Source: Thioalkalivibrio paradoxus ARh 1 (GTDB taxonomy: Bacteria; Pseudomonadota; Gammaproteobacteria; Ectothiorhodospirales; Ectothiorhodospiraceae). From it: a stretch of 64,000 nucleotides of DNA. Shown in pieces: positions 1 through 64,000 of the stretch (position 1 is the stretch's first letter; each line of letters starts with the position of its first letter). Both the position numbers and the translations under genes were made by a program. The notes under the pieces are model-generated. The model did no database searches, was not told the origin of the DNA, and saw only the letters and a program-made list of their open reading frames with translations. The DNA lies in assembly GCF_000227685.2 (NCBI RefSeq), contig NZ_CP007029.1, positions 3,384,501-3,448,500 of the forward strand. Reading direction: 5' to 3'.

Positions 1-681
1 CTGTACCGACTCGCGGCCGATACCCTGCACGCCCTGCAACTGCGCTGGGCGCAACAAGGGCCAGGGCTGGAACCGAGCGGGCTGCCGGCCTACGGCCCCG
101 AACTGCTGCTGCGCGAGGTCCGGCTGTTCGTCGACTGGTACTGGCCGGAAGCCTGGGGCCACGCTGCCGAGCCGGCGCTGCGAAGCGAATACGAACAAGC
201 CTGGCACGAAACCCTGGCTGCGCTGCCGGAACTGCCGCCCACCCTGGTGCTGCGCGATTTCCATGTCGACAACCTGATGCTGCTGGCGGATGGACAGGGC
301 GTCGAATCCTGCGGGCTGCTCGACTTCCAGGACGCCGTGCTCGGCAGCCCCGCCTACGACCTCGTGTCGCTGCTCGAGGATGCCCGTCGCGACGTATCCC
401 CGCAGGTGCAGGAGGCGCTGCTCGACGCCGCCCTTGCGACTGGGCCCTGGCCGCGCGCGGCGTTCCTGCATCACTACCGCGTGCTGGGGGTGCAGCGCAC
501 GGTCAAGATCATCGGGATTTTCACCCGCCTCGCACGCCGCGACGGCAAGCCCGGCTACCAGGTGCACCAACCGCGCTTGTGGCGGCTGCTCGACCGCGGC
601 CTGCGGGCACAGGAGGTCGCGCCGGTGGCGCGCTGGTTCCGCTCGCACTTCGACCGCGCGGGGCAACCGTGCGCGCGATGA
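1..681 (+). CDS. amgK: AmgK-like sugar kinase (N-acetylmuramate/N-acetylglucosamine kinase), 5' end missing
   Basis: The reading frame is open from base 1 and ends with TGA at 679-681, so the N-terminal part lies outside the window. The visible 226 residues belong to the aminoglycoside phosphotransferase fold. The catalytic loop LRDFHVDNLML is at about residues 84-94 of the fragment and the metal-binding LLDFQDA about 20 residues later. In the Pseudomonas recycling pathway AmgK phosphorylates the anomeric carbon of MurNAc or GlcNAc released from cell-wall turnover, feeding MurU. The next gene is murU and overlaps by 13 bases, which makes the specific AmgK assignment much stronger than the fold alone would. 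The protein is expected to be cytosolic. Confidence 0.9.
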   Translation: MYRLAADTLHALQLRWAQQGPGLEPSGLPAYGPELLLREVRLFVDWYWPEAWGHAAEPALRSEYEQAWHETLAALPELPPTLVLRDFHVDNLMLLADGQGVESCGLLDFQDAVLGSPAYDLVSLLEDARRDVSPQVQEALLDAALATGPWPRAAFLHHYRVLGVQRTVKIIGIFTRLARRDGKPGYQVHQPRLWRLLDRGLRAQEVAPVARWFRSHFDRAGQPCAR

Positions 682-1388
682 TCCTGGCAGCGGGACGCGG
701 CGAACGCATGCGACCGCTGACCGACCACACGCCCAAGCCCCTGCTCGAAGCCGGAGGCGCCGCGCTGATCGAGCACGGTATTCGGCGCCTGCACGCCGCC
801 GGTTACCAGGAAATCGTGATCAACGTGGCACACCTCGGGGAACGCATCGTGGAACGGATCGGCGACGGCAGCCGGTTCGGGGTCGGGATCCGATACTCGC
901 GCGAACCCGCGGGGGCGCTGGAAACGGCTGGCGGAATCCGCGAGGTTCTGGACTGGCTCGGCCCCGGGCCGTTCCTGGCGATCAATGCCGACATCTGGTG
1001 CGACCACCCGCTGACCCCGCCGGCGCTCGGGGACGAAACCCTCGCCCACCTGGTGCTGGTGGACAATCCCGCGCACCACCCGGCCGGGGATTTCGCGCTG
1101 AACGGCAGCAGAGTCGCGCTCGCCGGCACGCGCCGTTACACCTTCAGCGGCATCGGCTGGTACCGGCCGGAACTGTTCGCGGCGCTGCCCCGGGGCCGTA
1201 GCCCGCTCGCACCCGTGCTGCGATCGGCGATCGCTGCGGGCGCGGTCGGCGGAGAGCATTATCGCGGCACCTGGGTCGATGTCGGCACACCCGAGCGCCT
1301 GCGCGCGCTCGACGTGGCGCTTCGGACCGAAGCGGGTCCGACCGACGGACAAAAAAAACCCGGCCTGCGCCGGGTCAACGCTCCGTAG
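669..1388 (+). CDS. murU: N-acetylmuramate alpha-1-phosphate uridylyltransferase MurU
   Basis: This is a nucleotidyltransferase of the sugar-1-phosphate family (239 aa). The N-terminal signature AAGRGERMRPLT followed by PKPLLE is the nucleotide-binding loop, and NADIW near residue 108 supplies the metal-binding aspartate. MurU makes UDP-MurNAc from MurNAc-1-phosphate, bypassing de novo synthesis and its fosfomycin-sensitive step. I chose GTG at 669, giving V-R-A-M-I-L-A-A-G as in homologues; ATG at 678 is the alternative. The start lies inside amgK, so the pair is probably translationally coupled. The last 12 or so codons run through a hairpin that looks like the terminator of the opposing operon, so the C-terminal tail (QKKPGLRRVNAP) is probably not conserved. 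Confidence 0.9.
   Translation: MRAMILAAGRGERMRPLTDHTPKPLLEAGGAALIEHGIRRLHAAGYQEIVINVAHLGERIVERIGDGSRFGVGIRYSREPAGALETAGGIREVLDWLGPGPFLAINADIWCDHPLTPPALGDETLAHLVLVDNPAHHPAGDFALNGSRVALAGTRRYTFSGIGWYRPELFAALPRGRSPLAPVLRSAIAAGAVGGEHYRGTWVDVGTPERLRALDVALRTEAGPTDGQKKPGLRRVNAP
1351..1375 (-). terminator. Rho-independent terminator for the minus-strand sigma/DsrE operon
   Basis: Read on the minus strand there is a perfect 7-bp stem, ACCCGGC/GCCGGGT (1358-1364 with 1369-1375) and a 4-base loop, followed by eight T residues (1358-1351). It lies about 50 bases past the stop of the DsrE gene and inside the 3' end of murU. Confidence 0.8.
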
Positions 1389-1423
1389 AGCACCCTCGCT
1401 AGAGGGTCGGGGGAGAGAGGAAC

Positions 1424-1972
1424 TCAGGGTTTGACATAGATGTAGCCCTGACGTTGCAGATCCGAAAGCCGCGCGACGCCGCTGTGCACGACATCGGCGT
1501 CGCGGGCATCGTAGAGCGCGTCCACCGGTATCTGCCGCCGGGCCAACGTGTGCCCGCAGACCTCGAAGCGCACGCCCTGCAGCTTCAGCGCATCAATGCC
1601 GTCCCGGATCGGCGCGTCGTGATTCGCGGCCAGCAACAGATCGACGCCGCCACCGTGCAACACGACGCGGATCTCCAGGTTCTCGGCACCAACGGAATCA
1701 ATGTGATCCTGCACCCTTTGCAATGCATTCCGCTGCGTTTCGGTATCGCTGCGGTTCACGTGATAGACCACGCGCGAACGACCCGGTCCGGCCCACGCGA
1801 CGCTACCGGCAGCCGCAGCCGCCAACAGCACGAACAGCAACCCGCGATGGAAACGGCGCCGTTCGGCGCACGCCGGTTCCGGCGGCCGTTCGAGTGCGCC
1901 GCTCCGCGCTGCGTGAGCGCCACCGCACGCGGCTGCCGTTCCCGAAAAGCGCCTGTGGACCGCGTCAGACAC
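1424..1972 (-). CDS. Membrane-anchored or exported DsrE-family protein
   Basis: 182 aa. Residues 44-61 (LLFVLLAAAAAGSVAWA) form a hydrophobic segment, either a signal peptide or a membrane anchor, after a basic cytosolic stretch. Residues about 66-182 match the DsrE/DsrF-like fold: a strand-turn reading LEIRVVLHGGGVDLLL, then FEVCGHTLARR with the family's conserved cysteine at about C139. DsrE-type proteins bind or pass sulfane sulfur, though many members of this subgroup are uncharacterised. It starts with GTG and overlaps the preceding anti-sigma gene by 8 bases, so it is the third gene of the sigma operon. The C-terminal halves of the two proteins resemble each other, which suggests duplication. 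The exact N terminus is uncertain. Confidence 0.75.
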   Translation of the reverse strand: MSDAVHRRFSGTAAACGGAHAARSGALERPPEPACAERRRFHRGLLFVLLAAAAAGSVAWAGPGRSRVVYHVNRSDTETQRNALQRVQDHIDSVGAENLEIRVVLHGGGVDLLLAANHDAPIRDGIDALKLQGVRFEVCGHTLARRQIPVDALYDARDADVVHSGVARLSDLQRQGYIYVKP

Positions 1973-2714
1973 GGATGTACGTCCACCCCTGCTGCTGTCG
2001 CTGGGCGGCCTCGCGTACGCCCGACTCGACCTCCTCGACCCAGGGCAGGAACTCGATCATGCGGCCCTCCTGCCGTTCGTGGCGGGCGCGAGACTGACCG
2101 CAAGCGGTGATCCTGAGCCCGGGGTAGGTATGCACCAGCTCCCGGATCCGGTTCGGAAACGGCGCGAGATCCGCGCGCACCAGATCCATCGCGTTGCCGT
2201 GCACCACGACCTGCACCTCGAGATCCTGGCCGTGCAGCCACGCCGTCTCGAACATGTACTCGATGTCGTCCAACAGCACCTCGGCATCGTCGATCTGGAC
2301 ATCGGTCACATGCAGGAGCACCTGGTCACCCCGCTCGCCGGCGGCCGGGACGGCCGCCGCGTCCCGGTCCGGCGCGGCCGCCAACGGCTGTGGCCCGTCG
2401 GCCGTCTGCTCGCGCGTGATCTCGAGCACTGCGATGGTGCCCACCGCCAGCGCCACGAGGCTGGCAGCCACCACGGTCAACCAGGTCCCCGTGCGGCGCT
2501 CCCCGGTCCGGCACTGCCGGATATCGGGATCCGGAAGCGTATCGGGACGATAGGCCATGGCCACGAGCTCTTTCAGCTGGTAGAGATCGCAGACATCACG
2601 GCTCAGGGACTCGTCCGCCGCGATGGACTTCAGCGTTCCCAACCGATCCTCAGGAGAGAACTCGCCATCCACGAACGCATTCAGGATCTCTTCGCTGGGA
2701 CGACGGTCACTCAT
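1965..2714 (-). CDS. Anti-sigma factor with C-terminal DsrE-like domain
   Basis: 249 aa in three parts. Residues 1-60 have the style of a small anti-sigma domain (EEILNAFVDGEFSPEDR, then a helical VCDLYQLKELVAMAY stretch). Residues 77-97 are a single transmembrane helix. After a Pro/Ala-rich linker, residues about 130-249 form a DsrE-like domain with VVVHGNAMDLV and ITACGQSRAR, keeping one cysteine at about C205. The predicted topology is anti-sigma domain in the cytosol and DsrE domain outside the membrane. That would let a periplasmic sulfur or thiol signal control the sigma factor encoded just upstream. The gene overlaps the sigma gene by 8 bases. Both domain calls are by eye; the fusion itself is one uninterrupted reading frame. 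Confidence 0.75.
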   Translation of the reverse strand: MSDRRPSEEILNAFVDGEFSPEDRLGTLKSIAADESLSRDVCDLYQLKELVAMAYRPDTLPDPDIRQCRTGERRTGTWLTVVAASLVALAVGTIAVLEITREQTADGPQPLAAAPDRDAAAVPAAGERGDQVLLHVTDVQIDDAEVLLDDIEYMFETAWLHGQDLEVQVVVHGNAMDLVRADLAPFPNRIRELVHTYPGLRITACGQSRARHERQEGRMIEFLPWVEEVESGVREAAQRQQQGWTYIRV

Positions 2715-3255
2715 TGGTGTTCCTGATCAGTCGGAGTGCCGGAGACTGCTGGCCCGCCTGCTCCTGCAAGAGCTTGCGCAGCTGCCCGCGGGCACGGCTC
2801 AGCCGGCTCATCACGGTTCCGATCGGCACGCCCAGTACCTCCGAGACCTCGGCATACGCAAAACCCTCGATATCGACCAGCGATATCACCTGCCGATGGT
2901 CGTCACTGAGCCGGGCCATCGCCCGGCGGACGTCCAGCACCACGCGGCCGCGCTCGGTATGGGTTTCCGGGCAAGCGTCGTCACAGGGCAGCTCGAGGTC
3001 GTCCACGTCCACCGTGTCGCGCTGGCGCCGGCCCCAGTCCCGGTAGCAGTTGGTCATGATGCGGAACACCCAGGCCTTCAGGGCCGCTTCGTCCTGCAGC
3101 GTCTTCAGGCCAGTCAGCGCCTTGATCATCGCTTCCTGAACCAGATCGTCGGCCAGGGCGGCATCGTGACACCAAGCGAACGCCGTTCTGTAGAGTTGTG
3201 GACGCAAGTCACACACCTGTTGACGCAAACGTCGCTGCCTGAGCCACGCTGCCAT
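2707..3255 (-). CDS. ECF-type RNA polymerase sigma factor
   Basis: 182 aa with the usual two-domain ECF layout. Region 2 spans about residues 18-80 (DDLVQEAMIKAL, then AWVFRIMTNCYRDWGRR). Region 4 spans about 108-162 (MARLSDDHRQVISLVDIEGF, then EVLGVPIGTVMSRLSRAR), the helix-turn-helix that reads the -35 element. I preferred ATG at 3255, because the GAGGAG Shine-Dalgarno then has a 6-base gap; ATG at 3261 abuts it. It is the first gene of a three-gene operon with its putative anti-sigma factor. A cysteine-containing acidic linker (LPCDDACPE, around residue 90) separates the two regions. Confidence 0.9.
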   Translation of the reverse strand: MAAWLRQRRLRQQVCDLRPQLYRTAFAWCHDAALADDLVQEAMIKALTGLKTLQDEAALKAWVFRIMTNCYRDWGRRQRDTVDVDDLELPCDDACPETHTERGRVVLDVRRAMARLSDDHRQVISLVDIEGFAYAEVSEVLGVPIGTVMSRLSRARGQLRKLLQEQAGQQSPALRLIRNTNE

Positions 3256-3664
3256 GGTCATCTCCTCACCCGACCGTCATCGCGATCTTGCGTGTTCTTG
3301 TAGGCTGTAGGACGCTTGTCCTCCAGCCGCTATTCCAGCCGCTTATTCTGCTGGACCGGGCCCAGTGACCCCGAAAAGCAGGGCACTGCCTGCGGATTCG
3401 ACCGCGAAACGGTCCGCGGGTTGCGTGAATCCTGGGGCCGCCAGATGGTCTTGGTGGTAGGGACCGCTACCGGGAACCCTACCATGGGGAGCTGCCGCGG
3501 CTGCGCAAGCGGGAATCGAAGGTCGGGGCTTGGAGTGTTTCCAGTCCGAATGCCTGGCGTTCGGGCAACGCTGGCCCGCCGTCCGTCAGCGGCGCGACAG
3601 CATTGGAGCGCACCACTCGAATGCCTCTGCGACGAGGCCCACGAGGACGACGAGTGAGGAAGTG
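3256..3664. other. Divergent intergenic region between sigma operon and GCS-like gene
   Basis: About 410 bases without a convincing gene. It holds the candidate ECF promoter described separately and, at its right end, the GAGGAA Shine-Dalgarno of the plus-strand gene at 3665. Frames that run through it lack family signatures. Confidence 0.5.
3308..3336 (-). promoter_or_regulatory. Candidate ECF-type promoter of the sigma operon with small palindrome
   Basis: On the minus strand GGAATA (3336-3331) is followed about 16 bases later by GCGTCCTA (3315-3308), resembling an ECF promoter (GGAA -35, CGTC-type -10) that would allow autoregulation. The palindrome AGGAC-GCTT-GTCCT overlaps it at 3309-3322. 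The match is by eye only. Confidence 0.3.
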
Positions 3665-5097
3665 ATGGGCGAGGAAATCAGCGAAGACCGGTTCACCGCG
3701 GAGGACGACCGGCGCTTCGCCCGCAATCTCGAGCGCGAGACGCAGCGCCTGGGCCATTGGCTACGCAGCCAGGAGGATCCAGGTCCCGGACAGCCTCGGA
3801 TCGGCTTTGAGATCGAGGCCTGGCTGATCGACGAGGCCTGCCAGCCGCTGCCCCGGAACGAGGCCTTCCTGGAGGCCTTTGCGAGCCCGCTGGCCACGCT
3901 GGAGCTCGCCCAGTTCAATGTCGAACTCAATTCCAGCGTATTTCGCACCGGCCCGGACTGTTTCTGCGAGATGATGACCGAACTGGCGGAAACCCTGCGC
4001 CGCGCCGAGCGGGCCGCCGAGCAGATCGGCGGCCACATCCTGCTGGCCGGCTCGCTGCCCACGCTGACCCCGGAACAGCTCGGCCTGCATCACATGTCGC
4101 GGCGCACCCGTTTCCGCGCGTTGAATGCAGCGGTACTGGAACGCCGCGCCCAGCGGCCGCTGCGCCTGGATATCGAGGGCCACGAGCACCTGCGCCACGA
4201 ACACTGCGACGTGATGCTGGAAGCCGCGGCGACCTCGTTTCAGATTCACATCGAGACCGCACCCGCGGTGGCGCACCGCGTCTACAACGCCGCGCTGGCC
4301 GCATCCGGCCCGGTGCTGGCCGCGGCCGGGAACACCCCGTTCGTGTTCTCGAAACGGTTGTGGGAGGAAACGCGGATCCCGCTGTTCGAGCAGGCGGTCG
4401 AGGTCGGCGGCTTTGGCGAGTCGGCCCGCGGGCCGCTGCGCCGGGTGACCTTTGGCAGCGGCTATCTGCGCGAAAGCATCATCGAAGCGTTCGCCGAGAA
4501 CCTGGAACACTTCCCGGTGCTGCTGCCCAGCCGGTTACCCGAGAACGATCCCGGTCTGCCCCACCTGCGCCTGCACAACGGTACCATCTGGCGCTGGAAC
4601 CGGCCGATCCTGGGCATCGATCCGGATGGCAGCTTCAACCTGCGCATCGAACACCGCAGCCTGCCCGCCGGCCCGACCCTGCCCGACATGCTGGCCAATG
4701 CCGCGCTTTTGCTGGGACTGGTCGAACACCTGGTAGCGAGCCCCGGCGCGGGCCACGGTACGCTTCCGTTCGCAAGCGCCCGCGACAACTTCTACGCGGC
4801 GGCGCGCTACGGGCTGAAGGGGCGACTGCAGTGGGACGGCCAAGCGTCCCGACCGGCACGGCAACTGCTGCAGCACCAACTCCTCCCACGGGCGGCGGAG
4901 GGACTCGACCGGCTCGGGATCGACGCCAACGAACGCGATCACCTGCTCGGCATCATCGCGGCCCGGATCGAATCGGGCCAGACCGGCAGTGTCTGGCAGC
5001 AGCAGTGGGTCGACCGGCACGGCCGCGACATGACCGCGTTGACGCGCGCGTACCGTGCCTGGCAGGCCACCGGCCGACCGGTACACAGCTGGAGCCT

Positions 5098-5101
<4 letters not shown>
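3665..5101 (+). CDS. Glutamate-cysteine ligase-like protein (GCS2-type carboxylate-amine ligase)
   Basis: 478 aa. The N-terminal GFEIEAWLID, the FNVELNSS motif about 45 residues later and the internal HIETAP stretch fit the glutamate-cysteine ligase superfamily. These enzymes make an ATP-dependent gamma-glutamyl amide bond; the sister group includes YbdK-like carboxylate-amine ligases. Start ATG 3665 has GAGGAA about 6 bases upstream; longer in-frame starts add low-complexity residues. Its stop overlaps the start of an aspartoacylase/AstE-like deacylase. Glutathione synthetase (gshB) is elsewhere in this window, so a role in glutathione synthesis is possible. However, the coupling to a deacylase points equally well to a different gamma-glutamyl compound. 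Confidence 0.75.
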
Positions 5102-6132
<1,031 letters not shown>

Positions 6133-6153
6133 CGGCGGCGCGCGGCGGGGCTT

Positions 6154-6363
6154 TCAGGCCTCGCGCTCGACCCGCTCCAGCACCTGGGACACGTGGTCGC
6201 CCCTGCGGTAGTTGGGGAGGGTGCGAGACATCTCGGCCAGCGCGCGCTCGCGTGCGCCCTCGCTGTCGAACCAGCGGAACGACTCCCATTCCGGCCCGAG
6301 CAGATGCGGTGCCCGTAGCGTGCTGTCTTCGGGGAGCGTGATGCGAATACCGTAGCGTTTCAT
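6154..6363 (-). CDS. Small conserved-looking protein (69 aa), function unknown
   Basis: The 69-residue product begins MKRYGIRITLPEDS and ends VSQVLERVEREA. It is charged and without membrane segments or cysteines. The ATG at 6363 is preferred to the longer frame from 6489, because that extension is translated from a displaced tRNA fragment. It converges on the deacylase gene, with 21 bases between the stops. I recall similar small proteins in Ectothiorhodospiraceae but cannot verify that here. It is the last core gene before the apparent left end of the tRNA-Met island. Confidence 0.6.
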   Translation of the reverse strand: MKRYGIRITLPEDSTLRAPHLLGPEWESFRWFDSEGARERALAEMSRTLPNYRRGDHVSQVLERVEREA

Positions 6364-6400
6364 CAGCGTTTCATCGACGGGGCCGGGCGCACGGAAGAGA

Positions 6401-6448
6401 TGATGGCTACGCCCCGATTCGAACCGGGGAGCCCCAGCATCATGAGTG
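6401..6448 (-). other. Displaced 3' half of a tRNA-Met gene (island attachment-site remnant)
   Basis: Read on the minus strand this matches the anticodon loop, variable region, T arm and acceptor strand of the intact tRNA-Met at 13806-13882. There are about five mismatches and one extra base over 48 positions. The T loop TTCGAAT and its 5-bp stem (CCCCG/CGGGG, a compensated change) are intact. The 5' half (D arm and 5' anticodon strand) is absent, so it cannot be a functional tRNA. It is in direct-repeat orientation to the intact gene and at the far end of the accessory block, as expected for an attachment site. Confidence 0.75.
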
Positions 6449-6599
6449 GAGACGTGCAGATGGTACCCCCCTGCCCCAGATCGGCGCAAACCGGCTTTGC
6501 AGCAGGGTTTTCCAACGCACCCAAGGCTTCCCGGCCGTGCGCAAAGACTTCGTTTTCCCGCTCCTCAGCAAGACCTTCCCCCCCCTCGCGTTGCGGGGT

Positions 6600-10096
<3,497 letters not shown>

Positions 10097-10100
<4 letters not shown>

Positions 10101-11749
10101 GCCGTCGCGCCCTCCGCCGCCTCCCGTCGTGGGATCCCCTCGCGGTCCATCAGTGCCCCCACGTGGAGCACGAAGTTCGCTGCCCGACCGATCACCCCAT
10201 GGTGATGGGGTACGGGCTGGATCGGGTCATGCAGCGCCGGCCGCATCGCCACATGGGCGCGGATCGCCTCCAGCGAACGGCCGGTGCGCGCCACCGCCTC
10301 GTCGAACTCCCGTTTGCACTGCGCCTTCGCTTCCCCCAGCGACATCTGCGCGCGGGAATAGGCATTGATGTCGCCCTCGCCGGAGGTCTCCACCGGCAGG
10401 TAGTTGAGCTCCGGGTAGTGGGCCATCACCGCCGCCTGGGCGCCGTCGGACTGGGTGGAGGGCATGCAGCCGAATGGTTTGAGCGACAGCGTCATGTGCG
10501 CCAGGGAGCGGTTGAAGTAGTAAATGTTCTTGGCCACCTCCAGATAGCCCTCGCCGCCGCTGGCACGGATGTTGTAGAAGGGATGGCCCACCCGCTGCAT
10601 CTCCAGCTGATCAGCCAGGGGATGCACGGTACCGCCCAGCGCCTCGCGCATGCGGTGGTACTCGCGCGCCAGCAGCCGCTCGCAGGCGGTCACCAGCAGG
10701 CGGGCGCGGGTGGTACGCAGGCGGTGGCCCAGACGCGCCAGGCGCCCTCCGTCCGCCAGTCCGGCCCGGTCACCCAGTGCCACACGGCGCTGGTGCAGCA
10801 GGTAGTCGATCCAGGTGGCCACCGGCTCCACCAGGACCTCCGCCCCCTCCCGTTCCAGGAAATCGAACATGTGGAAGTTGCCGTCGCCCTCGGTGGTCTG
10901 CGCCCAGAATTCGCCGGTGATCTTCACTACCGGTTTCGGGCGGGTGTAGTCCACCTCGACCTCGGAGGCGACGATCTCCCGGCAGCGGCGCAGCGGCGCC
11001 AGGTGGCTGTCGCCGCGCATGCGGTCGAACAGCCGCTGGATGTCCCCGGCGCGATCGATCGGCAGCAATGCACGCAGGGCGCGGGCCGTGAGACCCGGGC
11101 GAACCCGGTGGTCCCGCTCCCGCAGCGCCGCCTCGCAGACAGCCAGACAGCGCTCCCGCGCCCGTGCCACGGCCTGTGGATCGGTGGCGTAGGGGCGCAC
11201 GTGGAAGAACAGGGCATTCAACAGGTCGCCGATGAAGGTGGCGTCCAGCAGCGTGGTGATGAGCTGCAGATTGACCTCGAAGCCGTCGCCGGCGGTGCGC
11301 TGTTCGCCGGCGCCGGTCTGGTCGAAGATCAGAACCCGGAAGCCGTCGAAGCCGGCGTTGCGCAGGGCGAGCCGATATTCGGCCTCGTACATGCCGAAGC
11401 GGCACGGCCCGCAGGTGCCCACGGTAACGAAGGCGTGGTCGGCGAGGATGCGCTCGGTGGGGAGCCCCTCCTCGTCGCGCAGGCGCACCAACTCGTTGAT
11501 CAGATTGCCCACGGTGAAATAAGTGGGATTGCACTGGCCGTTGTTGCCGTACTCCTTGCCAGTCTGGAAGTCCGCCTTTTCCGGCACCCGCAACGGCCGG
11601 GCCCGATAGCCGAGCCCGCTCAGACCGGCGGCCATGAGCCGATCGTGGGCGGTAGTGAGGCCGTTGAACAGCAACGTCACCCGTTTGCGCTCATCACGGG
11701 TGAAGGCCTTCTCCGCCGGGCGCTTGAAGTGCGGCGTGGTGCTCGCCAT
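10097..11749 (-). CDS. 2-hydroxyacyl-CoA dehydratase-like (HgdB/double-cubane type) partner protein
   Basis: 550 aa. Cysteines lie in motifs typical of the dehydratase-like component: GQCNPTYF (about residue 80), GTCGPCRFGMYEAEY (about 120) and KPFGCMPSTQSDG (about 430). These could ligate an Fe-S cluster. Proteins of this kind receive electrons from an activase such as the one encoded next and reduce small substrates or dehydrate acyl-CoAs; the actual substrate is unknown. The start is the ATG at 11749 (protein begins MASTTPHFKRP); an upstream in-frame start adds ten unconserved-looking residues. No strong Shine-Dalgarno is visible. The 4-base overlap makes it the first gene of a two-gene operon in the tRNA-Met island. 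Confidence 0.75.
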
Positions 11750-11869
11750 ATCGGAACGTCCCCGGACGAGGGGCGCCACCCTCGGCCGTTTTCTGTGTTC
11801 ACCCTGCAGATACTAGAACAGATCCCTCCGCTTGGTGCGCCGGATGTGGCTGCGCCTTATCCGGCCTAC

Positions 11870-12280
11870 GAACTCAACGAACGCACCACTTCACTGTGCA
11901 TCTGCGCCGTGGTGAGCGGCGGCCATGGTTGGAACACCATCGCCGACTTCGGACGCGCCGTGCGCAGCCACTGGGGCATCGAGAACCAACTGCACTGGGC
12001 CCTGGATGCCACCTTCCGCGAAGACGACAACCGCATCCGTCGCGACCATGCACCGCCCAGCTCCAACACCCTGCGTCAGTTCACCCTGAATCTCCTCAAG
12101 CGCTATCCCGATCGCCGTAGCATCAAGCGCAAACGCCTCAGCGCCGCCATCAGTGATGACTTCCGCGCCAACCTCGTGTTTCGACAGGCGTGGTTATTCG
12201 GTTGCCCTGCGGACAATCACCTTGTGCTGCCGTTCGCGTTATTCTGGATCACCATGAGGCACTTCGATCGGATCGTCTGA
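11870..12280 (+). pseudogene. ISAs1-family transposase, C-terminal remnant
   Basis: The frame encodes the C-terminal signature of ISAs1/H-repeat transposases: RAVRSHWGIENQLHWALD, TFREDDNRIRRDHAP, then LNLLKRYPDRRSIKRKRL. Only about 110 residues of the usual 350 or more are present. The sequence before RAVRSHWG does not match well, so there is probably an internal deletion, and no start codon, upstream domain or terminal inverted repeats were found. The frame is open as far as TGA at 12278-12280, but homology fades after about 12187. The long frame that enters it from 10163 is antisense shadow of the dehydratase-like gene. Confidence 0.75.
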
Positions 12281-12311
12281 CCCGGATATCTCGGAAACAA
12301 GGATCAACGGC

Positions 12312-12803
12312 ATGGTGACCATCCGATATGCACACAGTGGGGATGCGGAGGCGATCGCCGCCATCTGGAATGCCATGATCCGCGATACGCCCTTCACCTT
12401 CGACCATGACGTGTACTCCGCGGACGCGATTGCGGCCATGATCAGCGAGCGGCAGAGCGCAGGCTTCGCGTGGCTCGTCTCGGAAGAGGATGGGCGGGTG
12501 ACGGGATTTGCCACTTTTGCACCCTTTCGCGAGGGTGAGGGCTATGCACGGACCATGGAGCACACCATCTTTCTGGACCCCGACGCCGCAGGGGAAGGCC
12601 TCGGCGAGCAACTGATGCGGGCACTGGAAGACGAGGGGCGCGCCCGTGACCTGCACTCCTTCATTGCCTGTGTCACCGGAGAGAATGCGGTAGGACTGAA
12701 GTTTCACCGGGATATCGGCTTCGAAACCGCGGGCGTTATCCCGCAGGCCGGCTGGAAATTCGCCCGCTGGATGGATCTCGTGATCCTGCAGAAGTTCTTG
12801 TAA
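12312..12803 (+). CDS. GNAT-family N-acetyltransferase (phosphinothricin acetyltransferase-like)
   Basis: 163 aa with the GNAT fold: IRYAHSGDAEAIAAIWN at the N terminus (substrate side), acetyl-CoA-binding strand and loop around FLDPDAAGEGLGEQLMRAL (about residues 92-110), and GLKFHRDIGFE near 133-143. The style is that of the PAT/MddA subgroup, which acetylate phosphinothricin-like compounds or methionine derivatives; substrate specificity is not readable. It lies inside the tRNA-Met island just after the ISAs1 remnant and stands alone, followed by about 1 kb without an intact gene. Confidence 0.8.
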   Translation: MVTIRYAHSGDAEAIAAIWNAMIRDTPFTFDHDVYSADAIAAMISERQSAGFAWLVSEEDGRVTGFATFAPFREGEGYARTMEHTIFLDPDAAGEGLGEQLMRALEDEGRARDLHSFIACVTGENAVGLKFHRDIGFETAGVIPQAGWKFARWMDLVILQKFL

Positions 12804-12952
12804 AGGGCAGGATGCCACTGGCCGGATTCCACTCAGAATGACGAGGAACCTTCAAGTTTCGGGGATGATTTCTTTGAAAAGACCTGGGTCGACAAGCTTG
12901 GCGGCAGCGAAACGCTGGGCGGTATCGATGAAAGCCGGCGCGTCCGTAGCCA

Positions 12953-13138
12953 GTTAGCGTGAAAGTCACGGCCTGTCTCGTGTCCCTGGGGACCCGTAGG
13001 GCGGAAAAGCGCAGCGTCATCCGCCGTACGGCGTTCGCAGTGCCCAGGCGCCCGCGGCACCCCCGGGCGCCGGATGGCGGATGACGGCCTTCGGCCTCTT
13101 CCGCCCTACGCCTACGCCTCTTTCATCATCGGGGGTGC
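12953..13138 (+). repeat. Long palindromic dispersed repeat, unit 1
   Basis: About 186 bases nearly identical to 13159-13344. The unit starts with AGTTAGCGTGAAAGT, carries an arm GTAGGGCGGAAAAGCGCAGC then GTCATCCGCC, and later the inverted arm GGCGGATGACGGCC then TTCCGCCCTAC, so it can fold into a long imperfect hairpin. It ends with TTTCATCATCGGGGGTG. Related units lie at 44186-44405, 60457-60645 and 62446-62598. Confidence 0.9.
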
Positions 13139-13158
13139 CGCGCGCCCGGCGGCATGAC

Positions 13159-13344
13159 AGTTAGCGTGAAAGTTACGGCCTGTCTCGTGTCCCGGGCGAC
13201 CCGTAGGGCGGAAGAGCGCAGCGTCATCCGCCGTACGGCGTTCGCAGGGCCCAGGCGCCCGCGGCACCCCCGGGCGCCGGATGGCGGATGACGGCCTTCG
13301 GCCTCTTCCGCCCTACGCCTACGCCTCTTTCATCATCGGGGGTG
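13159..13344 (+). repeat. Long palindromic dispersed repeat, unit 2 (tandem copy of unit 1)
   Basis: A direct copy of the unit at 12953-13138, displaced by 206 bases, with only a handful of substitutions (for example AAAGTTACG for AAAGTCACG). The motif GGCCACACGGGCCATGGAAGT just beyond it also follows the unit at 62446-62598, so the duplicated segment includes some flanking sequence. Confidence 0.9.
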
Positions 13345-13463
13345 GCCACACGGGCCATGGAAGTTGGCGTGGCAGCCGTCGTGCCTGGTCGACAGGACCC
13401 GCTTTGGCCAGCACAGTTGCGTGCAACAGAGCGAGCTCTGGGTAACCGTCCATTCCCGGACGT

Positions 13464-13701
13464 CTACCGGAGCGGTTCCTGAAGGGTTCCCGTGAAGGGC
13501 CGGAGGGTCTGCGCCGGCGTGCCGCGACCGGAATCGCGCGGATCCCCCTCTCCAAGATGCTCAACCACCGGGGCTACAACACGCAGAGCGACAACCTCGA
13601 GGCTCTGCCGATATTTTGATTGCAGGATTGAAGACCTGGTCGAGTACGTTCCCGACGAACAGGTAGAGGAAGAGGCGAGCAAGGGACATGCTCAGGAGTG
13701 A
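13464..13701 (+). pseudogene. XRE/Cro-type helix-turn-helix regulator, frameshifted remnant
   Basis: One frame (codons ending at 13619) reads TGIARIPLSKMLNHRGYN then TQSDNLEAL before hitting a stop. The adjacent frame continues without a gap as CRYFDCRIEDLVEYVPDEQ to TGA at 13699-13701. Joined, they match the C-terminal two thirds of a small XRE-family DNA-binding protein (recognition helix around LSKMLNHRGYN). Loss of one TG dinucleotide at about 13606-13609 (CTGTGCCG to CTGCCG) would explain the shift. The 5' part before about 13490 is not recognisable and no good start codon is visible. It lies between the repeats and the tRNA-Met gene. Confidence 0.7.
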
Positions 13702-13805
13702 CGCCAGGGCAGCGTCTACCGGCCTTTGCGGCGCGAGAGCCTGGAGAGCGCTGCTCCCCAGGGACCATCAAGACGGGAGGGGCAGCTCTAAGTAATTGAA
13801 AAATA

Positions 13806-13882
13806 TGGTGGCTACGCCCTGATTCGAACAGGGGACCCCATCATTATGAGTGATGTGCTCTAACCAGCTGAGCTACGTAGCC
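13806..13882 (-). tRNA. tRNA-Met (elongator, anticodon CAT)
   Basis: 77 bases including an encoded CCA. Acceptor strands GGCTACG/CGTAGCC pair perfectly. The D arm, anticodon stem CATCA/TGATG with loop CTCATAA (anticodon CAT), variable loop GGGTC and T arm CCCTG-TTCGAAT-CAGGG are all present. The sequence is very close to the E. coli elongator tRNA-Met. The 3' end faces the island to its left. Confidence 0.97.
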
Positions 13883-14147
13883 ATGCGGGTTGCGAATTCT
13901 CGAGCGCCGGCGCGCCAATGTCAAGCCGCTGCGACCTGGGCTGTCGCCCGCGGCGCATCCGCGAGTGGTTGCGGGCGCTCTGGCGGACCGTGCGGAAAGC
14001 CGGGTGCCGATGGAGCAGCCGGGCAGATGCAGGAATCGCCCGGCTGGTGCCAGCTTGCCGAGCACGGCACCGGCGTGTTCGGCGAAGCGACCGGTTGATC
14101 AGCTGTTGGCATGGCCCGCTCCTCAGCAGTCTGTCGGACTTGGGCTG

Positions 14148-14453
14148 CTAGATGCGCAGGCGTTCCACCACGCGGCCACCCTTGAGGTGCTCTTCCAGAA
14201 TCTCGTCGATGTCGCGGCGATCCTGGTACGTATACCAAACGCCCTCCGGGTACACCACCGCGACCGGCCCCTCGTTGCAGCGATCCAGACAACCGGCGGT
14301 GTTCACCCGCACCTTGCCCTTGCCATGGATACCCATCGCCTTCGCGCGGTCCTTCGCATAGGCACGCAACTCGGTCGCCCCATGGTCCTCGCAACAATTG
14401 CCGTCGTCACGGATGTTGTTGCAGAAAAAGATGTGTCGTTCGTAGTAGGCCAT
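14148..14453 (-). CDS. Thioredoxin-fold [2Fe-2S] ferredoxin
   Basis: 101 aa. Cysteines occur in HIFFCNN, DDGNCCEDHG and AGCLDRCNEGP, the pattern of the small thioredoxin-like [2Fe-2S] ferredoxins (Shethna/COG3411 type). The ATG at 14453 is preceded by GGGGGAGGTGAC, a near-perfect Shine-Dalgarno; a longer in-frame extension to 14732 overlaps the neighbouring promoter region and lacks family features. It is divergent from a GlcF-like Fe-S gene with about 220 bases between. An electron-transfer role is expected, but the partner is unknown. Confidence 0.9.
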   Translation of the reverse strand: MAYYERHIFFCNNIRDDGNCCEDHGATELRAYAKDRAKAMGIHGKGKVRVNTAGCLDRCNEGPVAVVYPEGVWYTYQDRRDIDEILEEHLKGGRVVERLRI

Positions 14454-14673
14454 GTCACCTCCCCCGGTCCGCTTGCCATGATAGCGCCCGGACCGTCGCG
14501 GCGACACGCGCCCCGACCGCTGCTGCCGGCAGGGGGAAGCGCCCGAGGCGTCGGCTCTTCCTGGCGCCCCCTTGCCCATCCGCGATCCGAAGGCACCCTC
14601 TGTTGCGGTTTTCCCGCAGGCGCGGCCCCGCTGCGAGTATCCTAAGCGGGTGCAGCCGTCGCAAGCGAAGCCC

Positions 14674-15936
14674 ATGCCCCCTAAACCCAGCGCCGGCCGG
14701 CCGGCGCCGGCCGGCGACCCACCGTTTGCCAACGCGCTCGCCGCGGCCGACCGGTGCGTGCTCTGCGGAATGTGCCTGCCGCACTGCCCGACCTATGCCG
14801 CACACCGGATCGAAGGCGACTCGCCGCGCGGCCGTATCACGCTGATGCAGGGCTTGGCCCAGGGGCGGCTGGATCCCGGAAACGAGCGCCTGCGGGCTCA
14901 CCTCGAGGGCTGCCTGGGCTGCCGCTCCTGCGAGGCGATCTGTCCGGCCCGCGTACCGTTCGGGGCATTGATGGATGCCAGCCGAACGATCCTTCGTGAG
15001 CACCCGGACCGCCGTTGGCGCCGGATCCCGGACCGGCTGCTCGCGCCGCTGCGCGCTCTGGCGCTGCGCCGCCGCTTTGCGCGCCGGTTCGCCGCGCTGG
15101 CCGCCCGAACCGCGCACCGGCTGGGACTGCGCCACCTGCTGCCCGCGCGCTCCCATCTCGGGCGCGTGCTGCGCCACACCGGACCCTCGCTGCGGCGGAT
15201 GCCGGCGATGCCGGTGGTCCCCGGCGCGGATGCCCCCGACGCGCTGGTGTTCACCGGCTGCATGGACGCGTTCTTCACCGGACCGGATGCCGCGGCCGCG
15301 CTCGAAGTGCTCGCCGCGTTCGGCCTGCGGGTACAGGTACCGCCGGACCAGGCCTGCTGCGGCGCGCTGGATCAGCACCTCGGCCGCCCGGCCGAAGCGG
15401 CGGCGCTGCAGCGGCGCAACGAAGCGGCGTTCGGGGCCGGCGACCGGCCGATCGTGGTGCTGGACAGCGGCTGCGAGGCGCAGCTGCGCGAATATCCGCA
15501 GGCCCGGTGGCGGCAACGCGTGACCAGCCTGACCGCACTGCTCTCGAGGCTGCCCGTGGATCGCATCCGATGGCGCGTTGACCCGGTGCGGGTCGCGCTG
15601 CACCTTCCCTGCACGCTGCGCAACGTGACGCGCGAGACCGCGGGCATCCGGCAATTGCTGGAGCAGTTGCCGGGAGTCACGCTGACGGCGGTCACGCCAC
15701 CCGGGAACTGCTGCGGCGCCGCCGGCACCGCGATGCTGTCCCAGCCGGCGCTGGCCGATTCCCTGGGTCGGCCGACGCTGGCGGCGCTGGCGGCGCCCGG
15801 CGCCGACGTGATCGTGAGCCCGAATGTCGGCTGCAGCGTGCATTTGCGTGCATTGCAGGCAGCCGATGCACTGCGCATCCTGTCCCCGGCCGCGTTCCTG
15901 CGCGAGCGCCTGGCGGCACACTCGGGGCCGACTTGA
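14674..15936 (+). CDS. GlcF-like (Fe-S)-binding oxidoreductase subunit
   Basis: 420 aa. Two ferredoxin-type cluster motifs come first, CVLCGMCLPHCPTY (about residue 27) and CLGCRSCEAICPAR (about 81). They are followed by two CCG domains, with ACCGALDQHLG (about 229) and NCCGAAGTAML (about 346). This is the arrangement of the glycolate oxidase Fe-S subunit and the HdrD-like family. GlcF works with the flavoproteins GlcD and GlcE, but neither is adjacent, so the electron donor is uncertain. ATG 14674 is chosen because the first cluster motif then starts near residue 27 as in relatives; an upstream ATG at 14572 would add unconserved sequence. Confidence 0.85.
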   Translation: MPPKPSAGRPAPAGDPPFANALAAADRCVLCGMCLPHCPTYAAHRIEGDSPRGRITLMQGLAQGRLDPGNERLRAHLEGCLGCRSCEAICPARVPFGALMDASRTILREHPDRRWRRIPDRLLAPLRALALRRRFARRFAALAARTAHRLGLRHLLPARSHLGRVLRHTGPSLRRMPAMPVVPGADAPDALVFTGCMDAFFTGPDAAAALEVLAAFGLRVQVPPDQACCGALDQHLGRPAEAAALQRRNEAAFGAGDRPIVVLDSGCEAQLREYPQARWRQRVTSLTALLSRLPVDRIRWRVDPVRVALHLPCTLRNVTRETAGIRQLLEQLPGVTLTAVTPPGNCCGAAGTAMLSQPALADSLGRPTLAALAAPGADVIVSPNVGCSVHLRALQAADALRILSPAAFLRERLAAHSGPT

Positions 15937-15967
15937 TGGCGCATCGCCGGGGCCCTAGTATCAGACG

Positions 15968-16609
15968 ATGCGACACTTTTCCCTGCTCGACGAACTGATC
16001 AGCCAGGCCGATGCCTTCCTGAAGGTGACCTCGGGTCATGCGCGCGCGACCGGGCGCCCCTCGCCGGCGCAGGATCTACCCGAACCCCACCTGGAGCCGG
16101 AGGAACGCCGCCTGGTGGGCCGCCTGATGCGGGTGAACCATGCGGGCGAGATCGCGGCCCAAGGGCTCTACCAGGGCCAGATGCTCACGTCGCGCCGCGA
16201 GGCGGTACGCCGCCAGCTGGACCAGTCGGCGCGCGAGGAGGGCGACCACCTGAACTGGTGCGCCGAACGGGCGCAGCAGATGGGCACGCATACCAGCCTG
16301 CTCGGCCCGTTCTGGTATCTGGGGTCGGTGGCGCTGGGCGCGGCCGCGGGATTGGCCGGCGACCGGTACAGCCTCGGGTTCGTCGACGAGACCGAGCGGC
16401 AGGTGGAGCAGCATCTGGATCAACATCTGCAACGCCTGCCCCGTCAGGACAATGCCTCTGCGGCGATCCTGCAGCAGATGAAACAGGACGAGGTCGAGCA
16501 CGGCGCGAAGGCAATGGATCTCGGCGGGCAGCCGCTGCCCTGGCCAGTACGAAAGCTGCTGATGCCAGCGATGGCCGGCGTGATGACTCGCACCACCTAC
16601 TGGATCTGA
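15968..16609 (+). CDS. coq7: Coq7-type 3-demethoxyubiquinol hydroxylase
   Basis: 213 aa. The diiron ligand motifs are visible in order: RVNHAGEIAAQGLY (about residue 55), AREEGDHLNWC (about 87), FVDETERQVEQHLD (about 138) and KQDEVEHGAKA (about 176). The enzyme hydroxylates the demethoxy-quinone intermediate in ubiquinone synthesis at the inner membrane, using oxygen. That suggests the host respires oxygen at least part of the time. The gene converges on speD, reproducing the coq7-speD-osmC-crp-trpC order I recall from Pseudomonas. Confidence 0.95.
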   Translation: MRHFSLLDELISQADAFLKVTSGHARATGRPSPAQDLPEPHLEPEERRLVGRLMRVNHAGEIAAQGLYQGQMLTSRREAVRRQLDQSAREEGDHLNWCAERAQQMGTHTSLLGPFWYLGSVALGAAAGLAGDRYSLGFVDETERQVEQHLDQHLQRLPRQDNASAAILQQMKQDEVEHGAKAMDLGGQPLPWPVRKLLMPAMAGVMTRTTYWI

Positions 16610-16687
16610 ATCGCAGGCGCTGCGCTGCGGCCGATCGCAGGCGCACAGCCGCTCCCGACCCTGCCCGATGCATCGAAACGCGTAACC

Positions 16688-17500
16688 TCAGGGTGCGCGG
16701 TTCATGTTCTTGCCGTAGAAGATCTCCATCATCTCGCGCTTCAGCAGCTTGGCGATGCGCCCGGCTTCCTTGGCGGAGTAGTCGTCCTTCCCGAGTCCGA
16801 ACATATAGTTATCGAGGTCGAAATCCTTCAGCACCATCTTGGTGTGGAACAGGTACTCCTGGTACACGTTCACGTCCACCATCTGGTACTTGTCCTTGGT
16901 GTCGCGGGAAAGGAAATCCTGAATCGAGTTGATCTTGTGATCGATGAAATGCTTCTTGCCGCGGATGTCGCGGGTGAAGCCGCGCACGCGGTAGTCCATG
17001 ATCACGATGTCGGACTCGAAACTGTGGATCAGGTAGTTCAGCGCCCGCAGCGGCGAGATCCGCCCACAGGTGGAGACATCGATATCCGCACGAAAGGTCG
17101 CGATCCCGCCCTCGGGGTGGGATTCCGGGTAGGTGTGCACGGTGATATGGCTCTTGTCGAGATGCGCGAGCACGGCCTCCGGCAGCGGACCCGGGCCCTC
17201 GGTATAGCCGATCTTCTCGGTAGCGACCGGCTCCTCGGAGATCAGCATGGTCACTGAAGCGCCCTGCGGGTCGTAGTCCTGGCGCGAGATATCGAGAATG
17301 TTGGCACCGATCAGTTGCGCGACGTCGGTCAGGATCTGCGTCAGCCGCGCGGCGTTGTAGGCCTCGTCGATGTAGGCGATGTACTCGTCGCGGTGCCGCT
17401 CACCCGCCGCGTAGCAGATGTCGTAGATGTTGAAGCTCAGGCTCTTGGTCAGGTTGTTGAACCCGTGGAGCTTGATGCGCTTGTTGTGGCGAGCCAGCAT
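16688..17500 (-). CDS. speD: S-adenosylmethionine decarboxylase proenzyme SpeD
   Basis: 270 aa and clearly homologous to E. coli SpeD over its whole length ([20 protein letters not shown] at the start, [16 protein letters not shown] near the end). The self-cleavage site is visible as [15 protein letters not shown], with K116-S117; the serine becomes the pyruvoyl cofactor. The enzyme supplies decarboxylated SAM for spermidine synthesis. ATG at 17500 is preferred because GGAGGA lies 7 bases upstream; a TTG at 17521 is the alternative. No speE lies nearby. Confidence 0.95.
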
Positions 17501-17568
17501 GGCGGTGTCCTCCAGCCCCAACCAAAAGAGCGCTGAATTCTAGACTCCCTGAACCGGGAGTCAACGAT

Positions 17569-18024
17569 TCACTCCCCAGCGTCGCGGGCGCTGCGGTCAC
17601 GCGCTGCGGGCCCTTCGATCACCTCGAAGTCGTGCTCGATCTTCGCGGAGGCCCCAAGCATGACCGATGCGGAGCAGTAGCGGGTGGACGAAAGCTCCAC
17701 CGCACGGGCGACCTGCTTTTCGGCGAGGCCGTTCCCGTACACCCGGTAGTGCACCCGAATCTCAGTGAACACCTTCGGCACCTTGTCCGAGCGAACCGCG
17801 TCCACCGTGACCTCGCAGTCCAGCACCGGCTGGCGGGCCTTCTTCAGGATCGCGACCACGTCGAAGGCGGTACAGCCACCGAGCCCGAGCAGCAGCATTT
17901 CCATCGGTCGCGCACCGAGGTTGCGCCCGCCGAACTCGGGGGCACCGTCCATCACCAGCGCATGCCCGGTCCCCGTCTCGCCGACGAAGGCCATACCGTC
18001 GACCCACTTCACCCGTACCTGCAT
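17569..18024 (-). CDS. OsmC-family protein (YhfA-like)
   Basis: 151 aa OsmC/Ohr fold. Both redox cysteines are present: LLLGLGGCTAFDVV (about C51) and SSTRYCSASVML (about C116). The length and motif style fit the YhfA subgroup rather than the organic-hydroperoxide reductase Ohr. It sits between speD and crp, as in Pseudomonas. The role is presumably detoxification of peroxide or a reactive sulfur compound, but the substrate is unknown. Confidence 0.9.
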   Translation of the reverse strand: MQVRVKWVDGMAFVGETGTGHALVMDGAPEFGGRNLGARPMEMLLLGLGGCTAFDVVAILKKARQPVLDCEVTVDAVRSDKVPKVFTEIRVHYRVYGNGLAEKQVARAVELSSTRYCSASVMLGASAKIEHDFEVIEGPAARDRSARDAGE

Positions 18025-18116
18025 CGGCTTCGCCTCCCCATGTGCCCGCCCCTGCGACCGCCCGCGCAGCGGCGGTCTGCTAGACTGATCGCCTGCCAGC
18101 GCCTACGGTACCATGC

Positions 18117-18752
18117 ATGAGCCGTCTGATTCCTGCACCGCCTCCACCGAATCCCGCACTGGAGCGGCTGCTCGAACACTGCCACCGGCGGCGCTACCCG
18201 AAGCACAGCACGATCATCCTGTCCGGGACGCCCCCGGATGCCCTTTACTATCTCGTCAGCGGGTCGGTGCGCGTACTGGTCGAAGACGACGGCCAGGAAC
18301 TCGTGCTGGCCTACCTGAACAAGGGCGAATTCTTCGGCGAACTCGGTTTTTTCCAGCATGACCCGCGCAGCGCGACGGTCGTCGCCCGAGAGGAGACGGA
18401 AACCGCCGAGATCAGTTACACGCGTTTTCGTGAGTTGGTCATGCGCGACCCCGAGGTTCTGATCATGCTGACCGGACAGATTGCCGACCGCTTGCGCAGA
18501 ACCTCCGAGAAGCTCCGCCATCTCGCGTTCGACGACGTCACCGGGCGCATCGAGCAGACGCTGCTGGACCTGGCCCGGCAGCCCGACGCGATCACCCATC
18601 CCGACGGGATGCAACTGCACATCACTCGTCAGGAGATCGCGAAGATCGTCGGCTGCTCCAGGGAAATGGCGGGGCGGGTGCTGAAGGGACTCGAGGAGCG
18701 CGGGATGATCAGCGCCCACGGCAAGACCATCGTCGTCTTCGGCACCCGCTGA
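18117..18752 (+). CDS. crp: CRP/Vfr-type cAMP receptor transcription factor
   Basis: 211 aa. The cyclic-nucleotide pocket reads GEFFGELGFF then PRSATVVA, so the phosphate-binding Arg-Ser pair is kept. The hinge LRRTSEKLRHLAFDDVTGRI keeps the Thr-Ser pair that contacts the adenine in E. coli CRP. The recognition helix RQEIAKIVGCSREMAGRVL retains the SRE...R residues that read TGTGA-type sites. A cAMP-responsive global regulator is therefore a firm call. It is divergent from osmC-like and convergent with trpC, with only 12 bases between the stops. Confidence 0.95.
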   Translation: MSRLIPAPPPPNPALERLLEHCHRRRYPKHSTIILSGTPPDALYYLVSGSVRVLVEDDGQELVLAYLNKGEFFGELGFFQHDPRSATVVAREETETAEISYTRFRELVMRDPEVLIMLTGQIADRLRRTSEKLRHLAFDDVTGRIEQTLLDLARQPDAITHPDGMQLHITRQEIAKIVGCSREMAGRVLKGLEERGMISAHGKTIVVFGTR

Positions 18753-18764
18753 CCACCGGGCCGG

Positions 18765-19592
18765 TCAGCCCGCGTCCGGCTCCGGACCGAACAGGCGCTC
18801 TAGTGCCTCACCCGGATCCGGGGCGCGCATGAACGCCTCCCCCACCAGGAACGCCTCGACCCCGGCTGCCCGCATCCGCGCCACGTCGGAAGGCCGGTGG
18901 ATCCCGCTCTCGGTGACCAGCAGCACGCCTTCCGGAACCTGCGCACAGAGATCGAGCGTCGTCTCCAGGCGGGTCTCGAAGCTGCGCAGATCGCGGTTGT
19001 TGATCCCGATCAGCCCGGCATCCAGTGCCAGCGCGCGCCCGAGTTCGTCCCGGTCGTGCACTTCCACCAGCACGTCCATTCCCAGGTCCAGCGCCAGCCG
19101 GTAAAGCGCCCGCATCTGCTCATCGTCCAGCGCGGCAACGATCAGCAGGATGCAGTCGGCGCCCAGCGCACGGGCCTCGTGGACCTGGTAGGGGTCCACC
19201 ACGAAGTCCTTGCGCAGCACCGGCAGGTCGCAGGCGGCCCGCGCCTTCTGCAGGTAGCCGTCGGCCCCCTGAAAGAAATCGATGTCGGTCAGCACCGACA
19301 GGCAGGCCGCGCCGTGCCGCGCATAGCTACCCGCAATCGCGACCGGATCGAAATCCGCGCGCAGCACGCCCTTGCTCGGACTGGCCTTCTTGATCTCGGC
19401 GATGACCGCGGGCAACCCCCGGCGGATGCGAGCGGCAAGCGCCGCACGGAAGCCACGGGGAGGATCCGCGTCCCGGGCCCGGGACGCGAGCTCCGGCAAC
19501 GGCAGCGTTGCGGAACGCGCCCGAATCTCCTCCTGCTTGCGCGCGAGGATCCGCTGCAGGATGTCGGGCACCCCGGCGGTCACGCCTGCCAT
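18765..19592 (-). CDS. trpC: Indole-3-glycerol phosphate synthase
   Basis: 275 aa TIM barrel. Signature motifs are [14 protein letters not shown] (about residue 65; the catalytic lysine is in KKASPSKG), [12 protein letters not shown] (about 124), [13 protein letters not shown] (about 193) and [14 protein letters not shown] (about 222). It is the monofunctional enzyme without a TrpF fusion. It catalyses ring closure of CdRP to indole-glycerol phosphate. The start overlaps the end of trpD by 13 bases, so it is the third gene of a trpGDC operon. Confidence 0.95.
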
Positions 19593-20611
19593 TCGGGCAA
19601 TTCCTGCGTCAGTTCCACGAGTTGCCGCAGACGGTCGGCGGCGGCACCGCTGTCGATCGCCTGCGCCGCGCGGGCCACCCCCTGCAGATGGCTCTCCGCA
19701 TAACCGCCGACGTACAGCGCCGCGCCGGCATTCATCAGCACGATATCGCGCGCCGCTCCCGGATCACCGGCAAGAACCGAGCGGATCATCGCGGCCGAGG
19801 CTTCGACGCCGTCGACCCGGATACTGTCCAGTGGCGCTGACTGCAGCCCCAGATCGCCGGGGGCCAGCGTGTACTCGCGTATCGTCGCATCGCGCAGTTC
19901 CGCCACCCGGGTCGGCGCAGCGATGCTGATCTCATCCAGACCATCCTCGGCGTGCACGACCAGCACATGCCGGCTGCCGAGCATCTGCAGGGCCTCGGCC
20001 AGCGGCCGCAGCCATTGCTCACTGAACACGCCCAGTACCTGGTTCGGAGCACCTGCGGGGTTGGTCAGCGGCCCGAGCACGTTGAACATGGTGCGCACGC
20101 CGAGTTCGCGCCGCGGACCGATCGCATGGCGCATCGCGCCATGGTGTGCCGGAGCGAACAGGAACCCGACCCCGATGCGCTCGATACAGGTCGCGACGCC
20201 ATCGGGCGCGATGCCCAGCCGCACCCCGAGCGCTTCGAGCACGTCGGCGCTGCCGGAGCGCGACGACACCGAACGGTTCCCGTGCTTGGCCACTCGCGCG
20301 CCGGCCGCCGCGGCCACCAGCGCCGACGCGGTGGACACATTGAACGTACCCGAGGCATCGCCCCCGGTCCCGCAGGTGTCGACCAGACCATCGGTGGGCA
20401 CCGGCACCCGGGTCGCGAGTTCGCGCATGACCCGGGCCGCGGCCACGATCTCGTCCGGCGTTTCGCCCTTCATGCGCAATGCGACGAGCAGGGCGCCGAT
20501 CTGCGCCGGCGTTGCCTGCCCGGTCATCACCGTGCGCATCACCGAAGTCATGGCCCCGGCATCCAGATTCTTCCGCTCGATCAAAGCGGCGATCGCTTCC
20601 TGTATCGTCAC
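19580..20611 (-). CDS. trpD: Anthranilate phosphoribosyltransferase
   Basis: 343 aa, full length. The PRPP-binding motif [16 protein letters not shown] is at about residue 80, [15 protein letters not shown] follows near 106, and the C-terminal nucleophile region [10 protein letters not shown] is present. It transfers phosphoribose to anthranilate. The start is GTG at 20611; the protein then begins [15 protein letters not shown], as in homologues. It lies between trpG (93 bases upstream) and trpC (overlapping). Confidence 0.95.
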
Positions 20612-20704
20612 CCGCCCACCCCTGTTGCTGACTGGAATCGAAAATGCGGCCGACAGTCTACCGCCCGCAGCCCGCGCAGACGACCCGCCCGCCCCGGCCC
20701 GGAC

Positions 20705-21298
20705 TCACGCCACGGCCGCGAGCCGCTTCAGGAAGTTGCCCAGAAGCTCGTGCCCCTGCCGGGTGAGAATCGATTCCGGGTGGAACTGCACGCCCTCGAC
20801 TGCCAGACTGCGGTGGCGCACGCCCATGATCTCGTCCAGCCGACCGGTCTCGTCCTGCGTCCAGGCGGTGACCTCGAGGCAATCCGGAAGGCTCGCCTGT
20901 TCGATCACCAGCGAATGGTAGCGAGTCGCCTCGAGCGGATTCTCCAGCCCCTCGAACACCCCCTGCCCAGAATGAAACACGGGCGATGTCTTGCCATGCA
21001 TGATGGCTTTCGCGTGGACCACGCGCCCCCCGAAAGCCTGCCCGATCGCCTGATGTCCCAGGCACACGCCCAGGATCGGGATCTCGCCGGCGAAGGTTCG
21101 GATCACCTCGAGCGACACCCCGGCCTCGTTGGGCGTACAAGGCCCCGGGGAAATCACGATCCCTTGCGGCGCCAGCCGGCGCACGCCCTCCAGGTCGATC
21201 CGGTCGTTGCGGTGCACCGCGACCTCCGCCCCGAGCTCGCCGAGGTACTGCACGAGGTTGAAGGTGAAGGAATCGTAGTTGTCGATCATCAGGATCAT
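20705..21298 (-). CDS. trpG: Anthranilate synthase glutamine amidotransferase subunit
   Basis: 197 aa class I glutamine amidotransferase. The oxyanion strand [12 protein letters not shown], nucleophile elbow [14 protein letters not shown] and His-Glu pair VQFHPESIL complete the triad. It feeds ammonia to TrpE, which here is encoded in a separate operon about 2 kb away. ATG at 21298 ([14 protein letters not shown]) is preferred; an in-frame ATG three codons upstream also has an AGGAA nearby. The frame remains open well upstream to 21607, but that extension is an unconserved leader. Confidence 0.95.
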
Positions 21299-21670
21299 CG
21301 AGCGCATTTCCTGTTTGCCGACGCTTCCTGCCCGGAGGCCATGCCGGCCGAAGGACACGAAGCGCCGCGTGAACCACAGCGACGGCCTGCGGGCAGGCCG
21401 CGACCGCGTAGCATAAACCGTCTGCCCGCGCCACGCCCGTTTCCTGCACGGCGTGCCCGCGCAGCCGCCGGCCGCGCCCAGGACACCGGCTCGTCCCAAC
21501 CGTAGCCGTCGTTCGCAGCGGGACCGGCCACACCCAGCCGCCATCAGCGATGGCCGCACGGTGTAGCCAGCGGCTCGCAAGCGTTCGCTCGCCGATGCGC
21601 GCCTCATTCTTGACTAAAATTGTCAAGATTTGCTTTAATGCGTCTACAGTACCGATGCAAGGAGTCCGCC
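21299..21670. other. Divergent intergenic region trpG / Rrf2 regulator
   Basis: About 370 bases. The right side holds the Rrf2 promoter and palindrome. The left side is the untranslated leader of trpGDC. It contains a short frame starting at GTG 21531 on the minus strand, with two Trp codons six residues apart ([10 protein letters not shown]), and a TATGCT element near 21420. A trp leader peptide is possible, but I could not pair a convincing attenuator hairpin and T-run. Confidence 0.3.
21609..21639 (+). promoter_or_regulatory. Promoter and palindromic operator of the Rrf2 regulator gene
   Basis: TTGACT (21610-21615) and TTTAAT (21634-21639), 18 bases apart, form a good sigma-70-type promoter in very GC-rich surroundings. 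The perfect palindrome CTTGAC-TAAAATT-GTCAAG spans 21609-21627 and covers the -35 and spacer. It is a likely binding site for the dimeric Rrf2 protein encoded downstream, i.e. autorepression. Confidence 0.65.
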
Positions 21671-22150
21671 ATGAAACTTTCCACCAAAGGCCGCTTCGCG
21701 ATTACCGCCATGATGGACATCGCCATCCACGAACGCGGCGGTCCCGTCACGCTGATCGGGATCTCCGAGCGTCAGGGGATTTCGATGTCGTACCTCGAAC
21801 AGATGTTCGCAAGACTGCGCAAGGGCGGATTGGTCGAGGGCATTCGCGGACCGGGCGGCGGCTACCGGCTGGCGCGCCGGCCCGAGCAGGTCAGCGTGGC
21901 CGACATCATCGACGCGCTCGGCGACACGATGAACCTGAACCGGCTGAAGCAGCCGCCTGGCGACTCGGAAACCGAACTGCCGCTGACCGAACGGCTGTGG
22001 CAGGAATTCGACCAGAAGCTGCACGATTTCCTGGACGGAATCACGCTGGATCAGTTCGCGAACCACCCCGAGGTACAGAAGGTGATGGGCAAGCCCGACC
22101 TGCGCCAGCATCGCGCACGGCACCATTTCATCTTCGACAACGCCGCCTGA
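21671..22150 (+). CDS. Rrf2-family transcriptional regulator without cluster-binding cysteines
   Basis: 159 aa. The winged-helix domain is typical of the family: MKLSTKGRFAITAMMDIAIH, then SYLEQMFARLRKGGLVEGIR and GPGGGYRLARRPEQVSVADI. The region that in IscR holds three cysteines for a [2Fe-2S] cluster (about residues 92-106) reads NLNRLKQPPGDSETELPLTE, and the whole protein contains no cysteine. It therefore cannot be a Fe-S sensor of the IscR kind. The ATG has GGAG 8 bases upstream and follows a palindrome-bearing promoter. It is monocistronic, lying between trpG and the hydrolase gene, with no isc or suf genes nearby. Confidence 0.9.
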   Translation: MKLSTKGRFAITAMMDIAIHERGGPVTLIGISERQGISMSYLEQMFARLRKGGLVEGIRGPGGGYRLARRPEQVSVADIIDALGDTMNLNRLKQPPGDSETELPLTERLWQEFDQKLHDFLDGITLDQFANHPEVQKVMGKPDLRQHRARHHFIFDNAA

Positions 22151-22185
22151 TTCGGCGGCACCGGTCTTCCGGCAACGGGGGATAT

Positions 22186-22212
22186 ACCCATGCCCGCGCG
22201 GCGGGCATGGGT
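22186..22212. terminator. Strong GC-rich hairpin between convergent genes
   Basis: A perfect 12-bp stem, ACCCATGCCCGC (22186-22197) with GCGGGCATGGGT (22201-22212) and a 3-base loop. It lies between the stop of the Rrf2 gene and the stop of the hydrolase gene. There is no T-run, so it may act as a bidirectional pause or mRNA 3'-end stabiliser rather than a classical terminator. Confidence 0.6.
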
Positions 22213-22226
22213 CCGTTCACCGGCGT

Positions 22227-23042
22227 TCAATCGCGGCGGATCCGCTCCAGAAACAGCGCGGCGAGCAGCGTGCCGTCGCTCGCCTCCAGCGCATGCCCTG
22301 CCGGACTCCACAGCACCTCGGCGCGCCCGCGCAGGTTGGCCACCCGGTTCAGATCCTGCATCATCGGGTCGACCACGGTGTCGAGCAGCCGGATGATGCT
22401 CACATAGCGGATGTTCGGGTGGTTCTGGTGTGCCAGCCAGCGCAGGATGTTGCCCGGCTGGTTGACGCTGATACCGGCATAGAGTTCGAGCAAGCGCTGC
22501 ATGCCGCCGGCCCCCAGCAGCGGCGTATAGGTGCCCAGCGGCGACTGCCAGAAAAAGTCGCCGAACTCGATCATGCTGCCGTCGACATGCGGACTGGCAA
22601 TGGTGATCAGCGTCTCGACCTCAGGCCGTTTCCGCGTGACCAGCGCATACCGGGCGACGACCCCGGCGATCGAATGCGCTACCAGGATCACCGGTTCGCC
22701 GGGATGGCGCCGGGTGGCCGCGTCCAGGTAGAGGTTCAGCCATTCGGCCTGCATCGAGACCGGTCGCTCGGTGGGCATCAGCAGCGTATAGAAGACCCGG
22801 CTGGAGGCCTCCGGCGAACGGTCGAACTCGACCCCACGCAGCGACGGCAGCATCTGCCCACCGTCGACCCACCCCGAACTGGTCAGCGGGATGGTGACAC
22901 CGGCCTCACGAAAAGCCTGGAACTGCTGCCCCTCGTGCCCGGGAATCAGCAGCATCACCTGAGCTGCCAGCGGTAGCGGCAGCAGGCACAGCAGCACGCC
23001 CAGCCAGAAACCGGGCAGCATCAGACCCACCCCGCTGCGCAT
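22227..23042 (-). CDS. Exported alpha/beta-hydrolase-like protein
   Basis: 271 aa. The N terminus (LMLPGFWLGVLLCLLPLPLAAQ) is a signal peptide or anchor. The body has the alpha/beta-hydrolase layout: an oxyanion-type LLIPGHEGQ, then VILVAHSIAGVVARYAL at about residue 123, TIASPHVDGS, and a late histidine in SPAGHALEAS. The nucleophile elbow reads A-H-S-I-A instead of the usual G-x-S-x-G, so activity is possible but atypical. The start at ATG 23042 is 5 bases past the trpE stop, so it may be cotranscribed with trpE. Its function is unknown. Confidence 0.7.
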   Translation of the reverse strand: MRSGVGLMLPGFWLGVLLCLLPLPLAAQVMLLIPGHEGQQFQAFREAGVTIPLTSSGWVDGGQMLPSLRGVEFDRSPEASSRVFYTLLMPTERPVSMQAEWLNLYLDAATRRHPGEPVILVAHSIAGVVARYALVTRKRPEVETLITIASPHVDGSMIEFGDFFWQSPLGTYTPLLGAGGMQRLLELYAGISVNQPGNILRWLAHQNHPNIRYVSIIRLLDTVVDPMMQDLNRVANLRGRAEVLWSPAGHALEASDGTLLAALFLERIRRD

Positions 23043-23047
23043 GCGGC

Positions 23048-24529
23048 TCAGTCGCGCCGCGGCCCCAGCCCGCCGATCGCCATCTCCGCCGCCCGCACCA
23101 CGGCCCTGCCCTTGTTCAGCGTTTCCTGCCACTCGTTCTCCGGCACCGAGTCATGGACGACCCCGGCCCCCGCCTGGATGTGCAGCACGCCATCGTGCAG
23201 CACCGCGGTACGGATCGCGATCGCGGTATCCATGTTACCGGACCAGGACAGGTAGCCGACAGCACCCGCGTATATCCCCCGCTTCACGGGTTCCAGTTCG
23301 TCGATGATTTCCAGCGCGCGGATCTTGGGCGCGCCACTGACCGTACCCGCCGGGAATGCAGCGCGCAGCACGTCCATCGCACTGAGCCCCGGCTGCAGTT
23401 CGCCCTCGACGTTCGAGACGATGTGCATCACATGCGAGTAGCGCTCCACTACCATGGTGTCGGTCACGCGCACCGTGCCGGTGCGGCTGACTCGACCGAC
23501 GTCGTTGCGCCCCAGATCGATCAGCATCAGGTGTTCGGCCCGCTCCTTGGGGTCCGCAAGCAGATCGGCCTCGAGCGCCTGGTCCTCCTGCTCGCTGCGG
23601 CCCCGTGGCCGCGTGCCGGCGATCGGCCGAACGGTGACCCGATCGTCCTCGAGGCGCACCAGGATCTCGGGCGACGCGCCGACCACGTGGTGGTCGCCGA
23701 GGTCCATGTAGAACATGTACGGAGACGGATTCAGGCCGCGCAGCGCGCGGTACAGATCGAGCGGCGGCGCACTGAACGGCACACTCATCCGCTGGGCGAG
23801 CACGACCTGCATCACGTCGCCATCGACGATGTAGCGTTGCGCCCGCGCCACCGCAGCCTTGAACTCGTCGGCAGGCCAGCCGGCCAGATACTCCGGCATC
23901 GCATGCGGACGCATGTGCGGCTCGGCCCGCGCCAGCGGCTCCAGCAGCCGCGTCTCGAGACGGTCCAGGCGCGCTGAAGCCTCGGCTTGGCCGTCGGGAC
24001 GGGTGGCATCCGCGTGCACCACCAGATACAGACGCCCGGCCAGGTTATCGAACACCACGACCTCGTCGGATACCATCAATAGGATATCCGGCAGACCCAG
24101 CGCATCCGGCTTGTCCTTGCCGGCCAGCCGGGGCTCGATCAGCTGGACCGTCTCGAAACCGAAATAGCCGACCAGTCCTCCCGTGAATCGCGGCATGCCT
24201 CCAAGGTCGGGGACACGGTAGCGGGCCTGGAAGGACTCGATCCAGGCCAGCGGATCATCGTGCTCGAGGCTTTCGACCACGGTGCCGGCGCGCTCGACCT
24301 CGATCGCGTGACCGCGGATCCGGACCAGCGTGCGGGCGGGCAGGCCGATGAACGAGTAGCGCCCCCATTTCTCGCCGCCCTGCACGGACTCGAACAGATA
24401 GCTATACGGCTGGTTCGCCAGCCTCAGGAACACCGACAGCGGGGTGTCGAGATCGGCGAGCACCTCGCGCACCAGCGGAATGCGGTTGTGCCCTTCGTCG
24501 GCGAGACGATCGAACTGGTCCGGGGTCAT
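23048..24529 (-). CDS. trpE: Anthranilate synthase component I
   Basis: 493 aa chorismate-utilising enzyme. The C-terminal catalytic domain carries [16 protein letters not shown] (about residue 310), [12 protein letters not shown] and [16 protein letters not shown]. The N-terminal regulatory region keeps [20 protein letters not shown], where tryptophan feedback binds in relatives. ATG 24529 gives [18 protein letters not shown] as in homologues; an ORF extension of 12 codons upstream is not conserved. It lies downstream of rpe and gph, the Pseudomonas-type rpe-gph-trpE order, and is separate from trpGDC. Confidence 0.95.
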
Positions 24530-24569
24530 GCGCAGCGCCCCGCACGCGGATGCCGTCCGCGCCACCGCA

Positions 24570-25232
24570 TCACGCAGCTCGGGCCCGCAACAGCTCGGGC
24601 AGCTGGTCGAGGCGATCCAGCACCGCGTCCGGGTGCTCGTCGCGGATATCCGCGCCGTGGTTGTAGCCGTAGCTCATGCAGACGATCCGGAATCCGGCCG
24701 CGCGCGCCGCCTTCACGTCGCTGCGGGAATCGCCAACCATCAGCGATTCGGCCGGTGTCACGCCAAACGCCGACGCCGCATGCAGCAGCGGCGCCGGGTC
24801 CGGCTTCTTCTGGGGCAGGGTGTCGCCGGACACCACCAACTCGAACATCTCCCGGATGCCCTTGTCGCGCAGCAGCGGCAACGTGAACCGCTCGGCCTTG
24901 TTGGTCACGCAGCCCAGCCGGAAGCCGTCGGCGCGCAGCTGGTCGAGGCCCTCGCGCACGCCGGGGTATAGCCGGCTGCGCCCCGACGTGTGTTCCTGGT
25001 AGAGCCGCAGGAACACGGGCAGCGCACGCGTGTAGAGCTCCGGGTCGGGCTCGCCATCGAGGCTGTTGGCGAGCGCGCGCTGCACCAGCCGCTCGACCCC
25101 GTTGCCCACCCAGTTGCGCACGGTCGCTTCGCCGCGTTCGGGCAAACCGAGTTCGGACATCATCGCGTCCACACAGAAGGCAAGGTCCGGGACGCTGTCG
25201 ATCAGCGTCCCGTCGAGATCGATCAGAATCAT
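24570..25232 (-). CDS. gph: Phosphoglycolate phosphatase
   Basis: 220 aa HAD hydrolase. Motif I is [11 protein letters not shown] at the N terminus, motif [12 protein letters not shown] (about residue 112), the lysine lies in LPQKKPDP and motif IV is [16 protein letters not shown] (about 167). Position between rpe and trpE supports Gph, which removes the 2-phosphoglycolate made by Rubisco oxygenation or DNA repair; this would suit an autotroph. ATG at 25232 is used, but GTG at 25253 (adding MFLPRPE) is equally plausible, since GGAG directly abuts the ATG. The preceding rpe gene ends 15 bases before that GTG. Confidence 0.92.
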
Positions 25233-25267
25233 CTCCGGACGCGGCAGGAACACGGCGGACAACCGGA

Positions 25268-25957
25268 TCAGACCTTGGCGAGTTCGTCGCGCATCGCCTG
25301 AACGATGCTGTCGTAGCGGTTGGGATCCGCGTCGCTGGCTGCACCGAAGATTGCTGAACCGGCGACGAAGGTGTCGGCACCTGCGGCCTTGATCTCGCGG
25401 ATGTTGTCGGCCTTCACCCCCCCGTCGATCTCGAGCCGGATTTCGCGACCCGACGCGTCGATGCGCTGGCGGGCTTCGCGCAGCTTGTCGAGCGTCGCGG
25501 GAATGAACTTCTGGCCGCCGAAGCCGGGGTTGACCGACATCAGCAGAATCATGTCGACCTTGTCCATCACGTAGTCGAGGTGTGACAGCGGCGTCGCCGG
25601 GTTGAACACCAGCCCCGCCTTGCAGCCCTCGGCCTGGATCAGCTGCAGCGTACGGTCGATGTGCTCGGAGGCCTCGGGGTGGAAGGTGATATAGCTCGCG
25701 CCGGCCTTCGCGAAGTCCGGGATGATGCGGTCGACCGGCTTGACCATCAGGTGCACGTCGATCGGGGCAGTCACGCCATGCTTGCGCAGCGCCTCGCAGA
25801 CCAGCGGGCCGATCGTCAGATTCGGCACGTAATGGTTGTCCATCACGTCGAAGTGCACGATGTCCGCGCCGGCGCGCAGCACGTTGTCGACTTCCTCGCC
25901 CAGACGAGCGAAATCGGCGGAAAGGATGGACGGGGCGATCAGGTCGGGTAGGGCCAT
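25268..25957 (-). CDS. rpe: Ribulose-phosphate 3-epimerase
   Basis: 229 aa TIM barrel. Motifs include [32 protein letters not shown] (about residue 35), [22 protein letters not shown] (about 141) and [11 protein letters not shown] (about 175), holding the metal and phosphate ligands. It interconverts ribulose-5- and xylulose-5-phosphate in the pentose phosphate and Calvin cycles. It is the first gene of the rpe-gph-trpE operon. Confidence 0.96.
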
Positions 25958-26066
25958 GGCAGAACCTCGCGGTCGAAATCGGGGGCGCGCTCAACAACCG
26001 CGGAACTTTACCGGAAGCCCGTCGCCGTGGCAAAAACCGCTGGCAGGTCGTCCCTCGTCAGGCGCG

Positions 26067-26147
26067 AAAAAGCCGCCGGAAGCAGGCGCTCGCGGCGGCG
26101 TATCGGTTAGCGCCGGGACGGATCCCGCAGATCCGTTTCCGGCGGCT
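26067..26147 (-). terminator. Candidate terminator downstream of the cytochrome c gene
   Basis: Perfect 11-bp arms AGCCGCCGGAA/TTCCGGCGGCT (26137-26147 and 26071-26081) surround a 55-base loop with its own GATCC palindrome. On the minus strand the structure ends in TTTTT. It begins just past the cytochrome c stop codon. Confidence 0.5.
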
Positions 26148-26148
26148 G

Positions 26149-26466
26149 TCAGTTGAACTCGGCGTCGATATATGCCGCCAGGTTGGCGATGTCCTCGTCG
26201 CTGAGCGTACGGGCGTGGGGTGCCATCAATGCGGTGTGCTGCCCGACCTGCTCGCCGGCGCGGTACTGCTCGAGCTTCTCGGTCACATAGGCCGCATCCT
26301 GGCCGGTCACCGCCGGGAAGATCGCCTGACCCTTGCCCTCGGCACCGTGGCAGCTCAGGCAGGTCGACTCGTACTTGGCCTTGCCGGCTTCGATGTCGGC
26401 CGCATGGGCACTTGCCATTCCCGAAGCCATGATCACGCCGGCCACGACTACCATCAACTTCTTCAT
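26149..26466 (-). CDS. Small periplasmic c-type cytochrome
   Basis: 105 aa class I cytochrome c. A signal peptide (MKKLMVVVAGVIMASGMASAHA) precedes ADIEAGKAKYEST. The single haem site is CLSCH at about residue 37, and the axial methionine is probably in TALMAPHARTL. It resembles cytochrome c553/c5-type electron carriers. ATG 26466 is chosen because GGAGG then lies 6 bases upstream, whereas the ATG at 26472 directly abuts it. It is monocistronic, with a hairpin downstream. Confidence 0.93.
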   Translation of the reverse strand: MKKLMVVVAGVIMASGMASAHAADIEAGKAKYESTCLSCHGAEGKGQAIFPAVTGQDAAYVTEKLEQYRAGEQVGQHTALMAPHARTLSDEDIANLAAYIDAEFN

Positions 26467-26553
26467 GCTCATCCTCCTGCAGGGTTGTTCGGGTTGAAGT
26501 TCTTGGACTTCTCTGAGTCAACGTCAGGCTACACGTCGATCCTGAACCGGACA

Positions 26554-27219
26554 TTAACGGCCATCAACATAGCGCGCATCCGAGTAAGTTGCCACCCATT
26601 CCGGGCGGAACATCACCAGGCCTGTGATCACCATCCCGTTCAGCACACCCTCCGGCAGAATCAGCAGCACCGTGTAGCGCAGGTACTCCGAATAGACGAG
26701 TTCCCAGGGCACATCGGTAAACAGTCCGAACAGCGCCGCGTAGCTGCCCATCACCACCAGCACCGACAGCACGCCGCCGAAAAAACCGACGACGTAGAGG
26801 TAGATGAACATGTGCGGCGGCAACCGCCGCTCGCTGAACCCCAGCAGCCCCCAGACCGCCAGCGCCGGGAGCGCGCCCGACAGCAGGATGGTCAGCGGCA
26901 CCTGCAGCGGATCCACGATGCCGAGCACGGCGAGCATCACGACCACCAGCGACACCATCAGCACTGCAAGCTGCCAGCCGAACACCAGAGTGACCACGGC
27001 CACACCAAGGAAATGCATCGCCAGTCCATCCACCGACTGTGCGCGCAGGCTCCAGATCAGCAGCATCAGCAGCGCCGCGATCACGAAATGCTGGATCCGC
27101 CCCGGAACGAAGATCTCGTTCCAGGTCATCTCGCGCAACATCCTGCCGAGCAGCAGCGCCAATACGACCGCCGCCGAGATCTGCAGCCAGAGGGGGAAAG
27201 CAACGGAGATATGGTGCAT
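26554..27219 (-). CDS. Multi-pass membrane protein, CbiM/COG3235-like
   Basis: 221 aa with six or seven hydrophobic helices (for example LQISAAVVLALLLG, HFVIAALLMLLIWSL, VFGWQLAVLMVSLVVVMLAV). It resembles the energy-coupling-factor permease-like proteins annotated COG3235. In the CbiM family an N-terminal histidine stretch binds the metal; here the protein starts MHHISVAF. No ATPase or cobalamin/nickel gene is adjacent, so its role is unproven. The ATG at 27219 places the His-His at the extreme N terminus; a longer frame from 27261 would mask it. Confidence 0.65.
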   Translation of the reverse strand: MHHISVAFPLWLQISAAVVLALLLGRMLREMTWNEIFVPGRIQHFVIAALLMLLIWSLRAQSVDGLAMHFLGVAVVTLVFGWQLAVLMVSLVVVMLAVLGIVDPLQVPLTILLSGALPALAVWGLLGFSERRLPPHMFIYLYVVGFFGGVLSVLVVMGSYAALFGLFTDVPWELVYSEYLRYTVLLILPEGVLNGMVITGLVMFRPEWVATYSDARYVDGR

Positions 27220-27267
27220 CGACGACTCGGGATACGCGACCGGCAGGCTGGACCGGAGCAATCGTGG

Positions 27268-27894
27268 TCAATCGGGCTCGCGCACGGCCAGGGCCACCGT
27301 GTAATCCTTGCCCTGCTTGAGCTTGTCGTAGTTTCCGAACACTTCCTTGAAACCCTTTTCGATGAAGCGTCGAAGGCCGGTGATCGTTACGACACACAGG
27401 CGACCGCCCGGGTTCAGTTGCTCCCAGGCATCCAGCAGGTAGGTGTACAGCAGTTCGCGCCCGACCTTGGCCGGCAGGTTCGAGGCGACCAGGTCGAAGC
27501 GGCGCCCGGCCACCTGGTCGAACCCATTGCTGAGCAGACAGTCCACGTTCGCGATCCGGTTCAACGCCGCGTTGCGCCGGCTGTATTCCACCGCGACAAA
27601 ATCCTTGTCCACCAGCGTGCAGTGCCCCTGATGCGCCTTGCGGGCGAACGCCAGTCCGATCGGACCGTAGCCGCAGCCCAGGTCGAGGCAACGGTCTGCC
27701 GGATTCGGCTCGACATGGTCCAGGAGCAGTCGGGTGCCGTCGTCGATGCGCCGGGGGGAGAACAGCCCCCAGGTCGTCACGAACTCCAGGCGCTCTCCCA
27801 CCAGCACGTCGGCGAAATGCAGATCGGATTTCAGCTCCTTGCGCAACCGCTGCCGCTCGGCCCGGGTACGCAGACTCCAGCGCGCGTCGCTCAT
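27268..27894 (-). CDS. Class I SAM-dependent methyltransferase (RsmC/MTS-like)
   Basis: 208 aa. The SAM-binding motif LDLGCGYGPIGLAFA is at about residue 70, and the acceptor motif reads LVASNLPAKVG where RsmC-like enzymes usually have NPPFH. The N-terminal half resembles the MTS small-subunit methyltransferase family (EFVTTWGLFSPRRID). The start ATG overlaps the purK stop by 4 bases (ATGA), so it is the last gene of purE-purK-methyltransferase. The target is unknown, possibly rRNA guanine. Confidence 0.8.
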   Translation of the reverse strand: MSDARWSLRTRAERQRLRKELKSDLHFADVLVGERLEFVTTWGLFSPRRIDDGTRLLLDHVEPNPADRCLDLGCGYGPIGLAFARKAHQGHCTLVDKDFVAVEYSRRNAALNRIANVDCLLSNGFDQVAGRRFDLVASNLPAKVGRELLYTYLLDAWEQLNPGGRLCVVTITGLRRFIEKGFKEVFGNYDKLKQGKDYTVALAVREPD

Positions 27895-29057
27895 CCCGAC
27901 CCCCTGCCGGCGCCCGCGGCCAGGTCCGCCGCGAGCGACTCGGCCAGCCGGACCACCTGCGCCGCGTCGGGCTCCCCCGGCGGACCGAGCAGGTTCAGAT
28001 GCCCCATCTTGCGCCCCGGGCGCGCGCCGGGCTTGCCGTACAGGTGCAGCCGCGCACGCCCCTGCTCCAGCACCCGGGAGAAATCCGGCAGCCTGCCGTC
28101 CGACGGCCACAGATCTCCCAGCAGGTTCAGCATTGCCACCGGCGCGATCAGTTCCGCCGGGGCCAGCGCCAGCCCGCAGACCGCACGCAGCTGCTGCTCG
28201 AACTGGGACACGGTCACTGCGTCCAGCGTGTAATGCCCGGAATTGTGCGGACGCGGCGCAATCTCGTTGACCAGCAGTTCGCCTGCGCCGGTCACGAAGA
28301 ACTCGACCGCGAGCACACCGCAGTAATCGAGTTGCTCGGCGATACGCTGCGCGATCGCCTCGGCCTGAGCCTCGACGGGCTCCGGGATCCGGGCGGGGAC
28401 CCGGCTCAGATGCAGGATGCCGCCGCGGTGCACGTTCTCCGCTACCGGAAAACTCCGGCAGCGGCCGTGCGGGTCCCGCGCCAGCACCACCGACACCTCG
28501 CGTTCCAGATCGACCTTCTGTTCCAGCACACAGGGCACCTCCCCGAGCTGGCGGAACGCCCGCACCACGCCGTCGGGAGCCGTGACCGCTTGCTGGCCCT
28601 TACCGTCATAGCCGAGCCGCGCGGTTTTGAGGATGGCTGGAAACTTCCAGTCCGGAAGCGCGGCCTTGGCGGCGTCGACGCCATCGATCGGCAACCAGGG
28701 CGCGAGCGCAACGCCGGCGGCCTCCAGGAAGCGCTTTTCGACGATGCGGTCCTGGGCCACCGCCAGCGCTCGGGGGTCGGGCCGGAGCAGGGCGTGTCGC
28801 GCCAGCCATTCGGCGCTGGCCGCCGGCACGTTCTCGAACTCGCAGGTGATCACCGCCGCATGCGCGGCGAGTTCGCCGAGCGCGTCGCGGTCGTCGAAGC
28901 CCGCGCACAGGTGGCGGTCCGCCAGCTGCCCGGCAGGACTGTCGGGGTCGGGATCCAGCACCCAGACCCGGTATCCCATCGTGCGTGCGCTGATCGCGAA
29001 ATAGCGTCCGAGCTGCCCTCCACCGAGCAGCCCCAGAATCGCCGGCGGCAGGATCAC
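27891..29057 (-). CDS. purK: N5-carboxyaminoimidazole ribonucleotide synthase
   Basis: 388 aa ATP-grasp enzyme. It shows the N-terminal [31 protein letters not shown] (about residue 152) and [14 protein letters not shown] (about 268), all PurK hallmarks. It converts AIR, bicarbonate and ATP to N5-CAIR. The start is GTG at 29057, forming a GTGA overlap with the purE stop, a strong sign of translational coupling. A longer upstream frame is only the continuation through purE. Confidence 0.95.
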
Positions 29058-29557
29058 CCGGGCACCGGGGGCAGATCCTGCGCCAGCACCGCATCCCGCT
29101 GGCGTTGCCGGAAGCGCTCGAGGCGCGCGCGCAACGCCGGGTCCGTGTTCGCCAGCATCGCAGCGGCAAACAGCGCGGCGTTGGCCGCCCCCGCCTCGCC
29201 GATCGCGAAGGTCGCGACCGGGATGCCTTTCGGCATCTGCACGATCGACAGCAGGGAGTCCTGCCCCTTCAGGTGACGCGAGGCCACCGGAACACCAAGC
29301 ACCGGAACCAGGGTCTTCGCAGCCAGCATCCCCGGCAGATGGGCCGCGCCACCGGCACCCGCGATGATCGCCTGCAGCCCGCGCCCGACCGCCTGTTCGG
29401 CGTACTCGAACAACAGGTCCGGCGTGCGGTGAGCCGAGACCACGCGCGCCTCGAAGGGGATGTCCAGTTCGGCAAGGATCGCCACGGCCATTTCCATCGT
29501 GGGCCAGTCGGAACTGCTGCCCATCACCACGCCGATCCTGGGGTTTGTCGATTCCAT
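29054..29557 (-). CDS. purE: N5-carboxyaminoimidazole ribonucleotide mutase
   Basis: 167 aa. Class I PurE signatures are [13 protein letters not shown] at the N terminus, [14 protein letters not shown] (about residue 41), [15 protein letters not shown] and [19 protein letters not shown]. It rearranges N5-CAIR to CAIR, the step after PurK. The ATG at 29557 is the family start. It is divergent from purC, with 190 bases between them, so purine genes sit on both sides of a shared promoter region. Confidence 0.96.
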
Positions 29558-29747
29558 AGGTTCGCAAAGATAGCCCCGGCGGGCGGCACGGGCAAGAACC
29601 GCACCCAGCACGCGACGCCGAAGCGGAAACTCGTCACGCACAACGCCGGGTTGGCGCTGGCGACCGCAGGCAAGACCCGCGACGCTGCCGGGGGCGGACC
29701 GCCAACTCGGGATGCCCACGGTCACGGCTTCGGGCTACACTGGGCGG

Positions 29748-30647
29748 ATGCGAGACGCCTTGTTCGAGAGCCACATCCCGCACCTGCCCCTGATCCATCG
29801 CGGCAAGGTCCGCGACCTCTATGCGGTGGACGGCGATCACCTGCTGATGGTCACCACCGACCGTCTCTCCGCGTTCGACGTGGTGCTGCCGACGCCGATC
29901 CCGGACAAGGGCAGGATCCTGACCGCGATCACCGTATTCTGGATGCGCAAGGTCGAGGCAATGCTGGGCATCCCCAACCAGCTCACCGACATCGCGCTGA
30001 CCGAGGTCGTCGCCGATCCGGCGGTGCGCGCCCCCCTGGAGGGCCGCAGCCTGGTCGTGCGCCGCCTGCGCGCGCTGCCGGTCGAGGCCGTGGTCCGCGG
30101 CTACCTGATCGGCTCCGGCTGGAAGGATTATCGGGCCAGCGGCAAGGTCTGCGGAATCGACCTGCCCGAGGGGCTGGACCTGGCGGCGCGGTTGCCGGAG
30201 GCGATCTTCACGCCCAGCACGAAGGCGGAACTCGGCGAGCATGACGCCAACATCGCGTTCGACGACGTGGTTCGCCTGCTCGGTGCCGAGCTCGCGGACC
30301 AGCTGCGCAGCACGTCCCTGGGGATCTATGCGATGGCCCGCGAGCATGCCCGGCGCCGGGGCATCCTGATCGCCGACACCAAGTTCGAGTTCGGGCTCGA
30401 CAGCGACGGTCGCCTGCACCTGATCGACGAGGTGCTGACCCCGGACTCGTCGCGCTTCTGGCCGGAGGAGCGCTACCGCCCCGGGATCAGCCCGGAATCC
30501 TTCGACAAGCAGTTCGTGCGCGACTACCTCGAGGGGCTGGACTGGGACAAGAATCCGCCCGGCCCGACCATTCCCGACGACATCGTCGCCCGCACCGCCG
30601 AGCGCTATCGGGAAGCATTACGCCGCCTGACCGCCGAGCCGGCATGA
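29748..30647 (+). CDS. purC: SAICAR synthase
   Basis: 299 aa of the longer PurC type. Motifs are [18 protein letters not shown] (about residue 18), [19 protein letters not shown] (about 110) and [12 protein letters not shown] (about 206), followed by [12 protein letters not shown]. It ligates aspartate to CAIR. ATG 29748 gives [15 protein letters not shown], as in relatives. The stop overlaps the bioD start by 4 bases (ATGA). Confidence 0.95.
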
Positions 30648-31372
30648 GCCCCGCGGATGCCGGCTCGGCCGGGGGCATCTTCGTCACCGGTACCGACACC
30701 GGTGTCGGCAAGACCTTCGTTGCGTGCTCGCTCGCGCGCAACTGGCGCGCGCTCGGGATCGACGTCGCACCGCGCAAGCCGGTCGAATCGGGCTGCGTGT
30801 TGCGCGGCGCCGAACTCCACCCGGCCGATGCGGCGCTGCTCGCCGCGGCCGCCGGCGTCGCGCCCGAGCGTCTGGACGAAGTCACCCGCTTCCGCCTGGC
30901 CGAGCCGCTGGCACCCGACCTCGCGGCACGGCTGGCGGGCCGGCCGCTGTACCTGGACGAACTGATCGACGCCTGCGCCCGGCCCGCCGGCACCTGGCGA
31001 ATCACCGAAGGTGCCGGCGGCCTGTACTCCCCGCTGTGCGAGGACGGGTTGAACGCGGATCTGGCGGAGGCCCTCGGCGATCCGGTCGTGCTGGTTGCCG
31101 AGGATCGCCTGGGCACCCTGAGCCAGTGCCTGCTCGCCCTGGAGGCGCTCGATCGGCGCCGCCTGCGAATCGCCGCGGTGGTACTCAACCGGCGCCGCGC
31201 CGATGCCCATCCAGCGATGGACAATCGCACGGCACTCAGCGGCCGGACCGACGCGCCGGTGTTCACGTTCGCCGAGGGCGTGCCCCCGGCAGATCTGGAT
31301 CAGAGTCTCTCGACCTGGAGCTCCTCGATCGTCAGGCCGCCCGACCCTGGTTCGATCGGAGCCGGTTCCTGA
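30644..31372 (+). CDS. bioD: Dethiobiotin synthetase
   Basis: 242 aa. The P-loop reads [18 protein letters not shown] (about residue 14), then RKPVESGC (switch region), [11 protein letters not shown] (about 123) and VVLNRRR. It closes the ureido ring of biotin using ATP and CO2. It is coupled to purC by an ATGA overlap, with no other biotin genes in view. The last 73 bases lie opposite the 3' end of the convergent SYLF gene. The final residues ([15 protein letters not shown]) therefore look like antisense read-through rather than conserved BioD sequence, and the original stop may have been lost. Confidence 0.93.
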
Positions 31373-32115
31373 AGCGGAGCAGGAGCGGCCGGTACCGGTT
31401 CGTCCGCTGGTGCGGCCGGTGCCGGCGTCGCTCGCCCGCCATCCCGGCGGAATCCGAGAAGATCCTGCCGGAGCGCATCCGCGCCCGGCACGTCGACCTT
31501 GCGCGCCTCGATGATCTGCACGGGACGCAGGCGCTCACCATAATACGACTCGTTGAAATCGTCGCGAATGCGCAGCATCGAACCCTCCAGGCTCATTCCC
31601 ATGAATGCACCCTGCGAGCGCGCATAGGAGATGAAGTCGGCAGTCACGGTCGCTCGGCGCCCGGCGCCGACCGGACCTGCGGCTACCGAAGCATCGCCGC
31701 CCAGCCGGAACGCCGACGCGAACAGCGAATCCACCGCGCGCTGGGTCTTGGCCACCATCACGACCTCGGCCACCTCGCCACCGAACTGCAGGCCCAGGCT
31801 GACCGCGCCGAGCGAATAGTAGGCCACCGGGCTGTAGTCGCCACGATCGTCGTCCCAGGCCAGGAACACGCCGAGCCCGCCGGAGCCCCCGACGAAGAAG
31901 CCACCCCGCACCACCCTGGGAAAGATCAGCACGCCCCGGGCGGTCTGCAGATCAGCGAGCAGCGCCTCGTAGTCGGGGTTCGCGGTGATACCGTGCAAGG
32001 TCTCACGCGCGTCGTCGATCACCTGTTGCGGGTCGATCTCGCGCGTGAACTGGGCCTGGGCGGTCGCCGTCCAGGTCCAGACGAAAAGCATCAGAACAAC
32101 GGTCAGGACTCTCAT
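31300..32115 (-). CDS. Exported SYLF/Ysc84-domain protein
   Basis: 271 aa. A signal peptide (LTVVLMLFVWTWTATAQA) is followed by a SYLF lipid-binding domain: ARGVLIFPRVVRGGFFVGG (about residue 59), QFGGEVAEVVMVAK (about 110), DASVAAGPVGAG and ARSQGAFMGMSLEGS (about 165). The C-terminal 45 residues are Pro/Ala-rich and probably disordered. SYLF proteins bind phosphoinositides in eukaryotes; the bacterial function is poorly known and envelope-related. The 3' end overlaps that of bioD by 73 bases, tail to tail. Confidence 0.88.
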   Translation of the reverse strand: MRVLTVVLMLFVWTWTATAQAQFTREIDPQQVIDDARETLHGITANPDYEALLADLQTARGVLIFPRVVRGGFFVGGSGGLGVFLAWDDDRGDYSPVAYYSLGAVSLGLQFGGEVAEVVMVAKTQRAVDSLFASAFRLGGDASVAAGPVGAGRRATVTADFISYARSQGAFMGMSLEGSMLRIRDDFNESYYGERLRPVQIIEARKVDVPGADALRQDLLGFRRDGGRATPAPAAPADEPVPAAPAPLQEPAPIEPGSGGLTIEELQVERL

Positions 32116-32230
32116 CGGAATCTCCTCGTAGCGCTGCGGGCGGCTGGCAGGATCGCGCGGCCGCGCTGAACACCGGATGAACTCGCACCGGCAACAAGCC
32201 TAACAGACCACGGCGCCGCGGCATCGTCCC

Positions 32231-32258
32231 AAAAAAGAAGGGGGCCGAAGCCCCCCTT
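32231..32258 (-). terminator. Rho-independent terminator of the tkt-gap-pgk-pyk-fba operon
   Basis: On the minus strand the 7-bp stem AAGGGGG/CCCCCTT (32258-32252 with 32244-32238) encloses a short loop containing CTTCGG. It is followed by CTTTTTT, about 65 bases past the aldolase stop. Confidence 0.85.
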
Positions 32259-32321
32259 GGTGCGCGGATCCCGGCCGCCGCAAAGCGCGCGGACAACCGG
32301 AACCCCGGCTGGATCGACCGA

Positions 32322-33386
32322 TCAGTTGACCTTCGGATCCAGTTCGCCGCTCTTGTAACGGGCGACCATCGTGTCGAGATTGACCGGCTTGATCTTGGAC
32401 GCCATGCCGGCGCAGCCGAAGGCCTCGTACCGGGCCTGGCAGATGCCCTTCATCGCCTTGGTGGAAGCGATCAGGAACTTGCGCGGGTCGAACTCCTTCG
32501 GGTTCTCCGCAAGGAACTTGCGGATCGCGCCGGTGGAGGCCATGCGCAGGTCGGTGTCGATGTTGACCTTGCGTACGCCGTGCTTGATACCTTCCTGAAT
32601 CTCCTCGACGGGCACGCCGTAGGTCTGGCCCATGTCGCCGCCGAAGCTGTTGATGATCTCGAGCCAGTCCTGCGGCACCGACGACGACCCGTGCATCACC
32701 AGGTGGGTGTTCGGGATGCGCGCATGGATTTCCTTGATGCGCTGGATCGCGAGGATGTCACCGGTCGGCGGACGCGTGAACTTGTACGCGCCGTGCGAGG
32801 TACCGATCGCGATCGCCAGCGCGTCGACAGCGGTCTTCTTCACGAAGTCGGCCGCCTCGTCCGGGTCCGTCAGCAGCTGGTCGTGCGACAGCACACCCTC
32901 GGCACCGGAGCCGTCTTCCTCGCCGGCCATGCCGGTTTCGAGCGAACCGAGGCAGCCCAGCTCGCCCTCAACGGACACGCCGACGGCATGCGCGAGTTCG
33001 GACACCTTGCGCGTCACCTCCACGTTGTAGTCGTAGCTCGACGGCGTCTTCATGTCGGGCATCAGCGAGCCGTCCATCATCACCGAGGTGAATCCGGACT
33101 GGATCGAGCGGAAGCAGACCGCCGGCTCGGAACCGTGGTCCTGGTGCAGGCACACCGGGATGTCGGGATACTGCTCCACCGCGGCCAGGATGATGTGACG
33201 CAGGAACGGCTCACCGGCATACTTGCGGGCGCCGGCCGACGCCTGAATGATCACCGGCGAGTCGACCGCAGCCGCCGCTTCCATGATCGAGTGGACCTGC
33301 TCCATGTTGTTCGCGTTGTAGGCCGGCATGCCATAGCCGTGCTCGGCGGCATGGTCCAGCAGCTGGCGTAGAGAAATCAATGCCAT
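32322..33386 (-). CDS. fba: Class II fructose-bisphosphate aldolase, Calvin-cycle subtype
   Basis: 354 aa. The zinc and phosphate motifs are CLHQDHGSE (about residue 80, in place of the shorter subtype's DH), EGELGCLG (about 136), [11 protein letters not shown] (about 192), [10 protein letters not shown] (about 228) and [10 protein letters not shown] (about 274). The length and HQDHGS motif fit the CbbA-type aldolase, which also uses sedoheptulose bisphosphate in the Calvin cycle. It is the last gene of tkt-gap-pgk-pyk-fba, an arrangement seen in autotrophic proteobacteria. Confidence 0.93.
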
Positions 33387-33449
33387 GGGTGCTCCTCCTT
33401 AACAGGATTCAGGTGGGAATGAATCAGCGCAACAGTCGCGCGAATGGTA

Positions 33450-34889
33450 TCAGGGAACGGCGACGGTCTCGCCCACACGCACGATCTTCATCGCATTGGT
33501 ACCGCCGGGCACGCCGTTCAGATCGCCCTTGGTAATGATGACCAGCTCGCCGTCCTTGACGACCCCCTCCTCGAGGAGCAACCGGATCGCCTCGCGGTTG
33601 GTTTCCTCGTGGGTCTCCGGAATCGCATCGAGCTGCACCGGGTACACGCCCCGGTACAGCGTCAGGCGGCGGCTGGTCCTGCGGCGCTGGGTGAGCGCGA
33701 AGATCGGGATGCCCGAACTGATCCGGGACATCCACAGCGGCGTCGACCCGGACTCGGTCAATGCCGCGATCGCGGCGACATCGAAGTGGTTCGCAGTGTA
33801 CATCGTGGCCATCGCGATCGCCTCGTCGACCCGGCCGAAGTAACTGTCCATCCGGTGCGTGGACCGACGCGCGGCGCGCTGGCATTCGGCCGCGACACAG
33901 ATCCTGCCCATGCTCGCCACGACCTTGTCCGGATAGCGGCCGGTGGCCGTCTCGCCCGACAGCATCACCGCGTCGGTGCCATCGAGCACCGCGTTGGCCA
34001 CGTCGAAGACCTCGGCACGGGTCGGGATCGGGCTCTGAATCATCGACTCCATCATCTGGGTCGCGGTGATCACCACACGGTTCAGCTTGCGCGCGCGGCT
34101 GATCAGGTTCTTCTGCACGGCCGGCAGTTCGGCATCGCCGATCTCGACGCCCAGATCGCCGCGCGCGATCATGATCACGTCCGACGCCGAAATGATCTCG
34201 TCGATCGCCTGCAGCGCCTCCGCACGCTCGATCTTCGCGCAGAGCGAAGCGTCGCCGCCCGCCTCGCGCAGCAGCGACCGCGCCAGATGCACATCGTCGG
34301 CCGAGCGCGGGAACGACACCGCCAGGAAATCGACCTCCAGCTCGGCGGCGAGCCGGATGTCCTCGCGGTCCTTTTCGGTGATCGCGGGCGCGGACAGGCC
34401 TCCGCCCTGGCGGTTGATCCCCTTGTTGTTGGACAATGCGCCGCCCACGGCCACCGTCGTTTCGATCCGCGGCCCGCTGACCGACTTGACATTGAGCACG
34501 ATGCGGCCGTCGTCGAGCAGCAGCACGTCGCCGGGTTCGACATCGCCGGGGAGATCCGGGTAGGTCAGCCCCACCTGCGTGCGATCACCGGCGTCGGCCG
34601 GCAGACTCGCGTCGAGCGCGAACGCGTCGCCCTCCACCAGCTCCACCTGACCGCTCTGGAAACGCGCGGTCCGGATCTTCGGCCCCTGTAGGTCACCGAG
34701 CACGCCCACGCAACGGCCGACGCGGTCAGCAGCCTCGCGGATCCGGCGCACCCGGCTGCGGTGGCTATCGGGGTCCCCATGGGAAAAATTCACCCGGACC
34801 ACATCGACCCCGGCGCGGACCAGGTTCTCCAGCGCCTGCGCGCTGTCGGTCGCGGGCCCCAACGTGGCCACGATCTTGGTCCTGCGCAT
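33450..34889 (-). CDS. pyk: Pyruvate kinase
   Basis: 479 aa. It begins MRRTKIVATLGPATD, with RVNFSHGD (about residue 31), GDLQGPKIRTARF (about 66), AKIERAEAL (about 216) and MIARGDLGVEIG (about 239), covering the metal, K+ and phosphate sites. ATG 34889 is preceded by AGGAA; a GTG at 34910 would add seven residues and has its own GGAG. It makes pyruvate and ATP from PEP. It lies between pgk and fba in the glycolytic/Calvin operon. Confidence 0.95.
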   Translation of the reverse strand: MRRTKIVATLGPATDSAQALENLVRAGVDVVRVNFSHGDPDSHRSRVRRIREAADRVGRCVGVLGDLQGPKIRTARFQSGQVELVEGDAFALDASLPADAGDRTQVGLTYPDLPGDVEPGDVLLLDDGRIVLNVKSVSGPRIETTVAVGGALSNNKGINRQGGGLSAPAITEKDREDIRLAAELEVDFLAVSFPRSADDVHLARSLLREAGGDASLCAKIERAEALQAIDEIISASDVIMIARGDLGVEIGDAELPAVQKNLISRARKLNRVVITATQMMESMIQSPIPTRAEVFDVANAVLDGTDAVMLSGETATGRYPDKVVASMGRICVAAECQRAARRSTHRMDSYFGRVDEAIAMATMYTANHFDVAAIAALTESGSTPLWMSRISSGIPIFALTQRRRTSRRLTLYRGVYPVQLDAIPETHEETNREAIRLLLEEGVVKDGELVIITKGDLNGVPGGTNAMKIVRVGETVAVP

Positions 34890-34924
34890 CCGAGGGGGTT
34901 CCTGTGCCACGTTGATGGGCTCCT

Positions 34925-36103
34925 TCAGCCCTTGGCCCGCTGTTCGAGCATCGCGACGGCCGGCAGGGTCTTGCCCTCGAGAAACTCGAGGAACGCGCCG
35001 CCGCCGGTGGAGATGTAGCTGATGCGTTCGGCCAGCCCGTATTTGTCGATCGCGGCCAGCGTGTCGCCGCCACCGGCGATCGAGAACGCGTCACTCTCGG
35101 CGATTGCCTCGCCGAGCGCCTTGGTTCCGGCCGCGAACTGGTCGAACTCGAACACCCCGACCGGACCGTTCCAGACGATCGTGCCGGCCCGCTTCAGCAG
35201 CTCGGCATAGGAGGCGGCCGTCTCGGGGCCGACGTCGAAGATCATGTCGTCGCCGGCGACGTCGGCGACCTTCTTCACCGTGGCCGGCGTCGATTCGCTG
35301 AATTCCTTGCCGACGGTCACGTCGGTCGGCACCGGGATCTCACCGCCCTTCTCCTTCGCGGCCGCCATCAGGCGCTTCGACTCGTCGATCAGATCCTTCT
35401 CGCACAGCGACTGGCCAACCGGGTGCCCCTGGGCGGCGATGAACGTGTTGGCAATGCCGCCGCCGACGATCAGCTGATCGACCACCTTGGACAGCGACTC
35501 GAGCACGGTCAGCTTGGTCGATACCTTGGAGCCGCCGACGATCGCGACCAGAGGCCGCTTCGGGTTGTCCAGCGCCTTGCCCAGTGCGTCGAGTTCCGCC
35601 GCCAGCAGCGGCCCCGCACAGGCCTGTGGCGCAAATTTCGCGACGCCGTGAGTCGACGCCTGCGCGCGGTGCGCGGTGCCGAAGGCGTCCATCACGAACA
35701 CATCGCAGATTCCGGCGTACTTCCTGGCCAGCTCCTCGATATCCTTCTTCTCGCCCTTGTTGAAACGCACGTTCTCGAGCAGCACGACTTCGCCGTCGGC
35801 GAGTTCGACCCCGTCCAGGTAGTCGCGCACCAGCCGCACGTCGCGCTCGAGCAGGCCGCCCATGTGCGCCGCCACCGGCGCCAGCGAGTCGGCCTCGGAA
35901 AACTCGCCCTCGGTCGGACGACCGAGGTGCGACATCAGCATCACCCGCGCTCCGGCCTCGAGGGCCTTGCGGACCGTCGGCAGACTGGCACGAATCCGGG
36001 CATCCGAAGTGACCTTGCCGTCCTTGACCGGGACGTTGAGATCCTGCCGGATCAATACACGCTTACCCTTGAGGTCGAGATCGGTCATCTTCAGCACGGA
36101 CAT
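34925..36103 (-). CDS. pgk: Phosphoglycerate kinase
   Basis: 392 aa, normal length. Motifs are [16 protein letters not shown] (about residue 14), [13 protein letters not shown] (about 56), RFNKGEKKD (about 112), [12 protein letters not shown] (about 195) and [13 protein letters not shown] (about 345). The reversible ADP/ATP step serves both glycolysis and the Calvin cycle. It is separated from gap by 137 bases and from pyk by about 35. Confidence 0.97.
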
Positions 36104-36240
36104 GGCAGCACTCCTCAGTCAAAGCTCGAGCAAATGAAAGTTGTTGGGCAAATGCGCCTGCACTTGCCGAACCCCTCTCCGGCTTCCGCACCGGCCACGG
36201 GCGACCGCAGTCGCCCGCAACCGGCCGGCACCGTTCGGAC

Positions 36241-37269
<1,029 letters not shown>

Positions 37270-39267
37270 TCAGTTCAGGACGTCGCGGGCAACCTGCGCG
37301 ACATTGTCGGCGGTGAAGCCGAAGTATTCCATCAGCGCGCCGCCGGGAGCCGATTCGCCGAAACGATCGAGTCCGACCACCGCGCCATCGAGGCCGACGA
37401 ACTTGTACCAGCCGGGGGTTGCTCCGGCTTCGACCGCCACACGGGCGCGCACTGCCGTCGGCAGCACCGCTTCACGGTAGGCGGGGTCCTGCTGCTCGAA
37501 CAGTTCCACGCAGGGCATCGACACCAGGCGCACGCGACGGCCTTCGCCCGCAAGCGTCTCGGCAGCCGCGGCGGCGAGGGCCACCTCGGAACCGGTTGCG
37601 ATCAGGATCAGTTCGGGGGTTCCCTCGCAATCCCGCAGCACGTAGCCGCCGCGGGTGATGCCGGCGACCTGTTCGCCATCGCGCTGCTGGGGCGCGAGGC
37701 CCTGCCGCGAGAGGATGAACGCCGAGGGACCGTCGGTGCGCTCGATCCCGGCCTTCCACGCCACCGCGGTCTCGACCGCGTCGCAGGGACGCCAGACGTT
37801 CAGATTCGGAATCAGGCGCAGGCTGGGGGTCTGTTCGATCGGCTGGTGGGTCGGTCCATCCTCGCCCAGGCCGATGGAATCGTGCGTCAGCACGTACAGC
37901 ACGCGCTGCTTCATCAGCGCCGACATGCGGATGCCATTGCGCGCATAGTCGGAGAAGATCAGGAAGGTGCCGCCGTAGGGAATGAATCCGCCGTGCAGCG
38001 CGATGCCGTTCATGATCGCGGCCATGCCGAACTCGCGCACGCCGTAGAACACGTAGTTGCCCGCCGAATCCTCGCGGCTGATTCCCTTGGAACCGGGGTG
38101 CAGCGTCAGGTTGGAACCGGCCAGATCGGCCGAACCGCCCAGCAGTTCCGGCAGCGCCGGGGCATAACCGGCGATCGCGTTCTGCGACGCCTTCCGGCTC
38201 GCAACCTTCTCGGCTTTCTCGACCGTCTGCTGCACGAAGGCCGCGGCGCTGTCGGCCCAATCGGCCGGCAGTTCGCCGCGCATGCGGCGCTCGAACTCGG
38301 CCGCGAGCTCCGGGTGGGCGGCACGGTAGGCCTCGAAGCGCTCGGTCCACCCGGCCTCGGCCTGTGCACCCCGCTCCCGCGCGTCCCAGGCGGACTGGAT
38401 GTCGGCCGGAATCTCGAACGGCGCGTGCTGCCAACCCAGCTCCTTGCGCGCGAGTTCGATTTCGTCGGCGCCCAGCGGCGCACCGTGGCATTCTTCCTTG
38501 CCCTGCTTGTTCGGCGAACCGAAGCCGATCACGGTCTTGCAACAGATCAGCGTGGGCTTGCCGGTCTCGGCCCGCGCCTGCTCGATCGCCGCCTTGACCG
38601 CATCGGCGCTGTGGCCGTCGACGTCACGCACCACATGCCAGCCATAGGCCTCGAAGCGTTTCGGGGTATCGTCGGTAAACCAACCCTCGACCTCGCCGTC
38701 GATCGAGATCCCGTTGTCGTCGTAAAACGCGACCAGCTTGCCCAGGCCGAGAGTGCCCGCGAGCGCGCAGGCCTCGTGGGAGATCCCTTCCATCAGACAG
38801 CCGTCGCCGAGGAAGACATAGGTGTGGTGATCGACGATCTCATGACCGTCGCGGTTGAACTGCGCCGCCAGCGCACGCTCGGCCAGCGCCATGCCGACCG
38901 CGTTGCTCACGCCCTGCCCCAGCGGGCCGGTGGTGGTTTCCACACCGGCGGTATACCCGTATTCGGGATGACCCGGGGTCTTCGAGTGCAGCTGGCGGAA
39001 CTGCTGCAGTTCGGACATCGGCAGATCGTAGCCGGTCAGGTGCAACAGCGAGTAGACCAGCATCGATCCATGGCCGTTGGACATCACGAAACGGTCCCGG
39101 TCGAGCCAGCCCGGGTTCGCCGGATTGTGCTTCAGGTAGTCGTTCCAGAGCACTTCGGCGATGTCCGCCATGCCCATCGGCGCACCGGGATGACCGGAAT
39201 TGGCTTTCTGGACCGCGTCCATCGACAGGGCGCGTATGGCGTTGGCAAGCTCTCTGCGGGAAGGCAT
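37270..39267 (-). CDS. tkt: Transketolase
   Basis: 665 aa. The TPP-binding motif [13 protein letters not shown] is at about residue 154, preceded by [20 protein letters not shown] and [15 protein letters not shown]. The pyrimidine domain contains [20 protein letters not shown] (about 470). It moves two-carbon units in the pentose phosphate and Calvin cycles. It is the promoter-proximal gene of tkt-gap-pgk-pyk-fba and divergent from metK. Confidence 0.97.
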
Positions 39268-39601
39268 GCGAATCTCCTGGCTGAAGTATTCTTGAATCGG
39301 GTCGGGACTCGATGCCCGACCATGCGCAGGCGCCGGCCGCGTTGTTGTACGTTGTTCTTCTGGCGGCGCGATAAGCAGGTCGGTCGGCGCGTCTTCGCCG
39401 GGTGCAGCCCCGGATTAAAGGCGCTGCATTTTGTCCGCTTTCCAGGCCCGGGGCAAGTCCGAAACATCCCGGACACCGGGGACCTGCCCATCGGAGATAC
39501 CCGGGCGGTTTCGGCGGATGGTTTAGAAATGCCTGTTCCGAGGCGTTAGACTCTCGCGGTTATCCCTGCTTTCGCCCACACCACCCCGAGGATCGGATCG
39601 C
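39268..39601. other. Divergent promoter region tkt / metK
   Basis: 334 bases with no gene. The left part contains the tkt Shine-Dalgarno (AGGAG near 39274). The right part has the metK leader with GAGGAT about 10 bases before the ATG. A GTCGGGACTCGATGCCCGAC inverted repeat at about 39300-39319 could be an operator. No known riboswitch was recognised upstream of metK. Confidence 0.4.
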
Positions 39602-40777
<1,176 letters not shown>

Positions 40778-40801
40778 CGCCCGGCACCGGATCATCCCGG
40801 C

Positions 40802-40873
40802 TGAGGAGCGCTGCAGCGGACATCCGTCAGGCTCAGCCGGGGGTCTTTTCAACCATGCAACGGCGCTCATCCA
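40802..40873 (+). ncRNA. SAH riboswitch (S-adenosylhomocysteine-sensing, ahcY leader)
   Basis: The leader contains the conserved blocks of the SAH riboswitch: GAGGAGCGCTGCAGC, then CAGGCTCAGCCGGGG, and the closing CAACGGCGCTCATCC, whose GAGCGC/GCGCTC and CGTTGC-type pairings form the outer helix. It ends about 20 bases before ahcY. Known members turn on ahcY expression when SAH accumulates, which fits the gene it precedes. Confidence 0.9.
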
Positions 40874-40894
40874 GACTCACGGAGTCCGTACACC

Positions 40895-42313
40895 ATGAAT
40901 GCTGTGATGAACCCGACCGACAACACCGACTACATCGTCAAGGACATCAACGAGGCCGAGTTCGGCCGCAAGGAAATCGCGATCGCGGAGACCGAGATGC
41001 CCGGTCTGATGCAGACTCGCGACGAATTCGCGAAGGACCAGCCGCTGAAGGGGGCGCGCATTGCCGGCTCCCTGCACATGACCATCCAGACCGCGGTACT
41101 GATCCAGACGCTGGAGGCGCTGGGCGCAGAGGTGCGCTGGGCGTCCTGCAACATCTACTCGACGCAGGACCATGCCGCGGCCGCGATTGCCGCGAACGGC
41201 ACCCCGGTGTTCGCGTTCAAGGGCGAGACCCTGGAAGAATACTGGGACTACGCGCACCGCATCTTCGAATGGCATGACGGCGGCACCCCGAACATGATCC
41301 TCGACGACGGCGGCGACGCGACGCTGCTGATCATGCTCGGCACCCGCGCGGAAAGCGATCCGTCGGTGCTCGACAACCCGACCAACGACGAGGAAACCGC
41401 GCTGTTCGCCGCGATCCGCAAGCGCCTCGAGACCTCGCCGAACTGGTACTCGAACATCAAGAAGAACATCCGCGGCGTGACCGAGGAAACGACCACCGGC
41501 GTGCACCGCCTCTACCAGATGCAGAAGGACGGCGAACTGGTGTTCCCGGCCATCAACGTGAACGACTCGGTCACCAAGTCCAAGTTCGACAACCTCTACG
41601 GCTGCCGCGAGTCGCTGGTCGACGCGATCAAGCGCGCCACCGACGTGATGATCGCCGGCAAGATCGCGGTGGTCTGCGGCTACGGCGACGTCGGCAAGGG
41701 CAGCGCGCAGTCGCTGCGCGGGCTGGGCGCGACCGTGTGGATCACCGAAATCGACCCGATCTGCGCGCTGCAGGCGTCGATGGAAGGCTACCGCGTGGTG
41801 ACCATGGAAGAAGCCGCCGACAAGGCCGACATCTTCGTGACCGCCACCGGCAACAAGGACGTGATCACCCACGATCACATGGCGCAGATGAAGGATCAGG
41901 CGATCGTCTGCAACATCGGTCACTTCGACTCCGAGATCGACGTCGCCGGCCTGCGCAAGTACCAGTGGGAAAACATCAAGCCGCAGGTCGATCACGTGAT
42001 CTTCCCGGACGGCAAGCGGATCATCATGCTCGCCGAGGGCCGGCTGGTGAACCTGGGCTGCGGCACCGGGCATCCGAGCTTCGTGATGTCGAACTCGTTC
42101 ACCAACCAGACCATGGCCCAGATCGAGCTGTTTGCCCACGGCGACCGCTACGAAAACAAGGTCTACGTGCTGCCCAAGCATCTCGACGAGAAGGTCGCGG
42201 CCCTGCACCTGAAGAAGCTGGGCGCCCAGCTGACGCAGCTGACCGACGACCAGGCCCAGTATCTGGGTCTGCCGGTCGAAGGCCCGTTCAAGCCCGAGCA
42301 CTACCGCTACTGA
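40895..42313 (+). CDS. ahcY: Adenosylhomocysteinase
   Basis: 472 aa. The substrate-binding [15 protein letters not shown] is near residue 55, the NAD-binding [18 protein letters not shown] at about 262, and the C terminus ends KPEHYRY, the family's cofactor-capping tail. It hydrolyses SAH to adenosine and homocysteine, relieving product inhibition of methyltransferases. ATG 40895 has GGAG about 9 bases upstream. Regulation by the SAH riboswitch just upstream is expected. Confidence 0.98.
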
Positions 42314-42525
42314 GCGGGGCCTTCCCCCCGTCCCTCCCGTGGGGCGGGGGCTGGAAACGGCGGCCGGGCACGACCCGGTCGCAGTGCACCGCCCCGATCC
42401 GGGTGCACTGACCCTCCCTACCGGCCCCTCCCCCGCAAGCGGGAAAGGGCAAAAGGCGCCTCCCCGTTCACGCGGGAGGGGGCGGCCTGCTGCCCTGCGC
42501 CCGCACAACCCGCGAGGACCAAGCC

Positions 42526-43395
42526 ATGCATCACCATTCGAATACCCGACCGGCATTCAGTTTCGAGTTCTTTCCGCCCAAGAACCCCGAGGGCGCGGAA
42601 CGCCTGCGCCGCGCGCGCGCGCGCCTGACCGCGCTCGACCCCGCGTATTTCTCGGTCACCTTCGGCGCCGGCGGTTCCACCCGTGACCGGACGCTGGAAA
42701 CCGTGCTCGAGATCCAGAACGAAGCCGCGGTCGCGGCCGCGCCCCATATTTCCTGCATCTCGTCGTCCAGGGCACAGCTACTGGACCTGCTGACGACCTA
42801 TCGCGACCATGGTGTCCGGCGTCTGGTCGCGCTGCGCGGAGATCTGCCCTCGGGCACCGGCGTGGGCGGCGGTCTCGGCGAATTCCGCTACGCAGCCGAA
42901 CTGGTGGCGTTCATCCGCGAACAGTTCGGCGACCACTTCACCATCGAGGTTGCCGCCTATCCCGAGTTCCATCCCGAGGCCGTCAACGCCGAGAAGGATC
43001 TGGAACACTTCCGCCAGAAGGTCGCGGCGGGCGCCGATGCGGCGATCACGCAGTATTTCTACAACCCCGATGCCTACCTGGCGTTCGTCGAGCGTGTACG
43101 CGCGATGGGGGTGGACATCCCGATCGTGCCCGGAATCATGCCGATCACGAATTACAGCCAACTCGCGCGTTTCTCGGACGCCTGCGGTGCCGAGATCCCG
43201 CGCTATATCCGCAAGCGGCTCGAAGCCTACGGCGACGACACCGCGTCGATCCGGGCATTCGGCGTCGAGGTCGTGACCCGGCTCTGCCAGCGCCTGCTCG
43301 ACGACGGAGCCCCGGGGCTGCATTTCTACTCGATGAACCAGGCCGCCCCCTCCGAGGCGATCTGGAACAACCTGGGCCTGGCCCAGCCGCGCTGA
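42526..43395 (+). CDS. metF: 5,10-methylenetetrahydrofolate reductase
   Basis: 289 aa FAD-dependent TIM barrel. It shows FSFEFFPPKNPEGAERL near the N terminus, SVTFGAGGSTRDRTLE (about residue 44) and LVALRGDLPSG (about 104). YPEFHPEA and QYFYNPDAYLAFVE hold further flavin/folate contacts. It supplies methyl-THF for homocysteine remethylation, closing the cycle with metK and ahcY. The 212-base gap after ahcY is very GC-rich and contains small inverted repeats. Confidence 0.97.
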   Translation: MHHHSNTRPAFSFEFFPPKNPEGAERLRRARARLTALDPAYFSVTFGAGGSTRDRTLETVLEIQNEAAVAAAPHISCISSSRAQLLDLLTTYRDHGVRRLVALRGDLPSGTGVGGGLGEFRYAAELVAFIREQFGDHFTIEVAAYPEFHPEAVNAEKDLEHFRQKVAAGADAAITQYFYNPDAYLAFVERVRAMGVDIPIVPGIMPITNYSQLARFSDACGAEIPRYIRKRLEAYGDDTASIRAFGVEVVTRLCQRLLDDGAPGLHFYSMNQAAPSEAIWNNLGLAQPR

Positions 43396-43405
43396 GCCGC
43401 GTTCG

Positions 43406-44155
43406 ATGCGCTGCCCCCGGTTGCTGCTGATCGACGCGACGCTGGCCCCCGGCAGCCGGATCGAACTGCCGCCCGAGGTGCTGCGCCACGCGGTCTCGGT
43501 ACTGCGGCTGCGCGACGGCGCTGCCTGCCGGGTCTTCGACGGCCGGGGCGCCGAGCACCATGCTCGGCTGATTCTGGCCGGGCGGCGCGACGGAGCCGTC
43601 GAACTGGGGGCGGTCGCTGCCGCCCCGACGACCCCGCGACTGCGGCTGCGGCTGCTGCAGGGCATCGCACGGGGCGACCACATGGATCTGGCGATCCAGA
43701 AGGCCGTGGAACTCGGCGTCGGCGAAATCTGGCCGCTGCTCGGCGAACGCAGCCGCTCGGCGGCCGCGCACCGCGGACTCGACCGCAAGCGGCAGCACTG
43801 GCAGGGTGTGTTGCGCGCCGCCGCCGAGCAATGCGGCCGCAACGAACTGCCCCGCCTCGACCCGCCCCGGGATCTGACGCAGGCGCTGGCGGATCTGCCG
43901 CCCACAGGCCTGCGCGTGCTGGCCGACCCGGAAGGCGAGCCCCCAAGCGTCTGGCGCAGCCAGCGCGCCGACCCGGGCGCCGGCGCAATCACGCTCCTGG
44001 TCGGCCCCGAGGGCGGCCTGACCCCCGAGGAACGCGCCGGGGCCCGGGATGCCGGGTTCCTCGGGCTGCGGCTGGGCCCCCGGATCCTGCGCACCGAGAC
44101 CGCGGCGATCACGGCGCTGACCACGCTGCAACTCCTCTACGGCGACCTCGCCTAG
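43406..44155 (+). CDS. rsmE: 16S rRNA m3U1498 methyltransferase
   Basis: 249 aa SPOUT-class enzyme. The N-terminal PUA-like part includes LRHAVSVLRLRDGAACRVFD. The C-terminal knot has LLVGPEGGLTPEE (about residue 193), LRLGPRILRTETAAI (about 222) and TLQLLYGDLA at the end. It starts 10 bases after metF, on the same strand. As in Pseudomonas, rsmE borders the locus where the Pil-Chp cluster is expected. Confidence 0.96.
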   Translation: MRCPRLLLIDATLAPGSRIELPPEVLRHAVSVLRLRDGAACRVFDGRGAEHHARLILAGRRDGAVELGAVAAAPTTPRLRLRLLQGIARGDHMDLAIQKAVELGVGEIWPLLGERSRSAAAHRGLDRKRQHWQGVLRAAAEQCGRNELPRLDPPRDLTQALADLPPTGLRVLADPEGEPPSVWRSQRADPGAGAITLLVGPEGGLTPEERAGARDAGFLGLRLGPRILRTETAAITALTTLQLLYGDLA

Positions 44156-44185
44156 CCCTGCCCGCCCCCCAGATATTCTGCCGGG

Positions 44186-44405
44186 CAAGAGGCGTAGGGA
44201 AAAGGCCGAAGGCCGTCATCCGCCAGCCGGCACGCGGGAGTACCGCTGGCGCCTGGGCACCGCGAACGCCGTGTGGCGGATGACGCTGCGCTATTCCGCC
44301 CTACGGGACTGTGTGGCCACCCCCGATGATGCAAGAGGCGTAGGGCGGAAAAGGCCGAAGGCCGTCATCCGCCAGCCGGCGCACGGGGTGCTGCGGGCGC
44401 CGGCT
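44186..44405 (-). repeat. Dispersed palindromic repeat, two partial units in tandem
   Basis: Two inverted-orientation copies of the family described at 12953. Unit a, about 44190-44305, contains GGCCGAAGGCCGTCATCCGCC and later GGCGGATGACGCTGCGC. Unit b begins at CCACCCCCGATGATGCAAGA (44317) and runs to the stop codon of the ChpA-like gene. They fill the gap between two convergent genes. Confidence 0.85.
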
Positions 44406-46451
44406 TCATTCGCCGCCGCCCGTGTCGAGCCGGTCCTGCAGCGCCTGCGTCGCGCGGCGCTGCTGCAGCAGTGCCGCCGAAGCATTGCCGATGGCTCCGG
44501 CCAAGCCCAAGCGCGCCTGCTCGAGGAGGTCGAGGCACTCGCGGGTCTCCGGGTCGGCGTCGCCCTCGGAAGGCGCTGCCGACCCCGGGGCCTGCTGCAT
44601 GCGCGTCAGCAGCTGCTCCAGCGTTCCCAACTGGCCTGCCGCCTGAGTCAGCGCAGCGACCGCGTGCTGGTGCCACGACGCCAGCTCCGACAGTTTCGCG
44701 CGAGCCGCCTGAACCTCCGCTGGCGACCACAGCACCGGCTCGTCGTCCTCCGCGCTCGCTCGCGCGTCGTCGCCGTCCAGCGCCGCGAACGCAGCCGCCA
44801 GCCGGGCCATGTCCTCGGCACCCTTGCGCCGGATCCGTTCCAGATCCGGTTCTCCGGCAGCATCGGGCACCGGGTCGTCCTCCTCGGCTGGCAGCGGCGG
44901 CTGATCCCGGATCGCCTGGATCCGCAGAACGATGTCGATCACGGGGGTGTCGGGGGACCGATCCTCGCGGATCTCGGCCAGGAGTTCAGGCAACACATGC
45001 ACCGCATCGTCCACCACCTGCAAGGGTTCCGCACCCGCCACACGGCCCTCTGCCGCCAGCGTCGCCAGAAACGACTCGAGCAGCCAGGCGAACTCCCCGA
45101 GGCGCGGGGCCGCCGTCGCCTCCGCGTCCTCGCGCAGTGCGCGGAACCCGGCCGCGACGGATCCCATCGCGCCCGGCTCCGACGGCGCTGCGCGCCACTC
45201 GCCGAACGCTTGCTCGAGCCTGACGACCCCCGCCGCCAGACGCTCGAGTTCACCCCCGGGCAAAGGCCCCGCCCCGGCGCCCACCGGACCGAGCAGCCGC
45301 CCCTCGTCGAACTCGGCGCGATCGTTCGGGAGCGTCGTTCCGGTCTTACCCCCGACGGCGCCGCCCGATGTGCCGACCGATGCATCGACCGATCCGTCAA
45401 CCGATGCGTCGGGCCCGGCATCCGATACGGCCGGGCCGCCTGCAGTGGTCGACCCGGGATCGATCTTGGGAATCGAGTCGCCGGGGGCCGCCCGGACTCC
45501 CGGGGGCCCGGCGGCCGGCCCACCACGAACGGGAGCCGCGCCGCCCGGATCCTCAGCCGCTGGCTGCGAGTCCGCTGCGGACACGAGCGCCTGCGGCGCG
45601 GCGCCGGTCACGCGGTCCAGCGCGTCCCGGGTCTGTTCGATCAACTCGGCCGTGACCGCCACGGGTTCGACCGAGAACGGCCGGCCTTGCGCGGGCGCCT
45701 GCTCGATCCGGCGCAGCCACTGCCCCAGTTCGCGGTCGACCCGGCCGAACAGCTGCTTGTGCAGCACCGACAGCGATCCGGGTTTATGCACCAGCGCCGC
45801 CGCGAGTTCGCCGGTGGCATCGAACAGCGCCCGCCCGTCGCCATCGGGCAGCGCCCGCGCAACGCCGGCCGCGGTCTCCGCCAGCCGCAACAGCGTCGCG
45901 GGCGGGTCCCGGTCACGCAGCAGGTCGAGCAGCGCCTGCTGGAACCGTCGCCGGGATTGCTGCAGCGGCGACGACTGCGCAGCCGCGGGCGACGGCGCGC
46001 CGGGGTCGACCAACCGGGGGGTGAACAGCTCCGGCTCGGCAATCCGCGGCTCCGGCGCAGCGATCCGCGGCGCCGCGCCGCGCAACGCTCGCAGTTCGTT
46101 GACCAGCGGTGCCACGGCGCGGTCGCGTTGCTGCACGCTCGTCTCGGTCGTTTCGAGCTGCCCGGGAATCCGCAGCGCCGCGCGCAACAGGACATCGCCG
46201 GCTTCAGACTGGGCGGCGATGTCATCAGTTTCCAACGCCGCGATCACATGAAGCATTTCCGCGCACAGGCTGTCGATATCCCCACGCCCCGCGCCTTCGA
46301 GACTGGCCTGGACCTGGCCAAGGCCTTCCCCCGCGAGGCGCAGGCACTCGCCGCAGGCCGCGTTTTCGACGTATTTCTGCAGCGCACGCTGAATCCAGAA
46401 GAACAGGTCGTCGAGTTCGCCGCGGGTCCAGGTGCCGGATGCGGTGGTCAT
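44406..46451 (-). CDS. Kinase-less ChpA/PilL N-terminal homologue
   Basis: 681 aa. The first 150 residues follow the ChpA/PilL N-terminal pattern: a helical WIQRALQKYVEN opening, a helix-rich middle and PLVNELRALRGAAP before LFTPRLVD. A second P3/Hpt-like segment around residue 410-520 has EFAWLLESFLATLAAEGRVAG and VDDAVHVLPELLAEI, but the position where Hpt domains carry His-x-x-Lys-Gly reads FRALREDAE. There is no kinase ATP-binding, CheW or receiver domain before the stop. Between gshB and rsmE, Pseudomonas encodes pilGHIJK-chpA; here only this gene remains. ATG 46451 is preferred to longer frames. The protein is intact but cannot be a histidine kinase. Confidence 0.75.
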   Translation of the reverse strand: MTTASGTWTRGELDDLFFWIQRALQKYVENAACGECLRLAGEGLGQVQASLEGAGRGDIDSLCAEMLHVIAALETDDIAAQSEAGDVLLRAALRIPGQLETTETSVQQRDRAVAPLVNELRALRGAAPRIAAPEPRIAEPELFTPRLVDPGAPSPAAAQSSPLQQSRRRFQQALLDLLRDRDPPATLLRLAETAAGVARALPDGDGRALFDATGELAAALVHKPGSLSVLHKQLFGRVDRELGQWLRRIEQAPAQGRPFSVEPVAVTAELIEQTRDALDRVTGAAPQALVSAADSQPAAEDPGGAAPVRGGPAAGPPGVRAAPGDSIPKIDPGSTTAGGPAVSDAGPDASVDGSVDASVGTSGGAVGGKTGTTLPNDRAEFDEGRLLGPVGAGAGPLPGGELERLAAGVVRLEQAFGEWRAAPSEPGAMGSVAAGFRALREDAEATAAPRLGEFAWLLESFLATLAAEGRVAGAEPLQVVDDAVHVLPELLAEIREDRSPDTPVIDIVLRIQAIRDQPPLPAEEDDPVPDAAGEPDLERIRRKGAEDMARLAAAFAALDGDDARASAEDDEPVLWSPAEVQAARAKLSELASWHQHAVAALTQAAGQLGTLEQLLTRMQQAPGSAAPSEGDADPETRECLDLLEQARLGLAGAIGNASAALLQQRRATQALQDRLDTGGGE

Positions 46452-46794
46452 GTCTACGCTCGCGTCGTCGATGAACGGCCTTGGCCTGCATAGTTGCCCG
46501 GCGGCGCTGGCCCTGGGTTGGGAGGCCCGCCGGTGAAGGCTGCGGGCGGCGCGGACTGTGCCACAAAGGCGCGGTGGTGGACCATCGCGAACCGGGCGCC
46601 CGATCCGGCACGCCGGCGCCACACCGAGCCAGTTTGAAGCAGGCGGGCCGTTCGCGCAGCCGGTCGCGTTGCGCCGTGACCCGGGCCGGGCCGCACTCCA
46701 CGGATGCCGATTTCCGGCATCGCCGGCGGGCGCCGAACCGCCGGGCCCGGCTCCGATCATGGCATACTGGCACGACACAGGAGGCGATCGACAC
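46452..46794. other. Divergent intergenic region ChpA-like / gshB
   Basis: 343 bases, GC-rich. No gene is supported; frames crossing it show no family signature. It ends with the gshB Shine-Dalgarno (ACAGGAGGCGATCGACAC before ATG 46795). In Pseudomonas this junction is gshB/pilG, so it may be the deletion scar of the chemosensory cluster, although no fragments of pilG, H, I or J were recognised. Confidence 0.5.
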
Positions 46795-47748
46795 ATGCCC
46801 GAAAAGCTTTCCATCGGCGTGGTGATGGATCCGATCCAGGCCGTCAAGCCGTCCAAGGATTCGACCTTCGCGATGCTTCTGGCGATGACCCGGCGTGGTC
46901 ATCACGCGCACTATCTCGAGCTCTCCGATCTCTGGCTGCGCGACGGCGCCGTGCTGGCGCGCAGCCGGCCGATCACCGTGCGCGATCAGGCGCGGGACTT
47001 CCACCAGCTCGGAGACCCGGTCGAAGGTCCGGTCGACCGCTTCGACATCCTGTTGATGCGCAAGGACCCGCCGTTCGACCTCGAGTACATCTACGCGACC
47101 TACCTGCTCGAACTCGCCGAACAGGCGGGTGTGCGCGTGGTCAACCGGGCCCGCTCCCTGCGCGATGCGAACGAGAAGGCGTTCACCGCACACTTCCCGC
47201 AGTGCTGCCCACCGACGCTGATCACCCGGGACCGTGCCCGCATTCGGGCGTTTCTTGCGGAACAGGAACGCATCGTGGTCAAGCCGATGGACGGAATGGG
47301 CGGGGCGTCGGTTTTCCGCCTGGACCAGGGCGACCCGAACACGTCGGTGATCCTGGAGACGATCACCCACTTCGACCGGCGCACGGTGATCGCCCAACGA
47401 TTCCTGCCCGAGTATCGCCAGGGCGACAAGCGCATCCTCCTGATCCATGGCAAGCCGGTCGACTATGCGCTGGCGCGAATCCCCGCGGAAGGCGAATCCC
47501 GCGCCAATCTGGCTGCAGGCGGACGCGGCGAGGCAGTGCCGCTGACCGAGCGCGACCGCTGGATCTGCGCGCAGCTCGAGTCCGAGCTGTGCGCCCGCGG
47601 CCTCGATTTCGTCGGGCTCGACGTGATCGGCGACTACCTCACCGAGATCAACGTCACCAGCCCCACCGGAGTCCGCGAGCTCGACCGGGCGCGCGGGCTG
47701 GACATCGCGGGCACGTTCATCGAGTTCCTGGAGAGCGGTACGACATGA
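46795..47748 (+). CDS. gshB: Glutathione synthetase
   Basis: 317 aa prokaryotic ATP-grasp enzyme. It shows IGVVMDPIQAVKPSKDSTFAML at positions 6-27 (divided here by family convention into SIGVVMDPI and KDSTFAML), then RKDPPFDLEYIYATYLLE (about residue 83), VVKPMDGMGGASVFRLD (about 155) and EINVTSPTGVRELDR (about 281). It joins glycine to gamma-glutamylcysteine. The start has AGGAGG about 10 bases upstream. Its stop overlaps apbE by 4 bases, so it leads a five-gene run gshB-apbE-NusG II-Gx-tonB. Confidence 0.96.
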   Translation: MPEKLSIGVVMDPIQAVKPSKDSTFAMLLAMTRRGHHAHYLELSDLWLRDGAVLARSRPITVRDQARDFHQLGDPVEGPVDRFDILLMRKDPPFDLEYIYATYLLELAEQAGVRVVNRARSLRDANEKAFTAHFPQCCPPTLITRDRARIRAFLAEQERIVVKPMDGMGGASVFRLDQGDPNTSVILETITHFDRRTVIAQRFLPEYRQGDKRILLIHGKPVDYALARIPAEGESRANLAAGGRGEAVPLTERDRWICAQLESELCARGLDFVGLDVIGDYLTEINVTSPTGVRELDRARGLDIAGTFIEFLESGTT

Positions 47749-48824
47749 GCCGTCGCCCGGCTGCCCCAGGCCGCACCGGGCCTGGGCTCCGGCTCCTGCT
47801 GCTGGGGGTGCTGTGGCTCGCGGCCTGTGCCGACGCGCCGGAGCCCGACACGGACCGGCTGACCTTCTATGCCTTCGGAACCCTGGTCGACGTCACGCTG
47901 TACCCGGCCGGCGTGCACGACCTGCTGCGGATCGAGTCCGAACTGGGCGCCGAACTCGAAACCATGCACGGCCTGTGGCACGCCTGGGAGCCGGGGCCGC
48001 TGGGTCGGGCCAACGACCGGCTCGCGCAGGGCGAGGCGTTCGACGCGCCGCCGTCGATTCTGGAATTGATCGAACGCGCGCAGGAACTCGAAGCGCTGAC
48101 CGGGGGCTTGTTCAACCCGGCGCTGGGCCGCCTCGTCGCGGCCTGGGGGTTCCACCAGGACGAACCGGCGGGGCCGCCACCCGCACCGGAGACCCTGGCG
48201 GCATTGCTGGAAGCCCCCCCGCGCATGGCCGACATCGAGCGCGACGGAACCCGGCTGCGCGGCCGGCATCCCGACCTGCGGCTCGATTTCGGCGGCCTCG
48301 CGAAGGGCCTGGCGGTCGCCCGCGGCCTCGAGCAGCTGGCTGAACTCGGGGTGGAACACGCCATCGTGAATGCCGGCGGCGACCTGATGACCATGGGACG
48401 TCCTGCCCACCGCGCCTGGCGGATCGGGATCCGGGATCCGCGGTCTGCGCAGGTGCTCGGCAGCGTGGAACTCGGATCCGGCGAGGCGCTGTTCACCTCC
48501 GGAGACTACGAACGCGGCTACGAATGGGAGGGCGAGCGCATGCATCATGTAATCGATCCCCGCAGCGGCCGTCCCGCCCGGGGACTCACGTCGGCAACCG
48601 TGCTGCACGACGACCCCGTGCTGGCCGATGCTGCCGCGACCACGCTGATGATCGCCGGCGCCGAGGCCTGGCCCCGGTACGCGCAGCGCCTCGGCGTGGA
48701 ACTGGCGCTGGTCACGCTGCCGGACGGCACGGTCGAACTGACTCCGGCGATCGCCTCCCGGGTGGAATTCCAGCGCGAGGTCACGTCGCGGATCCGCACC
48801 GCGGAGGCGGAACCGGCGCCATGA
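47745..48824 (+). CDS. apbE: FAD:protein FMN transferase (ApbE), lipoprotein
   Basis: 359 aa. The signal sequence ends in a lipobox (LLGVLWLAACADAP), so the enzyme is probably anchored at the periplasmic face. Core motifs are FYAFGTLVDVTLY, DFGGLAKGLAVARGLEQL (about residue 183), IVNAGGDLMTMG (about 207), the catalytic HHVIDPRSGRPA (about 267) and LADAAATTLMIAG (about 289). ApbE attaches FMN to Thr or Ser in proteins such as NqrB, RnfG and RnfD or other exported flavoproteins. It overlaps gshB and the NusG II gene by 4 bases each. Confidence 0.95.
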   Translation: MSRRPAAPGRTGPGLRLLLLGVLWLAACADAPEPDTDRLTFYAFGTLVDVTLYPAGVHDLLRIESELGAELETMHGLWHAWEPGPLGRANDRLAQGEAFDAPPSILELIERAQELEALTGGLFNPALGRLVAAWGFHQDEPAGPPPAPETLAALLEAPPRMADIERDGTRLRGRHPDLRLDFGGLAKGLAVARGLEQLAELGVEHAIVNAGGDLMTMGRPAHRAWRIGIRDPRSAQVLGSVELGSGEALFTSGDYERGYEWEGERMHHVIDPRSGRPARGLTSATVLHDDPVLADAAATTLMIAGAEAWPRYAQRLGVELALVTLPDGTVELTPAIASRVEFQREVTSRIRTAEAEPAP

Positions 48825-49204
48825 TCCGGGGTCTGCGCTGGGGTGACGGGCTGGTGATCGCACTGGCCACCGCCGGGGTCGGCGCCAGTTTCCTGCTGGC
48901 CTATTCGCCGCCCGACACGGCGCATGTCGGCCCGCTTGCGCTGGTGGTCACCCAGGCCGGTCACCCGCAACGGCAGTTCCCGCTGGATCAGGAACAAGCG
49001 ATCCGCATCGAGGGCGTCGCCGGCGTCACCGAGATCGAAATCCGCGCGGGGCGCGCCCGCTGCCTGCGCTCCCCGGGGAGCCAGGGCATCTGCGAGAGCG
49101 CCGGCTGGCTGGAGCGCCCCGGAGACCTCGCGGTGAGTCTGCCGAACCGGATGGTGCTGCAGCTGGCGGGGTCGCGGCCGGCGTTCGACAGCATGCACTA
49201 CTGA
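48821..49204 (+). CDS. NusG domain II-containing membrane-anchored protein
   Basis: 127 aa. One N-terminal transmembrane helix (GLVIALATAGVGASFLLAY) is followed by a small beta-rich domain of the NusG II (DUF1312) type: RIEGVAGVTEIEIRAGRARC, then SPGSQGICESAGWL and PNRMVLQLAG. The two cysteines (about 83 and 94) are common in this family. ATGA overlap with apbE and the following Gx-type membrane protein make the recurrent ApbE/NusG II/Gx set linked to membrane flavin or quinone electron transfer. The exact function is unknown. Confidence 0.88.
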   Translation: MIRGLRWGDGLVIALATAGVGASFLLAYSPPDTAHVGPLALVVTQAGHPQRQFPLDQEQAIRIEGVAGVTEIEIRAGRARCLRSPGSQGICESAGWLERPGDLAVSLPNRMVLQLAGSRPAFDSMHY

Positions 49205-49214
49205 GCCGCGCGGG

Positions 49215-49760
49215 ATGACTGGCACTACTGCCGACCTCGCGGACCGCCGCATCGCCGCGCTCGCCGCACTCGCGATCGGCCTGCAGGTGATCGAAGCGGC
49301 GATCCCAAGCCCGGTCCCGGGGATCAAACCCGGGCTTGCGAACGTGGTCACGCTGGTCGCGCTGCTGACGCTGGGCTGGCGGGCGGCGCTCGCGGTCACG
49401 CTGCTCAGGATCGTCGGTGCCAGTCTGCTGCTCGGGACATTGCTCGGTCCGGCCTTCTGGCTCTCGTTGGCCGGCGGCCTGACCGCCCTGGCGGTACTCG
49501 CGGTCCTGGCCCCGTTGCACCCGCGCACCCTCAGCGCGCTGGGGCTGGCGATCCCGGCAGCCCTCGCCCATACCCTGGGGCAGTTCCTGCTGGCCTGGGC
49601 CGTGATCATTCCGCACCCGCAGCTGCCGCTGCTGCTGCCCCCGCTACTGCTTGCAGCGCTGATCACGGGGCTGATCACGGGTATACTGACGGTCTCGGTG
49701 CTGGCCGATCCGCGCATCCAACGACATGTCCGCCACCCTTCCCCGATCCGCACCCGTTGA
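49215..49760 (+). CDS. Gx transporter family protein (heptaprenyl diphosphate synthase component I-like)
   Basis: 181 aa with about five hydrophobic helices. The stretch IPSPVPGIKPGLANVVTLVAL at the N-terminal third (SPVPGIKPGLANV) is the hallmark of the Gx/HepI-like family. These are ECF-type small-molecule transporters, often misannotated as prenyl synthase subunits. The gene is 10 bases after the NusG II gene. The last 35 bases overlap the start of tonB in another frame. In related operons the family is proposed to move flavin or quinone precursors; this is inference here. Confidence 0.85.
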   Translation: MTGTTADLADRRIAALAALAIGLQVIEAAIPSPVPGIKPGLANVVTLVALLTLGWRAALAVTLLRIVGASLLLGTLLGPAFWLSLAGGLTALAVLAVLAPLHPRTLSALGLAIPAALAHTLGQFLLAWAVIIPHPQLPLLLPPLLLAALITGLITGILTVSVLADPRIQRHVRHPSPIRTR

Positions 49761-50637
49761 GTCGAACCGGCTGACGCTGCCGCTGTTCCTCGCTCTGGTG
49801 CTGCATGCGCTGGTGATCCTCGGCGTCGGATTCGAGATGCTGCCCGAAGAACGGCCGGCCGAGATCACGCTGGACGTCACCTGGGTCGACGCACCAGCGC
49901 CGGAACCCGAACACGCGGAGCACGTCGCGCCGCGGCCACAGGAAGCGAGCGGCGACGCCGACCAGGACCGGATGGCCCAGACCCCGGAGCCCGTCGGCGA
50001 ACGGCCGGCCGATCCCGCGCCGGCGGGCGACGCGGGCCTGATACCAGAACCGATCGAAATGCAGCTGGAAGCCTCCGATCCGGCCCCGGAACGCCAGCCC
50101 GACCCGGTCGTGGCGCACGCAGATGACGCGCCCCCTGCGCCGATGCCGGAGGAACCCTCGCCAACGGACACGACCCAGCCCCCCGAACAACCCTCGGCGG
50201 CGCTGTTGATGGCCCGCGGGCTGGAAGCGGCGCGTTCCATGCCCGCGGAGACCGAACAAACGCTGCTGTCGCGTGCCACCCGCACGCGTTACCTGGATAC
50301 GTTGGCGGCCCGTGGCGCCCCGGAGGCGGCCTACCTCGAGGCATGGATCCGCAAGGTCGAGCGCATCGGCAACCTGAACTATCCCGACGAGGCACGCCGC
50401 CGCGGCCTCTCCGGGACGCTGGTACTGTCGGTGCGGCTGGATGCCGACGGACGGGTGCTCGATATCGCAGTCGCGCAGAGTTCGGGCGAATCGATCCTCG
50501 ACCAGGCCGCGATCCGCATCGTGGAACTCGCCCAACCCTTTGCGCCGTTCACCGAGAGCATGCGCGAATCGTATGACCAACTGGTGATCACCCGAACCTG
50601 GGCGTTCCGGCGGGACCGGGTGGAACGGGTGCGCTGA
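49726..50637 (+). CDS. TonB-family energy transducer
   Basis: 303 aa. It has an N-terminal membrane anchor (LPLFLALVLHALVILGVGF, about residues 18-36), then a long Pro/Glu/Ala-rich periplasm-spanning region. The C-terminal TonB domain (about 205-303) reads NYPDEARRRGLSGTLVLSVR, LDADGRVLDIAVAQSSGESI then VIWRTWAF-like ITRTWAF. It transmits proton-motive force to outer-membrane receptors; no exbB or exbD is adjacent. In Pseudomonas the gene in this position is tonB3, linked to twitching motility. Start ATG 49726 overlaps the preceding gene. Confidence 0.9.
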   Translation: MSATLPRSAPVESNRLTLPLFLALVLHALVILGVGFEMLPEERPAEITLDVTWVDAPAPEPEHAEHVAPRPQEASGDADQDRMAQTPEPVGERPADPAPAGDAGLIPEPIEMQLEASDPAPERQPDPVVAHADDAPPAPMPEEPSPTDTTQPPEQPSAALLMARGLEAARSMPAETEQTLLSRATRTRYLDTLAARGAPEAAYLEAWIRKVERIGNLNYPDEARRRGLSGTLVLSVRLDADGRVLDIAVAQSSGESILDQAAIRIVELAQPFAPFTESMRESYDQLVITRTWAFRRDRVERVR

Positions 50638-50843
50638 GCGATCGCGACAACAGCAGCCTGCCGGGCCGCAGCCGAATGCAGGTGGCACCGCAACGGGGCC
50701 CCGGAGTCGCGCGTATGGCCGCGCCCGGCAACATGCGGGCCAGGCGCGGGATTCACCCGTGGCGAGGCAACGGGCATGGGCACAACCCCGGTGCAACGGT
50801 CAGGGCGCTTGCGGACCCGGCCCAGCCGTTCGATACTTTGCCC

Positions 50844-51422
50844 ATGTCTGCAAGCATCTCCAGGTCGAACACCAAGGGGCTGCGCGATCACTTCCTGATC
50901 GCGATGCCGAGTCTGCAGGACGGGTACTTTGCGCATACCGTCACCTACCTCTGCGAGCACAACGACGAGGGCGCGATGGGGCTGGTGATCAACCAGCCGC
51001 TCGACCTGAGCCTGCATCAGCTGTTGCGACAGGTGGACCTGGAACCGGTGGCGGGTGCCCCGGAACAGCCGGTGTTCCGCGGCGGCCCGGTTCATCCCGA
51101 ACACGGCTTCGTGCTGCACAGCTCGGAACAAAGCTGGACCGGGAGCCGGCCCCTGGGCAGCGGGCTCACCCTGACCACCTCGCACGACATACTCGAAGCG
51201 ATGGCGCTGGGCAAGGGTCCCGCCCAGGCGCTGGTCGCGCTGGGCTACGCAGGCTGGGGCCCGGGGCAGCTCGAAGGCGAGCTCGCCGAGAACGCCTGGC
51301 TGGTCGCGCCGGTCAGCCCCGCGATCGTGTTTTCGCTGGCACCCGGAGACCGCTGGGCCGCGGCGGCCCGATCGATCGGCATCGACATGAACCTGATCAG
51401 CCAGGTGACCGGACACGCCTGA
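50844..51422 (+). CDS. algH: YqgE/AlgH family protein
   Basis: 192 aa. The family core is clear: LRDHFLIAMPSLQDGYFAHT (about residue 13), EGAMGLVINQPLDLSL (about 42), VFRGGPVHPEHGFVLHS (about 75) and ALGYAGWGPGQLEGELAENAW (split as LGYAGWGPGQLE, about 132). AlgH has an OMPdecase-like fold and is linked to alginate control in Pseudomonas; its molecular role is unclear. ATG 50844 gives the usual length. It heads algH-ruvX-pyrR-pyrB-pyrC', all overlapping or nearly so. Confidence 0.95.
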   Translation: MSASISRSNTKGLRDHFLIAMPSLQDGYFAHTVTYLCEHNDEGAMGLVINQPLDLSLHQLLRQVDLEPVAGAPEQPVFRGGPVHPEHGFVLHSSEQSWTGSRPLGSGLTLTTSHDILEAMALGKGPAQALVALGYAGWGPGQLEGELAENAWLVAPVSPAIVFSLAPGDRWAAAARSIGIDMNLISQVTGHA

Positions 51423-51424
51423 CC

Positions 51425-51826
51425 GTGCGCCTGATGGCCTTCGACTATGGCCGTCGCCGCATCGGGATCGCGGTGGGCGAGAGCCTGACCGGGCGTGCAC
51501 GCGGCCTGCAGACGCTGGCGACGAACCAACCCGGTTTGCAGGAACGCCTGCGTGCACTGGTCGCCGAGTGGCGCCCGGACGCCCTGGTCGTCGGATGGCC
51601 GACCCGCGACGATGGGCAAGCCACCGCACTGGGCCCGGCGATCCGCAGTTTCGGCGAAATGCTCGGCCGGGAATTCGGCCTGCCGGTATACTGGGCCGAC
51701 GAGCGGCTCAGCTCGCATCTGGGACGCGAGCGGATCCAGCGGCGGCGCCGTGACCCCGGTCTCGACGCCCACGCGGCAGCGGTCATACTCGAAGGCTGGC
51801 TAACGGAGAACACGCGCAATGCCTGA
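51425..51826 (+). CDS. ruvX: Holliday junction resolvase-like RuvX (YqgF)
   Basis: 133 aa RNase H-like fold. Motifs are [19 protein letters not shown] (catalytic Asp at about residue 7), [11 protein letters not shown] (about 57), [16 protein letters not shown] (about 87) and the terminal [13 protein letters not shown] (Asp at about 117). YqgF processes 16S rRNA 5' ends in E. coli. The start is taken as GTG 51425, 2 bases after the algH stop; ATG 51434 is possible. It overlaps pyrR by 8 bases. Confidence 0.93.
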
Positions 51827-52325
51827 GATCGCATCCCTTCTGGACATCATGGCCGAGCAGTCCCGCCGGCATTTCGAACAGCGCGGCATCGAGGAACCCA
51901 TCGTGGTCGGGATCCACACCGGCGGTGTCTGGATCGCGGAGGCCCTGCGCCCGCGCCTGGGCTATACCCGCCCGATGGGCAAGCTCGACATCAGTTTCTA
52001 CCGGGACGATTTCTCCCGGATCGGGATGCATCCGCAGGTGCGGCCTTCGGAACTCCCGGAGGAACTCGACAACGAGCACATCCTGCTGGTCGACGATGTG
52101 CTGTTCACCGGCCGCACCATCCGGGCGGCACTGAACGAGCTGTTCGACTACGGCCGCCCGGCGTCGGTGACCCTCGCGGTGCTGGTCGAGCGCGACGGCC
52201 GCGAACTGCCGGTCGAGGCGGCCATCGTCGGCGCCCACCTCGAACTGGGGCCGGAAGAACAGGTCAAGCTGCGCGGCCCCGATCCCTTGCGCCTGGAACG
52301 CGTGCGGCTGGAGGAGCCGCGTTGA
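51819..52325 (+). CDS. pyrR: PyrR-type uracil phosphoribosyltransferase/regulator
   Basis: 168 aa type I phosphoribosyltransferase. The PRPP motif [18 protein letters not shown] is at about residue 88, and [18 protein letters not shown] (about 31) and [14 protein letters not shown] (about 56) match PyrR. In Gram-positives PyrR controls pyr attenuation; in Pseudomonas-type operons it precedes pyrBC' and its regulatory role is debated. No PyrR-binding leader was recognised here. It overlaps both neighbours by a few bases. Confidence 0.95.
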
Positions 52326-53329
52326 ACCCAGCCGCCGCACCGGCCGAACGCCTGCCACTGCCCGGTCCGCTGCCCAACGCACTGCAGCTGACCGCCGACG
52401 GCAAGCTGCGCCACCTGCTGACCGTGGAGGGGTTGAGTCGGGAGCTGCTCACCGAGATTCTCGACAACGCCGAGTCGTTCGCGAACATGAACGAGAAGGC
52501 GGTGAAGAAGGTGCCGCTGCTGCGGGGCAAAACCGTCGTCAACCTGTTCTTCGAGGCCAGCACCCGCACCCGCACCACCTTCGAACTGGCGGCGAAACGG
52601 CTCTCGGCCGACGTGCTGAACATCAACGTCAGCACCTCCGCCGCGGTCAAGGGCGAGAGCCTGCTGGATACGCTGCGCAACCTCGAGGCGATGAACGTGG
52701 ACATGTTCGTGGTGCGGCACCAGCAGAGCGGTGCCGCCCATTTCATGGCCCGCCACGTCGAGCCTGGCATCAGTGTGCTGAACGCCGGCGACGGCCGCCA
52801 TGCCCACCCGACGCAGGCCTTGCTGGACATGTTCACGATCCGCCGCTTCAAGGGCGATTTCACCCGGCTCAAGGTTGCGATCGTCGGCGATATCCTGCAC
52901 TCGCGAGTCGCCCGCTCGCAGATCCACGCGCTGAACATTCTGCAGACGGGCGAGGTACGGGTCGTCGCGCCGCGCTCGCTGCTCCCGGCGCATGTCGCAG
53001 ACCTGGGAGTCCACGTGTTCCACAATCTGGAACAGGGCCTGCGCGACGTCGACGTGGTGATCATGCTGCGCCTCCAGCGCGAGCGCATGGAACACGCGCA
53101 CCTGCCTTCCGAGCACGAGTACTTCCAGCTGTTCGGCCTGACTCGGAGGCGGCTGCACCTCGCGACGCCCGGCTGTCTGGTGATGCACCCGGGGCCCGCC
53201 AACCGGGGGGTCGAGATCGACTCCGCGGTGGCCGACGGCGCCCAGTCGGTGATTCTGCAGCAGGTCACGTTCGGCATCGCGGTGCGTATGGCGGTGATGT
53301 CGATGGTGATGGGAGTCCGCAGCGCATGA
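52322..53329 (+). CDS. pyrB: Aspartate carbamoyltransferase catalytic chain
   Basis: 335 aa. The carbamoyl-phosphate motif [19 protein letters not shown] is at about residue 75, followed by [17 protein letters not shown] (about 155), [13 protein letters not shown] (about 190), MLRLQRERM and [12 protein letters not shown] (about 287). The start is TTG at 52322, overlapping the pyrR stop (TTGA). The 25-residue N-terminal extension and the adjacent pseudo-dihydroorotase match the class A ATCase of Pseudomonas, which is a dodecamer of PyrB and an inactive PyrC'. Confidence 0.95.
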
Positions 53330-54618
53330 GCGTCCTGGTCGAGCAAGCCCGGATTCTCGACCCGGCCAGCGGCTTCGACGCGGTGGCCCCGCTGTGCGTT
53401 CAGGGCAGCGAGATCCTGGCCGTCGGCACGATTCCCGAGGGCTTCGAACCCCGGCGCCGGATCGACGCGCGGGGACGCTGGCTGTTCCCCGGCCTGGTCG
53501 ATCTGGCCGCGCACCTGCGCGAACCCGGCGAGGAGCACAAAGCGACCATCGCCAGCGAGACGCTCGCGGCCGCGCGCGGCGGAATCACCACGCTGGTGAT
53601 GCCGCCGGACACCGACCCGCCAGTGGACTCGCCTGCCGAGGTCGAGCTGATCTCCCGACGCGCCGAGCAGGCCTGCGGCGTGCGCGTACTGACCATCGGC
53701 GCGCTGACCCGGGGCCTCCAGGGCGAGCAGCTCGCCGAAATGGCCGCACTGAAGCGCGCGGGCGTGGTCGCGGTGGGCAATGCCGGACGCTCGCTTTCCA
53801 GCCCGCTGGTGCTGCGCAGGGCGCTGGAATATGCCGCGACCTTCGACCTGATGGTCGCGTTGTCGGCCCAGGACACAGCGCTGGCCGGATCGGGTTGCGT
53901 CCACGAGGGTGCGGTGTCGACGCGCCTGGGGCTGCCCGGCATCCCCGAGGCCGCCGAGACCGCGGCACTGGGGACGATCCTCGCGCTGGTGGAGCAAACG
54001 GGTGCGCGCGTGCACATCCAGCGGCTGTCGACCCGGCGCGCCGCGGAAATGATCGCCAAGGCACGCGCCGACGGGCTGCCGGTATCGGCCGATGTCGCGG
54101 CGCACCAGTTGTTCCTGACCGAGATCGACGTGGCCGACTTCAATCCGCTGTGCCACGTGAATCCTCCGCTACGGACCCAGCGTGACCGCGAGGCCCTGCG
54201 CGAGGCGGTCGCGCGCGGCGACGTCGCGGCGATCTGCTCGGATCATCAGCCGCACGAGAGCGACAGCAAGCTCGGTCCGTTCGCCGAGACCCGGCCGGGC
54301 ATCAGCGCACTGGAAACGCTGCTGCCGCTGACCCTGCGCCTGGCCGAAGAAGGCCTGATGGAACTGTCCGACGCGCTGGCTCGGGTCACCATCGGGCCGG
54401 CCGCGATCCTGGGCGCTTCCTGCGGGCGGCTCGCGGCCGGCAGTCGCGCGGACTTCGTGCTGTTCGACCCCGAGGCACTGACCCACATCCGTCCGGAAAC
54501 CTGGCTCAGCGCCGGCGCCAACACGCCGTTCTTCGGCTGGACTTTCTCCGGACGCGTGATCGAGACCTGGGTGTCCGGGCGCCCGGCCTGGACGACCCCG
54601 GTGGACGAGGCGGCCTGA
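53326..54618 (+). CDS. pyrC': Pseudo-dihydroorotase PyrC' (non-catalytic ATCase subunit)
   Basis: 430 aa amidohydrolase fold of the dihydroorotase family, but the metal site is broken. The N-terminal HxH signature, normally D-x-H-x-H-L-R-E-P-G, reads [14 protein letters not shown], so the first histidine is Ala. The later paired histidines are replaced (VAAHQLFLT), and the next histidine position reads [11 protein letters not shown]. The C-terminal Asp in CSDHQPHE is kept. In Pseudomonas such an inactive homologue is needed to assemble active ATCase, and this gene overlaps pyrB by 4 bases. An active PyrC must be encoded elsewhere. Confidence 0.92.
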
Positions 54619-54708
54619 GACCGGTGCCGGGACGCAGGTCTCGCCGCGGCAGCGTCGTTCCTGGGCATGCCTGGATACCGGAGGAATACGCCGGACGTCC
54701 GGCGCTGC

Positions 54709-55839
54709 TCAGCGCTGCGTGTCCTCCGGCAGCCTGAACTCCTCGTCGGCCTCGCCCTCCAGGCTGCCGACTCCACCGCCGAAATTGAGACGCCACTCGA
54801 GATCGGCCCGGGAATCGGCCTTCGACAGCGCTTCCTCGAGCTCGACCTTGCCTTCCTTGTAGAGCTGGAACAGGGCCTGGTCGAAGGTGCGCATCCCGTC
54901 CTTCGCACCCTTCGTCATCGCCTCCTTGATCTCGCCGATCTTGTCCTCGCGGATCAGCTCCGACACATAGGGCGTGTTCACCAGGATCTCCAGGGCCGCG
55001 ACCCGGCCGCCCTGCGGGGTCTGCAGCAGCCGCTGCGCGACGATCGCACGCAGGTTCAGCGACAGGTCGGCCAGGATCTGACCGCGGAAGTCTTCGGGAA
55101 ACATGTTGATCAGCCGGTCCATCGCCTGGTTGGCGCTGGTCGCGTGCAGCGTCGTCAGCACCAGGTGCCCGGTATCCGCATACGTCAGCGCCGCACGCAT
55201 GGTTTCGCGGCTGCGAACCTCGCCGACCATGATCACGTCCGGGGCTTCGCGCATCCCGTCCTGCAGCGCGAGTTCGTAGCTGGGCGTGTCGATCCCGACC
55301 TCGCGCTGGCCGACCAGGGCCCGGCGGTGCGAGAAGAGGAACTCGATCGGGTCCTCCACCGTCAGGATGTGGCCGGTTTCCTCGCGCGCGCGGTGGTCGA
55401 TCATCGTCGCGAGCGTGGTGGACTTGCCGGTTCCGGTAGCCCCGACGATCAGCACTAGGCCATTGCGGTGCATCGCAAACGTTTTCAGCACGTCGGGCAG
55501 ACCAAGGTCCTGCATCGTCGGGATGGCCAGCCGGATGAAGCGGATCACCATCGCGACCTCGCCGCGCTGGCGGTAGACGTTGATGCGGTAGCGGCCAAGC
55601 CCGGCGCGCGATACGCCGAAGTTCGAGGAATGCTGCGAGTCCAGGCGTTCCTGCTGGGTCGTGGTCATGATCTCGCGCGCGATCTTCTCCACCTGCCCGG
55701 GCTCGAGCGGGGTCTGGGAGAGTGGCCGCACCCGACCGTCGACCTTGATACAGATCGGCGCGCCGGTGATGAAGAACAGATCCGACGCGCTCTTCTGCGC
55801 CATCAGCTTCAGGTAGGGTTCGATCTGAGGGGTGCTCAT
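54709..55839 (-). CDS. PilT/PilU-type pilus ATPase (third paralogue)
   Basis: 376 aa secretion ATPase. It contains SASDLFFITGAPICIKVDG, Walker A GATGTGKSTTL (about residue 136), the Asp box EDPIEFLFSHRRALV, Walker B DVIMVGEVRSRETMR (about 204) and the His box TGHLVLTTLHATSANQA (about 228). It is closer in style to PilU than to PilT. It starts 7 bases after the PilU gene and ends the pilT-pilU-X operon. The C-terminal tail is acidic and unconserved. It probably aids retraction of type IV pili. Confidence 0.92.
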   Translation of the reverse strand: MSTPQIEPYLKLMAQKSASDLFFITGAPICIKVDGRVRPLSQTPLEPGQVEKIAREIMTTTQQERLDSQHSSNFGVSRAGLGRYRINVYRQRGEVAMVIRFIRLAIPTMQDLGLPDVLKTFAMHRNGLVLIVGATGTGKSTTLATMIDHRAREETGHILTVEDPIEFLFSHRRALVGQREVGIDTPSYELALQDGMREAPDVIMVGEVRSRETMRAALTYADTGHLVLTTLHATSANQAMDRLINMFPEDFRGQILADLSLNLRAIVAQRLLQTPQGGRVAALEILVNTPYVSELIREDKIGEIKEAMTKGAKDGMRTFDQALFQLYKEGKVELEEALSKADSRADLEWRLNFGGGVGSLEGEADEEFRLPEDTQR

Positions 55840-55846
55840 GACCGGT

Positions 55847-57019
55847 TCAACGCGCGACGAAATCGTCGACCTTGTCCGCCACCGACAGACCGGAGAGATC
55901 GTCCATCACGTCGGGCTCCTCCTCGCGCTGCGCCCGCTTGCTGTCGAGCTTCACCCGCAGGCGCAGGTCGTTCATCGAATCCGCGTTGCGGATGGCCTCC
56001 TGATAACTGATCTTGCCCGCCTCGTAGAGATCGAACAGCGCCTGGTCGAAGGTCTGCATGCCCTGCTCGCGCGAACGCGCAATCAGATCCTTCATCTCGT
56101 GCACCGCCCCCTTCAGGATCAGGTCGGACATCAGCGGTGTATTGATCATGATCTCGACCGCCGGCACCCGCCCTTCGCCGTCCTGGGTCCGGATCAGGCG
56201 CTGCGACACCACGGCCTTCAGGTTAAGCGACAAATCCATCAGCAACTGTGGCCGGCGCTCCTCGGGGAAGAAGTTGATGATCCGATCCAGCGCCTGGTTG
56301 GTGTTGTTCGCGTGCAGTGTGGACAGGCAGAGGTGCCCCGTCTCGGCGAACGCGATGCCGTAGTCCATCGTGGCCCGGTCGCGGATTTCGCCGATCAGGA
56401 TCACGTCGGGCGCCTGGCGCAGCGTGTTCTTCAGCGCGATCTCGTAGCTTTCGGTATCCACTCCGACCTCGCGCTGGGTCACGATGCTCTTGTCGTGCGC
56501 ATGCACGAACTCGATCGGATCCTCGATGGTGATGATGTGATCGGCCGAGTGATGGTTGCGGTAGCCGATCATCGCAGCCAGCGAGGTCGATTTGCCGGAC
56601 GAGGTCGCGCCGACGAAGATCACCAGCCCGCGCCGGGTCATCGCGATATCCTTCAGCTGCGGCGGCATGTTGATCTCTTCGAAGCTCGGGATCTTGCCCT
56701 GGATCGTGCGCAGCACCATGCCGACGTTCCCGCGTTGGGTAAAAGCGCTGACGCGAAAACGCGACACCCCCTCGAGGGCGATCGCGAAATTGCACTCATG
56801 GGTGCGGTCGAACTCGGCTGACTGCTTATCGTTCATCATCGAGCGCACCAGCACCTGCGTATGCGCCGAGGTCAGGTTCTGGTCCGTCATCGGCTGCACC
56901 AGACCATTGATCTTGGCCGCAGGCGGCATGCCTACCGTGATGAACAGATCCGACCCGCCACGGCCCACCATCGTCCGCAACAGGTCGTGCATGTAACGTA
57001 TGGCCTTGTCACGATCCAT
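55847..57019 (-). CDS. pilU: Type IV pilus retraction ATPase PilU
   Basis: 390 aa. It parallels Pseudomonas PilU along its length (GGSDLFITVGMPPAAKING, MIGYRNHHSADHIITIEDP). The Walker A motif reads GATSSGKSTSLA (about residue 139), Walker B DVILIGEIRDRATMD (about 207) and the His box TGHLCLSTLHANNTNQALD (about 230). PilU works with PilT in pilus retraction at the inner-membrane base. A 30-residue acidic tail (REEEPDVMDDLSGL) follows the conserved part. It lies 57 bases after pilT. Confidence 0.94.
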   Translation of the reverse strand: MDRDKAIRYMHDLLRTMVGRGGSDLFITVGMPPAAKINGLVQPMTDQNLTSAHTQVLVRSMMNDKQSAEFDRTHECNFAIALEGVSRFRVSAFTQRGNVGMVLRTIQGKIPSFEEINMPPQLKDIAMTRRGLVIFVGATSSGKSTSLAAMIGYRNHHSADHIITIEDPIEFVHAHDKSIVTQREVGVDTESYEIALKNTLRQAPDVILIGEIRDRATMDYGIAFAETGHLCLSTLHANNTNQALDRIINFFPEERRPQLLMDLSLNLKAVVSQRLIRTQDGEGRVPAVEIMINTPLMSDLILKGAVHEMKDLIARSREQGMQTFDQALFDLYEAGKISYQEAIRNADSMNDLRLRVKLDSKRAQREEEPDVMDDLSGLSVADKVDDFVAR

Positions 57020-57075
57020 GGCTTTGCTTCCGCTGCTGGTTGGGACGGCGACCGCAGGGCTGCCTTGCGGTCAGC

Positions 57076-58110
57076 TCAGAGTGCGTCGGCATTCACGGCC
57101 CGACGCCTGGCATCCTCGCGCGTTATCGTGCCTTCCGCAAGCATGTCCTTCAGGCACTGGTCGAGGGTCTGCATGCCCAGATTGGCGCTGGTCTGGATGG
57201 TCGAGTACATCTGCGCGATCTTGTTTTCGCGGATCAGGTTACGGATCGCCGGCGTCCCCAGCATGATCTCGTGCGCGGCGATCCGGCCACCGCCCACGCG
57301 CTTCAGCAGCGTTTGCGAGATCACCGCGCGCAGCGATTCCGACAGCATCGCGCGCACCATGTCCTTTTCCGCCGCCGGGAAGACGTCGACGACCCGGTCG
57401 ATGGTCTTGGCCGCAGAACTGGTGTGCAGCGTTCCAAACACCAAGTGCCCGGTTTCCGCCGCGGTCAGCGCCAGCCGAATGGTTTCGAGATCGCGCAGCT
57501 CGCCGACCAGGATCGTGTCCGGATCCTCGCGCAGCGCCGAGCGCAGCGCTTCGCTGAAGCCATGCGTGTCGCGGTGAACCTCGCGCTGGTTCACCAGGCA
57601 TTTCTTGGATTCGTGTACGAATTCGATCGGGTCCTCGATCGTGAGGATGTGGCCGTACTCGTTGTCGTTCTTGTGGTTGACCATTGCCGCGAGCGTGGTC
57701 GACTTGCCGGACCCGGTCGGCCCGGTCACCAGCACGATGCCGCGCGGATAGTCGGAAATCTTCTCGAACACCCGCGGCGCACCGAGGTCTTCCAGCGTCA
57801 GCACCTTGGACGGGATGGTGCGGAACACGGCCGCCGCGCCCCGATCCTGGTTGAAGGCATTGACCCGGAACCGCGCAAGCCCCTTCAGCTCGAACGAGAA
57901 ATCGGTTTCCCAGAACTCCTCGTAGTCCTTGCGCTGACGATCGTTCATGATGTCGTAGATCAGCGCCTGGACCTGCTTGTGGTCCATCGCGGGCACGTTG
58001 ACCCGGCGCATGTCACCATCGATGCGGACCAGCGGGGGCATGCCGGCCGAGATATGCAGGTCCGATGCGCCGTTCTTGACCGCGAAGGAAAGCAACTGGG
58101 TAATGTCCAT
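57076..58110 (-). CDS. pilT: Type IV pilus retraction ATPase PilT
   Basis: 344 aa, the canonical PilT length. It starts MDITQLLSFAVKNGASDLHI, with Walker A VTGPTGSGKSTTLAAM (about residue 131), the Asp box EDPIEFVHESKKCLVNQRE, Walker B DTILVGELRDLETIR (about 200), the His box TGHLVFGTLHTSSAAKT (about 222) and the C-terminal AIRNLIRENKIAQM motif needed for retraction. ATG 58110 is preferred to a longer frame from 58164. It is divergent from yggS, as in Pseudomonas. Confidence 0.96.
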   Translation of the reverse strand: MDITQLLSFAVKNGASDLHISAGMPPLVRIDGDMRRVNVPAMDHKQVQALIYDIMNDRQRKDYEEFWETDFSFELKGLARFRVNAFNQDRGAAAVFRTIPSKVLTLEDLGAPRVFEKISDYPRGIVLVTGPTGSGKSTTLAAMVNHKNDNEYGHILTIEDPIEFVHESKKCLVNQREVHRDTHGFSEALRSALREDPDTILVGELRDLETIRLALTAAETGHLVFGTLHTSSAAKTIDRVVDVFPAAEKDMVRAMLSESLRAVISQTLLKRVGGGRIAAHEIMLGTPAIRNLIRENKIAQMYSTIQTSANLGMQTLDQCLKDMLAEGTITREDARRRAVNADAL

Positions 58111-58218
58111 CAAGTCCCCCGATCCCTGAGCCCGCGGGCCACAACACCACGCGATGCAAGCCACCCTTCATTGCGCGAGCCACCCACATCACCTTCCTCG
58201 CGAATATATCATAGCCCC

Positions 58219-58932
58219 ATGGCGCAACTGGAAACGTGCTGGAACGAAGTGCACCGGCGGATCGACAAGACCTGCCGGCAAGCGGGCCGGGATCCGAGCT
58301 CGGTACGGCTGATCGCGGTCAGCAAGACACGAACGGTACCGGAGATCACGGCATTGCACGCACTGGGGCAGCAGCGCTTTGGCGAGAACTACGTACAGGA
58401 GTTCGTGGCAAAATGGGAGGCACTCGCGCTTCCAGCACTCGAGCCGCCATTGGAATGGCATTTCATCGGAGCCCTGCAGCGCAACAAGACCCGGGCGGTC
58501 GCAGAACGCGCCGACTGGGTCCATGGCATCGACCGTCTCAACATCGCCCAGCGCCTGTCAAAACAGCGGCCGGACAGCCACCCCCCGCTACAGGTCTGCC
58601 TGCAGGTGAACCTGAGTGGCGAACCTGGCAAGGCCGGGGTCGCCGAAGCCGATCTGGAGCCGCTTGCGGCGGCGGTCGCGGAACTCCCCGGCCTCCGACT
58701 GCGGGGCCTGATGACGCTGCCGGCTCCCAGCACCGATCCGGCCGAACAGCGGCGACCGTTTCGCCGCCTGCGGGAGCTGCACGATCGGCTGAACACCCGG
58801 GGGCATCGGCTGGACACCTTGTCGATGGGCATGTCGGGCGATCTGGAGGCCGCGATCCTCGAAGGCGCGACGCTCGTCCGCGTCGGAACCGCACTCTTTG
58901 GCCCACGCAACGCGCAGGGAACACAAGCATGA
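58219..58932 (+). CDS. yggS: YggS-family PLP homeostasis protein
   Basis: 237 aa single-domain alanine-racemase-like barrel. The PLP lysine lies in LIAVSKTRTVPEI (about residue 36), followed by QRFGENYVQEFVAKW (about 54), LEWHFIGALQRNKTRAV (about 78) and LSMGMSGDLEAAILEGATLV (about 200). It buffers PLP and affects amino-acid pools, with no known catalysis. The 4-base overlap with proC (ATGA) is the usual arrangement. Confidence 0.96.
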   Translation: MAQLETCWNEVHRRIDKTCRQAGRDPSSVRLIAVSKTRTVPEITALHALGQQRFGENYVQEFVAKWEALALPALEPPLEWHFIGALQRNKTRAVAERADWVHGIDRLNIAQRLSKQRPDSHPPLQVCLQVNLSGEPGKAGVAEADLEPLAAAVAELPGLRLRGLMTLPAPSTDPAEQRRPFRRLRELHDRLNTRGHRLDTLSMGMSGDLEAAILEGATLVRVGTALFGPRNAQGTQA

Positions 58933-59747
58933 GCACGAATACACTCGAAACCGGCTTCGTCGGCGCCGGGAACATGGGGCAGGCCCTGATCGCGGGCCTG
59001 ATTCGGGCGGGCGTCGACGCCGGCGAGATCGGCATTGCCGAGCCCGATTCCACGCGGGCCCGCGACCTGCTGCAACGTTTCCCGGGCCTGGTGTTGTTGA
59101 GCGCCGGCGAGCTCGCCGGCAGCGCCCGCACGCTGGTGCTGGCGGTGAAACCCCAGGTACTGCCTCACGTCGCTGCAGACCTCGCACCGGCGGTCCGCCA
59201 GTCCGAGCCGCTGGTGGTGTCGATCGCCGCGGGGATCAGCACCACGCGGCTCGGGCACTGGCTCGGCCCGGAGACACGGATCATCCGCGCGATGCCCAAC
59301 ACCCCCGCACTGGTCGGGGCAGGCATCGCCGGCCTGTACGCGAACCCGCGCGCGACCGAACTGGACCGGCAGGACGCGGAACGGCTGCTCGGATCGGTCG
59401 GGGAAACCGTCTGGGTCGAACACGAAGACCTGATGCATGCGGTCACGGCGACCTCGGGCAGCGGCCCGGCCTACGTGTTCTTGTTGATCGAGGCCATGGA
59501 AGCAGCCGCGACCCGGCTCGGTCTTGATCCACTGACCGCGCATCGCCTGACGCTGGCCACGGTCAGCGGGGCTGCCCGGCTGGCCGCTGAAAGTCCGGAG
59601 AGCGCCGCCCAACTCAGGGCCCGGGTCACCTCGCCGGGCGGCACCACCGAGCGGGCGCTCGGCACTTTCCAGGATGGGGACTTCGCCGGATTGGTAGACC
59701 GGGCGCTACAATCCGCCGCGGTGCGCAGCCGTGAACTCGGCGAGTGA
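58929..59747 (+). CDS. proC: Pyrroline-5-carboxylate reductase
   Basis: 272 aa. It shows the N-terminal Rossmann motif GFVGAGNMGQALIAGLIRAG, LAVKPQVLPHV (about residue 68), IIRAMPNTPALVGAGIAGLY (about 115), TATSGSGPAYVFLLIEAME (about 164) and the C-terminal VTSPGGTTERAL (about 237). It makes proline from P5C using NAD(P)H. It is coupled to yggS. Confidence 0.97.
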   Translation: MSTNTLETGFVGAGNMGQALIAGLIRAGVDAGEIGIAEPDSTRARDLLQRFPGLVLLSAGELAGSARTLVLAVKPQVLPHVAADLAPAVRQSEPLVVSIAAGISTTRLGHWLGPETRIIRAMPNTPALVGAGIAGLYANPRATELDRQDAERLLGSVGETVWVEHEDLMHAVTATSGSGPAYVFLLIEAMEAAATRLGLDPLTAHRLTLATVSGAARLAAESPESAAQLRARVTSPGGTTERALGTFQDGDFAGLVDRALQSAAVRSRELGE

Positions 59748-59880
59748 CAGCCGCCGCCGCGACAGTTCCAATGCCCGGCCCACCGCTGCCGCGATCGGCG
59801 GGCCTCGCACCTCCCGGCCCTGGCGGGACAGCGCACATGCCCGGCCGGCCGCACCCTGACCCACGACCCCGGAGTTGACG

Positions 59881-60438
59881 ATGCAAGGCCCTGTGGACCA
59901 GATCCTCGATTTCCTGATCAGCACCCTGTTCGGGATCTACATCATCCTGCTGCTGCTGCGCCTGATCTTCGGGCTGGTGCGGGCCGATTTCTTCAACCCG
60001 ATCTCGCAGACCATCGTCCAGCTGACCAACCCGCCGCTGGTGCTGATGCGGCGCTTCATTCCGCCGCTGGGGCGACTCGACCTGGCCGCGGTGATCCTGA
60101 TTCTGCTGCTCAAGGTCATCGAACTCTGGCTGCGCCTGTCTCTGATGGGCATCCAGACCGGCTTCGGAACGATCATCCTGGCCGCCGTATCGGCCGTGCT
60201 CGTCACCACGATCTGGATTTTCATCATCAGCCTGATCGTCGAGGTCGTGCTGAGCTGGATCCAGGCTGGCGGCGGCGAAATGCGCGGTAACCCGGTGGCT
60301 CGCCTGGTCGCGGATGTCAATCGCCCGATCCTCGGGCCTTTGCGGCGCAGCCTGCCGAGCACCGGCGCGATCGATTTCTCGCCGATGGTGGCGTTGATCG
60401 GCCTCTACGTGCTGCTGATCCTGGTGCGCTCGATCTAA
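59881..60438 (+). CDS. YggT-family membrane protein
   Basis: 185 aa. Two YggT repeats each contain two hydrophobic helices with the short amphipathic LLLRLIFGLVRADFFNPI-like and VVLSWIQAGGG motifs, and NPPLVLMRRFIPPLG / NRPILGPLRRSLPS turns. ATG 59881 is preceded by GGAG with a 6-base gap; an in-frame TTG at 59875 is less likely. In many proteobacteria yggT follows proC; links to osmotic tolerance and membrane organisation are suggested for the family. Confidence 0.92.
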   Translation: MQGPVDQILDFLISTLFGIYIILLLLRLIFGLVRADFFNPISQTIVQLTNPPLVLMRRFIPPLGRLDLAAVILILLLKVIELWLRLSLMGIQTGFGTIILAAVSAVLVTTIWIFIISLIVEVVLSWIQAGGGEMRGNPVARLVADVNRPILGPLRRSLPSTGAIDFSPMVALIGLYVLLILVRSI

Positions 60439-60456
60439 CTGTCATGCCATTGGGGG

Positions 60457-60645
60457 TGAGGCACCCCCGATGATGAAAGAGGCGTAGGGCGGAAAAGGCC
60501 GAAGGCCGTCATCCGCCAGCTGGCGCCGGGGTCGCCGCAGGCGCCGGGGAGGCGCGAACGCCGTACGGCGGATGACGCTGCGCTTTTCCGCCCTACGGGT
60601 CGCCCGGGACACGAGACAGGCGGTGACTTTCACGCTAACGCCCGG
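60457..60645 (-). repeat. Long palindromic dispersed repeat, inverted unit
   Basis: A full unit of the family at 12953, in the opposite orientation: CACCCCCGATGATGAAAGAG at its left, GGCGGATGACGCTGCGC in the centre and GACACGAGACAGGC then GACTTTCACGCTAAC at its right. With the adjacent DUF4426 promoter it fills the 327-base gap after yggT. The first bases after yggT (TTGGGGGTGAGGCACCCCCGA) add a small hairpin. Confidence 0.88.
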
Positions 60646-60765
60646 TCGCGCTCGGCGAATTTCCAACTAGACTTGGAAAGGGTCGCCGCACCCGGAAACA
60701 TCCTGCACCGACCCCGGTGCGGGTGCGCGCGGACACCCCGGACCAACCAACACAGGAGAAAGGGA

Positions 60766-61218
60766 ATGACGAGCGTGCACCGAACCTTCGTGGCGTTGCT
60801 GGGCATCGTACTGGGTACATTCCTGGGCGCCGGATGGGCCCAGGCCAACGAAGTCGACTTCGACAGCCACGTCGTGCACTACACCGTGGTCAACACCACC
60901 TTTCTCTCTCCCGAGGTCGCCCGCGCCTACGACATTCGCCGCAGCCGCAGCCGCGCCCTGGTCAACATCGTGGTGATGGAACGCGACGGCGACGACCTGA
61001 AGCCGATATCCGCGTCGCTGCGCGGACAGACCGTGAACCTGAACCAGCAGGTCCGTCCGCTGGAGTTCCGCGAAGTGCGTGAAGCCGACGCGATCTACCA
61101 CCTCGCGGAGGCGCGGGTGCGCCCGGGCGAAGTCCTGGATTTCCGGATCCAGATCCGCGTTGCGGGCGCGGACGAACCCATGCCGCTGGACTTCCGGCAG
61201 GCCGCTTTCGTGCCCTGA
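60766..61218 (+). CDS. DUF4426-family exported protein
   Basis: 150 aa. The signal peptide (FVALLGIVLGTFLGAGWAQA) is followed by a compact beta-rich domain: DFDSHVVHYTVVNTTFLSPE, then YDIRRSRSRALVNIVVME and AEARVRPGEVLDFRIQIRV. The order yggS-proC-yggT-DUF4426 is that of Pseudomonas PA0394-PA0388. The function is unknown; a periplasmic location is expected. ATG 60766 has AGGAG and AGGG upstream. Confidence 0.9.
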   Translation: MTSVHRTFVALLGIVLGTFLGAGWAQANEVDFDSHVVHYTVVNTTFLSPEVARAYDIRRSRSRALVNIVVMERDGDDLKPISASLRGQTVNLNQQVRPLEFREVREADAIYHLAEARVRPGEVLDFRIQIRVAGADEPMPLDFRQAAFVP

Positions 61219-61226
61219 GGGCGCCT

Positions 61227-61889
61227 TCAGTAGAGCGCGCCGGCCAGCCGCCACAGGCCATAGGCGATCAGCAGCGTTCCGGCGCCCTTGCGCAGCCAGT
61301 CGTTGCGCACGATCCGCGCCAGGCGGGCGGCAAAGATCCCCATCAACATCAGGTTGGGCAGCGTACCGAGCGCAAAGGCCGCCATCAGCAGCGCACCGCC
61401 GGTAGCGCTGCCCGCCGACAGCGTCCAGACGAACACGCTGTAGACCAAACCGCACGGCAGCCACCCCCAGATCCCTCCGACCACGAAGGCCTGCCCGGCA
61501 TGCCGCACCGGAATGAAGCGCCGCCCCAGTGGCTCGATCCGCCGCCATATCCGCCCACCGACCCGTTCCAGCCGGGCCAGAACCGGCCACCAGCCGGCCA
61601 GGTACAAACCGAGCAGCACCAGGAACACCGCGGCCAGGAGCTCGAGCACCCGCTGCCCCTGGGGCAGGCCGCCAAGCAGTACCGCGCCGAGCAGCCCCGC
61701 GAGTGCGCCGGCAACGACGTAGCTGGTCATCCGCCCCAGGTTGTAGGCAAGCAATCGAGGCCAGGAAGGCGCGGCACCGGCCCCGTGGCTCAGCGAGATC
61801 GCCCCGACGATCCCGCCGCACATTCCGAGGCAGTGCACGCCCCCAAGCACGCCGACCGCGAAGGCGGCCACCAGAGTGCCGGCGTCCAT
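61227..61889 (-). CDS. Sulfite exporter TauE/SafE-family (DsbD-like) membrane protein
   Basis: 220 aa with about six transmembrane helices. The N-terminal signature GGVHCLGMCGGIVGAISL carries two cysteines on the first helix, and GIWGWLPCGLVYSVF (about residue 140) carries another, as in the DsbD_2-type members usually found next to ccoNOPQ-ccoGIS (CcoI-associated). It may move copper or thiol electrons; the name TauE/SafE reflects the domain, not proven sulfite export. It converges on DUF4426 (8 bases between stops). Confidence 0.88.
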   Translation of the reverse strand: MDAGTLVAAFAVGVLGGVHCLGMCGGIVGAISLSHGAGAAPSWPRLLAYNLGRMTSYVVAGALAGLLGAVLLGGLPQGQRVLELLAAVFLVLLGLYLAGWWPVLARLERVGGRIWRRIEPLGRRFIPVRHAGQAFVVGGIWGWLPCGLVYSVFVWTLSAGSATGGALLMAAFALGTLPNLMLMGIFAARLARIVRNDWLRKGAGTLLIAYGLWRLAGALY

Positions 61890-62017
61890 CAGCGGCTCCG
61901 GCGGCCGACAGCGCCGGCGGGGCGTGCCGACGGCACGGCTGTTGAGGCCCGGACGACCGTTCGCAGCGCGGAACCGCGCACCTTCACCCCGGTCGTCTCA
62001 TGCGCAGTGCGAACGGC

Positions 62018-62329
62018 TCAGTTCAGCGAATACTGGGGCTGGTAGCGGCCATCGCCGAAACGCCGGAAGAACCGGTCGATTCCGGGGTGCTCCACCGGGG
62101 AACGGTCGGAATCGGCCTGAACGCTCTCCTCGGCCACGTACACTCGGTCTTCGGAGCCGTCGACCAGCACGTAGTACCAAGGCTGCTCGGGGCTCGGCAA
62201 ACCGGCGCGAACCTGTTCGGGCAGTTCCGCCGGCGCACGGAAGCTTTCATCGACGTCCACCACGACCCCACGCGCATTTCCACCCCGGAAATGAATGATC
62301 TGTCCGATTGCAAACGCTGCGTGACGCAT
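62018..62329 (-). CDS. hspQ: Heat-shock protein HspQ
   Basis: 103 aa hemimethylated-DNA-binding-like fold. FAIGQIIHFRGGNARGVVVD at the N terminus, PWYYVLVDGSEDRVYVAEES (about residue 70) and a C-terminal HPGIDRFFRRFGDGRY match HspQ, a modulator of Lon protease and of DnaA stability in enterics. ATG 62329 has GAGGAG close upstream; a longer frame from 62365 is unsupported. Confidence 0.9.
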   Translation of the reverse strand: MRHAAFAIGQIIHFRGGNARGVVVDVDESFRAPAELPEQVRAGLPSPEQPWYYVLVDGSEDRVYVAEESVQADSDRSPVEHPGIDRFFRRFGDGRYQPQYSLN

Positions 62330-62445
62330 ACGCTCCTCGCTTTCGAATTCACCTACCCGTACCATTTGGGCATTGGCGCGGACTTCCAGTTCAACCCCAT
62401 TGATTCAGGCCCATTGTCGTTTCGTCAAGACCAGAGCCAGTCCCA

Positions 62446-62598
62446 AGGGCGGAAGGGCGCAGCGTCATCCGCCACATGGCGTTCGCGGTGCCCAGGCGCC
62501 CGCGGCACCCCGAGCGCCGGCTGACGGATGACGGACTTCGGCCTCTTCCGCCCTACGCCTCTTGCATCATCGGGGATGGCCACACGGGCCATGGAAGT
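62446..62598 (+). repeat. Long palindromic dispersed repeat, partially degenerate unit
   Basis: Same orientation as the island copies: GGGCGGAAGGGCGCAGCG then GTCATCCGCCACATGGCGTT, a central region, GACGGATGACGGACTTCGGC and TTCCGCCCTACGCCTCTTGC. It ends with GGCCACACGGGCCATGGAAGT, which also follows the island copy at 13345. It lies between hspQ and the HAD gene. Confidence 0.85.
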
Positions 62599-62621
62599 CA
62601 AACCCCATTCCGCCGGAACCT

Positions 62622-63362
62622 TCAGACCGGGCTCGAAGCGTAGGCGTGGAGCCGGCGGTCGGGCAACAGTTCGGCCAGGCTCTCCAACAGGTGGAAATCC
62701 ACCGACTGCATCGCCGGTCCGCGCGAATCCGGATAGCGCACGCCGCGCAGATGCTCCACACCGGCCGCGCGCGCGCTGGCGAGCGCGGCGAGATTGTCAT
62801 CGACGAGCAAGCTGCGCTGCGGGTCGTAGCGTTCCACCGTCTGCAACCGCTCCCAGAAGCACCCCTCCTCCTTCGCGCAATCGAGTGCATGCGCCGACAC
62901 CACCCGGTGCAGGTGGTTGCCGAGACCGGTGCGGGCATGCTTGAACGCGTACACCTCGGGGTGGGCATTGGTGACCAGCACCAGGCGCTTACCCTGTACC
63001 CGCAGCGTATCCAGCACGTCGAGCGCGTGGGGATGTAGCGCGATGTGTCGTTCGAGGCGCACTTTCAGCGCCAGCAGATCCAGCCCGGTGAAACGGACCC
63101 AGTGGTCCAGGCAGTACCACCGCAACTGGCCGCGGATCCGCTCCATCTCGGCGAACAGACGCTGGCGCGCCAGTTCCGGCTCATGAGCATGCAGCCGGGC
63201 GTACTCGTCCGGTATCAGTTCGCGCCAGTAGCGATTGTCGAAATGCAGATCCAGCAGCGTACCGTCCATGTCGAACAGCACGGTGTCAATCTCCGCCCAC
63301 GGCAGTCCGCGATCGGTCGCGGAACGCGTATCAGGATTTTTTGACGCAGTCGCAGTGTCCAT
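62622..63362 (-). CDS. HAD-family GMP/IMP nucleotidase YrfG-like
   Basis: 246 aa. HAD motif I is VLFDMDGTLLDLHFDNRYWR (about residue 29), motif II LVLVTNAHPEVYAFKH (about 127), and motifs III/IV lie around KEEGCFWERL and SLLVDDNLAALASARAAG (about 190). The DLHFDN insertion right after the nucleophile is characteristic of the YrfG group. An ATG at 63362 gives 246 aa; a longer frame runs into the divergent gene. The substrate is inferred from family only. Confidence 0.88.
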   Translation of the reverse strand: MDTATASKNPDTRSATDRGLPWAEIDTVLFDMDGTLLDLHFDNRYWRELIPDEYARLHAHEPELARQRLFAEMERIRGQLRWYCLDHWVRFTGLDLLALKVRLERHIALHPHALDVLDTLRVQGKRLVLVTNAHPEVYAFKHARTGLGNHLHRVVSAHALDCAKEEGCFWERLQTVERYDPQRSLLVDDNLAALASARAAGVEHLRGVRYPDSRGPAMQSVDFHLLESLAELLPDRRLHAYASSPV

Positions 63363-63398
63363 GCCTAATATCCGGAGAGAAACAGAGAGGCGTTCATC

Positions 63399-64000
63399 AT
63401 GCCTGGCACATTGTATCCGCGCCCGTACTGCCGCAGCCTGAGCATCGGCGCACTGGCCGCCGTACTGGCACTGCCACTGGCTGCCGCCGAGCCGGGGGAT
63501 CCGTTCGACGACCACGGCTCCGCCGACCCGTTCGACGACGACAGCCTCTGGGAGCCACCCCGCCCGGAAACCAACCGGGGCGCACTGCAGTTCCTGAGCG
63601 AACGGCCGGAGCAACCGGTCCACCACCACGAGAACCAGATCACGCTGGCTGCGAGCAGCCTGGACGACGGCTGGGTCCAACTGCGCCAGTGCCACCGCGA
63701 CATCGACCGGGTTCGTCGGGCACAGATCCTCTACAATGGTGCCACGACACGGGACATCGAAATCGAATCGCAGAGCAATATCGCGGAATCCTGGGTCGAG
63801 GGAGCCTCGGTGCAGCTGCGCCGGGTCGAACCGGAAGCCGAACTCTGCGTACGTGCGCGCTCGCAAATGCTCCGGATGCTCGACGACGGCAGCTACGTGC
63901 TGGAAAACGGGCCGTTCATGCGGCGTTTCCTCGACGGCTATTATCCGATGCGCGTGACCGTAGCCATCAATTGGGGGGATCTTGATCTGTCGCTGGCGGA
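63399..64000 (+). CDS. Exported protein of unknown function, 3' end beyond window
   Basis: The frame is open from ATG 63399 to the last base (200 residues). A signal peptide (SLSIGALAAVLALPLAAAEP) precedes a low-complexity Asp-rich repeat, DPFDDHGSADPFDDDSLWEP. The following domain has VQLRQCHRDIDRVRRAQIL and PFMRRFLDGYYPMRVTVAI, and two cysteines that could form a disulfide. I do not recognise the family. It is divergent from the YrfG-like gene, with 36 bases between the starts. Confidence 0.75.
   Translation, partial: MPGTLYPRPYCRSLSIGALAAVLALPLAAAEPGDPFDDHGSADPFDDDSLWEPPRPETNRGALQFLSERPEQPVHHHENQITLAASSLDDGWVQLRQCHRDIDRVRRAQILYNGATTRDIEIESQSNIAESWVEGASVQLRRVEPEAELCVRARSQMLRMLDDGSYVLENGPFMRRFLDGYYPMRVTVAINWGDLDLSLA

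Follow-up and report, generated by a model that had tools for sequence, protein, structure and literature searches.

The window, a stretch of 64,000 nucleotides from Thioalkalivibrio paradoxus ARh 1 (own genome G000, a single contig of 3.76 Mb), carries near its start a three-gene minus-strand operon that recurs in Thioalkalivibrio and encodes an ECF sigma factor, then an anti-sigma factor and then an exported DsrE protein. The operon comprises the following features:

3310..3336, minus strand: predicted autoregulatory promoter of the ECF26 type, GGAATA-N16-CGTCC, from the genus alignment (genome hit G000:C1:3387810-3387836)
2707..3261, minus strand: ECF sigma factor gene, 184 aa, with Sigma70_r2 and Sigma70_r4_2 (Pfam)
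1965..2714, minus strand: anti-sigma factor gene, 249 aa, with an anti-sigma domain, one transmembrane (TM) helix and a C-terminal DsrE domain
2541..2714, minus strand: anti-sigma N-terminal domain, residues 1-58, predicted cytoplasmic, four short helices (AlphaFold)
2412..2480, minus strand: TM helix of the anti-sigma factor, residues 79-101, hydropathy peak 2.48 at residue 79, modelled helix 79-106
1968..2327, minus strand: DsrE-like domain of the anti-sigma factor, residues 130-249, predicted periplasmic, pLDDT ~95, match to 1l1s
2100..2102, minus strand: codon of Cys205, the invariant DsrE cysteine (32/32 genus homologues, 41/41 distant homologues)
1424..1972, minus strand: gene of the exported DsrE protein, 182 aa as called, counted from a start codon that is uncertain, PF02635 at 50.2 bits
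1556..1558, minus strand: codon of Cys139 of the exported DsrE protein (24/26 genus relatives, 28/29 distant loci)
1347..1376, minus strand: intrinsic terminator at the operon end, stem 1376-1357 followed by a T run

The three reading frames lie where the sequence-only reading had placed them, with overlaps of 8 nt each (2707-2714 and 1965-1972), and the terminator that it had described behind them is present. Throughout the genus the operon is flanked by a carboxylate-amine-ligase-like gene on one side and a nucleotidyltransferase gene on the other, and this synteny is kept. Chance reading frames or an annotation artefact are ruled out by conservation, by synteny within the genus and by recurrence of the sigma/anti-sigma pair in 40/40 distant loci. 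The same window also encodes, at 6600-10100 on the minus strand, an 1166-aa protein unrelated to the operon, which by eye fuses a BadF/BcrA-type activase to a dehydratase-like part.

The sigma factor contains Sigma70_r2 at residues 19-81 and Sigma70_r4_2 at residues 110-161 (Pfam; E 5e-14 and 1e-14), and the presence of regions 2 and 4 together with the absence of region 3 places it among the ECF (group 4 sigma-70) factors. It is 39-45% identical to ECF factors from alpha- and betaproteobacterial plasmids, some of which are annotated with an adjacent anti-sigma factor. Family searches gave no match to an ArsR winged-helix domain in any of the three operon proteins.

The anti-sigma factor combines in one frame an anti-sigma-type N terminus, a single membrane helix and a DsrE-like domain, the architecture that had been read from the sequence. 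Its N-terminal domain is modelled by AlphaFold as helices 8-15, 21-33, 35-41 and 44-54, at a pLDDT of 58-73 only, and the protein gives no match to the Pfam anti-sigma families. A zinc anti-sigma of the redox type (ZAS) was considered and rejected, as residues 1-75 contain no HxxxCxxC motif; C42 stands alone and is not kept in all distant members. The N-terminal domain putatively sequesters the cognate ECF sigma factor, as in class I (transmembrane) anti-sigma factors, for which the pairing of the two genes in 40/40 distant loci is indirect support. Because basic residues on the N-terminal side of the TM helix favour an N-in topology, the DsrE domain would be periplasmic.

Elsewhere in the genome, an orphan 86-aa protein (L002 1471-1731, minus strand; G000:C1:3632741-3632947) corresponds to the anti-sigma N-terminal domain alone, being 46% identical to residues 1-69 of the anti-sigma factor and having neither TM helix, DsrE domain nor adjacent sigma factor. 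Its gene is convergent with a separate gene of a cytoplasmic DsrE-family protein, and about ten further Thioalkalivibrio genomes have short copies resembling it. It is possibly a soluble second anti-sigma factor.

Structure prediction for residues 130-249 returned a DsrE fold; a model lacking that fold, which the sequence-only reading had named as evidence against itself, was not obtained. The closest structure is MTH1491 (1l1s; Foldseek E 2e-8; VIA-align Z 17.7, rmsd 1.4, 109 residues aligned), followed by ST0148, YchN, DsrEFH and TusBCD. The Pfam profile PF02635 scores 16.9 bits in this protein, below its gathering cutoff of 22.7, and a profile built from the anti-sigma homologues matches 1l1s at 1e-13. 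Cys205 is the sole cysteine within the domain, as had been noted, and together with A13, D16, G243 and W244 it makes up the only positions invariant across 41 distant anti-sigma sequences. In alignments, Cys205 and Cys139 of the third protein both fall on the position of the cysteine in MTH1491 and ST0148. A degenerate DsrE domain can be ruled out, since both the fold and Cys205 are retained; judged by position, Cys205 is the conserved cysteine of the DsrE/DsrF-like family (PF02635), and carriage of sulfur is predicted.

A profile search of 369 Gammaproteobacteria genomes found 86 with a match, 63 of them with the full-length fusion of anti-sigma factor and DsrE domain. The co-occurrence with an ECF sigma factor, proposed earlier as a check, is complete: the pair is adjacent in 40/40 distant gammaproteobacterial loci examined, and in many of the 40 an exported DsrE gene adjoins it, either co-directional or divergent. 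The fusion was not found outside the GTDB Gammaproteobacteria, where other classes of the phylum gave only exported DsrE-only proteins; the alphaproteobacterial profile matches were accordingly rejected as fusions, being exported DsrE proteins without an anti-sigma domain. Three genomes (G116, G240 and G167) each contain three or four matches to DsrE-type anti-sigma or DsrE proteins, so that a single cell may run several sulfur switches in parallel.

When the sequences preceding the sigma gene in the genus are aligned, a single conserved block stands out, GGAATA-N15/16-CGTC, and the promoter that had been proposed near 3308-3336 is found as the copy listed above. The same block precedes 31/41 distant sigma genes, with 0.02 expected from Markov shuffles and 0 found in the reversed sequence, and in 12 of these distant regions the motif also occurs on the opposite strand, before divergent exported-dsrE/porin or soxB-like genes. 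It is the ECF26 promoter consensus published for Sinorhizobium and Starkeya (-35 GGAAT, -10 CGTC; PMC6527743), and it was derived from the sequences before it was compared with that consensus.

A conserved gene for an outer-membrane porin-like protein (PF07396 in one tested) is found in thirteen distant loci (L094, L097, L100, L107, L108, L111, L115, L116, L119, L123, L125, L126 and L127). It usually follows an exported DsrE gene, is divergent from the sigma gene and often has the same promoter motif upstream; its product is a candidate sulfur-compound porin.

Genome-wide counts of the motif were made by pattern search, with the reversed pattern as control. In the T. paradoxus genome, GGAATA-N15/16-CGTCY has 7 hits against 1 for the control. 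One is the sigma promoter itself, and others lie upstream of soxYZ (SoxY and SoxZ both above the NCBIfam cutoffs), of soxAX (SoxA above cutoff; the next ORF is SoxX-like and gives no family hit), of a gene for an exported rhodanese, and of a gene for an MBL-fold hydrolase that is followed by a molybdopterin oxidoreductase. The hit in L130 is ambiguous. The hit in L133 (C1:1753714) was discarded as a target, as were hits in recurrent coding sequences such as GGAATATATCG...; both are probably chance or coding.

Over 30 genomes of the genus the motif has 179 hits against 18 for the control. It stands upstream of soxY in 27/27 Thioalkalivibrio genomes with soxY and upstream of soxA in 27/27 testable Thioalkalivibrio genomes, a 28th soxA at a contig edge having been left out. 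The sequence of the spacer is variable at these sites. These counts come from coordinate matching, with the remaining loci read directly. In three genomes (G007, G012 and G026) the soxY site ends in CGTCA and not CGTCY; an apparent absence of the soxY motif tied to loss of Cys139 in two of the three was an artefact, as the site is present in this form.

In other families the motif lies directly before soxXYZ(A) (G116, G240, G288, G118, G202), soxB (G116, G240, G118, G345, G157, G161), a TsuA/YeeE-like gene (G118) and exported dsrE genes (G288, G166, G116, G191). These assignments come from reading of the ORFs, with NCBIfam confirmation of SoxB, SoxA, SoxX and the TsuA-like protein only in L119, which has SoxX, SoxA and SoxB beside the system, and L126, which has SoxB and the TsuA-like gene beside it. 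The motif has 165 hits against 75 for the control in 25 distant genomes with the system, and 22 against 21 in 11 without it. In genomes that contain soxY but not the fusion, none of the soxY genes located (those of G035 and G055 and, for G051, the one listed) falls together with a motif hit. SoxY itself was found in 55/63 genomes with the fusion as against 134/306 without (odds ratio 8.8, uncorrected for phylogeny). The remaining 8/63 fusion genomes have no SoxY match, and therefore sox cannot be the only target.

The link to extracytoplasmic sulfur, which the sequence-only reading had put forward as a hypothesis, is strongly supported because the promoter motif of the sigma factor precedes sox operons; a link by analogy only is superseded by this promoter and regulon evidence. 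The sox genes could also be just one part of the response of a general thiol or oxidant sensor, answering arsenite or disulfide stress, and a single reactive cysteine would fit such a sensor. Under arsenite, T. thiocyanoxidans ARh2, whose genome carries the operon (L053), raised transcripts of soxYZ, soxX, soxA and soxB together and changed those of several DsrE/F-like genes (PMC6620896). This joint response is compatible with one regulon, and is not proof of it. The second strain of the same study showed no rise in sox, however, and thioarsenates form in thiosulfate medium, so that sulfur may be the actual signal behind the arsenic effect. Moreover, the great majority of the recovered motif targets are genes of sulfur oxidation, and none is a thioredoxin, glutathione or peroxidase gene. 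A general thiol or oxidant sensor is very improbable.

The third protein had been described as a membrane or exported DsrE protein. The exported alternative holds, a signal peptide being clear in its relatives; because the relatives begin with this signal peptide, the protein is probably soluble and periplasmic. The true start of its gene is uncertain, since a start at the called GTG (1972) would give the protein an unusual extra ~40 aa at its N terminus. Its PF02635 match lies well above the cutoff (50.2 bits vs 22.7; Pfam), its AlphaFold model also matches 1l1s (E 6e-8), and its DsrE domain and that of the anti-sigma factor are homologous to each other. Cys139, earlier singled out as the counterpart of Cys205, occupies the aligned position and is nearly invariant. 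It is replaced by Ser in T. halophilus (L051 6722-7396) and strain ALJ24 (L055 6877-7383), where the anti-sigma cysteine is kept, and so it is not strictly required, as both species retain the system. Several distant loci have no adjacent third gene. Given the loss of the cysteine in two species and a gene that is not always adjacent, the exported DsrE protein is more likely auxiliary than essential. Another exported DsrE-like protein, of 146 aa and with a cysteine of the conserved type, is encoded elsewhere in the genome (G000:C1:1436285-1436539; L004); a phosphate-transporter-like gene adjoins it and the promoter motif is absent nearby.

The homology of the two DsrE domains also allows a different arrangement, in which the exported DsrE protein docks onto the DsrE domain of the anti-sigma factor and controls its proteolysis, and the loading of sulfur is confined to the exported protein or to SoxYZ. 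ECF anti-sigma factors are often released by proteolysis (PMC3445524), and in several genera extra exported DsrE genes stand under the same promoter motif. Yet Cys205 is invariant in 73 anti-sigma sequences and Cys139 is lost in two, which argues that the anti-sigma cysteine is the essential one, and a docking partner fits poorly with the loci that have no adjacent third gene. Sensing by docking is therefore rather unlikely, and direct binding of sulfur by the anti-sigma factor is preferred.

The sequence-only reading knew of no described system of this layout. This stands for the anti-sigma factor, as no description of one with a DsrE domain was found in the open-access literature. It does not stand for the sigma side, which probably belongs with the ECF26-type sulfur regulators (PMC3511301; PMC6527743), nor entirely for sox, ECF control of which has been reported once, in Arcobacter (PMC3445524). 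RpoE1/RpoE4 of Sinorhizobium meliloti and SigE of Starkeya novella respond to sulfite or other sulfur compounds and, like the present system, have a cotranscribed transmembrane anti-sigma factor, a GGAAT/CGTC promoter and sulfur-oxidation targets (PMC3511301; PMC6527743). Autoregulation, predicted here, is likewise a property of RpoE1/RpoE4 (PMC3511301; PMC6527743). The sigma side probably belongs to ECF26 and works like it. However, the known targets of RpoE4/RpoE1 and SigE are sulfite dehydrogenases, whereas the system in the window has a DsrE anti-sigma factor and has sox and exported dsrE genes as predicted targets. The COG5662-type anti-sigma factors compared, those of S. meliloti plasmid pB (L244) and Roseateles (L245), show no DsrE family match in their C-terminal part, and only the latter has a weak similarity in the N-terminal and TM part (residues 1 to ~105, 41 bits). 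Since the alphaproteobacterial systems answer sulfite or tetrathionate and sensing by their anti-sigma factors is unexplained, the DsrE domain is not the only route.

This relationship raises sulfite as a candidate signal, which would remove sulfane sulfur that the DsrE domain carries in its resting state. Sulfur oxidation is known to pass through sulfite, and RpoE4 and SigE, which share the promoter consensus, respond to this compound (PMC3511301; PMC6527743). By contrast, the two COG5662-like anti-sigma factors beside related sigma factors lack DsrE, which indicates that the sensor differs, and the targets found here are mostly Sox genes and not sulfite dehydrogenases; a sulfite signal is clearly unlikely.

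Other regulators share single aspects of the proposed system. SoxR and sHdrR also regulate sulfur oxidation and answer sulfane sulfur (PMC10451225; PMC12423496), but they are cytoplasmic ArsR-type DNA-binding repressors of sox/shdr genes that need sulfur import by SoxT (PMC11582611), whereas the putative sensor described here would sit beyond the cytoplasmic membrane and work by way of a sigma factor. ECF sigma2 of Arcobacter butzleri (AB1044) likewise activates a sox cluster, but it has a broad, non-autoregulated metabolic regulon and no sensor domain has been described for it (PMC3445524). MTH1491 (1L1S), ST0148 (2PD2) and the wider group of DsrE, YchN, TusD and DsrEFH have the same fold and the same cysteine position, but are soluble and without an anti-sigma domain or membrane helix. 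What is new in this ECF26-like system is its probable sensor domain (DsrE) and its predicted regulon (sox).

Transmembrane anti-sigma factors sequester their sigma factor, and DsrE proteins carry sulfur on a conserved cysteine. Taken as a whole, the operon is best explained, with a probability of roughly 0.7, as an ECF26-like pair of sigma and anti-sigma factor that works as a switch across the membrane and activates thiosulfate oxidation in the periplasm. The computations support the architecture, its conservation, the DsrE folds, the conserved promoter and the sox regulon, to which the proposed mechanism adds a topology in vivo, sequestration of the sigma factor, a chemical signal, formation of a cysteine adduct and a role for the third protein. 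The periplasmic DsrE domain is likely the sensor. While the cell processes thiosulfate or a related compound, this domain would bind a sulfur species present in the periplasm, most likely as an adduct on Cys205; tetrathionate, polysulfide and the sulfane sulfur on SoxYZ are the candidates. A precedent is DsrE3A of Metallosphaera, which takes thiosulfate from tetrathionate as a Cys-S-thiosulfonate (PMC4175335). The exported DsrE protein would be a sulfur donor, relay or reset partner, which may deliver or remove sulfur. The resulting change in the anti-sigma factor would free the sigma factor, and this would transcribe its own operon, soxYZ and soxAX and, in other species, also soxB, the TsuA-like transporter and further exported DsrE proteins. 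The narrower version, in which Cys205 of the anti-sigma factor is itself the site where sulfane sulfur of the periplasm is read, the exported DsrE relay aids this and the ECF26-like sigma factor drives the whole Sox pathway, has about an even chance of being correct.

The detection of extracytoplasmic sulfur compounds by sulfur oxidisers has been called poorly understood (PMC11582611), and the sensing of sulfur species by ECF26 anti-sigma factors an open question (PMC6527743). The operon represents an ECF26-like system that is widespread, has apparently not been described and is predicted to control Sox. Because its off-protein spans the membrane and ends in a DsrE domain, and because its promoter sites precede sox genes, the cells probably use this switch to perceive extracytoplasmic sulfur compounds. 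For much of the Gammaproteobacteria it offers a concrete, testable answer, in which a sulfur-carrier domain with an invariant cysteine would lie across the membrane from a sigma factor and sox is the predicted regulon. If true, a fold known from sulfur carriers would here serve to sense sulfur across the membrane. A family of exported DsrE proteins would gain a function as well, and the promoter motif could be used to predict sulfur regulons in uncultured genomes.
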